Below the pieces are notes generated by a model that did not search any database, was not told where the DNA came from, and saw only the letters and a program-made list of their open reading frames with translations. From positions 1-43,577 of the forward strand of contig CAMBYP010000006.1 of NCBI GenBank assembly GCA_945872435.1: a DNA stretch of 43,577 nucleotides. The letters are read 5' to 3'. Positions 1-43,577 of the stretch are shown here, in pieces (the first letter of the stretch is position 1; each line of letters begins with the position of its first letter). The DNA comes from an uncultured Mycoplasmatota bacterium (lineage in GTDB: Bacteria; Bacillota_I; Bacilli_A; RF39; UBA660). Position numbers and translations under genes: made by a program.

Positions 1-68
1 TTTACCATATTTTGGTTCTTTTTATTTAGTGTGAACTTTAAAGGTATTATAATCATCCTTCCTTTTTT

Positions 69-1037
69 TTATTCTTTTGTAATTAAAAAGTCTAATAAAG
101 CTTCTTTTTCTTGTTTTTCATTAATAATATCATAAATAAGTGAAATCATAGGCATTTCTATATGTGTGTGTTCCATCATTTTACGAATTCCATAGATAGT
201 TGTTAAACCTTCAATTGTATGAGTATTCATATATTCTTGAATCTCTTCATGATTCCCAATACCTATTGTGCGTCCAAATGAATAATTTCTACTTTTTTCA
301 CTAGTACAAGTTAACAAAATATCACCAAAACCAGCAAATGATAAAATTGTTTTTTTATCGCCACCTAAAGAAAAAATTATATTTTTAATATCATGTAATG
401 ACTCTGTAATTAACATTGCTTTTGTTGAAATAGGGTAGTTCATTCCATCTAATATTCCACTTGCGATTGCAATAACATTCTTAATTGCGCCACAAATTTC
501 TACACCTAATACATCATTTGTTTTTCTAAGTTTTAAATGCTTTCCGGAAAGAGCTTGATCTACTAGCTTTATAGTATCATTAGAAGTAGAAGCAAGTGAT
601 AATCCAATTGGAACATGATTTGCTAAATCAATTGCAAAACTTGGTCCTGAAATCACTGCAATCTTATCATCGGATATAAATGTTTTTATCTTATCACGAA
701 TAAACATACCATCTTCTGAAATACCTTTAGATGCAATTAATACAATTTGATTTTGAATATATTTTTTCAAATCTTCTAAAATACTATCAATATATTCAGT
801 TGGAATGGCAATTACAATTAAATCTTTTCCAGAGATTGCTTCTTCCATATTTAAAGTAAAGTGAATAGACTCTGGAATATGAATTCCATTTAATACTCTT
901 TTGTTTTCTCTTGTGGTTATGATTTCTTCATATTCTTGTGGCAATTTTGTCCACATTGTAATATCTTTTGTATTTTCTAAAAAAGAGAAGGCAAGTGCTA
1001 AACCATAAGCACCAGTCCCTAATATTCCTACTTTCAT
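69..1037 (-). CDS. gpsA: NAD(P)H-dependent glycerol-3-phosphate dehydrogenase
   Basis: N-terminal MKVGILGTGAYGLALA Rossmann motif, GPSFAIDL and GFGDILLTCTS motifs. Start moved to the internal ATG after GGAGGG; 4-nt ATGA overlap with the upstream rarA stop. Confidence 0.96.
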   Translation of the reverse strand: MKVGILGTGAYGLALAFSFLENTKDITMWTKLPQEYEEIITTRENKRVLNGIHIPESIHFTLNMEEAISGKDLIVIAIPTEYIDSILEDLKKYIQNQIVLIASKGISEDGMFIRDKIKTFISDDKIAVISGPSFAIDLANHVPIGLSLASTSNDTIKLVDQALSGKHLKLRKTNDVLGVEICGAIKNVIAIASGILDGMNYPISTKAMLITESLHDIKNIIFSLGGDKKTILSFAGFGDILLTCTSEKSRNYSFGRTIGIGNHEEIQEYMNTHTIEGLTTIYGIRKMMEHTHIEMPMISLIYDIINEKQEKEALLDFLITKE

Positions 1038-2269
1038 AAACCCTCCTTGTTCATTCTTTGTTTTATGTTCCATATTTTTTCATCAATTTCTTTTAACATT
1101 TTTTCATATTTGGAATTTCCTTTCGGATGATAGTATTTTTTATTTTTAATACGATCTGGCAAATATTGTTGTGCTACATATGCATTAGGATAATCATGGG
1201 GATATTTATAATCTTTTGACGATGTTTTGATATGATTTGGAACATTCCCAGTATTGCCACTACGAATATCATTTAAAGCGGCATCTAAGGCAATATGTGC
1301 GGTGTTTGATTTTGGAGATAAAGCCAGTTCGACTACTACCGTTCCAAGAGGTATTCTAGCTTCTGGAAGGCCAACTAACTCTGCTGCTTCAATTGCTGCC
1401 ATCACCTTAGGCCCCATACTAGGATTTGCTAATCCAATATCTTCATAAGCAATCACACTCATACGCCTATAGATACTATCCAAATCTTCTGCTTCTATTA
1501 ATCTGGCAAGATAATGTAAAGCTGCGTCTACATCACTACCTCGAATTGATTTTTGAAAAGCACTAAGCACGTCATAATGACCATCTTCATTTTTATCATG
1601 AAAAAAAACAGGTTTACTATTAATTGATGAAATAACTTCTTCTGTAATATGAAAATCACGACTAGAGTAGTAAGCTACCTCTAATAAATTATATGCATAT
1701 CTAAGATCTCCACCTGACATTCTAGCAATTAATCCATATACTTTTGCATCAATTTTCATTTTAGGCAATATTTCTTTTTTAACAACTTGCTTTAAAGCTT
1801 TTTCAATATCTTTTTCTTCTAATTCATGTAATTCAAAGATTTGACAACGCGAACGAATTGCAGGATTGATTTTATGATAAGGATTGGAAGTTGTCATACC
1901 AATCAAAGTAATTAAACCACTTTCTAAATAGGGAAGTAATAAATCTTGTTTATCTTTATTTAAACGATGAATTTCATCCATAATAACTGTCAAACCACCA
2001 TACATCTTTGCTTCTTCAATTACAACATCAAAATCTTTCTTATTGTGAATAGTAGCATTTAACATGCGATATCTTAATCCTAACTCACTAATTAAAACAT
2101 GAGCAATTGTAGTTTTTCCAATTCCTGGTTTTCCATATAAAATCATAGAAAATAAACGTTTATTTTTCACCAAATTATATAAAATTTTATCTTTACCAAC
2201 TAAATGTTCTTGACCAATTACATCTTTTAAAGAATTTGGTCGCATTTTTACTGCTAAAGGTTCATTCAT
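1034..2269 (-). CDS. rarA: Replication-associated recombination protein A (RarA/MgsA-family AAA+ ATPase)
   Basis: MRPNSLKDVIGQEHLVG, Walker A GKPGIGKTTIA, DEIHRLNKDKQD, AYEDIGLANP motifs. Start reassigned to MNEPLAVKMRP. Confidence 0.95.
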   Translation of the reverse strand: MNEPLAVKMRPNSLKDVIGQEHLVGKDKILYNLVKNKRLFSMILYGKPGIGKTTIAHVLISELGLRYRMLNATIHNKKDFDVVIEEAKMYGGLTVIMDEIHRLNKDKQDLLLPYLESGLITLIGMTTSNPYHKINPAIRSRCQIFELHELEEKDIEKALKQVVKKEILPKMKIDAKVYGLIARMSGGDLRYAYNLLEVAYYSSRDFHITEEVISSINSKPVFFHDKNEDGHYDVLSAFQKSIRGSDVDAALHYLARLIEAEDLDSIYRRMSVIAYEDIGLANPSMGPKVMAAIEAAELVGLPEARIPLGTVVVELALSPKSNTAHIALDAALNDIRSGNTGNVPNHIKTSSKDYKYPHDYPNAYVAQQYLPDRIKNKKYYHPKGNSKYEKMLKEIDEKIWNIKQRMNKEGL

Positions 2270-2392
2270 AACCATCACCACAATATTTATTGTAACAAAT
2301 TTCGACAAAATAAAAAAGAGAGAGAGACGGAAATTTCTTTTATTTTACTTTAGTAATTGTTTGATTTGTGATAAAATGAGTATGGTGAGAAT

Positions 2393-3286
2393 ATGAACCA
2401 ATTTCATGAATGTATTTTAGAATTTATAAATTATCTACAAATAGATAAAAAATATAGTGAAAATACCATTGCATCGTATGCAGCAGATTTAAAAGATTAT
2501 CAAAACTTTATGATGAATTTATTAAAAAAAGATATTTATCATATTGAAAGAAAAGATATTAAATTATACTTAAAATATTTAAAAGATCAAAAGAAGAGTC
2601 CAAAAAGTATTTCTAGAAGAATATCATGTATTCGTGGATTTTATAAATTTTTATTAATTGAGAAAATAATTGCTAATAATCCAATGTCTACCATTGAACT
2701 CCCAAAAACAAAAAAAGCTTTACCCAAAGTATTAACGATAGAAGAAGTTGATAAATTATTGGATATCACTTTAAAAGATGCCTATAGTTATCGTAATAAA
2801 GCAATGTTAGAACTAATGTATGCAACAGGATTAAGAGTCAGTGAATTAGTAAATTTAAAAATTCACGATATTGATTTTATCAATGAAACTGTAAGAACAA
2901 TGGGAAAAGGTAATAAAGAACGTATTATTCCTATTGGGGAAATTGCCATTCATTATTTAAAATTATATTTAGAAATTTATCGTTCTCAATTATTAAAGAA
3001 AGATTATACAGACGATTTATTCTTAAATAATCATGGGAAATGCATGACAAGACAAGGCTTTTTCAAAATTTTAAAAAAATTAGCGAAAGAAAAGGATATT
3101 AAAACATCTTTTTCACCACACACCTTGAGACATTCATTTGCAACTCATTTATTAGAAAATGGAGCGGATTTGAGAAGTATTCAAGAATTATTAGGGCATT
3201 CTTCTATTAGTACGACTGGTATTTATACTCATGTTTCTAATGAAGAATTAAAAGAAAATTATAAATATCACCCTCATGGTGATTAA
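2393..3286 (+). CDS. xerD: Tyrosine recombinase XerC/XerD-like
   Basis: Catalytic signature ATGLRVSEL, HTLRHSFATHLLENGADLRSIQELLGHSSISTTGIYTHV; SAM-like N-terminal domain. XerC versus XerD not resolved. Confidence 0.9.
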   Translation: MNQFHECILEFINYLQIDKKYSENTIASYAADLKDYQNFMMNLLKKDIYHIERKDIKLYLKYLKDQKKSPKSISRRISCIRGFYKFLLIEKIIANNPMSTIELPKTKKALPKVLTIEEVDKLLDITLKDAYSYRNKAMLELMYATGLRVSELVNLKIHDIDFINETVRTMGKGNKERIIPIGEIAIHYLKLYLEIYRSQLLKKDYTDDLFLNNHGKCMTRQGFFKILKKLAKEKDIKTSFSPHTLRHSFATHLLENGADLRSIQELLGHSSISTTGIYTHVSNEELKENYKYHPHGD

Positions 3287-3298
3287 AAGGAGGATTAT

Positions 3299-3790
3299 AT
3301 GGCTTCTATAAATCAACGATTAGATATTGGATATTTAGTTAGTTTAAAAGGTACTATTTTACCAATACGTCCAATACAAGTAGATCAAAATATCAATCGA
3401 AAAGGAATAAAATATAAAAAAGGAAAAATATTATATATACACGATGAAATTATCCGTTATTATATATTAAAAGGATATATTAAAAATGCAGAACATCTGT
3501 TAAACGCAAGTCCTTTTCAATTATTTTGTGGACTTAGTGATTTAAAATTAACAGTTATGATACGTGCTATGCATCAGTTTCAAGTTTTTTTACCTGAGTA
3601 TATTACTCAAAATCTAGCCGATACAATTCAAAATATAGAATTACAATTAAATGAATCTATTCGTGCGATTGCAAGGGCACATCAAATTGATGATCATTAT
3701 GAAACGGAAACTTTCCCTGATTTCAAAACAGCAATAAAGACAATTAATGCAGCGTATCAACAAAAAAAAGAAGAAGAAAAGAGGAGATAA
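3299..3790 (+). CDS. Conserved-looking hypothetical protein (163 aa) between xer and deoB
   Basis: Good RBS (AAAGGAGGATTAT-ATG), full ORF between two co-directional genes; no recognised domain. Confidence 0.75.
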   Translation: MASINQRLDIGYLVSLKGTILPIRPIQVDQNINRKGIKYKKGKILYIHDEIIRYYILKGYIKNAEHLLNASPFQLFCGLSDLKLTVMIRAMHQFQVFLPEYITQNLADTIQNIELQLNESIRAIARAHQIDDHYETETFPDFKTAIKTINAAYQQKKEEEKRR

Positions 3791-3791
3791 C

Positions 3792-4964
3792 ATGGAATAT
3801 AAACGAATATTTTTAATCGTTATGGATTCGGTAGGAATTGGAAATGCAAAAGACGCAGACAAATTCCATGATAAAGGAGCCAATACATTAGAACACATTA
3901 TTGAAAAAACAAATATACAATTACCAAATTTTAAACAATTAGGTTTATATAATTTATTACATCATACAGATGATAAAACAATTGCTTGTTATACAACAAT
4001 GGAAGAAATTAGTAATGGAAAAGATACATTAACTGGTCACTTAGAAATGATGGGAATTATTACTAAAGTACCATTCAAAACTTTTACTGAAACAGGTTTT
4101 CCAAAAGAATTGATACAAGAATTAGAAGAAAAAACTGGTAGAAAAGTAATTGGTAATAAAAATGCAAGTGGAACCGCCATTATTGAAGAATTAGGACAAG
4201 CCCACATGCAAACTGGTGCAATGATTGTATATACTTCCGCTGATAGTGTTTTACAAATAGCAGCTCACGAAGATATTATTCCTTTAAAAGAACTATACCA
4301 TATTTGCGAAATTGCACGTGAAATTACTAAAAAACCAGAATACAAAGTAGGAAGAATTATTGCACGACCATTTATTGGAACTCCTGGAAATTTTACTAGA
4401 ACAGCTAATCGTCATGATTATGCATTAGATCCAGCAGGTATCACCGATTTAGATGAATTAAAAAGAATAGGATTAGATATCATTTCAATTGGTAAAATTA
4501 GTGATATTTTTAATCATCGTGGAATTACAAAAAGTATTAAAACAAAAGATAATCTAGATGGAATTCAAAAAATTATCAAAGTAATGGATCAAGATTTTCA
4601 CGGATTGTGCTTTGCTAATTTAAATGATTTTGATTCTAAATATGGGCATCGTCGTAATGTAGAAGGATATGCTAATGCATTACAAGAATTAGATAGTTAT
4701 ATTCCTGAAATGATAGAACATTTAAAACAAGACGATTTACTTATTTTTACTGCCGACCATGGAAATGATCCAACTTGGACAGGTACGGATCACACTAGAG
4801 AAAATGTACCATTATTTATTTATAATAAATCATTTTCTATTGGAAAACGATTAGCAATTAGAAAAACATTTGCCGATTTAGGAGAAACAATCGTAGATAA
4901 TTTCCATGGAGTAAAAAAAGAAATAGGAACTAGTTTTTTAAATGAAATTGAATCATCAGATTGA
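3792..4964 (+). CDS. deoB: Phosphopentomutase
   Basis: MEYKRIFLIVMDSVGIGNAKDADKF, DTLTGHLEMMG, FTADHGNDPTWTGTDHTRENVP motifs. ATG at 3792 preferred over ORF-track start 3747. Confidence 0.97.
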   Translation: MEYKRIFLIVMDSVGIGNAKDADKFHDKGANTLEHIIEKTNIQLPNFKQLGLYNLLHHTDDKTIACYTTMEEISNGKDTLTGHLEMMGIITKVPFKTFTETGFPKELIQELEEKTGRKVIGNKNASGTAIIEELGQAHMQTGAMIVYTSADSVLQIAAHEDIIPLKELYHICEIAREITKKPEYKVGRIIARPFIGTPGNFTRTANRHDYALDPAGITDLDELKRIGLDIISIGKISDIFNHRGITKSIKTKDNLDGIQKIIKVMDQDFHGLCFANLNDFDSKYGHRRNVEGYANALQELDSYIPEMIEHLKQDDLLIFTADHGNDPTWTGTDHTRENVPLFIYNKSFSIGKRLAIRKTFADLGETIVDNFHGVKKEIGTSFLNEIESSD

Positions 4965-5622
4965 TTTATTTATACAAGAAAATTGTGATCTTACATATCA
5001 GAAATTTTTAAAAAAAATCGTCAGTTCTAATTATCCCATTTTAGGAGTAAGGGCTCCCTTGTTAAAAAAATATGCAAAAGAAATAACGAGAGATAATCCT
5101 AAATGGTTTTATGAAGAAACGTTTGATACATATGAAAAAATAGCTTTATATGGATATTCTCTAGGATATTTAAAATGTAATTTTCAAGACTTATTAAGTG
5201 AAATTGAGAAGTTTTTTCCTTATATAGATAATTGGGCAATTAATGATTCAACATGTTCTAATTTAAAACAATTTAAAAAACAACAAATAGAAGGTTTTTC
5301 TTTTATTAGGAAGTGTTTAAAAGAAAAAAATCCTTATATCATAAGATTTGGTCTTGTATTATTATTGAATTACTATATCAATGATCAATACATTGATATA
5401 GTGTTAAAAATATGTGAACATGATTATTTAGATCACTACTATGTATCCATGGCTCATAGTTGGTTAATTTCAATGTGTTATATTAAATATCCTAACAAAA
5501 CATATTCTTTTTTACAAGAAACGAATATTAATTCATGGGTATATCATAAAGCAATTTCAAAAATATGTGACTCTAAAAGAATTAGTAGTGAAGCAAAAGA
5601 AAAATTAAGAAAATTAAGATAA
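4942..5622 (+). CDS. DNA alkylation repair protein (AlkD-like HEAT-repeat family)
   Basis: GVRAPLLKKYAKEI, DNWAINDSTCSNLK, HDYLDHYYVSMAHSWL pattern typical of the AlkD-like family; overlaps the deoB 3' end. Confidence 0.85.
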   Translation: MKLNHQIDLFIQENCDLTYQKFLKKIVSSNYPILGVRAPLLKKYAKEITRDNPKWFYEETFDTYEKIALYGYSLGYLKCNFQDLLSEIEKFFPYIDNWAINDSTCSNLKQFKKQQIEGFSFIRKCLKEKNPYIIRFGLVLLLNYYINDQYIDIVLKICEHDYLDHYYVSMAHSWLISMCYIKYPNKTYSFLQETNINSWVYHKAISKICDSKRISSEAKEKLRKLR

Positions 5623-5659
5623 ATTTTCTTTTTTTTCATATAATGAAACAGGTGAAACT

Positions 5660-6403
5660 ATGGAATATTCTTATTTAGCTTTTATCTTATCAACCATAGC
5701 AGGACTTTCAACTTTATTAGGAACCATTTTTATATTTATTCATTTTAAGCATCAAGAAACGATTTTAATTTCTGCTCTTAGCTTTGCAGCTGGAGTCATG
5801 ATTACTGTTTCTTGTTTTGATTTAATCCCATCTAGTTTTCAAAACTTGAATGCTGATTTTTATATAATTCCTTCTTGTTTACTTTGTATGATCGGAATTT
5901 GTATTGGTGTCATTTTGTCTATTTTCATTGATGAAAAAGTTCCAAGTAAAAGTAATCAATTGAAAAGAGTAGGGATGATATCTTTTATTGCAATTATTTT
6001 ACATAATATTCCTGAAGGTATAGCTACTTATCTTACAGCAAATAGAAATATAGATGTAGGAATAGCACTTACATGTGCCATAGCGCTTCATAACATCCCG
6101 GAAGGTATATCAATATCAATTCCTATCTATTACTCGTCAAATAGCCGTTTAAAAGCATTTTTATATACTTTAATTTCTAGTTTATCAGAACCATTAGGTG
6201 CTATCATTGCATTTTTGTTTTTAAGTACTTGGATTACTCCAACTATCATGGGTATGATATATGCAATGATAGCAGGAATTATGATTCATATTTCATGTTA
6301 TGAACTATTACCAACAGCACTACAATATCATCAACGAACAAAGACCTTTTTCTTTTTCTTTCTTGGGACTATCGTTATGTTATTTAGTCATATTTTTATA
6401 TAA
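5660..6403 (+). CDS. ZIP-family metal transporter (ZupT-like)
   Basis: Polytopic protein with two HNIPEGI(A/S) motifs characteristic of ZIP transporters. Confidence 0.92.
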   Translation: MEYSYLAFILSTIAGLSTLLGTIFIFIHFKHQETILISALSFAAGVMITVSCFDLIPSSFQNLNADFYIIPSCLLCMIGICIGVILSIFIDEKVPSKSNQLKRVGMISFIAIILHNIPEGIATYLTANRNIDVGIALTCAIALHNIPEGISISIPIYYSSNSRLKAFLYTLISSLSEPLGAIIAFLFLSTWITPTIMGMIYAMIAGIMIHISCYELLPTALQYHQRTKTFFFFFLGTIVMLFSHIFI

Positions 6404-6430
6404 AAAAAGAATACAATCGTATTCTTTTAA
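6402..6430. terminator. Rho-independent terminator (bidirectional)
   Basis: AAAAGAATAC-AATC-GTATTCTTTT hairpin flanked by A/T tracts. Confidence 0.8.
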
Positions 6431-6597
6431 ATTAGATGAAATGAATCACTTTCATCATCATCAAAGCCAATGCTTGATTCATTTACTGCATCATTAGATT
6501 TGTTCATTTTATTATTTGCTTTGTTGTTTTTATTCATCTTGTTGTTAGCTTTTTGATTTTTTGAACAATTTTCAGCTTTTTGATTTTTCTTACTCAT
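6427..6597 (-). CDS. Small Asn/Lys-rich protein, 56 aa (spore-associated-like?)
   Basis: Not in the ORF track. Translation MSKKNQKAENCSKNQKANNKMNKNNKANNKMNKSNDAVNESSIGFDDDESDSFHLI; internal duplicated KNQKA / NNKANNKMNK units; terminator at the stop codon. Confidence 0.6.
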   Translation of the reverse strand: MSKKNQKAENCSKNQKANNKMNKNNKANNKMNKSNDAVNESSIGFDDDESDSFHLI

Positions 6598-6683
6598 TTT
6601 GATCACCCATTACTAGTATGGAACAAACCAAAAAATATATTCAAAATGCTTATAAATTTTTATTCCATATTATTCCAAAAAAA

Positions 6684-6713
6684 TTGACAAAAATTTATTT
6701 TTTTTGCTATAAT
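6684..6713 (+). promoter_or_regulatory. Sigma-A-type promoter
   Basis: TTGACA (6684-6689), 18-bp spacer, TATAAT (6708-6713). Confidence 0.8.
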
Positions 6714-6730
6714 GAAACTGTTAAAAGAGT

Positions 6731-6787
6731 AGTGAAGTAGTATAGAAGAAATCAATTATTTCGAATATTACTTCACTATTTTTTTAT
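6731..6787 (+). terminator. Long hairpin plus U-tract shortly downstream of a strong promoter
   Basis: AGTGAAGTAGTAT...GAAATcaattATTTC...ATATTACTTCACT followed by ATTTTTTTAT. Confidence 0.7.
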
Positions 6788-6818
6788 AATAACTAGAATA
6801 GAGAAGGGGAGTAGTAAG

Positions 6819-7562
6819 ATGGAAAGCATTATTATCTATACTTTATTAGCAATTGTTTTAATCTGTGTATGTTATTTATTCAATCGAGAATTAAAATATG
6901 AAAAGTTAAAATATTTAACAAATAAACAAAAAGAATTAGATAGTAATTATTTCAATGAAACAAAAAATTTTAAAACTGATATCATCAATGATACTGGTGC
7001 ACCACTAGAATATTACATTTTTCAAACATTAGACAAAAACGAAAATTATCATAAAATTATTGCTAATTGTTATTTAAAAGATCAAAAGCAAAACACATGT
7101 GAAATTGATATTATTTTTATCACTACAACAGGACTTTATGTCATTGAATCCAAAAACTTCCATGGCTTTATATATGGTAATCAACAATACCGCTATTGGA
7201 CACAATTTTTTAATAAAAATTCAAAATATCATTTCTTTAATCCCATATGGCAAAACAAAAAACATCTAGAATGTTTAAATCTATTATTAAATCAATTTTT
7301 AACTACAAATCATCGTCTATCTTCTTATATTGTTTTTTCTAATCACTGTACATTGAAAGAAATACGACATACAGAACAAAACTGTATTATTATGCAATTA
7401 AAAGATTTAGAGACTATTATAAATGTAGATATAATAAATTCACCAATTATTTATACAAAACAACAAATAGATGATATATATCAGCAATTAAAAAAATATA
7501 GTTGTGTCTCAAAAACAGAAAAAATAAATCATATAACACAATTAGAAAAAAATCATTCATAA
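6819..7562 (+). CDS. Membrane-anchored NERD (nuclease-related) domain protein
   Basis: N-terminal TM helix; NERD core EIDIIFITTTGLYVIESKNFHGFIYG...YWTQF. Confidence 0.85.
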   Translation: MESIIIYTLLAIVLICVCYLFNRELKYEKLKYLTNKQKELDSNYFNETKNFKTDIINDTGAPLEYYIFQTLDKNENYHKIIANCYLKDQKQNTCEIDIIFITTTGLYVIESKNFHGFIYGNQQYRYWTQFFNKNSKYHFFNPIWQNKKHLECLNLLLNQFLTTNHRLSSYIVFSNHCTLKEIRHTEQNCIIMQLKDLETIINVDIINSPIIYTKQQIDDIYQQLKKYSCVSKTEKINHITQLEKNHS

Positions 7563-7590
7563 TAGGAGAGTAATATCTCCTACTTTTTTT
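7563..7590 (+). terminator. Rho-independent terminator
   Basis: TAGGAGA-gtaata-TCTCCTA then CTTTTTTT. Confidence 0.85.
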
Positions 7591-7904
7591 GATCGTTCGA
7601 AGTTAACATAATATATATTATGATAAGTTGAATGTTTTTATAATAATCATTTATAATTATGATTAAAACAATATATAATATGAAATAAATTTTTTTAAAT
7701 CTTATGTTATTATTATAACCACGATATAATAAAAATTATCATTTCATTTTTTATTTTTAACTAATATATAATATACTTAATTATATTTTAATGAATATCA
7801 TATCAAATAATATTTAAATACTATGAATCATTATTAATCATATGTTATCATTTTCTTCTATTTTTTAAAACTATAGGTAGAGTGCTTAAATAAAAAATTA
7901 TTTA

Positions 7905-7930
7905 AAAATAAAAAGGGGAGTCTCCCCTAC
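7905..7930 (-). terminator. Rho-independent terminator of the HTH gene
   Basis: AGGGGA-gtc-TCCCCT hairpin with T-rich tract on the minus strand. Confidence 0.75.
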
Positions 7931-7934
7931 TTTA

Positions 7935-8720
7935 TTAATCACATACTTTTCTAGATTGAATTTCAGCAATTTTTTCAAATACTTCAGAAGCATTTTTTTC
8001 ATTAATTTCTGTATATCCTAATTCTTTTAAAGCTTGTACTTTAATTGTATTTAATTCTAATGTACGACTTAATTTTTCTTCCATACGATGTTCGATTTGA
8101 TTTACAAAACGACGATGTGATTCTGCAACTTTAGATTTAGAAGCACCACCATTATTATATAACGTCATGGCAGAGAACATAATACTTTCAAATACAAATT
8201 GTTCCTCTTCATCAAATACAAATTCTAAAGGTTTTACAAACCCCATTGATTTAGAAATATATCCTAATATATATTTTAATTCTTTAGAAGATTCCATTGC
8301 TTGCATAAAATGATATAAATATTGATATGTATAATAATTTTCTAAATTTTTATCGTCTTCTTCTAAATTTTCTTTCATTAAGTCTACAATATTATGCATA
8401 AGTTCTGCTTGTTTTTTTCCAAGCCCATGATATATATTATTACGCTCATTTTGATCAGCTTGATGATTCATATCACATAAACTATTTAATCTTGCTTCCA
8501 CGTTCATAATATAGTCTGTATCAATCTTTAAATCATTAATTTCTTCAGCTGATTTTACTCCTAATAAGTTTAACAATAATACTTTTTTATCTTTAGGCCA
8601 TTTATTAATATCATCCAATTCTAAATAATTATAAACCATTTGGCGTGATACACCTAAAAACTTTGCTAATTTTACTTTAGAAATTCCTAATTCATGCAGT
8701 ATATCATTTAACATTTGCAT
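7935..8720 (-). CDS. HTH (XRE/Cro-like) transcriptional regulator
   Basis: N-terminal helix-turn-helix ELGISKVKLAKFLGVSRQMVYNYL; remainder helical and unassigned. Start at MQMLNDIL after GGTGAG. Confidence 0.8.
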   Translation of the reverse strand: MQMLNDILHELGISKVKLAKFLGVSRQMVYNYLELDDINKWPKDKKVLLLNLLGVKSAEEINDLKIDTDYIMNVEARLNSLCDMNHQADQNERNNIYHGLGKKQAELMHNIVDLMKENLEEDDKNLENYYTYQYLYHFMQAMESSKELKYILGYISKSMGFVKPLEFVFDEEEQFVFESIMFSAMTLYNNGGASKSKVAESHRRFVNQIEHRMEEKLSRTLELNTIKVQALKELGYTEINEKNASEVFEKIAEIQSRKVCD

Positions 8721-8742
8721 CTCACCACGACCTCCTATTATC

Positions 8743-8770
8743 ATTTTATCACTTCACAGTCAAATGTCAA
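8743..8770 (-). promoter_or_regulatory. Promoter of the HTH regulator gene
   Basis: Minus strand TTGACA, 16-bp spacer, TAAAAT. Confidence 0.65.
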
Positions 8771-8806
8771 GTGTAAAGTAAAAGTATAATTATGTTAAAC
8801 TGACAG

Positions 8807-9910
8807 TTATAAATACCACAATTTCTTTCCATCTTTTTGAACTTCTTTAATAATTCCACCACCTAAACATTGTTCACCTAAATAAAGTACACAAGCTTGA
8901 CCTGGTGTAACTGATTTTACTCCTTGTGGATAATGAACTTTTATTTCACCATTCTCCAAGTATTCTAAAGTGACTTCGTTGTCTGGTTGACGATAACGGA
9001 ATTTAGCAGTACAAGTGGTAGGTCTCATATCAGTATTAAAATTTACTTGGTCAATAATACATGCATCACTAATTAAATAATCATTTTCACCATAAGAAAT
9101 ATATAAAATGTTTTTATTCAAATCTTTTCCGACAACAAACATTCTTTCTTTAGTACCACCAATATTTAATCCTCGACGTTGTCCAATTGTATAATACATT
9201 AACCCAATATGCTCCCCTATTTTATTCATCGTATCAATATCAATAATATCTCCTGGTTGATTTGGTAAATAATTTTCTAAAAATTTTGTGAAATTTCTTT
9301 CACCAATAAAACAAATTCCTGTTGAATCTTTCTTTTTTGCCGTAATTAAATCATATTGTGTTGCAATTTCACGTACTTTGCTTTTATCTAAATCACCTAT
9401 CGGAAATAATACATCTTTTAATTGTTCTTTAGATAATTGACTTAAAAAATATGTTTGATCTTTATTATTATCAACACCACGATATAATTTACCATCTATC
9501 ATTCTAGCATAATGTCCTGTTGCAATATAGTCAGCCCCTAATTTTTTAGCTTCTTTTAAAAACATATCAAATTTAATATACTTATTACACATAATATCTG
9601 GATTAGGTGTTCTGCCTTTTTTTAATTCATCTAAAAAATATGTAAATACATAATCCCAGTATTCTTGTACAAAATCAACTCTATGTAATGGAATATCAAT
9701 TTTTTGACATACAGCTAATGCATCATTATAATCCTGTTCTTGTGGACAGATTGGTTCATCTAAGTTAGGGTTCCCCAAAAAATCATTGTTCATTGAACTA
9801 TCCCAATTTCTCATAAATAATCCAATTACCTCATACCCTTGTTTTTTTAATAAAATAGCTGCTACACTACTATCTACTCCACCACTCATTCCAATTACAA
9901 CACGCTTCAT
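8807..9910 (-). CDS. mnmA: tRNA-specific 2-thiouridylase MnmA
   Basis: [20 protein letters not shown]-loop, [40 protein letters not shown] motifs. Confidence 0.98.
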
Positions 9911-9947
9911 AATACACCCTCATTTCTTATTTTATTATACTATAAAA

Positions 9948-9966
9948 GACATTGAAAAACAATGTC
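9948..9966 (-). terminator. Rho-independent terminator downstream of spoIIM
   Basis: GACATTG-tttt-CAATGTC-TTTT on the minus strand; contains the spoIIM stop. Confidence 0.7.
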
Positions 9967-10585
9967 ACGAAAATATGGAATGAAATAAAAATGGCATAAG
10001 ATATGTTTCCATAAGAGAAGTAAATACTAATAAAACGAATGCAACTATAAAAACAAATATATAGCGATTCATAATAAGAGAAAAATCTACTGTTTTCTTT
10101 TTTAATAATGCTGATACCAAAGTCATTGATAAACTAATGGAAAACATAATACAAAAAATATATACTAAGATATTAATCACTTGATGAGGAAAAATATAAA
10201 TAAAACTATAAACCAAACCTTTCATATGATAAATTTTAATAATCGAAGCAATAGTAAATCCTAATGTAAATGCTTTCATAAAAAATAAGATAATAGTAAG
10301 TGGAATTCCCACAACAGAAATACCAAAGAAAAAAATAGCAATTAAAAACATGACATTAGCACTAAAAGATTGAAAAAAAGTAGATAAAAAATTTAATTTA
10401 TTCTGATTTAATAATTTAAAAAAAGATTCTAGTGATGTTTTAATTTCTTGTAAATCATTTGAATTTAATTTTACTGCAAACAATGCACCAAATAAAACCC
10501 CCATAAATAACAATGTAAATAAAAATACAATAAATCGTTTATTTGTTCGAAATTTATGAAATATCTTGTCCCATATTTTTTTCAT
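9965..10585 (-). CDS. spoIIM: Stage II sporulation protein M
   Basis: 206-aa polytopic protein with SpoIIM topology and motifs (FGISVVGIPLTIILFFMKAFTLGFTIASI). Confidence 0.85.
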   Translation of the reverse strand: MKKIWDKIFHKFRTNKRFIVFLFTLLFMGVLFGALFAVKLNSNDLQEIKTSLESFFKLLNQNKLNFLSTFFQSFSANVMFLIAIFFFGISVVGIPLTIILFFMKAFTLGFTIASIIKIYHMKGLVYSFIYIFPHQVINILVYIFCIMFSISLSMTLVSALLKKKTVDFSLIMNRYIFVFIVAFVLLVFTSLMETYLMPFLFHSIFS

Positions 10586-10672
10586 AATCCACCTCTAATA
10601 AAAATTATGAAATAAAAGTTTTTTTATTCCATTTTTTTTATGAACATAGTATAATGTAACATGAGGTGGCGT

Positions 10673-10789
10673 ATGAAAAACAAACCAAAAGCAAAAAGAA
10701 AAAAAATAAATGCAAATCAAATAATCGCAATTATTTTATTAATTGGCATGATTTTAATGTTTTTGACTTCATGTCTTATTTACTTTTAA
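10673..10789 (+). CDS. Single-TM micro-protein (38 aa)
   Basis: Not in the ORF track. MKNKPKAKRKKINANQIIAIILLIGMILMFLTSCLIYF; TATAAT upstream, GAGGTG RBS, terminator immediately downstream. Confidence 0.6.
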   Translation: MKNKPKAKRKKINANQIIAIILLIGMILMFLTSCLIYF

Positions 10790-10790
10790 T

Positions 10791-10825
10791 AAAACAGAGT
10801 ATTTTAGGATACTCTGTTTTATTTA
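10791..10825. terminator. Bidirectional terminator
   Basis: AAAACAGAGTAT-tttagg-ATACTCTGTTTT between convergent genes. Confidence 0.85.
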
Positions 10826-11778
10826 TTTTTTAAATTACTTAATATTTTTTGATATGAATTTTTTTCATTTTCCATACCATTATCTAAATAGTAAACTGTC
10901 CCATGGCCATCGTGTACATGAGTGATTGCTTTATCAACAAAAGTGCCATCTAGATTAATCGCACCCGTAATATAATTAGAATTTTCTTTGGCACATAAAT
11001 AAGTTTTAAATGTAGCTTCTGAATATTCTAAAATCTCATGGTTATAAATTCGAAAAGAACCAATCATACTAAACATAGGTGTTAAAATTTTTCCAGATTT
11101 CGTTTGATATAAAAATTCACCATATTTTGTATGTACTATAACCTCATTTTCTACATTAGGAATTGAGCGATAACAAAAATCTTCTTTAGAGTTTACTGTT
11201 TCAATAATTTCATTATTTTTTATATCATAAATATAGGTTTCTTTTGCATTTGAAATAGCGTATAAATAACCAATTAAATGCTCAAAAGTACAATGGCTTA
11301 AATAATTTAATTGATGATTATAAGGGCCAATAATTTCGTTTCTTTCTAAATCATATAAATAACAGCTTCCATCTAATAAATAAAGTTTATGAATTTGATT
11401 ATAAAATGGTTTGATTTTTTGAAATAATTGAGTTTTATATGGAACTATTTTATCATGAAAAGTAAGCGGTGTTGTCGTATGATAACATTCTTTTAAACTT
11501 TCAGCCTGAAAACACTTTCCCATTTTTCCTAAAATAGTATGATATTTTGCGTCATATAAATAACTTATTCCATTACAATCAAAAACTTCATAATAACAAT
11601 CAGCTAATTTTTCTACTTTCAATGCATAATGATGAATAAATGCTTTATTCTTCTTAGGAATTAAAAGTGGCGGATCAAATTCAAAATATGGAAGTTTTAA
11701 TGAGTTACTTTCAAAGGTTTTCATAGAAGCTTGTTTCATTGAAATCACACTGTCATCAGATGTTTTTATTCCTGTCAT
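10819..11778 (-). CDS. Hypothetical protein with repeated YLYD...EIIG-type motifs (possible beta-propeller/WG-like)
   Basis: Recurring segments SYLYDAKYHTILG, CYLYDLERNEIIG, TYIYDIKNNEIIE; good RBS (AAAGGAG). Confidence 0.7.
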   Translation of the reverse strand: MTGIKTSDDSVISMKQASMKTFESNSLKLPYFEFDPPLLIPKKNKAFIHHYALKVEKLADCYYEVFDCNGISYLYDAKYHTILGKMGKCFQAESLKECYHTTTPLTFHDKIVPYKTQLFQKIKPFYNQIHKLYLLDGSCYLYDLERNEIIGPYNHQLNYLSHCTFEHLIGYLYAISNAKETYIYDIKNNEIIETVNSKEDFCYRSIPNVENEVIVHTKYGEFLYQTKSGKILTPMFSMIGSFRIYNHEILEYSEATFKTYLCAKENSNYITGAINLDGTFVDKAITHVHDGHGTVYYLDNGMENEKNSYQKILSNLKNK

Positions 11779-11807
11779 ACCGATTCTCCTTTACATATGT
11801 GACATAT

Positions 11808-11836
11808 ATTATACATGTTTTCTTTTCGGATTTCAA
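11808..11836 (-). promoter_or_regulatory. Promoter for the 319-aa gene
   Basis: Minus strand TTGAAA, 17-bp spacer, TATAAT. Confidence 0.7.
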
Positions 11837-11844
11837 GAAAACAA

Positions 11845-11873
11845 TTGACTGGCATATCACATTTTTATATAAT
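11845..11873 (+). promoter_or_regulatory. Promoter for the SGNH hydrolase gene
   Basis: TTGACT, 17-bp spacer, TATAAT. Confidence 0.75.
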
Positions 11874-11895
11874 TTAAAAAGTTGGAGTTGATAAC

Positions 11896-12654
11896 ATGAA
11901 CTATTCTGAAAAAAAGAAAAGTTTTACTGAAAAAATATTAAAATTATTCTCACATAAATTAAATAAAATTGAAAAAAGACAAATGTATCTTTTCATACTT
12001 ATGATTCTTTTTTTTATTTCACAAATTTTTCAAACATTTTATTTTAAATATACAATTGATAAAAAAATAACCAATGAAGTACAAGAAAAAGAAACCATCG
12101 AAAAAAAGAAAATTGTATTTTTAGGTGATTCTATTACAGAAATGTATGATTTGCAAAAATATTTTCATAATAAAGACTATGTTAATAGTGGTATTAGTGG
12201 TCATACGACTAGTAATATTTTATCCCATATAAAAGATCGTGCGGTAGATTATAATCCTAAAAAAATCTTTCTTTTGATTGGTGTAAATGATCAAATGACT
12301 AGAGATTTAGAAAATACAGAAGCAATTGAAAATATTGAAAATATTATTATTCGTCTCCAAGATTTAATTCCTGATACAGAGCTTTATATTGAAAGTATTT
12401 TGCCTGTTAATCATGGCGATGATGAAAAAATTAATCACGATATCGTTGATGAAAGAAAAAATAAAAATATAAATGTTATGAATGATGAAATTAAGAAGTT
12501 ATGTGAGAAATATAATGTTACATATATTAATTTACATGATAAATTTACAGATGAAGATGGAAATTTAAAATTAGAATATACGAAAGAAGGATTACATCTT
12601 TCCGATAAAGGTTATGAAGTAATGACACAAGAATTAAAGAAGTATTTATTATAA
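11896..12654 (+). CDS. Membrane-anchored SGNH/GDSL hydrolase
   Basis: TM helix, then IVFLGDSITEMYD (block I), GVNDQ (block III), C-terminal DGNLKLEYTKEGLHLSDKGY (block V). Confidence 0.9.
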   Translation: MNYSEKKKSFTEKILKLFSHKLNKIEKRQMYLFILMILFFISQIFQTFYFKYTIDKKITNEVQEKETIEKKKIVFLGDSITEMYDLQKYFHNKDYVNSGISGHTTSNILSHIKDRAVDYNPKKIFLLIGVNDQMTRDLENTEAIENIENIIIRLQDLIPDTELYIESILPVNHGDDEKINHDIVDERKNKNINVMNDEIKKLCEKYNVTYINLHDKFTDEDGNLKLEYTKEGLHLSDKGYEVMTQELKKYLL

Positions 12655-12665
12655 ATACTTCTTTT
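12638..12665. terminator. Bidirectional terminator containing both convergent stop codons
   Basis: AGAAGTATTTAT-t-ATAAATACTTCT-TTTT. Confidence 0.8.
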
Positions 12666-13212
12666 TATATTGCTCTAATACTTGATTATTCTTTTTTAAA
12701 TATTTTGCTGTTTTTACTCCTACATAACGAATATGCCATGGTTCAAATGAAATTTCAGTCATATTTTCTTTTCCTTTAGGATATCTTAAAATAAAACCAA
12801 AATATGGTAAAAATTTATATATTTGTTTAAATTCGGTTATATGTTTTTCTAATTCATAATTATTTTCTAAATAATAACCATTTATATTTAACGTTAAATC
12901 TATAGCTAATCCAGTATGATGTTCGCTCTTATAAGGCTGTGAAACATATTTTCTTGCATATTCTATACCATATTCTTTTTGTATTTCAGATAGTATTTCT
13001 TTTTGTTCTTCAATGCTACGATAACCGCTATCTATTGCTATAATAATGCCTGCTTTATGAAATACTTTCTTTTTTAACTTTAAATATTTTTTTCTCACTT
13101 TTCGTTCTAAATAAAAAACCATGTTTCTTTCTACAATTGGTACAAGATCAATCTTATGAATTGTTTCTTCGCAAATAGGATGGTTTTTATTTATTAATAA
13201 TTGATAATTCAT
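12649..13212 (-). CDS. M15-family D-Ala-D-Ala carboxypeptidase (VanY/DacB/LdcB-like)
   Basis: SGYRSIEEQKEI, SEHHTGLAIDL, EPWHIRYVG motifs. Confidence 0.92.
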   Translation of the reverse strand: MNYQLLINKNHPICEETIHKIDLVPIVERNMVFYLERKVRKKYLKLKKKVFHKAGIIIAIDSGYRSIEEQKEILSEIQKEYGIEYARKYVSQPYKSEHHTGLAIDLTLNINGYYLENNYELEKHITEFKQIYKFLPYFGFILRYPKGKENMTEISFEPWHIRYVGVKTAKYLKKNNQVLEQYKKKYL

Positions 13213-13239
13213 AGTCCACCTCTTTTTATATTATACAAG

Positions 13240-13265
13240 AAAAGTAAGATATATATCTTACTTTT
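13240..13265 (-). terminator. Terminator of spoIVB
   Basis: AAAAGTAAGATATATATCTTACTTTT inverted repeat. Confidence 0.7.
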
Positions 13266-14241
13266 CCGATTCTTCTAACATATTTGTAATAAATATCCCA
13301 TATCCTTTAGTCGGACTATCGACAACAACATGAGTAACAGCAGCGATTATTTTATTATTTTGCACAATTGGTGAACCACTCATACCAGCAACGACTCCCC
13401 CACTTTTTTCTAATAATTCAGTATCCGTAATCGTAAATAAAATATTTTTATTTTTTTCAGAATTATCACTTATTTTCAGTATTTCAATTTCATACTCTTT
13501 CACCTGTGTTCCTTCAATTACAGTAAACATGGAGGCTTTTCCTAATTGAATTTCATCTGGAGTTGCAACTGGATATAATTTCCTATTAGAAATTGTATCT
13601 GTATAATTTCCAAATATTCCTTCCTCTGTATTTGCAAATACATCTCCATTCACTTGCTCAGAATAAAATTTTGCATTCTTTTCCCCTGGAGAGCCAACTT
13701 CACTACGTACTATGTTTGTAACACTAGTATCGAAAATTTTACCATCTTTAATTTCTAATATTTTACCAGTCTCTTTTTCGATAATTTCATGACCTAACGC
13801 ACCAAACTTTTTGGTATTAGGATCGATAAAACTAAGTGTACCAATTCCTGTAATACTATCTTTTACATATAAACCTGTTTTGCAAATAGAGTCTTCTTTT
13901 TCAATTTTTAAATCGGTTGTTTTTTTATCTAAACCTCTTATATAAGTAACCTTAATACTTTCATCATTTTCATGCTCATGAATTACTTGAACCATATCAT
14001 TGATACTCATAATACTTTGATTATTAATCGCTACAATCATATCACCACTTTTTAATCCTGCTTCTTTGGCAGGATAACTATTCTTTACTTTATATGTTCC
14101 TATAATCATAACACCTTTTGAACGTAATTCAATTCCTATATTATCTCCACCAATATATACTTGATCTGAATAAGCCAGCGTATGTGTTGGTATAATAATA
14201 AATGTTAGAAGAAAAACCAATAAAAATTTTTTTAATTTCAT
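13258..14241 (-). CDS. spoIVB: SpoIVB peptidase (S55, PDZ-containing)
   Basis: Signal/TM, PDZ segment AGLKSGDMIVAINNQSI, GALGHEI, GSPGEKNAKF, GGVVAGMSGSPIVQNNKIIAAVTHV catalytic region. Confidence 0.94.
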   Translation of the reverse strand: MKLKKFLLVFLLTFIIIPTHTLAYSDQVYIGGDNIGIELRSKGVMIIGTYKVKNSYPAKEAGLKSGDMIVAINNQSIMSINDMVQVIHEHENDESIKVTYIRGLDKKTTDLKIEKEDSICKTGLYVKDSITGIGTLSFIDPNTKKFGALGHEIIEKETGKILEIKDGKIFDTSVTNIVRSEVGSPGEKNAKFYSEQVNGDVFANTEEGIFGNYTDTISNRKLYPVATPDEIQLGKASMFTVIEGTQVKEYEIEILKISDNSEKNKNILFTITDTELLEKSGGVVAGMSGSPIVQNNKIIAAVTHVVVDSPTKGYGIFITNMLEESEK

Positions 14242-14313
14242 AATTCATCTCCTTACATTTATCGATAGACTACACTATTATTATGAACTTGAAAAAAAAT
14301 ATTATAGTAACAA

Positions 14314-14341
14314 AAAAATGCCAATTTTTTTTGGCATTTAA
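14314..14341 (-). terminator. Terminator downstream of xseB
   Basis: AAATGCCAA...TTGGCATTT with T-tract on the minus strand. Confidence 0.85.
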
Positions 14342-14580
14342 TCTAAAGTATTTTCTTCTCTTTCAATAGAAAAATCTTGTTCTGTTCCATCTTCTAATAC
14401 AATTTTTGATACTTGTTCTTCAATTTCTTTTAATTGTTTATCACACTCCTGAACTAATTTCATAGCATCTGTATATTTTTTTATTGATTCTTCTAAATCT
14501 ACTTCGCCACTTTCTAATTCATTAATTGTTTGTTCTAATATTTTCATTTTATCTTCAAATTTCATTTCTTCTTTTTTCAT
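14338..14580 (-). CDS. xseB: Exodeoxyribonuclease VII small subunit
   Basis: FEDKMKILEQTINELESGEVDLEESIKKYTDAMKLVQECDKQL; adjacent to xseA. Confidence 0.96.
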   Translation of the reverse strand: MKKEEMKFEDKMKILEQTINELESGEVDLEESIKKYTDAMKLVQECDKQLKEIEEQVSKIVLEDGTEQDFSIEREENTLD

Positions 14581-15854
14581 GATTTTAATCCTTCCTTACT
14601 TAATACTTTAGTATTTACAATTCCATCTTGCATTCTAATTTGCAATAATTCACCAACTTTGACATCTTCTATTTTTTTAACTAAATGATTTTCTTGATAA
14701 GAAATAGCATATCCTCTCCCCAAAATAGATAAAGGATTTAACATTTCCAATTTATCAATAACATGCTTTAATTGTTGCTCTGATGATTCATATAATCTAT
14801 TTGGTTTTTTTAAAATAGAAGATTGTTTTAAAATAATAAATTCATTTTTTACTTGTTGTAATTGATTCATAACAGTTGTTCTCAGTTTTTCATAAGTTAA
14901 ATCCAATTGTTGTTTTTTTGGTTCATAAATGGCATTTGGATTCTTTAATACATAACTTGTTTTCAAACTGTCAAAATAAATTTTTTGATAATTAATAGTT
15001 TTATTCATTGCTTCTTTCATACGAGCTTGATACTGTTTTAATTGCTCCTCTAATTCAGAAATATGAGGAACTGCCATTTCTGCTGCACCAGTCGGTGTTG
15101 GTGCTCTAAGATCACTAACAAAATCGCTAATAGTATAATCAACTTCATGACCCACTGCACTAATTACAGGTACTTTAGAAGCAAATATAGCACGTGCTAC
15201 ACATTCTTCATTAAATGGCCACATATCTTCAAGTGAACCACCACCACGTCCCACAATTAATACATCCAAATCATAATTTTGCGCTAATTCTATCTTTTTT
15301 ACAAGATCATCTTTGGCTAAATCGCCTTGTACTAAACTTGGAAATAATATCGTTTCACATATTGGATATCGTCTTTTAATCGTCGATAATATATCACGAA
15401 TAGCTGCCCCTGTTGGTGCAGTGATAATTCCAATTTTTTCCGGATATTTTGGAATTGGCTTTTTATACTTTTTATCAAATAATCCTTCCTTAGAAAGTTT
15501 CTCTTTTAATTGTTCAAAAGCAACATACAAATTACCAACACCATCTTCAATCATATCTTCAACATAAATTTGATAATTTCCTGTAGCTTCATATACGCTT
15601 ACTCTTCCCATTAATAATACTTTCATACCATCTTTGGGAATAAATTTCATTTTACGTGCGTTAGAAGCAAACATAATAGCATTAATTTTACTTGTTTCAT
15701 CTTTAATAGAAAAATAATAGTGACCTGTTGTATGTGCTTTAAAGTTAGATATTTCACCTTTTAAATAGACTTTTCTAAGGTGAGTATCTGTTTCAAATTT
15801 CATCTTTAAATATCTAGTCAAAGCACCTACTGTCAAATATTTACTGATATCCAT
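14577..15854 (-). CDS. xseA: Exodeoxyribonuclease VII large subunit
   Basis: OB-fold N-terminus, IGIITAPTGAAIRDILSTIKRRYP, GRGGGSLEDMWPFNEE, SAVGHEVDYTISDFVSDLRAPTPTGAAE. Confidence 0.98.
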   Translation of the reverse strand: MDISKYLTVGALTRYLKMKFETDTHLRKVYLKGEISNFKAHTTGHYYFSIKDETSKINAIMFASNARKMKFIPKDGMKVLLMGRVSVYEATGNYQIYVEDMIEDGVGNLYVAFEQLKEKLSKEGLFDKKYKKPIPKYPEKIGIITAPTGAAIRDILSTIKRRYPICETILFPSLVQGDLAKDDLVKKIELAQNYDLDVLIVGRGGGSLEDMWPFNEECVARAIFASKVPVISAVGHEVDYTISDFVSDLRAPTPTGAAEMAVPHISELEEQLKQYQARMKEAMNKTINYQKIYFDSLKTSYVLKNPNAIYEPKKQQLDLTYEKLRTTVMNQLQQVKNEFIILKQSSILKKPNRLYESSEQQLKHVIDKLEMLNPLSILGRGYAISYQENHLVKKIEDVKVGELLQIRMQDGIVNTKVLSKEGLKS

Positions 15855-15923
15855 AACATCACCATAATCATTATATCAAAATACAAACATACGTTCAATA
15901 GTTTTTAAGACATATACAAAAAA

Positions 15924-15938
15924 AGATGCTATGCATCT
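15924..15938 (-). terminator. Terminator of nusB
   Basis: AGATGC-ATA-GCATCT-TTTTTTT on the minus strand. Confidence 0.75.
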
Positions 15939-16348
15939 AATATATCATGATAAATGGCATCTAAAGCTGCATTAATCATTTTTCTAACATCATCATCACT
16001 ATAATCTTTTGCAAGTTCAATTGCTTCATTAATTGCTACAACTGGAGGTGTCTCTGTATATTTTAATTCATAAATTCCCATACGTAAAATTGCTTGATCT
16101 GTATTTCCTAAACGATCAATCGTCCAATTTTTTAAATACTTATTAGCAAGTGCATCAATTTCATTTTGATAAGTTAATACTCCATACACAATCTCTTTTA
16201 CAAATTCATTCTCTATTTCACAATTTTCTTTCATAACATCTTCTAATTGATAAGATACTTTGTTCTTTTGATAAACATTAATTTGATATAAAATTGTCAT
16301 AATTTTTTTTCTTAATTCAGTTCTTGTTAGTTGTTCCATAATTCTCAC
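15929..16348 (-). CDS. nusB: Transcription antitermination factor NusB
   Basis: LTRTELRKKIMTILYQ..., NWTIDRLGNTDQAILRMGIYEL, PPVVAINEAIELAKDYSDDDVRKMINAALDAI. Confidence 0.95.
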   Translation of the reverse strand: MRIMEQLTRTELRKKIMTILYQINVYQKNKVSYQLEDVMKENCEIENEFVKEIVYGVLTYQNEIDALANKYLKNWTIDRLGNTDQAILRMGIYELKYTETPPVVAINEAIELAKDYSDDDVRKMINAALDAIYHDILDA

Positions 16349-16430
16349 CTATTCCATTTTAACATAATTTAAAAAAAATAGAAATAATAAAAGAATCTCT
16401 ATTTCAATTTACTTTATATCTATGTAATTA

Positions 16431-16835
16431 TTATTTTAAACGTTGATTTAAAATTTCTCTCAAGTGTTCAATTCTGTCATAATTATCAGGTTTTGTAATA
16501 CTCATACTTATTTTAAAAGATTGATACATTTTAAACATTAAAATAAATACACTCAAAAAAGAGACAAAACAACCAAATAAATAAACATCAATTGCAACAA
16601 AATAAATCCCAAGTCCTAAAAAAATCAAGCAAATAATAATAGATAACATCAAACTTACTTTATTGTGCGTTTCTAATTCTAAAATTGAAATCTTAGATTT
16701 TAAATATTCAACTTGATCATCTTTTGATAATTTCATTTCATTCATTTTATCAATAATATTATTGTAAATAATTTCATTTTTATTTTTTTCATTTCCACGA
16801 ATTAAAATACTAACAGGTTCAAACTCCTTTTTCAT
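16431..16835 (-). CDS. Hypothetical membrane protein (134 aa)
   Basis: Two predicted TM segments; reasonable RBS (GGGGGGATTTTC-ATG). Confidence 0.65.
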   Translation of the reverse strand: MKKEFEPVSILIRGNEKNKNEIIYNNIIDKMNEMKLSKDDQVEYLKSKISILELETHNKVSLMLSIIICLIFLGLGIYFVAIDVYLFGCFVSFLSVFILMFKMYQSFKISMSITKPDNYDRIEHLREILNQRLK

Positions 16836-16897
16836 GAAAATCCCCCCAATTGCTTTCTAGTATAACAAAAAAAAGGAAAACTTCCAAGTGTTCTCCT

Positions 16898-17299
16898 CTA
16901 ATTTTCAATAAATTTTTCACCTTTTCCACGATAAAGTGCAACAATTGCGAAAATATTTAAATATAATATCATCGTTGCAAGAATAGCCCAGCCTAAAATA
17001 GGAACAATTAAGCATATCATCCATGTATATGGACAAGCATAAATCTCTGATCCAGGAACTTCTAATTTCTTAGACACAATTGTTAAAATTTGAAATTCAA
17101 ACACAGCAAACATAATCACTGCTGGAAAGAAACAACAAAGTACTCCAATCAACCAATAGTACCATTTTGCATACCATGCATCTTTAGAAAAAACATCACC
17201 TAATGTTAATGCAAGAACAATACTAAAAATGCCTGTTTCTCCTACTAATAATAAAATTAACCAAAACCACCATTTATCTCTTTTTAACATATCTTTCAT
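16898..17299 (-). CDS. Hypothetical polytopic membrane protein (133 aa)
   Basis: Three to four hydrophobic segments; followed by a terminator-like hairpin. Confidence 0.65.
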   Translation of the reverse strand: MKDMLKRDKWWFWLILLLVGETGIFSIVLALTLGDVFSKDAWYAKWYYWLIGVLCCFFPAVIMFAVFEFQILTIVSKKLEVPGSEIYACPYTWMICLIVPILGWAILATMILYLNIFAIVALYRGKGEKFIEN

Positions 17300-17345
17300 T
17301 TTATCACCTTATATCAAAAGTATACCACAAAATATAATACATATA

Positions 17346-19889
17346 CTACTTCTTTTTTTCTAACTCTTTTAATTCAAATAATGTTGTTAATGCTTCCATA
17401 GGAGTCATATTTAATGGTTCAATTTCTTTTAAACGTTTTGAAATTTCACTTTCTTGTTCTGTTTCAAATTCTAATGGTAATGTTTCTTGAATCACTCTCG
17501 TTGTTTTTTTATCATTTCCTTCATATAATTTTAAAATTTCACTAGCACGATGAATGAGGGTTTCTGGTAGATCTGCTAATTTTGCAACGTGTATTCCATA
17601 ACTTTTATCTACACTGCCTTCTTTAATCTTATGTAAAAATACTAAGTTACCATCTTCTTCATAAGCACTAACATGAATGTTTTTTAATTTTGGTAAAGTA
17701 GTTTCTAAATCAGTTAATTCATGATAATGAGTAGAAAATAATGTTTTAGCATGAATATGATTATGAATATATTCAATAATTGCTTGTGCAAGCGCCATAC
17801 CATCATATGTAGCAGTTCCTCTACCCAATTCATCAAATAAAATTAAACTTTTAGAAGTAGCATTACTAATCGCATGATTTGCTTCTTTCATTTCTACCAT
17901 AAATGTACTTTCTCCACTTACCAAATCATCACTCGCACCAATTCTAGTATATATTGCATCAAAGATTGGTAATATCGCTTTACTAGCAGGGACAAAACAA
18001 CCCATTTGAGCCATAATTACAGTAATAGCTAATTCTCTCATATAAGTAGATTTACCAGCCATATTAGGCCCTGTTATTAATTCTATATCCGTATTTTCAT
18101 CCATAACAATATCATTTGAAACAAATTCACCATCTAATACTTTTTCAACTACTGGATGACGATTATCACGTATTTCAACATACCTTTTATCCGTAATCAC
18201 TGGCCTTACATAATGATTCTCCTCTGTTACAGTTGCAAAAGCCTGTAATACATCTACATCACTAATCACACGAGCAATTTCTTGTAATCGAGGAATATAC
18301 TCTTTTACTTTATCTCTGATTTCAGTAAACAACTGATACTCTAGTTCAATAATTTCTTCTTCTGCATTTAATATCATAGCTTCTTTTTCTTTTAAAATTG
18401 GGCTAATATAACGTTCACAATTAGTAAGCGTTTGTTTTCGTTCATAACCATATTCATCTTTTACAAGACTTACTTGTCCTTTGGAAACTTCTATATAATA
18501 ACCAAACACACGATTATAACCAACTTTTAAATTTTTAATGCCCGTTCGTTCTCTTTCTTCCATCTCAAAACGAGCAACAAAATCTTTTCCACCTTTTCTC
18601 AGTTCTTTTAATTCGTCCAATTTACTAGAATAACCTTCTTTAATTAAATAACCTTCACGAACCGTCATTGGTGGATTTTCATAAATTGCTTTTTCTAGAA
18701 CTTGATATAATTCAGGAAGTGTTTCAATTGTCTCATTGTAATTCAAATCAGCTAATAAATCTTTAATTACTGGTAATACTGCCAAAGAAGTTTTTAGTTG
18801 CAATAAATCTCTTGCATTTGCACTACCAAATGCAATTCTACCACTGAGACGTTCTAAATCATATACTTCATACAAATTATGGCTTAAATCTTCTTTTTGA
18901 ATAAATTTTTCAAGCATAGTATCAATCATATTATAGCGTCTATTAATTTCTTCTTTATCAATTAAAGGATTTTCTATAAAATGTTTTAAACGACGTGATC
19001 CCATAGCTGTTTTTGTACGATCTAATAACCAAATTAAAGAATTATTTCTTTGATGTAAACGCAACGTCTCTGTTAACTCTAAATTTCTCTTTGTATGAAT
19101 ATCCATTCGTAAATATTTCTTTAATTCTCTTATCTGTACTCTTTGAAGATGTGAAAGACTACGTTTTTGTGTATCCGTCACATAAGTAAGTAAATGTTTT
19201 ACTGTCTCAATATAACGTGGATCAGACAAATCTTGATATAATTTTTCATATTCCACATAAGTTTCAATTGTGTCATAAATACTTACTGTAATATGAAATT
19301 GTGTTTGAAGCATATGAATTAATTTAGTATCTACTTTACTAGTAACAACTACTTCTTTTAGACCCAAACTAACAATTTCTCCAACGACTTTAGCAAGTTG
19401 ATGTTCTACTAAATAAACAAAAATTGCACCTGTAGTAATATCAGCATAACTAATTCCATAAGCATGCCCAAAATCAATGACATTTCCAATATAATTATTT
19501 TCTTTTTCATCTAGATTTTCAGTATCAATTACAGTTCCTGAAGTAATGACTTGAACAATTCCTCGCTTCACAATTCCTTTAGCAGATTTAGGATCTTCTA
19601 ACTGTTCACAAATTCCTACTTTATAACCTTTTTCAATTAGTTTTTCAATATAAATATTTGCTGCATGATGAGGAATTCCACACATTGGTATTCGTTCATC
19701 TAATCCGGCATTTTTACCTGTTAAAGTAAGTTCTAACTCGCGCGATACTAATTCTGCATCTTCAAAAAACATTTCATAAAAGTCTCCTAAACGAAAAAAT
19801 AAAATCAAATCACGATTTTGCTCTTTTAGTTCTATATATTGTTGCATCATTGGAGTTACTTTATTTTTATCTACTTCACACAACTTCAT
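17346..19889 (-). CDS. mutS: DNA mismatch repair protein MutS
   Basis: TPMMQQYIELKEQNRDLILFFRLGDFYEMF mismatch-binding motif; TGPNMAGKSTYMRE Walker A; FDELGRGTATYDGMALAQAI. Confidence 0.99.
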   Translation of the reverse strand: MKLCEVDKNKVTPMMQQYIELKEQNRDLILFFRLGDFYEMFFEDAELVSRELELTLTGKNAGLDERIPMCGIPHHAANIYIEKLIEKGYKVGICEQLEDPKSAKGIVKRGIVQVITSGTVIDTENLDEKENNYIGNVIDFGHAYGISYADITTGAIFVYLVEHQLAKVVGEIVSLGLKEVVVTSKVDTKLIHMLQTQFHITVSIYDTIETYVEYEKLYQDLSDPRYIETVKHLLTYVTDTQKRSLSHLQRVQIRELKKYLRMDIHTKRNLELTETLRLHQRNNSLIWLLDRTKTAMGSRRLKHFIENPLIDKEEINRRYNMIDTMLEKFIQKEDLSHNLYEVYDLERLSGRIAFGSANARDLLQLKTSLAVLPVIKDLLADLNYNETIETLPELYQVLEKAIYENPPMTVREGYLIKEGYSSKLDELKELRKGGKDFVARFEMEERERTGIKNLKVGYNRVFGYYIEVSKGQVSLVKDEYGYERKQTLTNCERYISPILKEKEAMILNAEEEIIELEYQLFTEIRDKVKEYIPRLQEIARVISDVDVLQAFATVTEENHYVRPVITDKRYVEIRDNRHPVVEKVLDGEFVSNDIVMDENTDIELITGPNMAGKSTYMRELAITVIMAQMGCFVPASKAILPIFDAIYTRIGASDDLVSGESTFMVEMKEANHAISNATSKSLILFDELGRGTATYDGMALAQAIIEYIHNHIHAKTLFSTHYHELTDLETTLPKLKNIHVSAYEEDGNLVFLHKIKEGSVDKSYGIHVAKLADLPETLIHRASEILKLYEGNDKKTTRVIQETLPLEFETEQESEISKRLKEIEPLNMTPMEALTTLFELKELEKKK

Positions 19890-19925
19890 ACTTCATCACC
19901 ACTTACTTATTTTAACATAAAAAAT

Positions 19926-19966
19926 AGAAAAAAGCCCATATTTCCACAGCTTTTTTCTATTTTTGT
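19926..19966 (-). terminator. Terminator of the ylbL-like gene
   Basis: TAGAAAAAAGC...GCTTTTTTCTA inverted repeat. Confidence 0.7.
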
Positions 19967-20967
19967 TTTTCTAAATATTTGATTGCATCATCAAAAGTTT
20001 TAACTTTTACAATTTTTATTTTATAATTTCTTTCTTCTTTTAATTTTTTAGCATCCTGGTAATTTTCACCTTCAGGAACAAAAAATATATCAGCTTTTGC
20101 TTTCTCTGCTCCCATTAACTTATAATGAATACCACCAATGCTTCCTATATTCCCATTTGTATCAATTGTCCCTGTGCCTACGATTTTTAATCCATTTGTC
20201 AAATCTTTATCAGTAAGTGATTGATAGATTGTAAGTGCTGTCATAAAACCTGCTGATGGTCCTGATTCACTTTTTTTAAAAGTAATTTCTATTTCAGGTT
20301 TTGTTTCTATTTCTCTTAAAAAAGATACAATTACACCTAACAGCTTTTTGCCATCTTGTTTTTGAACTGTCACGGGTACCGTCAAATGTTTATTATTACG
20401 TTTTACTTCCATTTGAATCGTATCACCAACATTTTTTTGGTTTACAATTTTCGTTAAATCATCTTTTGAAGTTAGAACTTTTCCATCTGCTTTTAAAAGT
20501 TCATCACCTACTTTCAGTTTCCAATCAATATTAGGATCAAGATAAGTAATATACATCATTTCTTTTTTTATTTTTACCTCTTTACCTGATTTACGATATG
20601 CAAGCAAAATAGCTTCTTGATTTGCTTCTTCTAGCATCAAATGATTTCTTAAATAAGTTGCTTCTTGATTTTCATTGATATCTTTTGTTTCTATTTTTTG
20701 TAAATCCCAATCAGGTATGATATAAGAAAGAATTGCTGTAATAAGACATCCACGATATTCAGATACATAAGCCAAGTTATAAGTTCCTTTTGTATTTATT
20801 TTTTCATCAATTTCAATTTTTTCTGAAATATCCATAATGCCACCTGGTGCTTCTACAACATAAGGAATTGGAAACATTAAAATTGCATAAATTACAAAAA
20901 AAAGAATTAATTCTAAATAATAATGACGTAAAAATTTTTTTATTTGTTCATATAATTTACTAAGCAT
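19957..20967 (-). CDS. YlbL/SepM-like PDZ and Lon-type (S16) membrane protease
   Basis: N-terminal TM, PDZ region, SGPSAGFMTALTIYQSL catalytic serine motif, GTGTIDTNGNIGSIGGIHYKLMGAEKAKADIFFVP. Confidence 0.92.
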   Translation of the reverse strand: MLSKLYEQIKKFLRHYYLELILFFVIYAILMFPIPYVVEAPGGIMDISEKIEIDEKINTKGTYNLAYVSEYRGCLITAILSYIIPDWDLQKIETKDINENQEATYLRNHLMLEEANQEAILLAYRKSGKEVKIKKEMMYITYLDPNIDWKLKVGDELLKADGKVLTSKDDLTKIVNQKNVGDTIQMEVKRNNKHLTVPVTVQKQDGKKLLGVIVSFLREIETKPEIEITFKKSESGPSAGFMTALTIYQSLTDKDLTNGLKIVGTGTIDTNGNIGSIGGIHYKLMGAEKAKADIFFVPEGENYQDAKKLKEERNYKIKIVKVKTFDDAIKYLEKQK

Positions 20968-21008
20968 AATCTCCTCCTTAATAAGGGTATGAAAGAAAGG
21001 ATAAAAAC

Positions 21009-21983
21009 ATGTTTCAAAAAGTCATAAGTATGAGTATCATTACATTGTTATTAAGTATTGCTGTTTTCATATTAACGCAATCACAAGCAGTGATGTCTTC
21101 TGTTATTTTCTCATTTCAAATTTGGAAAAATAATATTTTTCCATCATTATTTCCTTTCTTCTTACTTTCTGAACTACTCATTCAATATGGTTTTGTTGAA
21201 TTTTTAGGAGAACTTTTAAAACCTTTGATGAACCGAGTATTCCGTATTTCAAATCATACTGCTTTTATTTTTGTTATGAGTATTATATCAGGATTTCCAT
21301 CAAATGCCAAATATACAAAAGCATTATTAGAAGAAAAAAAGATTAATGATCAAGAAGCAACTAAAATACTACTTTTTACGCATTTTTCAAATCCTGTATT
21401 TATTTTAGGTGCAGTTTCTATTTCTTTTTTAGGAAACAAAGAAATAGGAGGACTTATTTTAATTTGTCACTATTTGACAAATATTATTTTAGGTATTTTA
21501 TTTAGAAATTATCATCCAAGCCCTAAGACAAATTGCCATGTTTCTATTTTAAAAGCAATTCACCATTTAAATCAAAAAAGAATAAGTCAAAAAGAAAGTT
21601 TCCCAGTTATTTTTACTAATGCTTTGAATCATACAATTCAAACGTTGCTTTTTATTTTAGGTGTTACAACTTCTTTCTTAATTATTACCACTCTTTTAAA
21701 TCAGCAATTGCACCTTCCACCATTACAGCAAAGTATCTTGAATGGTTTTTTTGAAATGACTCAAGGATTAAAGTATATCAGTATGTTAAATATTCCATTA
21801 AAAATGAAAGGCGTTTTAACAGTCATGATTTTGTCATTTGGAGGATTTAGTGTACATATGCAACTAATTGGATTATTAAGTAAAACCAAAATAAAATATT
21901 TTCCTTATTTAACAGCACGTATTTTGCATGCCACAATTGGATCAATCATGTTTTTTTATTTATTTGAATTATGGATGCCCTAA
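21009..21983 (+). CDS. ylbJ: Sporulation integral membrane protein YlbJ-like
   Basis: IFPSLFPFFLLSELLIQYG, SIISGFPSNAKYTKALLEEKKI, HFSNPVFILGAV; divergent from ylbL homologue. Confidence 0.9.
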   Translation: MFQKVISMSIITLLLSIAVFILTQSQAVMSSVIFSFQIWKNNIFPSLFPFFLLSELLIQYGFVEFLGELLKPLMNRVFRISNHTAFIFVMSIISGFPSNAKYTKALLEEKKINDQEATKILLFTHFSNPVFILGAVSISFLGNKEIGGLILICHYLTNIILGILFRNYHPSPKTNCHVSILKAIHHLNQKRISQKESFPVIFTNALNHTIQTLLFILGVTTSFLIITTLLNQQLHLPPLQQSILNGFFEMTQGLKYISMLNIPLKMKGVLTVMILSFGGFSVHMQLIGLLSKTKIKYFPYLTARILHATIGSIMFFYLFELWMP

Positions 21984-21989
21984 TGAACA

Positions 21990-22376
21990 TTAGTTATTAA
22001 ATCTTAAAAGATAACCATCGGGATCTTGTATTAAAAATTCTTTATCCTCATATATGGTATCATTTGCCTGATATTTGTTTACCATAAATTCTTTGAAAAA
22101 AATTACATTTTTTTGTTTTAAAATCATATAAAATTGATCAATATTAGAAACACTCATACTGATATTAATGCCTCGCCCAAATGGATATTCTAATTTTCCA
22201 GTATTCCAATGCTGATTAATTTGTTCAATCATAATTTGATTATTTTCTAATTGTAAAAAAGCAAAATAATCATCTTTTCTTTCATATACAACATGAAAAC
22301 CAAGTAATTGATAAAATTTTTTGCTTTTTTCAAAATCCGTCACGCTTAGTTCTGGAATTAAACTATTATATTTCAT
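21990..22376 (-). CDS. VOC-family (glyoxalase/bleomycin-resistance fold) protein
   Basis: NSLIPELSVTDFEKSKKFYQLLGF..., QDPDGYLLRF typical VOC half-motifs. Confidence 0.85.
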   Translation of the reverse strand: MKYNSLIPELSVTDFEKSKKFYQLLGFHVVYERKDDYFAFLQLENNQIMIEQINQHWNTGKLEYPFGRGINISMSVSNIDQFYMILKQKNVIFFKEFMVNKYQANDTIYEDKEFLIQDPDGYLLRFNN

Positions 22377-22406
22377 ATACTGTTTTTCTCCTTCACTTAA
22401 AATAGT

Positions 22407-22436
22407 AAAAAGGTATTAAATTTAATACCTTTTTTG
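22407..22436 (-). terminator. Terminator downstream of the Gly-rich prepilin gene
   Basis: AAAAAGGTATTAAA/TTTAATACCTTTTT inverted repeat. Confidence 0.75.
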
Positions 22437-22438
22437 TT

Positions 22439-24031
22439 TTAATTTTGAATACTGATTAAAGTAATTCTAGCATATCCATTGCCTTCATTTCCTAAGGTTT
22501 CAACACCTGTTCTTGCATTTGGCATAAGATGACCACCATCAATCATTTTCCCATTAGTAAAAACTTTGCCTGAAAAATGATTAGGGCTTCCACTTGCCGC
22601 ACCACTACTATTTACCGAATTACAACCCGTATAACCAGATATAAAGGATGATCCTCCACCAGCACCAGCATGCCATGCAGATCCACCACCGCCGTAGTAG
22701 CCTCCGCCGCCACCAGCACCAACATGGCTCGTATCACCAGGACCAACTCCCCCAGTTCCACCAATTCCAAATTTACCTGCTGATCCAGAAGTAGCACTGC
22801 TTCCAATTCTTCCTCCAGCTGTTTGTGTACCACCATAACCAACATAATCACCGGTTATTACTGACATATGAGCTGAACCAGTTCCACCTGTTAAAGTGCC
22901 ACCTACTCCACCTTGGGCATTTTCGGCATTAGAAGTAACTCCGCCACCACCAGCAGCGACCATAATACGATTCTTTAATCCTGTTACATCATTCCATGCT
23001 CCACCAGATAAGCGAACATCTGTCGCTCCTCCACCTTTTTTATTAGAAACAGAAGAAGATCCTCCACCATTAAAAGTAGAATTTTCCTGACCAACATAAA
23101 CATATAATTTTTCACCTTTATTTAATACAATATTCCCAGAAGTATAGGCTCCATTACCACCGCCTTCGGCATCTCCACTACCGCCTTCGGCACCCCATAA
23201 TTCAATTTGATAAGTTCCCTTATAAGGTGCTTGAAAAACTTGTGCGGAATTAACATAATCAAAATCATATGTTTTTTGTTTTACTGTTACATTTCTAGTT
23301 CTAGTATAAGTTTTACCGCTATAAGTAACTTTATAAGTCAAAGTATAAGTCCCCTCTGATTTACCAACAGTTCCTGAAACAGTAACACCATCTGTTCTTT
23401 GTGTTGAACTAGAATCTAACCAAAAATAACCCGGCTCTTGATATGGAGTATCAGTAGAAATCACCATATTTTGAGAACCTTTCAAATATAAAATATTATC
23501 TGAAGCATTACCAAAAACTAAATCATTAAAAGAGGTTTCATAACTATTATATTGATAAACAATATTAATTCCGTAATCTCCTTTCACTAATTTATGAGTA
23601 ATTGGTATTTTAATTTTAATGATAGAGTCATTTTTAATACCTCCACCTGTTGTAATTACTTGCTCATTCGATACATCGATCATTCCAAAATAACTACCTT
23701 CTAATAACTTTAAGGCAAAAATACCATATCTAAAATAATGATTTGTAGTATCTAAAGTCAATCTTTTTGTTGTCGCATCATCATAAAAGAAATCTAAACA
23801 ATTTTTACCACAATTTGTAGCTAAAACTAATTTTTTATTTTCTAAATCATCTTCTAATTCTCGAACCATTAATGCTTGTTTTTGTAAAAGTTCTGTTTTT
23901 AATCTAGAATCTACTGCTAAATTTTTTAAAGAATAAAGTAAATTAAATAGAAAATAGGCAACAATCATCGCTAGTGCGAAAGAAACCACTAACTCAACAA
24001 CCGTAAACCCTTTATTATTCTGTTTCAACAT
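22439..24031 (-). CDS. Prepilin-type N-terminal cleavage/methylation protein with Ig-like (DUF5011-like) module and C-terminal ALK-type glycine-rich domain
   Basis: MLKQNNKGFTVVELVVSFALAMIVAYFLF class III signal; VTVSGTVGKSEGTYTLTYKVTYSGKTYTRTRNVTVK; GTYQIELWGAEGGSG...GEKLYVYVGQENSTFNGGG...GGGATDVRL...RIMVAAGGGG...YGGTQTAGG...FGIGGTGG...GGGGGYYGGGGS. ATG preceded by GGAGG. Confidence 0.88.
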   Translation of the reverse strand: MLKQNNKGFTVVELVVSFALAMIVAYFLFNLLYSLKNLAVDSRLKTELLQKQALMVRELEDDLENKKLVLATNCGKNCLDFFYDDATTKRLTLDTTNHYFRYGIFALKLLEGSYFGMIDVSNEQVITTGGGIKNDSIIKIKIPITHKLVKGDYGINIVYQYNSYETSFNDLVFGNASDNILYLKGSQNMVISTDTPYQEPGYFWLDSSSTQRTDGVTVSGTVGKSEGTYTLTYKVTYSGKTYTRTRNVTVKQKTYDFDYVNSAQVFQAPYKGTYQIELWGAEGGSGDAEGGGNGAYTSGNIVLNKGEKLYVYVGQENSTFNGGGSSSVSNKKGGGATDVRLSGGAWNDVTGLKNRIMVAAGGGGVTSNAENAQGGVGGTLTGGTGSAHMSVITGDYVGYGGTQTAGGRIGSSATSGSAGKFGIGGTGGVGPGDTSHVGAGGGGGYYGGGGSAWHAGAGGGSSFISGYTGCNSVNSSGAASGSPNHFSGKVFTNGKMIDGGHLMPNARTGVETLGNEGNGYARITLISIQN

Positions 24032-24032
24032 A

Positions 24033-24596
24033 TTATATGCCTCCAAATCCAGTAACTTTTATTGATGCATAAGTACCATCTTTAAATTCTACTATCAGTC
24101 GATAACGATTGACATCTTTATCATATTTTATTTTTTTGATATAATCTCTAGTTTCACGATTAATATCAGTACCATTTTTAGAGTTATTCATATATGTAGT
24201 ACTATCTAAATAATGTAATAAAAAAGATAAATCTTCAAATGTAAAATAAACATGTTCAATATTTAAAATATCTTTTAAACGAGCACAATAATTTGGCTCA
24301 TCTAATAATTGTCCTGGACAAGTAGAAAGATCTAAATAATATTTTTTTTCACATCCTGATTGTCCTTCACATTCTTTTTTTAATGCATCAACAAGTGTAG
24401 CATAACTAGCCTCTTTAATATAAGTTGAAAAATTACTAGCTGCATACATTCCTGTAACAGTATTATATTTAAAACTATCATCAAATCCTTTTTTTATGGA
24501 ACGAAATTGAACAAATAGAAAAACCAGTGTCGTTAGAATAAACACTGATACTAATAACGTTTCTACCAAAATAAACCCCTTATTATTTTTTTGCAT
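24033..24596 (-). CDS. Minor prepilin (type IV pilin/pseudopilin-like)
   Basis: MQKNNKGFILVETLLVSVFILTTLVFLF class III signal peptide (G|F, E at mature +5). Confidence 0.85.
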   Translation of the reverse strand: MQKNNKGFILVETLLVSVFILTTLVFLFVQFRSIKKGFDDSFKYNTVTGMYAASNFSTYIKEASYATLVDALKKECEGQSGCEKKYYLDLSTCPGQLLDEPNYCARLKDILNIEHVYFTFEDLSFLLHYLDSTTYMNNSKNGTDINRETRDYIKKIKYDKDVNRYRLIVEFKDGTYASIKVTGFGGI

Positions 24597-24707
24597 AACA
24601 TAGCTCCTTTATTATTGTTATTTTTCTATTTCTATTATATAATATATTTAGGCTAAATGCTAGTCATTGAAATAAAAAAAGAATTGAAAAGAAATGAGGT
24701 TGACAAA

Positions 24708-26051
24708 ATGATACGTGTTTTTGATTTTCATAAAATGCCTATTGTTGATGTAGTAAATGAAATTTTATATGATTCAGCAAAAAGGGGTGCTTCTGATATA
24801 CACTTCGATCCCCGTAGCAATCACATGATTATTCGAATTCGTATTGACGGTTCACTAGAAGATTATGCAGATGTTCCACAAGACGTTGAGAAGAACTTAA
24901 CAACACGTGTAAAAATTATTGCTTCTATGAATATTACAGAATCTAGATTACCACAAGATGGAGCCATTAAAATAAAAATACGTGATTTAAATCTTGATTT
25001 GCGTGTGTCTAGTCTTCCTACAAACCATGGAGAAAAAGTTGTTATTCGTATTTTAGACTACAGCCGTAGTTTTAATGGATTAGAAGCTCTAGACTTTAGT
25101 GAAATAAATTATAAAAAAGTATTAGAAATGGTAAAAAGACCAAATGGAATTATTCTTGTAACCGGAGCTACTGGCAGTGGTAAATCAACTACATTATATT
25201 CTATCTTACAACGTTTGAATCAGCCAGATACAAATATTATTACTGTAGAAGATCCAGTAGAAATGGAAATTGAAGGAATTAACCAAGTACAAGTAAATTC
25301 AGAAATTGGGCTTACATTTGCTTCTGCATTGCGTTCTATTTTACGTCAAGACCCAAACATTATTATGATTGGGGAAATTCGTGATACGGAAACAGCACAA
25401 ATCGCAGTTCGTGCTTCTATCACAGGACATTTAGTATTATCGACTATTCACACCAATAACTCTTTAAATACTATTGAACGTCTAACAGATATGGGTGTAG
25501 AAAAATATTTACTTGCTTCTTCTTTGGAAGGAATCATATCTCAAAAATTAGCACGTCGTCTTTGCCCCAAATGTAAGAAGGAAAGACCTGCAAATGATTA
25601 TGAAAAAGAATTAATGAAAAAAACACTTGGTGTTGATATTGAAAAAACTTGGACAACCGTTGGATGTGATGAATGCCAAGGCGGTTATAAAGGACGTACA
25701 GCAATTCATGAAGTATTATTGATTAACCAAGAAATTCGTGATGCAATCAGTAATGGAATGAGAAAAGAAGATTTAAGAAAACTAGTTTATACTGGTACTA
25801 GCACATTACTTCAAGATGGATTAGAAAAAGCATTAAAGGGTGATACTACAATTGAAGAAATTTTAAAACTAATTGAACTTGATGTAGATGATATTAAAGA
25901 AGAAGGAGATCTTAACATTAAAGACTCTTTAGAGGAAATCAAAATTGCTAATGAAAGTAAAAAATCAAATCAATTAAATGAATTAAAAGAAAAAATTATT
26001 ATCAATAATTCTAAAGATAAACAAGAAATCGATGCAGAACCACTCTTTTAA
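24708..26051 (+). CDS. PilB/GspE/ComGA-family secretion ATPase
   Basis: LVTGATGSGKSTTLYSIL Walker A, GEIRDTETAQIAVRASITGHLVLSTIHTN, tetracysteine CPKC...CDEC. Start set at MIRVFDFHK. Confidence 0.93.
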   Translation: MIRVFDFHKMPIVDVVNEILYDSAKRGASDIHFDPRSNHMIIRIRIDGSLEDYADVPQDVEKNLTTRVKIIASMNITESRLPQDGAIKIKIRDLNLDLRVSSLPTNHGEKVVIRILDYSRSFNGLEALDFSEINYKKVLEMVKRPNGIILVTGATGSGKSTTLYSILQRLNQPDTNIITVEDPVEMEIEGINQVQVNSEIGLTFASALRSILRQDPNIIMIGEIRDTETAQIAVRASITGHLVLSTIHTNNSLNTIERLTDMGVEKYLLASSLEGIISQKLARRLCPKCKKERPANDYEKELMKKTLGVDIEKTWTTVGCDECQGGYKGRTAIHEVLLINQEIRDAISNGMRKEDLRKLVYTGTSTLLQDGLEKALKGDTTIEEILKLIELDVDDIKEEGDLNIKDSLEEIKIANESKKSNQLNELKEKIIINNSKDKQEIDAEPLF

Positions 26052-26056
26052 TTAAT

Positions 26057-26086
26057 AAAAAAAAGGAAGATTTCTTCCTTTTTTTA
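26057..26086. terminator. Bidirectional terminator between pilB-like and prepilin peptidase genes
   Basis: AAAAAGGAAGA-TT-TCTTCCTTTTT. Confidence 0.8.
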
Positions 26087-26848
26087 ATACATAATTAACA
26101 TATTTATCAATTGATCCCATGGAATATTTAAAAATAATAAAATAGCTGCACCTAAACATAAATAAGGGCCAAATGGAATAATATGTGTTTTCTTATACTG
26201 AAATAAAATTGATATTGGTAATCCAATAAGAGAACCCACAAAGATTGATAAAACTGCCATTGGGAATCCTAAAACAACTCCAAAGAAGAATAATAGTTTA
26301 ATATCTCCTCCACCCATAGATTCTTTTTTAAATAAATAATCACCAAATAACTTAATACCCCACATAAAGAAAAATGCACCAATGCCTTGTATGAAATGAG
26401 AAACAGCATAGCCAATCCCATAGGCTGGAATCTGTAATAACATAATACAGATTGTTCCAATTACTAACAATTCATCTGGAATAATCATATCTTCAATATC
26501 ACTAGATACAATCATAACTAAAAAAGAAATAAAGCAAATAGCGATTACAAATTGCCAACTCCATCCAAATATTATAAAACAAAGTGAAAAGCAAATACCC
26601 GTAATAAATTCACTAATTGGGTAATAAGGTGACAATTTTTTATGACACCATTTACACTTCCCTTTTTGTAATAAATAAGACAAAATTGGGATCAATTCTA
26701 AAGCTCCCAATTTATGCTTACAATAAGTACAATGACTACTTGGATATACAATAGACTCATTATGAGCAAGTCTAGAACCTACTACATTGAAAAATGAGCC
26801 AAAAATTGTTCCAAATATAAATAAACAAATAATATAATACCATTCCAT
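26084..26848 (-). CDS. Prepilin peptidase / N-methyltransferase (A24 family)
   Basis: GTIFGSFFNVVGSRLA, CTYCKHKL...CKWCHKKLSPYYPISEF, DIEDMIIPDELL, GGGDIKLLFFFG aspartyl motifs. Confidence 0.95.
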   Translation of the reverse strand: MEWYYIICLFIFGTIFGSFFNVVGSRLAHNESIVYPSSHCTYCKHKLGALELIPILSYLLQKGKCKWCHKKLSPYYPISEFITGICFSLCFIIFGWSWQFVIAICFISFLVMIVSSDIEDMIIPDELLVIGTICIMLLQIPAYGIGYAVSHFIQGIGAFFFMWGIKLFGDYLFKKESMGGGDIKLLFFFGVVLGFPMAVLSIFVGSLIGLPISILFQYKKTHIIPFGPYLCLGAAILLFLNIPWDQLINMLIMY

Positions 26849-26861
26849 ACTATCAACTCTT

Positions 26862-28604
26862 CTACATAACTGTGTCGTATAAAGTAAACATTGGAATAAC
26901 AATCGCAAGTATAATTACTCCAACAATACCTGTTAGCATAATAATCATTGCAGGCTCAATAAACGTTTTAATACGTGTAACTGCTTGTTTATGAAGTTCC
27001 TGATAATATGCAGAAACTTTTTTCATCATTTCTGGCAATTCACCAGTTTTTTCACCTGTTACCAACATCTCGTATGCTGGCACTGGAAATGCCCAATGAT
27101 TAGCAAATGCTGTAGATATTTTTTCACCACGTGATAAATTATCAATTGTATCATGTATTAACTCTTTATATATTTCATTATCAGTAATACGTTGTAATAT
27201 TTCCATACTATCAGTAATAAAGACATTATGTTCCATCAAACTAGATAATGTTTTAGTAAATGTAGTTACTTCATTATAAATTACAACATTACCAAAAATA
27301 GGTAAATGCATAACAAATGATTGTACATTTCTTTTAAATGGTTGAATATTTTTATAACAAAGATAAAATACAATAATCAATAAGATAATTACGATCATAA
27401 TCAAAATAAAATATTTTTTTAAGAAATCGGATAATGCCATAATAGCAAGTGTAATTCCTGGAATTTTAGTTGCATCCATGCTTTCAAAAATTTCAACAAA
27501 ACGAGGAACAATGAACAATAACATAAATGCAAAAACACCCATGGAAAGAACAAATACAATAGCTGGATACATCATTGCTGTAATCATTTGCTTACGAGTA
27601 CGATCCATTTCTGTATAATATTCTGCCATATCATCCAATACTTCTGGTAGTTCACCAGTCATCTCACTAGACTTTACCATATTTACAAGTAACCTAGGGA
27701 ATGCTTTTTGCTGTCTAGCAAGTGCATCACTAAATTCTAATCCAGTAGATAAATCATACAAAATTTCTTTAAATACACTATTATAACTTTTATTTTTCGC
27801 ATATTGACGAGCCAAAATATGTAATGCATCAATTAAAGTAATTCCTGCTTTCAAATAAGTAGATAATTGTGTTAAAAAGAAAATTAAGTCTTTCGTTTTT
27901 ATCTTTACGTGAGAACTACCCACATTTCCATGAAATAAACTAATCCAACGACTTGTTTTAATACTGTATACTTGATATCCTTCACTTAGTAAAAATGAGT
28001 GTACTTCAACTTTAGAAAAAGCATCCATATATCCTTTAATCATTTTTCCTTCAGGAGTACACGCCTCATACTCATACATAATTTTAACATCACTTTTTTC
28101 TGCATCTGCGCCATTATAATCGATCAACATTTCTTGTCGTTTTACATCACGCTGATTACGCATACTATGTAACAATGGTGAGTTTTCAATAATATTTTTA
28201 AAACGTTCTATTAAAGAAAATTTCTTTTCTTTTTTCTTTTTTACTCCTAAAGTTTGTTCTCTTAATTCTTTTTTTGCTTGTTCTATTTTTTGGACACTGA
28301 CAGATTTTGCAGCATTAATTAATTCCTGTTCTTCTCTTTTTGCAGCACGAGCTTTTTCTTCTCGTTTAGCCTCTACTTTTCTTAAATATGGTCTGAATAA
28401 GTGACGAACAGATTCAAGCCCAATTTGAATCCAAATAATAAATGCTAAAACCCCGGTCCACGCATATGCTGGAATTCTAATAAATATCAATTCAAAGATC
28501 AAATATAAAATATAACAAATAGTTACTAAACCTATTAAGATATAATGTACAAAATGATACATCATAACACATGGCCATAAAAAAATTGAACTCCAATTTT
28601 TCAT
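26862..28604 (-). CDS. PilC/GspF/ComGB-family inner-membrane platform protein with long N-terminal extension
   Basis: Duplicated GspF domains (FLTQLSTYLKAGITLIDALHIL; FTKTLSSLMEHNVFITDSMEIL), GELPEVLDDMAEYY and GELPEMMKKVSAYY; about 175 extra N-terminal residues. Confidence 0.92.
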   Translation of the reverse strand: MKNWSSIFLWPCVMMYHFVHYILIGLVTICYILYLIFELIFIRIPAYAWTGVLAFIIWIQIGLESVRHLFRPYLRKVEAKREEKARAAKREEQELINAAKSVSVQKIEQAKKELREQTLGVKKKKEKKFSLIERFKNIIENSPLLHSMRNQRDVKRQEMLIDYNGADAEKSDVKIMYEYEACTPEGKMIKGYMDAFSKVEVHSFLLSEGYQVYSIKTSRWISLFHGNVGSSHVKIKTKDLIFFLTQLSTYLKAGITLIDALHILARQYAKNKSYNSVFKEILYDLSTGLEFSDALARQQKAFPRLLVNMVKSSEMTGELPEVLDDMAEYYTEMDRTRKQMITAMMYPAIVFVLSMGVFAFMLLFIVPRFVEIFESMDATKIPGITLAIMALSDFLKKYFILIMIVIILLIIVFYLCYKNIQPFKRNVQSFVMHLPIFGNVVIYNEVTTFTKTLSSLMEHNVFITDSMEILQRITDNEIYKELIHDTIDNLSRGEKISTAFANHWAFPVPAYEMLVTGEKTGELPEMMKKVSAYYQELHKQAVTRIKTFIEPAMIIMLTGIVGVIILAIVIPMFTLYDTVM

Positions 28605-28708
28605 TCCAACATCCCCTATTCTCTTATATTAATAATTATATCATACAAATAAAAACAAGTAAAACATTTTTTATTAGTTGAATATAATAAATTAGAAAGG
28701 AGTATAAT

Positions 28709-29053
28709 ATGAATTTCTATAATCCATATTCTGTATACCCTTCTATGCTTGCCACTCCAGCAAGACAAGGGCTATTTTCCAGTTTAACAAATGGAATGAG
28801 AGGAATCAATTGGGGTAACCTTCTAAATAACACCCAACGTACTTTAAATATTATTAATCAAGCAATACCTGCTGTAAAACAAATATCTCCTATGGTTAGA
28901 AATGTAAAAACAATGTTTCGGGTAATGAATGAATTCAACCGTACAGATACTCCTCAGCAATCAACATCAAATACTTCAAGTCAATCACTTCCAAAACAAG
29001 AAATCATAAAGAAAGTTGAAAACAGTCAACAAGGCCCTACTTTTTTCCTATAA
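28709..29053 (+). CDS. YqfQ/VrrA-like protein (114 aa)
   Basis: INWGNLLNNTQRTLNIINQAIPAVKQISPMVRNVKTMFRVMNEFN resembles the YqfQ core; neighbours trmK-rpoD-dnaG as in Bacillus. Confidence 0.65.
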   Translation: MNFYNPYSVYPSMLATPARQGLFSSLTNGMRGINWGNLLNNTQRTLNIINQAIPAVKQISPMVRNVKTMFRVMNEFNRTDTPQQSTSNTSSQSLPKQEIIKKVENSQQGPTFFL

Positions 29054-29080
29054 AAAAAAGCCATTATTTGGCTTTTTTTA
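29050..29080. terminator. Bidirectional terminator
   Basis: AAAAAAAGCCA-ttatt-TGGCTTTTTTT. Confidence 0.85.
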
Positions 29081-29708
29081 TGCAAAATTTTATCATATCA
29101 ATTTTCTCTTTCAATTTTTCTTTTTGTATTTTATGAGTCAATGGAATTTTTTGATATATCTTTTGTGTTTCATTTAATAAATAAGTTAAATAAGAAAGGT
29201 TAGTTTTTAAAATTGGCCCTATCTCATAATCACTTTCATCATATTGTATTTCTTTTTTTGAAAAAGAAATAATAACATATGCAATCCCATGTTCTAAAAT
29301 AAAACACTCATCTTGAATAGCAAACCCATTTTGATTCATCCAATCGCGTAAATATGGAACATCAGTATGAGTACTAATAATACATTGTTCAACATCATTA
29401 CGTTTTTCTAAAATATGAATCACTGTATGTGTTCCCATCCCCGACAAAATAACAGTATCATCTTTTGTTACCTGGACACCCGTTAAACCATCAGTACATA
29501 AAGTTTGTACCAATGTTTCCATTCCATATAATTTGATATTTTCTCTTGCATGATTCAAGGCATTATCACTAATATCACAAGCAAGGCAATGAATGTTTCT
29601 AGTTTTTGCTAGAAAAACATCTAATAATCCATGATCACAACCAACGTCAATTATATGTTCAGTATGGACCATAGACGCTATCATTTGTAAGCGTTTTGAT
29701 ATTTTCAT
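29064..29708 (-). CDS. trmK: tRNA (adenine(22)-N1)-methyltransferase TrmK
   Basis: ISKRLQMIASMV, IDVGCDHGLLDVFLA SAM motif, GMGTHTVIHIL; downstream of rpoD. Confidence 0.93.
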   Translation of the reverse strand: MKISKRLQMIASMVHTEHIIDVGCDHGLLDVFLAKTRNIHCLACDISDNALNHARENIKLYGMETLVQTLCTDGLTGVQVTKDDTVILSGMGTHTVIHILEKRNDVEQCIISTHTDVPYLRDWMNQNGFAIQDECFILEHGIAYVIISFSKKEIQYDESDYEIGPILKTNLSYLTYLLNETQKIYQKIPLTHKIQKEKLKEKIDMIKFCIKKAK

Positions 29709-30811
29709 TAATCACCCATATAATCTTTTAACTTTCTACTACGAGATGGATGTCTCAATTTACGTAAAGCTTTTGCTTCAATCTGACGAATACGTTCACG
29801 AGTAACTCCAAACATTTGACCAACTTCTTCCAATGTACGGCTTTTTCCATCTTCTAAACCAAAACGTAAGCGAATAACTCTTTCTTCACGTTCTGTTAAT
29901 GTAAGTAATACTTCAGAAATTTCATCTTTTAACATTTCATTTGTAGCATAATCTTCAGGGCTCATATTTCTTTCATCAGGAACGAAATCACCTAAATGAG
30001 AATCATCTTCTTCTCCGATTGGCGTTTCCAAACTAACTGGTTCTTGACTAATCTTATAAATATCACGAATTTTTTCAACAGATAGATTCATTTTTTTAGC
30101 AAGTTCTTCTTCCGTTGGTTCACGATTTAATTCAAGTGTCAATTGACGTTGAATACGAGCTAATTTGTTAATTGTTTCAACCATATGTACTGGAACGCGA
30201 ATTGTTCTTGCTTGATCAGCGATAGCACGTGTAATGGCTTGTCTAATCCACCAAGTAGCATAAGTAGAAAACTTATAACCTTTTGTAACATCAAACTTAT
30301 CAACAGCTTTCATAAGTCCGATATTTCCTTCTTGAATCAAATCTAAAAATAACATTCCACGACCAACATAACGTTTTGCAATACTAACTACAAGACGTAA
30401 ATTAGCTTCTGCTAATGTATTTTTAGCACTTTCATCACCAGAATTGATTCGATCAGCAAGTTCTAATTCTTCTTCCATCGTAAGTAATTTAATTTGTCCA
30501 ATCTCTTTTAAATACATACGAACTGGATCATTAATTGTTAAATCTTTTGTCAATGTTTCATCATCTAAAATTAATTTTTCTGCTTCTTTTTCCTTTTGTT
30601 CACCAGAAGTAGAACCATTCACTTCATCTTCTGATAAAATAGCAATTTGATTTTCACTGAATGCAGTATATAAGTCATCCAATGAATCAGCATCTAGCTC
30701 TAATCCCTTTAAAGCATTTGCTAATGCCTCATATGTAATAAACCCTTTTTTCTTTCCTTCAGCAACTAATTCTTTTTTTCTTACATCAAATGTTTTAATT
30801 TCATTTATCAT
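29708..30811 (-). CDS. rpoD: RNA polymerase primary sigma factor (SigA/RpoD)
   Basis: [11 protein letters not shown], region 2 [18 protein letters not shown]...[32 protein letters not shown], region 4 [21 protein letters not shown]. Confidence 0.99.
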
Positions 30812-32558
30812 ATTTTTTATCCCCTAACCTTAATTCAACAATGCGTGTAGCTAATTTTGTTTTTTCTTCCAAACTAGCTCCAGCCATTTCTTTTTGTAAT
30901 CTCTTAATTTCACTTTTAATTGTATATTCACGAATAACTTTGGCATAATCATTTAATTCTTCTTCCTTTGCCTCTTCTTTTAATGGTAATGTAACAATAC
31001 TAGATAATGCCTCTTCAATCATTTCATGATCGCTCACATAAGTCATAAAATCAGCTAACTCAATTTTCCCATATTCATTATAAAAGCAACTAATTTCTCG
31101 TGCTAAATTACGGTATACTTTCGTCGGCATAAACGTAACTTTTTCTTGATACACACGAATCGCATTTCCATCTCTTAACATATAAAATAATAATGCCTTC
31201 TCTGCTTTCTCATATTTTGTTTCTTTCTTATCTTTTTCTTTTTTTACTATTGGAACAGATACATTTTTTACTTCTTGTACTTCTAGTTTTTCTAACTGTT
31301 CCCTTAAAAAAGAAATTTCTAAACCACTTTCATCGTGTACTTTTTTTAAAGTAACTTCCCGCATTACTTCATCTGGAATTTTTGAAAGTTCACTAATAAC
31401 TTCCTTCACATAGCTTGTCAAATCAGCACTATCGCTTAAATCTTTATTTTTTTTGTAATAAAGTAATTTAAAATCCATAGTACTCATAGGATTATTTAAT
31501 TTATTTTGAAAGGCAGAAGCTCCATATTTACGAATATATTCATCAGGATCTAAATCATTTTCTAAGCGAACTACTTTAGGTGTTACTCCTAATTTTAATA
31601 ATTCTTCAATACAACTTGCAGTCCCTTTTGCACCAGCAGCATCCCCATCAAAACAAATAACAATATCATTTGATAATCTTTTTAAATGACTTGCCTGTTC
31701 TTTTGTAACTGCAGTTCCCATAGTAGCAACTACATTTTTAATACCAATGGTATAAGCACGGATTACGTCCATAAATCCTTCCATTAAAATAATTTGTTTT
31801 TTCTTTCTAGCCTCTTCTTTAGCTCGATGATAATTATAAAGTAATTCTCCTTTTTTAAATATTTCTGATTCCTTACTATTAATATATTTAAACTGTTTTT
31901 CATCATTATACAATCGACCAGAAAAACCAACGACTCGTCCTTCCAAATCCCATAATGGGAACATCACACGATCTATATAAATATCAGATAAACCATATGC
32001 ATTCTCAATCACTAGACCACTTTTTAATAAAACTGTTTTCTCATATTTTTTATTTAATAATAAATTAGTTAATACTTGTCCATCTTTTAAAGAATAACCA
32101 ATTTCAAATTCTTTCATGCAAGCATCGTCAATTTGTCTTTTTTTCAAATATTCCAGGGCACCACTCCCCGATTTCGTGTGTAAATTATTTTGATATAATT
32201 TACTAGCTAATGAGTAACAATCATATAATTTTTGATATTTAGAAGACGTACTATGAGTCTTTTTTAAATGAAAATTTAATTCAACTCCTGCTTTTGTAGC
32301 AACAATCGCAACCGCTTCCATAAACGAAACATGTTCATAATCCATAATAAATTTAAATACATTACCGGTTGCTCCACATGCAAAACATGTATAAATTTGC
32401 TTTTCACGAGAAACACTCATAGAAGGATGATTATCATCATGAAACGGACATACTCCAAAAAAATTTCTACCTTTTTGAGTTAATGGGATATAACTAGATA
32501 TGACATCAACAATATCAACTTGTTCTCTTATATGCTGTAATTCGTCTTGTCCTATCAT
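30801..32558 (-). CDS. dnaG: DNA primase
   Basis: Zn motif [60 protein letters not shown]. Start set at MIGQDELQ. Confidence 0.98.
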
Positions 32559-32700
32559 AAAACACCCCCTCATTATTTAATATACTGTAAAACTTTTCAA
32601 ATTCCTTTTTTTTCTTACAATTTTTTGCATTTTTTTCAAAAACAGTCCTATTATATCACTTTTTAGAAAGAAAAATGAATAAAATAATACTTTTTCTAAT

Positions 32701-32730
32701 AAAAAGACTAAAGAAAAATCTTTAGTCTCA
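32701..32730 (-). terminator. Rho-independent terminator between comEC and dnaG
   Basis: GACTAAAGA-tttt-TCTTTAGTC-TTTTT on the minus strand. Confidence 0.8.
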
Positions 32731-32846
32731 TCTATATAAACGCTAAAAGCAATTAGCGTACAAAAAAAACCATTTTCATCTACCTTTTTTATTATATTCA
32801 AAACAATTGTAATGTTTCACTTTTAATATGAACGCATTTCAAAAAT

Positions 32847-34889
32847 TTATGTATTTTTAGAAGAATATGTAGTTAACAAATATTGATTATACCGAAAAGT
32901 GACTTTAATATTACCTACTAAATCAGTACGATATATTTGACAAGTATTTAAATTGTTTAACACCTTATTATCAGGATGACCATATCGATTATTTTTTCCA
33001 ACGGATATGAAACAAATTTTTGGATTTACTGTCGAAATAAATGATTTACTACTACTTGTCTTACTGCCGTGATGTCCTATTTTTAAAAAGTCTATCTGAT
33101 TAAAATGATACATTGTTAACAAATCTTTTTCTTTATTTATTCCTGCATCTCCCATGAATAAAAACTGAAATGCTTTATTACGAAAATATATTACATTAGA
33201 ATTATCATTTTCATTATCATAAATTTTTGTATTTAAAAAATTTAATTTCATTTGTCCAAAATTTAAATATTCAACATTTTGATAATATGGAATATTTTTC
33301 TTTTTTAATTTTTTAATAAGCCTTGATTCTAACTCATTATAATCACCAACATTAAAAATCACGTTTTCTATTTTAAATTTTTCAATTAAAGTAATTGCGT
33401 CCCCCATATGATCATAATCACCATGAGTGAGAATTAAAAAATCTATTTTAGTAATTCCTGATGCTTTTAAATATGGAATAATCACTTGTTCACCTGTACT
33501 TAAACTTTTTCTTTTCTGCCATTTTTGTTCACGATAAGTTACAATACCACCCGTATCAATTAATGCTACTGTTTCACCTTTTAAAAGCAAGCTATCGCCT
33601 TGTCCTACATCAAATATCACAAGTTCATCAGGAGAAAAATAAACGCTAATTTTTAATACACACAAAATAGTTATCAATAAAAACCATTGATATTTATAAT
33701 TTCTGACAAAATAAAAACAATACCCATACACGAAATAAAACCATAAAGATGGTTTCTTAAAAATAACAGGATTGAATAAATTGGAAACTATAAAATCATT
33801 CATAACCTCTAATCCCTTTAAAATTATAGAATAAATAATATACATATCAGGGAGCAATATAACTACAAAAGAAAGTGGAAATAATAATTGACTAATCAAT
33901 GGAACATATACCAAATTCCATAAAATACTAGTAAATTGAAGTTCATAGCTATAACATAAAGTAATAGGAATGCTAGCAAAAAAACTAATAGTAGAAATCA
34001 AAATCATTTGCCGAAACAAACTTTTTTTCTTTAACTTTTCCGCATACAACACCAAAGCATCACTTACAATAAAACTATATAAAAATCCAATATCATAAAT
34101 TCGATATGGGTTCATACATAACAAAATTAAAAACATCAAAATATAAAATTCATGTATTGTCAAAAAAGAATGAATTGGTTTAAACATAGAAAATATTAAG
34201 CTACTTAAAACACGAATAATAGAAATAGAAAATCCAAGAATCCAACCGTAAAATAACATAAATGGTAAAGCAATTAACTTCGCTCTATCTTTCTTTTTAA
34301 AAAGAAGAAAGAAAAACGATAAAAAAAATGAAAAATGCATACCTGAGATGCAAAATAAATGGCTAACTCCTAATTTGCGATATACTTCATCATTATAATT
34401 TCTTTTATTTCCTAATAAAAACAAACTAAGATAAATATCATTCTTATCAATATGATATATTCTTCTTTGAATTCCGTTTTTAATCAGTGATTTTAAACTC
34501 TTTCTTGATTGCAAGCTTTTAAGCTTAGAAATATTTAATTGCCAATCAATGTTTTGGCTTTTTAAATAATTGCGATATGAAAACTGATGAAAATTAGTAT
34601 TTGAACTAGGTCTTGTAATTTCTCCTATAAAAGATATTTTCATATCATACTCTAAATTTTTTTCTAACCATTTCTTTTCTTCTAAGTTGTTAATTTGATA
34701 ATAACCTACATATAATAATTTATTTTTTAATTCCAATTTTAATAAATCTCCCTTTAATTCATAGTCGATTATAATTGCTTCTGATATATTTTTTGGTTTC
34801 ACAACTGCATCATGTTTGATTCCATCGAAAACAATATAAATTGTAATGAAACAAATACTACATAGTAAGATAGTCTTTAATCTTTTCAA
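32847..34889 (-). CDS. comEC: ComEC/Rec2 competence channel protein
   Basis: Competence domain (LGVSHLFCISGMHFSFFL) and metallo-beta-lactamase-like domain (DVGQGDSLLLKG, LTHGDYDHMGD, KIGHHGSKTSSS). Probable TTG start after GGAG; the ORF track begins at GTG 34910. Confidence 0.93.
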   Translation of the reverse strand: MKRLKTILLCSICFITIYIVFDGIKHDAVVKPKNISEAIIIDYELKGDLLKLELKNKLLYVGYYQINNLEEKKWLEKNLEYDMKISFIGEITRPSSNTNFHQFSYRNYLKSQNIDWQLNISKLKSLQSRKSLKSLIKNGIQRRIYHIDKNDIYLSLFLLGNKRNYNDEVYRKLGVSHLFCISGMHFSFFLSFFFLLFKKKDRAKLIALPFMLFYGWILGFSISIIRVLSSLIFSMFKPIHSFLTIHEFYILMFLILLCMNPYRIYDIGFLYSFIVSDALVLYAEKLKKKSLFRQMILISTISFFASIPITLCYSYELQFTSILWNLVYVPLISQLLFPLSFVVILLPDMYIIYSIILKGLEVMNDFIVSNLFNPVIFKKPSLWFYFVYGYCFYFVRNYKYQWFLLITILCVLKISVYFSPDELVIFDVGQGDSLLLKGETVALIDTGGIVTYREQKWQKRKSLSTGEQVIIPYLKASGITKIDFLILTHGDYDHMGDAITLIEKFKIENVIFNVGDYNELESRLIKKLKKKNIPYYQNVEYLNFGQMKLNFLNTKIYDNENDNSNVIYFRNKAFQFLFMGDAGINKEKDLLTMYHFNQIDFLKIGHHGSKTSSSKSFISTVNPKICFISVGKNNRYGHPDNKVLNNLNTCQIYRTDLVGNIKVTFRYNQYLLTTYSSKNT

Positions 34890-35496
34890 AAGTACTATCT
34901 CCAATACCACTTACTTTTTTCAAATCTTCAATACTCTGAAAACCATTTTTTTCACGATATTCAATAATTGCTGTCGCTTTTGTCTCACCAATACCAGGAA
35001 GTAACATCCATTCCTCTTTCGTTGCAGTTAAAATAGAAATGACATGAGGTTCACTTGATTTTTCTGGTTCTTCTTTTTGGTTAGTTACAGTATTTTCTTT
35101 TTCTAAACAACCATCATTTTTAATTTCAGGGCAAACACAAGTCTCAATAGGAAGTTGCATAGAATTTCCATTTTCAAAATTTTTTATTTGCTCTTTCGTA
35201 TAAATAATAATCACCATTTCATCTTGTAATTTTTTACTTAAATTTAAATAATTAGTATCAGCAGTTTCCAATAAACCTCCTGCTTTCGTAATCGCATCTT
35301 GAACATTACCTTTTTGAAATTGATACACGCCTGGATTTAATACCGCTCCTTTTATATCAATGGAAAATAGTTCTGTTTCATTCTTTTCTTTTGTATTTCC
35401 TACATCTTTTTGTAATGAAATTGTTTCAGTACTCTTAGAACAAGAAATTAAAAAAATACAGAAAAAACATAATAATAAAACTTTTTTCATATTCAC
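34858..35496 (-). CDS. comEA: ComEA-like DNA receptor (lipoprotein form): SLBB plus helix-hairpin-helix
   Basis: Lipobox LISC; IDIKGAVLNPGVYQFQKGNVQDAITKAGG SLBB; LLPGIGETKATAIIEYREKNGFQSIEDLKKVSGIGDSTFEKIKDYL HhH pair. Confidence 0.92.
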   Translation of the reverse strand: MNMKKVLLLCFFCIFLISCSKSTETISLQKDVGNTKEKNETELFSIDIKGAVLNPGVYQFQKGNVQDAITKAGGLLETADTNYLNLSKKLQDEMVIIIYTKEQIKNFENGNSMQLPIETCVCPEIKNDGCLEKENTVTNQKEEPEKSSEPHVISILTATKEEWMLLPGIGETKATAIIEYREKNGFQSIEDLKKVSGIGDSTFEKIKDYLTM

Positions 35497-35535
35497 CTCC
35501 TACTTTAATATATAAAAAAGATAGAAGATTTCCTT

Positions 35536-36699
35536 CTATCTCATAGTTGGGATTTTAATTTTTTCTCTTTTTGTTTCAACACTAATTCTTTGTACCATAG
35601 CAAGTGCAACCATTAAAGAAATGGTAAAAGATCCTCCATATGATAAAAATGGTAATGGAACACCTGTTAATGGTATCATTGCAAATAAACCGCCAAGATT
35701 TAAGAATATATGCATAAATATATATACTGCTACTCCAAAGCATATATATCTACCACGTACTGTATTTGCTTTACCTGCTAAATTCAAAATACGATAAAGA
35801 ATAACAATATATAGTAAAAATACAAAACTACATTTAATAAAGCCTTCTTCTTCAGCAATAATTGCAAACACACTATCGGTATGGGGTTCTGGAATATAAG
35901 AGTATTTTTGTTTACTTTTCCCTGCGCCTAATCCCATTAACCCACCATCGTTAATTGCAATAATCCCATTACAAATTTGATACCCACCAGTTTCATACTT
36001 ACTACATGGATTGAAAAAATCAAAACGACTTTTTTGAGCATCAGACAAAATGTGACCAGATACTGATACTTTTACTACTAAAACTAAAATAATTGATACA
36101 AAAACAAAAGTAAAAGTTTGTATTTTTTCTGACCGTAAAACAGGACTTAATGCAAACATGCTAGCAAAAATAGTAAATAAAATAAACATAGTTCCTAAAT
36201 CCTTTTGCATAAATACAATAAATGGAATTAAAGAACCAACAATAACAATAATTCCAATCATATTCCAATGTGAATATTTTTTACTACGTAAACAATAATA
36301 AAATTTTTCAAACAATAATGCTAAACAAACAATTAACACCGGTTTTGCAAGCTCACTTGGTTGAAATTGCATAAACCCTAAATTAATCCAGTTACGACTA
36401 CCACGGTGATCCGTTCCATACATACTTAAATAAGCAAGTAACAAAACAACTACTACATACCCTAAAATAGCCCATGGTTTATATTTATTTGTTTTAATAT
36501 TTAAAACAAATAACGTAGCTACAAAGCCAATTCCTAGCATCGCTAAATGACGATAAAAATAGTGATACAAAGTTCTTGCAGAAGTAATTGCCTCACTACT
36601 AGAAGCAGTAACAATATTTAAAAGGCCAAACACAAATAAAAAAATAGTTGCAAACAAAAGAGGTTTATCCATATCAGAAATAAAACGCTTTAATTTCAT
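35536..36699 (-). CDS. ftsW: FtsW/RodA/SpoVE-family SEDS glycosyltransferase
   Basis: SRNWINLGFMQFQPSELAKP, AINDGGLMGLGAGKSKQKYSYIPEPHTDSVFAIIAEEEGFI, PLTGVPLPFLSYGGS. Exact paralogue uncertain. Confidence 0.9.
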   Translation of the reverse strand: MKLKRFISDMDKPLLFATIFLFVFGLLNIVTASSSEAITSARTLYHYFYRHLAMLGIGFVATLFVLNIKTNKYKPWAILGYVVVVLLLAYLSMYGTDHRGSRNWINLGFMQFQPSELAKPVLIVCLALLFEKFYYCLRSKKYSHWNMIGIIVIVGSLIPFIVFMQKDLGTMFILFTIFASMFALSPVLRSEKIQTFTFVFVSIILVLVVKVSVSGHILSDAQKSRFDFFNPCSKYETGGYQICNGIIAINDGGLMGLGAGKSKQKYSYIPEPHTDSVFAIIAEEEGFIKCSFVFLLYIVILYRILNLAGKANTVRGRYICFGVAVYIFMHIFLNLGGLFAMIPLTGVPLPFLSYGGSFTISLMVALAMVQRISVETKREKIKIPTMR

Positions 36700-36831
36700 T
36701 GTTACTCACCTCTATTCTTATTCATTTTATCATATTTTTTTAGGAAGTACATCTATTTATTTTAAAAATAGGTGTTAATCATAAACAAAATGTCCTAAGA
36801 TGAGTAAAATATAGTAAAGGAGGTATGAATT

Positions 36832-36987
36832 ATGTACTACTATGGTGGATATCAAGGTTATGGCTGTGGTGCTCCATATGGTGGAGGATACGGTGGTACC
36901 GGATACGGAGCAGCAATTATCTTAGTATTATTTATATTACTAGTAATCGTAATTGGTGCACGTGCCTGCGGTTGTAATCAACATTAA
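36832..36987 (+). CDS. YjcZ-like Gly/Tyr-rich single-TM micro-protein (51 aa)
   Basis: Not in the ORF track. MYYYGGYQGYGCGAPYGGGYGGTGYGAAIILVLFILLVIVIGARACGCNQH; strong RBS AAAGGAGG; terminator downstream. Confidence 0.8.
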   Translation: MYYYGGYQGYGCGAPYGGGYGGTGYGAAIILVLFILLVIVIGARACGCNQH

Positions 36988-36995
36988 TCATAAAT

Positions 36996-37027
36996 TAAAA
37001 AATAGATTTTTATAATCTATTTTTTTA
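36996..37027 (+). terminator. Rho-independent terminator
   Basis: AAAATAGATT-tttat-AATCTATTTTTTT. Confidence 0.8.
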
Positions 37028-37077
37028 TGAATAAAAATATATTTTTATACCATAATAATCAAAGAAAGGATGAAATT

Positions 37078-37515
37078 ATGAACGAAAATATTGAACTACT
37101 AGAATATATCTATAAAGATGCTAGCATGGCAGCATTTACATTAGAAGAATTATTAAAAGACTTAAATGGACGCGATAATAAAATCATTAAACCATGTGAA
37201 GATATTTTAAAAGGATATGAAAGATATCGTGATGAAACCAAAGAAAAAATATTAAAATTAGATACTGAAGTAAAAGAAGAGAACATACTTTCTAAAATGG
37301 GCGCGAAAATGGGTATCAAAAAAGAAGTACTTCATGATAATAGTGATGCATCTATTGCTGACATGTTAATCAAAGGCATTAGTATGGGTACCATTGATAT
37401 GGAAAAGAAAATAGAAAACTATAAAGAAAATGTAGATAAAGAAAACTTAAAACTTGCCAAAGATTTCTATCAATTCCAACAAGAAAATATAGAAGAACTT
37501 AAAAAACACTTATAA
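37078..37515 (+). CDS. Hypothetical all-helical protein (145 aa, ferritin-like bundle possible)
   Basis: MNENIELLEYIYKDASMAAFTLEELLKDL...; RBS AAAGGATG before ATG 37078; helical heptad character. Confidence 0.7.
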   Translation: MNENIELLEYIYKDASMAAFTLEELLKDLNGRDNKIIKPCEDILKGYERYRDETKEKILKLDTEVKEENILSKMGAKMGIKKEVLHDNSDASIADMLIKGISMGTIDMEKKIENYKENVDKENLKLAKDFYQFQQENIEELKKHL

Positions 37516-37527
37516 AGTGTTTTTTTG
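37500..37527. terminator. Terminator (bidirectional) at gene 3' ends
   Basis: AAAACACTT-ata-AAGTGTTTTTTT. Confidence 0.75.
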
Positions 37528-37530
37528 TAA

Positions 37531-38634
37531 TTATTTTATATCTATTGTACTCTTATATTCTGTATTACTTATCATTTCATGTAACAATGTTTTTTTCAAA
37601 AACAAAAAGGAAATAAAGGAATATATATAAAATACAAAAATTGCAAATAAGAAACAACCGCTTAACATAATTGATATAAAATTGTTTAATTGTAATATAG
37701 AAATAATTAAAATATTTATATAAAATATCAAAAAAGGAATCATATAATAAATGAAATAAAATAAAAATCTACGATAAATACTACTTTTTTGAACAACTGT
37801 TTTTGTTGTGCTAGAAACAATTTGTAAATGAAAAAAGGCTTCACCAAATGTTTGACCATGAAATGTAAATGGGATAATAAAATAATATAAGAGAAATATA
37901 ACAAAAAAAGAAGAACGATGATGAAATGAAAAAATCAATGCAAAAATCAAATAAAGGAAAATATCAACAAAATAAGTTACCATACGACGAAGAGGTGTTA
38001 CATACATCCCTAATTGATAAGATTGTTCATCAATTTCTTGACGACTTGGGATTTTCTTTTGTATAAATCCTATGATAAAATAGCCAATCATTCCACCTAC
38101 TGTATTAATCATTAAATCATCAATATCAAATAAACGATAATTTTTAGGGTAAATACCATATAAACCTGTTAATTGGGTAAATTCAAAAAATAATGATAAT
38201 AAAAAAGTATAACCAATTGCCTTTTTTAAATTACAATTAAAATAATAACGTAAATAAATACCAAATGGTACTGTCAATAAAAGATTATAAAATACCTGAT
38301 ATACATATGGTTCTTTTAAAGCTGTCAAATAAGTATTAGGATTTGTCATTTGTAATGATGTATGGTTTAAAAAATCAATAACAAAAGAAAAAGGGATGAG
38401 TTGCATCCTAGGAATATTTAAATTTTGTACTTGTTCTATACTTGGTAGAGGTAAAATTACTAAAAAATATGCTGTTAATAAATACAAAATAAATGAATAT
38501 ATAATGATTGTTCGTAATGTATGAATTGCACCATATTTATGATATTGACTAATCATATAAGGTATTGTAAATAAAAATGCAATAAAAGGAAAAAACAATA
38601 TTGATGTTTGTATTACTTTTAAATATTCCATCAT
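37531..38634 (-). CDS. VanZ-like plus RDD-domain membrane protein
   Basis: VanZ signature FFEFTQLTGLYGIYPKNYRLFDIDDLMINTVGGMIGYFI; C-terminal RDD-type PLRRMVTYFVDIFLYLIFALIF. Confidence 0.85.
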   Translation of the reverse strand: MMEYLKVIQTSILFFPFIAFLFTIPYMISQYHKYGAIHTLRTIIIYSFILYLLTAYFLVILPLPSIEQVQNLNIPRMQLIPFSFVIDFLNHTSLQMTNPNTYLTALKEPYVYQVFYNLLLTVPFGIYLRYYFNCNLKKAIGYTFLLSLFFEFTQLTGLYGIYPKNYRLFDIDDLMINTVGGMIGYFIIGFIQKKIPSRQEIDEQSYQLGMYVTPLRRMVTYFVDIFLYLIFALIFSFHHRSSFFVIFLLYYFIIPFTFHGQTFGEAFFHLQIVSSTTKTVVQKSSIYRRFLFYFIYYMIPFLIFYINILIISILQLNNFISIMLSGCFLFAIFVFYIYSFISFLFLKKTLLHEMISNTEYKSTIDIK

Positions 38635-38646
38635 AAACTCACTCCC

Positions 38647-40707
38647 CTATTTTTCTTTAATAATATTTTTACTACAAAAATAAGTAATTATAAAATAGCC
38701 ACCATAAATAAATACTAAGAAAATAGCTGTCATAATAATTGATGGCAATAATTGTTCAGTTCCGAATGTTGCTAAAATAATATTTGCAAATTGAATTCCA
38801 AAAATAGAATGAATAATAGCAACTATAAGTGGTAATAAGAAGAAACAAGCTATTTGTAAAAATAGTGCATGTTGAATCATTTTTTCATCCGTACCTATTT
38901 TTCTTAAAACCATATAACGGTCTTTATTATCAGAGCTTTCAGACAATTCTTTTAATGCTAAAATTGCGGCGCTAGAAATTAAAAAGATAATTCCTAAATA
39001 AATTCCAATAAAAGTAACCATTGCTCCTAGCCCTACACTCGCCTCATAAATAGATATTTTACTAACTGCTGATAAGGTAGTAATTCCTTCTTCATATCCA
39101 TGATCAGTAGGTTCTTGTATAAGATTTTCTATTTTGTATTTTTCTTCTTTTGTTTGTCCACGATAATTTGCTGAGAAAAATTCTTCAATTTCCATACTTT
39201 CATTCACTGCTTGATCAGGAACTAGATAAATTCCTGTATTCATATGATTAGAACTAATTTCAGTAAAACCATCAACACAGTGATCATATTTTGCGTGATA
39301 TGTTTTTCCATTAAGTGTCAAATCTGGTTTTTCTTTCAAAACTAGATTTCTTATATTAGTCATTTGTTCAAAATCAGCAATTACAATATATTCATCTTCT
39401 TGTAATTGATACGTAGGTTGATGAAGTAATTTTGCTAATTTGTTATAATCGCTAATTGTCATCAAAATTTCTTGGTAGTCCCAACGGATAACAGGAAAAT
39501 CTTTTTCTATGATTTCTTTTTTTGAACCTAACGTTGTTTCATAATTTAATTGTTGTACACTATAATAATGCGTAATCACATCATCTTGAAAATAATTTTT
39601 AGGGATATTTAACTTTTCCAATGTTTCTGTAATGGATATATTAGAATCAGCTATTTCCTCTTCTGTAAATTGAAAACCATATTTATCTTCATGATTTTGT
39701 AAATTTTTCTGTTTTGATGCTTGAAAATCAATTGGTGCTAATTCTTTTAAATTTGCAGTCATTGAATTTTTTAAAGACAGTGCACTAGATAAAATACAAA
39801 TTGTTAAAAATAACATTAATGATATAACGGTCATAGAAAATACGGTTGTATTTACTTTACTAGCAAGTTGTCTTAAAACAAACATGTTTAAATTTTTATA
39901 ATACAAACGTTTTAAAGACATAAATATTTTTAATAAAATGCCAGACAAAGACCAAAATAAGATAAAAGTTGAAACAGAACCAAGAAGCATTAATTTACCA
40001 ATATCATGAACATTTAACGACATAGCATTTTTAGTTACTTGATAATAACAATATCCTAAACAAACAGTTGATACAAAAAATAATATAGTACAAAAAATAG
40101 GATTTTTTAACTTGATTCTTTCCACTTTTTTATGAGCTTGTAATAAATCAATTAATTTACATCTTCCTACTGAAATAGTATTAAAAATCATTACTAATAA
40201 ATACATCACGCCAAAATAAATAATCGTTTTTATCATGGCTTTCCATGAGAAAATAAAAGTAAACTTAGATAAATCAGCTTCAAATAAATTAGCAACTAAC
40301 ACTGACATTAACTGTGATAAACCAATTCCTAAAATAAGTCCAACAACTAAAGAAACAGAACCTATTAAAAGAGTTTCAATAAATAAAATTTGTGATATTT
40401 TTCTTTTACTCATGCCTAACGTCATATAAATTGCAAATTCTTTTTTACGACGTTTCATTAAAAATCGATTGGCATAAATAATCAAAAAACCTAAAATTAG
40501 TGATACAAATACACTAACTCCAGATAACATAGAAATCATCATTTTAATAATTTCTCTAGTACTAGAAGTTACTTCTAAAAAAACAGTTTGAGTTTCCATA
40601 GAATTAAAAATATAAAAGATAGAAACCCCTAAAATTAATGTAAAAAAATAAATTGCATAATCTTTTATACTTTTTTTCATATTCTTAATTGACAATTTAA
40701 ATAACAT
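38647..40707 (-). CDS. BceB-like FtsX-type ABC transporter permease
   Basis: KKRRKKEFAIYMTLGMSKRKISQILFIETLLIG, large extracellular segment, C-terminal LVLRKIGTDEKMIQHAL-type repeat; follows ATPase. Confidence 0.88.
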   Translation of the reverse strand: MLFKLSIKNMKKSIKDYAIYFFTLILGVSIFYIFNSMETQTVFLEVTSSTREIIKMMISMLSGVSVFVSLILGFLIIYANRFLMKRRKKEFAIYMTLGMSKRKISQILFIETLLIGSVSLVVGLILGIGLSQLMSVLVANLFEADLSKFTFIFSWKAMIKTIIYFGVMYLLVMIFNTISVGRCKLIDLLQAHKKVERIKLKNPIFCTILFFVSTVCLGYCYYQVTKNAMSLNVHDIGKLMLLGSVSTFILFWSLSGILLKIFMSLKRLYYKNLNMFVLRQLASKVNTTVFSMTVISLMLFLTICILSSALSLKNSMTANLKELAPIDFQASKQKNLQNHEDKYGFQFTEEEIADSNISITETLEKLNIPKNYFQDDVITHYYSVQQLNYETTLGSKKEIIEKDFPVIRWDYQEILMTISDYNKLAKLLHQPTYQLQEDEYIVIADFEQMTNIRNLVLKEKPDLTLNGKTYHAKYDHCVDGFTEISSNHMNTGIYLVPDQAVNESMEIEEFFSANYRGQTKEEKYKIENLIQEPTDHGYEEGITTLSAVSKISIYEASVGLGAMVTFIGIYLGIIFLISSAAILALKELSESSDNKDRYMVLRKIGTDEKMIQHALFLQIACFFLLPLIVAIIHSIFGIQFANIILATFGTEQLLPSIIMTAIFLVFIYGGYFIITYFCSKNIIKEK

Positions 40708-41464
40708 GATTTAAATCGCCTCCTAAGAGTGTAACAATATCTATAATTTTATCAAAGAATTCTTTTCTAGAAAGTTCTCCTCGTTGTAATTCATGAAATA
40801 TTTTACCATCTTTAATAAAGATAACACGGCTTGCATAACTAGCTGTAAATGCATCATGAGTTACCATTAAAATAGTTGCATGTAATTCTTTATTCAAATA
40901 TTCAAAGTTTTCTAATAACATTCGTGCTGATTTACTATCTAATGCCCCTGTTGGTTCATCTGCTAAAACAAGCATCGGATTTGTAATCATGGCACGAGCA
41001 CTAGCCACTCTTTGCTTTTGTCCCCCACTCATTTGATATGGATATTTTTTCAATATATCTACAATATTCAATTTTTTAGCAATTGCTAATACTTTTTGAT
41101 CTATTTCCTTTTGTTTTTTACCTTGAATTGTAAGAGCAAGTGCAATATTTTCATAAGCTGTTAATGTGTTCAATAAATTAAAATCCTGAAAAATAAATCC
41201 TAGTTCTTCACGACGAAAACGATTTAATGCATTTCCTTTTAATTTTGTAATATCGTTCCCATTCATATAAATATGTCCGCTCGTTACACGGTCAATCGTA
41301 GAAATACAGTTTAATAAAGTAGTTTTACCACTTCCACTTGCTCCCATAATAGCAACAAATTCTTTTTTTTCTACATCAAAAGAAATATTATCTATTGCTT
41401 TGGTCAAGTTTCCTTTATTACCATAATATTTTTCTATTTGTTCGATTTTTAAGATTGTTTCCAT
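40697..41464 (-). CDS. BceA-like ABC transporter ATP-binding protein
   Basis: GASGSGKTTLLNCISTID, FIFQDFNLLNTLTAYENI, MSGGQKQRVASARAM, LADEPTGALDS. Confidence 0.95.
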   Translation of the reverse strand: METILKIEQIEKYYGNKGNLTKAIDNISFDVEKKEFVAIMGASGSGKTTLLNCISTIDRVTSGHIYMNGNDITKLKGNALNRFRREELGFIFQDFNLLNTLTAYENIALALTIQGKKQKEIDQKVLAIAKKLNIVDILKKYPYQMSGGQKQRVASARAMITNPMLVLADEPTGALDSKSARMLLENFEYLNKELHATILMVTHDAFTASYASRVIFIKDGKIFHELQRGELSRKEFFDKIIDIVTLLGGDLNHVI

Positions 41465-41530
41465 CAAATCACCTTTCCTTCCTAACAGTATAAATACTCT
41501 AGTGATATTTTACCATCGATTTGCATAACA

Positions 41531-41554
41531 AAACCTTACAAATTTGTAAGGTTT
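41531..41554. promoter_or_regulatory. Perfect 24-bp palindrome, candidate BceR-type operator (and/or attenuating hairpin)
   Basis: AAACCTTACAAATTTGTAAGGTTT; contains TTACA-N4-TGTAA; lies about 15 bp upstream of a candidate -35 (TGGTAA) for the ABC genes. Confidence 0.55.
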
Positions 41555-41799
41555 AATTTTTCGGTCAATTGATTTAAATCATCTTGTGTTGGATGACTTT
41601 CTGCTAATTTAAAATTTTCTAACATCATTTCTGCTTGCTTTTTAGTTTTATCGTCCAAGAGCATCATTTCATATTTTTTTTGAAAATTAGGATTAATTTT
41701 ACCTTGGCAAACAAATGAGCCAATGATTTCATTATCACTCGGAACACATGCAGTCATACGATCAGCAATCATCTGAAAGTAATTTTCATCTTTCTTCAT
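41536..41799 (-). CDS. Small soluble protein (87 aa) embedded in Bce-type operon
   Basis: ORF overlaps the 3' end of the kinase gene by 14 nt, suggesting translational coupling; no recognised domain. Confidence 0.7.
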   Translation of the reverse strand: MKKDENYFQMIADRMTACVPSDNEIIGSFVCQGKINPNFQKKYEMMLLDDKTKKQAEMMLENFKLAESHPTQDDLNQLTEKLNLTNL

Positions 41800-42817
41800 C
41801 CTTTCTTACTACATCATAATATGAATGGTTCCCAAACACAATAGAAACTTTTGTATATTCATTTTCTTTTGATTCGATTGTAATGATATGTCCTAATTTA
41901 TCACATAAATTTTTACAAATAAACAAACCCATTCCTGTTGATGATTTTCCAAGCCTACCATTACTACCAGTAAAACTTTGTTCAAATACTCTAGAAATTT
42001 CATCACTCTTAATTCCTATTCCATTATCCCAAATAGATAAGATTACTTTTTGTTCAGATTTTTCTGCCATTATTCTTATTTTAGCCTGTTCTTTATTACA
42101 GTATTTAAAACTATTTTGAATAATTTGATTGATTATAAACTCTAACCATTTACAATCAGTATCCACTACATAATCTAAATTTTTTAATTCTAATTGAATT
42201 TTTTGATAAATAAAAGTGTTTTGATTTTTAATAATTACACGATTTACAACATTTTTTAAAGGAACTGAATGAATATAATAATCTTTTTCAGAAACTTCTG
42301 ACCTCGTATAATATAATACTTGATCAATGTCATTTTCCATCTCTAGTAGTGCTTTTTCTAGTTCATCTTTATCTTCATTTTCTTTTTTATGTAACAATAG
42401 AAAAGCACGTGCTAACGGTGTTTTTATTTCATGAATCCACAACTCTAAATATTCTTTAAATTGTGTTAATTTATTTTGATAGGTTTTAATATGCTCATTC
42501 ATATCTTTATCCGATTCTTTTAATACTTGATATAAAATATTTCCTTCTAAAAACTGTGGTTCTTTCAATAATTCGACTAATAAATATTTCTGAGGCAAAG
42601 CTTCTAACTTTTGAATCATATCATCATAAAAATGTTTTTTCTTTCCAAAAGAATAAAAAACACAAAATAAAAATAAAAACATTGAAAAAAATAAAATTAA
42701 AAACATACATAAAACATTTACATGAAAAATAATAAATAAATAAATTGCAAAAATATACATTCCAAAAAAGCAAGCAAATAATAAAAGTTGATCTTTTAAG
42801 TATTCTGTCCATTTCAT
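41786..42817 (-). CDS. BceS-like intramembrane-sensing histidine kinase
   Basis: Two TM helices with short loop; ELWIHEIKTPLARAFLLL H-box; DNGIGIKSDEISRVFEQSFTGSNGR...STGMGLFICKNL. Confidence 0.92.
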   Translation of the reverse strand: MKWTEYLKDQLLLFACFFGMYIFAIYLFIIFHVNVLCMFLILFFSMFLFLFCVFYSFGKKKHFYDDMIQKLEALPQKYLLVELLKEPQFLEGNILYQVLKESDKDMNEHIKTYQNKLTQFKEYLELWIHEIKTPLARAFLLLHKKENEDKDELEKALLEMENDIDQVLYYTRSEVSEKDYYIHSVPLKNVVNRVIIKNQNTFIYQKIQLELKNLDYVVDTDCKWLEFIINQIIQNSFKYCNKEQAKIRIMAEKSEQKVILSIWDNGIGIKSDEISRVFEQSFTGSNGRLGKSSTGMGLFICKNLCDKLGHIITIESKENEYTKVSIVFGNHSYYDVVRKDEER

Positions 42818-43479
42818 ATTAAAATATAGCCTAACCCTTTCTTTGTTTCTATCACATGATCTAATCCCATTTCTAATAATCTTTTGCGAATACGACTCAT
42901 ATTTACAGTTAAAGTATTATCATCAATAAACTCTTCGGTATCCCATAAATATTTCATAATTTCTTCTCGTGATACAATTCTCCCTTGATGTTGTAAAAGA
43001 TAATAAAAAATACGCATTTCATTTTTAGAAAGTGGAACAATTTTACTATTTGATTCTAATTGACATTTTTGAACATTTAAATAAATATTACGATATATAA
43101 ATAATTCTTCTTTTTTACTTCTTCTTAAAATAGCTTCAATATGAAGTAATAAAATATCAGGGTTATATGGTTTTGTAATATAATCATCTGCTCCATAGCT
43201 TAGTGACAATACTTCATCAATTTCACTATTTCTACTTGTAACCATAATAATTGGAACCTGCCATGTTTTTCTTATTTCTTTTAATAACAGTTTCCCGTCC
43301 ATATATGGAATTTGAATATCTAATAATATTAAGTCTACTTGCTCCTCATATTTTTTTAATTCTTCTTTCATATATTTAAAATTTTTCAAAGAAAAAACTT
43401 GATAACCATGATTTATTAAAAGTGATTCCAAACTATCTCTAATAATCTGATCATCTTCAATTACTAAGATTCGATTCAT
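42814..43479 (-). CDS. BceR-like OmpR-family response regulator
   Basis: ILVIEDDQIIRDSL, LILLDIQIPYMDG, DDYITKPYNPDILL receiver; winged-helix with FIDDNTLTVNMSRIRKRL. Confidence 0.94.
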   Translation of the reverse strand: MNRILVIEDDQIIRDSLESLLINHGYQVFSLKNFKYMKEELKKYEEQVDLILLDIQIPYMDGKLLLKEIRKTWQVPIIMVTSRNSEIDEVLSLSYGADDYITKPYNPDILLLHIEAILRRSKKEELFIYRNIYLNVQKCQLESNSKIVPLSKNEMRIFYYLLQHQGRIVSREEIMKYLWDTEEFIDDNTLTVNMSRIRKRLLEMGLDHVIETKKGLGYILI

Positions 43480-43554
43480 ATTTATCACCATTGTTATTAT
43501 AACATAATCATTTTTTGAAAAATGACAGTTTTATCACAAATGACAAATTTTAAT

Positions 43555-43577
43555 AAAAAAAGAAGAATTAATCTTCT
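43555..43577 (-). terminator. Terminator of an upstream gene, at the window edge
   Basis: AGAAGA-ttaat-TCTTCT-TTTTTTT on the minus strand; truncated context. Confidence 0.65.

What the first reader, a model, noticed from the sequence alone, without database searches (positions are those of the whole stretch)
22439..24031. Prepilin carrying an Ig-like module and an ALK/LTK-type glycine-rich domain
A single ORF joins a class III (prepilin) signal and pilin helix (KGFTVVELVVSFALAMIVAYFLF), a pseudopilin-like head, a DUF5011/HYR-like Ig module, and about 270 residues of glycine-rich sequence. The last part has hallmarks of the ALK/LTK glycine-rich domain fold: GTYQIELWGAEGG, GEKLYVYVGQ, GGGATDVRL, RIMVAAGGGG, GGTQTAGG, GGGGGYYGGG. 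In the receptor kinases this domain is a TNF-like sandwich with polyglycine-II helices. Placing it on a pilin suggests a rigid tip adhesin or ligand-binding module on a type IV-like filament. The role is inference; the architecture is directly visible.
Basis: partly seen in the sequence, partly recalled or inferred. Interest (0 to 1): 0.82.

Follow-up and report, generated by a model that had tools for sequence, protein, structure and literature searches.

The report
Pilus-tip pilin with ALK-type glycine-rich domain
An uncultured gut bacterium makes a pilus subunit that carries, on an immunoglobulin-like stalk, the same kind of glycine-rich domain found in the human receptor ALK and in phage tail-fibre tips; relatives put other binding domains in the same slot, so it looks like an exchangeable, fast-varying grip at the end of a pilus.

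Summary
The ORF at 22439-24031 (-) is one intact gene: prepilin, then a PF16403 (ex-DUF5011) Ig module, then an ALK/LTK glycine-rich domain (PF12810, 139.6 bits against a cut-off of 24.5). It sits beside PilB, PilC, PilD and a second prepilin. The GRD model is confident (pLDDT 92.9). All 21 PDB matches with E below 1e-3 are ALK/LTK/SCD-2 GRDs, although superposition is loose (TM at most 0.47).

At least 19 relatives have pilin+GRD. Across this lineage the locus is syntenic, and the same minor pilin carries different C-terminal modules: Ig+GRD, Ig+FISUMP, LamG, DUF285, fn3 or none. The neighbouring prepilin is sometimes the carrier instead (GRD, ricin-B, DUF285+LamG). Module state changes at least 10 times on the PilB tree, and slot GRDs are not one clade (AU p=0.014).

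Within the genus the GRD's glycine loops are mosaic. Two species with 96% identical pilin heads have 48-57% identical loops, and head and loops reject each other's tree. This mirrors phage tail-fibre tips with the same fold.

Best explanation: a modular tip adhesin of a type IV pilus whose ligand specificity lies in exchangeable GRD loops. Tip position and ligand are inferred. It is a new variant of a known kind (modular pilins such as S. sanguinis PilC: pilin-Ig-lectin).

The parts
22439..24031 (-). modular minor prepilin (slot pilin): pilin head + Ig + ALK/LTK-type GRD, 530 aa
24008..24031 (-). class III leader peptide MLKQNNKG (aa 1-8), predicted cleavage before FTVVE (F+1, E+5)
   Evidence: sequence; N_methyl PF07963
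23837..24007 (-). pilin alpha-1 helix (aa 9-65)
   Evidence: AF2 helix 11-65
23507..23836 (-). pilin beta head (aa 66-175), conserved across the family with a CGxxC pair; the chassis that carries different modules in relatives
23282..23485 (-). Ig-like module PF16403 Bact_surface_Ig-like, ex-DUF5011 (aa 183-250)
   Evidence: BT_2262, 5fq3
22442..23260 (-). ALK/LTK-type glycine-rich domain (aa 258-530), TNF-like scaffold plus glycine loops
23036..23095 (-). GRD loop 1 (aa 313-332), variable and mosaic; 15-residue indel between species of the genus
22622..22957 (-). GRD central glycine loops (aa 359-470), variable and mosaic
24033..24596 (-). second minor prepilin (pil2) directly upstream, likely co-translated; in relatives it can itself be modular
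24657..26051 (+). PilB/GspE-type extension ATPase, divergent
   Evidence: PF00437 1.4e-130
26084..26848 (-). prepilin peptidase PilD
   Evidence: PF06750, PF01478
26862..28604 (-). platform protein PilC/GspF
   Evidence: PF00482
32847..34910 (-). ComEC DNA-uptake channel (same contig; bears on the DNA-uptake rival)
34858..35496 (-). ComEA-like helix-hairpin-helix protein, read by eye from the translation

Best explanation
The gene encodes a modular minor pilin of a type IV pilus. PilD cuts the class III leader, and the pilin head is built into the filament, most likely in the minor-pilin complex at the tip together with the neighbouring prepilin. The Ig module acts as a spacer that holds the glycine-rich domain beyond the filament. 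The domain's TNF-like sandwich is a conserved scaffold, and its glycine-supported loops form the ligand-contacting surface, as proposed for phage tail-fibre tips of the same fold. Specificity changes in two ways: whole effector modules are swapped on a conserved pilin chassis, and GRD loops are replaced or diverge quickly between related species. Shown: architecture, fold family, synteny, module exchange, mosaic loops, purifying selection. Inferred: processing, tip position, ligand binding by the loops, nature of the ligand (gut mucin or glycan, or another cell).
For: Prepilin signal and helix plus T4P machinery next door. GRD by profile, PDB sequence search and structure. Conserved neighbourhood RpoD-YqfQ-PilC-PilD-PilB-pil2-slot pilin-Gate-PDZ protease-MutS, with PilB found in 37 of 48 related loci. 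Same head with Ig+GRD, Ig+FISUMP, GRD+LamG, LamG, DUF285, fn3, Ig only or nothing; module on pil2 instead in others: GRD, ricin-B, DUF6273, DUF285+LamG. Module state changes >=10 times on the PilB tree. Slot GRDs not monophyletic, p-AU 0.014, 8 changes. GRD loops mosaic: head+Ig reject the loop tree (p<=0.012) and loops reject the species tree (p<0.001), flanking genes follow the head; dN 0.45 in loops against 0.024 in heads for one sister pair. Known parallels: S. sanguinis PilB and PilC, tip-complex adhesins; PilC is pilin + Ig-like + lectin (PMC8179133, PMC9934059). Phage Pam3 fibre: same fold, variable distal loops proposed to bind the receptor (PMC9608196).
Against: No binding or localisation data exist for any member. 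Superposition on ALK/LTK GRDs is loose (TM 0.36-0.47). Loop boundaries for the mosaic test were chosen after seeing the alignment, and fast-evolving glycine-rich sequence could drift neutrally. ComEA/ComEC in the window and no PilT-like ATPase found in a 94%-complete genome leave a DNA-uptake role open. Many relatives have no module in the slot.
Confidence: 0.62

Rival explanations
1. The filament is primarily a Com-type DNA-uptake pilus; the slot pilin caps it, and the GRD is an accessory that touches DNA or biofilm matrix.
For: ComEC and a ComEA-like gene lie on the same contig; no PilT-like retraction ATPase found, as in Com systems; weak ComGE/ComGF similarity of the two heads.
Against: ComGE/ComGF cut-offs clearly missed (18.3 vs 49 and 14.4 vs 80 bits). 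In Com pili, DNA is bound by small unmodified minor pilins (PMC12153270). Swapping between lectin-like modules (LamG, ricin-B) and GRD fits ligand recognition better than DNA.
Confidence: 0.15
2. The variable GRD loops are driven by phages or neighbours: the pilus tip is a phage receptor, or a recognition device between bacteria, and loops change to escape or to match.
For: Phage proteins with the same GRD are common, and loop exchange with mosaic borders is seen.
Against: No evidence that any phage binds this pilus; no phage GRD fell next to the genus GRDs in the tree.
Confidence: 0.1
3. The GRD is a stiff structural cap or spacer without a ligand; loops vary neutrally.
For: Glycine-rich repeats drift easily; in one relative (L060) most of the glycine loops are gone while the scaffold ends remain.
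Against: Loops evolve under constraint within a type (dN/dS 0.2-0.3); replacement as a block against the species tree; other occupants of the slot are known binding domains.
Confidence: 0.1
4. Artefact: two genes joined by a sequencing or assembly error.
For: None found.
Against: Same intact ORF in about a dozen separate assemblies with conserved flanks.
Confidence: 0.005
5. Host mimicry: the GRD binds ALKAL-type cytokines or host partners as ALK/LTK do.
For: Same domain family.
Against: About 20% identity; domain is widespread in phages that meet no animal host protein; the conserved part is the scaffold, the variable part the loops.
Confidence: 0.015

Closest known systems
Streptococcus sanguinis PilC (modular pilin; PMC9934059)
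   Same: Short pilin moiety, then an Ig-like module, then a ligand-binding module; partnered with a small minor pilin; tip-complex adhesin in a monoderm.
   Different: Terminal module there is a ConA-like lectin, here an ALK/LTK-type GRD; different lineage; no biochemical data here.
Streptococcus sanguinis PilB and the modular pilins of Raynaud et al. 2021 (PMC8179133)
   Same: Class III prepilin with a grafted functional domain; 264 architectures were listed in 2021.
   Different: GRD is not among the frequent architectures discussed in the passages read; the supplement could not be opened, so a GRD entry there is not excluded. The fixed syntenic slot with exchanged modules is new here.
ALK/LTK/SCD-2 glycine-rich domain (PF12810; 7LRZ, 7NX1, 7LIR)
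   Same: Profile match far above cut-off; only PDB fold matches.
   Different: No kinase, EGF-like or transmembrane part; bacterial, on a pilin; loose superposition.
Phage tail-fibre GRDs (Pam3 gp24, 7YPX; BFVD phage proteins)
   Same: TNF-like plus glycine-rich fold with variable distal loops; BFVD matches up to TM 0.75.
   Different: Fibre trimers on a virion with a chaperone; here a pilin-borne module. The PDB match to Pam3 itself is weak (E 0.08).

Membership tests
type IV prepilins | class III signal with G-1 and E+5 and hydrophobic helix | tested here: met
   MLKQNNKG|FTVVE; N_methyl 21.1-25.9 bits depending on query; AF2 helix 11-65
type IV prepilins | cognate assembly machinery (PilB, PilC, PilD) | tested here: met
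   adjacent genes
type IV prepilins | processed and incorporated in filaments | not testable with these tools
   no experiment
[quoted passage not shown]
   PF16403 + PF12810
modular pilins | module has a direct role in a pilus function | not testable with these tools
   no experiment
PF12810 ALK/LTK GRD | profile score above the curated cut-off | tested here: met
   139.6 vs 24.5 bits, positions 7-243 of 243
PF12810 ALK/LTK GRD | same fold as solved GRDs | tested here: inconclusive
   all 21 PDB matches with E<1e-3 are ALK/LTK/SCD-2 GRDs, but TM 0.36-0.47; TM up to 0.75 to predicted phage GRDs
PF12810 ALK/LTK GRD | polyglycine-II packing | not testable with these tools
   model coordinates not readable
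ALK/LTK receptor kinases | EGF-like, transmembrane and kinase domains | tested here: not met
   no such Pfam matches
Com minor pilins ComGE/ComGF | NCBIfam cut-off | tested here: not met
   18.3 vs 49; 14.4 vs 80 bits
phage tail fibres | virion gene context and fibre chaperone | tested here: not met
   neighbours are housekeeping and pilus genes

The most novel reading that the evidence does not exclude
A lineage of gut Bacilli runs a pilus-tip diversification system: a fixed minor-pilin slot takes up different effector modules, and the commonest, a GRD related to phage tail-fibre tips, changes specificity by exchange of glycine-supported loops between species and perhaps with the many GRD genes found elsewhere in related genomes or in phages.
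Probability: 0.3. Interest if true: 0.8.

Novelty: new variant of a known kind. Interest (0 to 1): 0.66.

Why it matters
It puts the ALK/LTK-type glycine-rich domain, known from animal receptors and phage tips, on a bacterial pilus, and gives a natural series (same chassis, same locus, many different tips) with which the open question of what modular pilins do and how pilus specificity evolves can be tested. It also suggests an ancestral job for the GRD: a scaffold for variable recognition loops.

Tried and rejected
Frameshift or assembly fusion: rejected. Mobile origin: no match in annotated phages, one weak plasmid match, a Clostridium glycine-rich protein. Com identity of the pilins: cut-offs missed. 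Pilin class of the head by PDB profile: only N-terminal helix matches, geopilin and PilE1, so the class (I/J/K or ComG type) stays open. Rfam: nothing in the window. Literature: no paper in the held library links PF12810 to pilins; searches for ALK-GRD structure papers mostly returned cancer reviews. In the PilB tree five loci dropped out through how the reading frame was cut (L052, L054, L077, L087, L089); this can lower the change count but not raise it.

Full report
What is there. The ORF at 22439-24031 on the minus strand is a single 530-aa gene with a GGAGG 9 nt before its ATG. Pfam finds N_methyl at the N-terminus (21.1 bits, cut-off 21.2; 23.0 when the head is scanned alone; 25.9 in the genome search), PF16403 Bact_surface_Ig-like (the former DUF5011, by my knowledge) at aa 183-250 with E 1.1e-11, and PF12810 ALK_LTK_GRD at aa 271-526 with E 2.2e-40, covering nearly the whole profile. 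The gene follows another prepilin gene (24033-24596), and PilB (24657-26051, divergent), PilD (26084-26848) and PilC (26862-28604) lie beside them. The genome (1.07 Mb, 94% complete) has about 15 N_methyl prepilins above the cut-off but only this one GRD.

Structure. With 18 sequences in the alignment, AlphaFold2 gives pLDDT 82 for the whole protein: a long pilin helix (11-65), a beta head, an Ig domain and a beta-rich GRD. The GRD alone, with 16 sequences, gives pLDDT 92.9 and pTM 0.92. Of the PDB matches with E below 1e-3, all 21 are ALK, LTK or C. elegans SCD-2 GRDs; the next is the cyanophage Pam3 fibre at E 0.08. TM-scores are 0.36-0.47 with rmsd of 8-13 angstrom, so the fold family is clear but the superposition is loose. 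A profile search of PDB sequences finds the same receptors at E about 1e-7 and, for the Ig module, the Bacteroides lipoprotein BT_2262. Among predicted viral structures the GRD matches phage proteins at E down to 1.4e-17 and TM up to 0.75. Polyglycine-II geometry was not checked.

The slot. Relatives were fetched from whole genomes and from named genome contigs, records of uncultured Bacilli, Mycoplasmatota, Tenericutes and the like, mostly metagenome-assembled; several titles name gut sites or animals. I infer the GTDB order RF39 from memory; this was not tested. The neighbourhood RpoD, YqfQ, PilC, PilD, PilB (divergent), pil2, slot pilin, Gate protein, PDZ protease, MutS is conserved, with PilB found in 37 of 48 loci. 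The pilin head is shared (alignment A5), but what follows differs: Ig+GRD (genus members and L056-L059, L061, L062), a GRD stripped of most glycine loops (L060), GRD+LamG (L066), Ig+Fib_succ_major (L063), LamG (L070), DUF285 (L068), fn3 (L072-L074), unassigned modules (L064, L082, L084, L092), Ig only (L012, L013) or nothing. L072-L074 and L084 carry the head but no PilB in the stretch held, so their synteny is not fully shown. In other genomes the module sits on pil2: GRD in L014 and L119 (pil2 profile E 3.5e-17 and 1.1e-13), ricin-B in L077, DUF6273 in L081, DUF285+LamG in L089. On a PilB tree the module state of the slot changes at least 10 times in 32 loci, for example between sisters L068 (DUF285) and L070 (LamG).

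GRDs in the lineage. PF12810 is found in 67 of 147 genomes of the family, up to 20 copies in one genome, but in only 9 of 396 genomes of a phylum sample, 7 of them in this same family. Of GRD proteins whose N-terminus was readable, about half begin with a class III prepilin signal, against roughly 15-17 prepilins in a whole genome of this kind. The sample favours ORFs under about 1000 aa, part of it was fetched with the pilin itself as query, and one array contributes nine. About 15 more begin with a KGFAxxxxLYxxL motif of unknown status. A tree of 112 GRDs rejects a single origin of the slot GRDs (p-AU 0.0144; 8 changes), so the domain entered this slot, or was replaced in it, several times. 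Deep branches are weakly supported.

Mosaic loops. Among five species of the genus, L052 and L054 are sisters by flanking DNA (about 91% and 89% identity, against 83-86% to L053). Their pilin heads and Ig modules are 96% identical, and the first and last parts of the GRD 90-92%, but the glycine loops are 48-57% identical with a 15-residue indel. In the loops the window groups with L052, and L053 with L054. Head+Ig reject the loop topology (AU p 0.005-0.012 on DNA, about 0.001 on protein). Loops reject the species topology (log-likelihood difference at least 60, p<0.001). For L052-L054, dN is 0.024 in heads, 0.061 in GRD edges and 0.45 in loops, at roughly similar dS. Replacement of loop blocks, or old loop types kept across species, explains this; plain drift does not easily. 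The block borders were chosen after seeing the alignment.

Mechanism. In S. sanguinis the modular minor pilins PilB and PilC are modelled as a tip complex with a small pilin, and bind host proteins and glycans; PilC is pilin, Ig-like, ConA-like lectin (PMC8179133, PMC9934059). The window gene has the same order with a GRD in place of the lectin, and a small prepilin partner. In Pam3 gp24 the glycine stem is conserved and the variable distal loops are proposed to bind the receptor (PMC9608196). The conservation pattern here (scaffold conserved, loops variable and exchanged) fits that mode. I therefore take it to be a tip adhesin, confidence 0.62. A DNA-uptake role is the main rival because ComEC and a ComEA-like gene are on the contig and no PilT-like ATPase was found; the other two secretion ATPases look like Tad-type loci.

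Novelty. Modular pilins are known (264 architectures by 2021), so this is a new variant of a known kind. New here, as far as the held library shows, are the GRD as pilin cargo, the exchange of modules in one syntenic slot and between two neighbouring pilins, and loop mosaicism. The 2021 supplement could not be read, so an earlier listing of a GRD pilin is not excluded.

Noticed in passing
L129 (G146:C3:966000-983000): Nine GRD-bearing prepilins in tandem within 17 kb, with a major-pilin-like N-terminus (GFTLVELLAV): a possible reservoir of tip variants.
   Followed up: partly
L060:5998-7236: Slot pilin whose GRD has lost most glycine loops but keeps both ends of the scaffold: a natural deletion.
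   Followed up: partly
L038 (G000:C1 near 59662): Prepilin gene of the same genome split by a frameshift in an A-rich run (78 aa, then a 355-aa frame): phase variation, pseudogene or error.
   Followed up: no
L034/L035/L040 (G000:C39:7344-8337): Three tandem, very similar small prepilins, candidate major pilins.
   Followed up: no
L036 (G000:C37), L039 (G000:C5): Two further large prepilins in the same genome with C-terminal parts that look like leucine-rich/BspA-type repeats by eye.
   Followed up: no
L021, L108, L112, L146 and others: GRD proteins that begin with KGFAxxxxLYxxL, like a prepilin without Glu5; anchoring mode unknown.
   Followed up: no
L182 (G000:C31), L183 (G000:C11): Two loci with secretion ATPases that look like Tad systems; no PilT-like ATPase found in the genome.
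   Followed up: partly
window 23798-23812 (aa 74-78) and alignment A5: Cysteine pair (CGxxC) conserved in the head of many slot pilins, a possible disulfide.
   Followed up: no
L169-L180; BFVD hits: GRD proteins on phage contigs; many phage GRD proteins are named 'receptor protein-tyrosine kinase' in UniProt, apparently through this domain alone.
   Followed up: partly
window 13258-14241, 35536-36699: SpoIVB-like PDZ protease and a RodA/FtsW-like protein (read by eye): suggests a walled, possibly sporulating cell.
   Followed up: no
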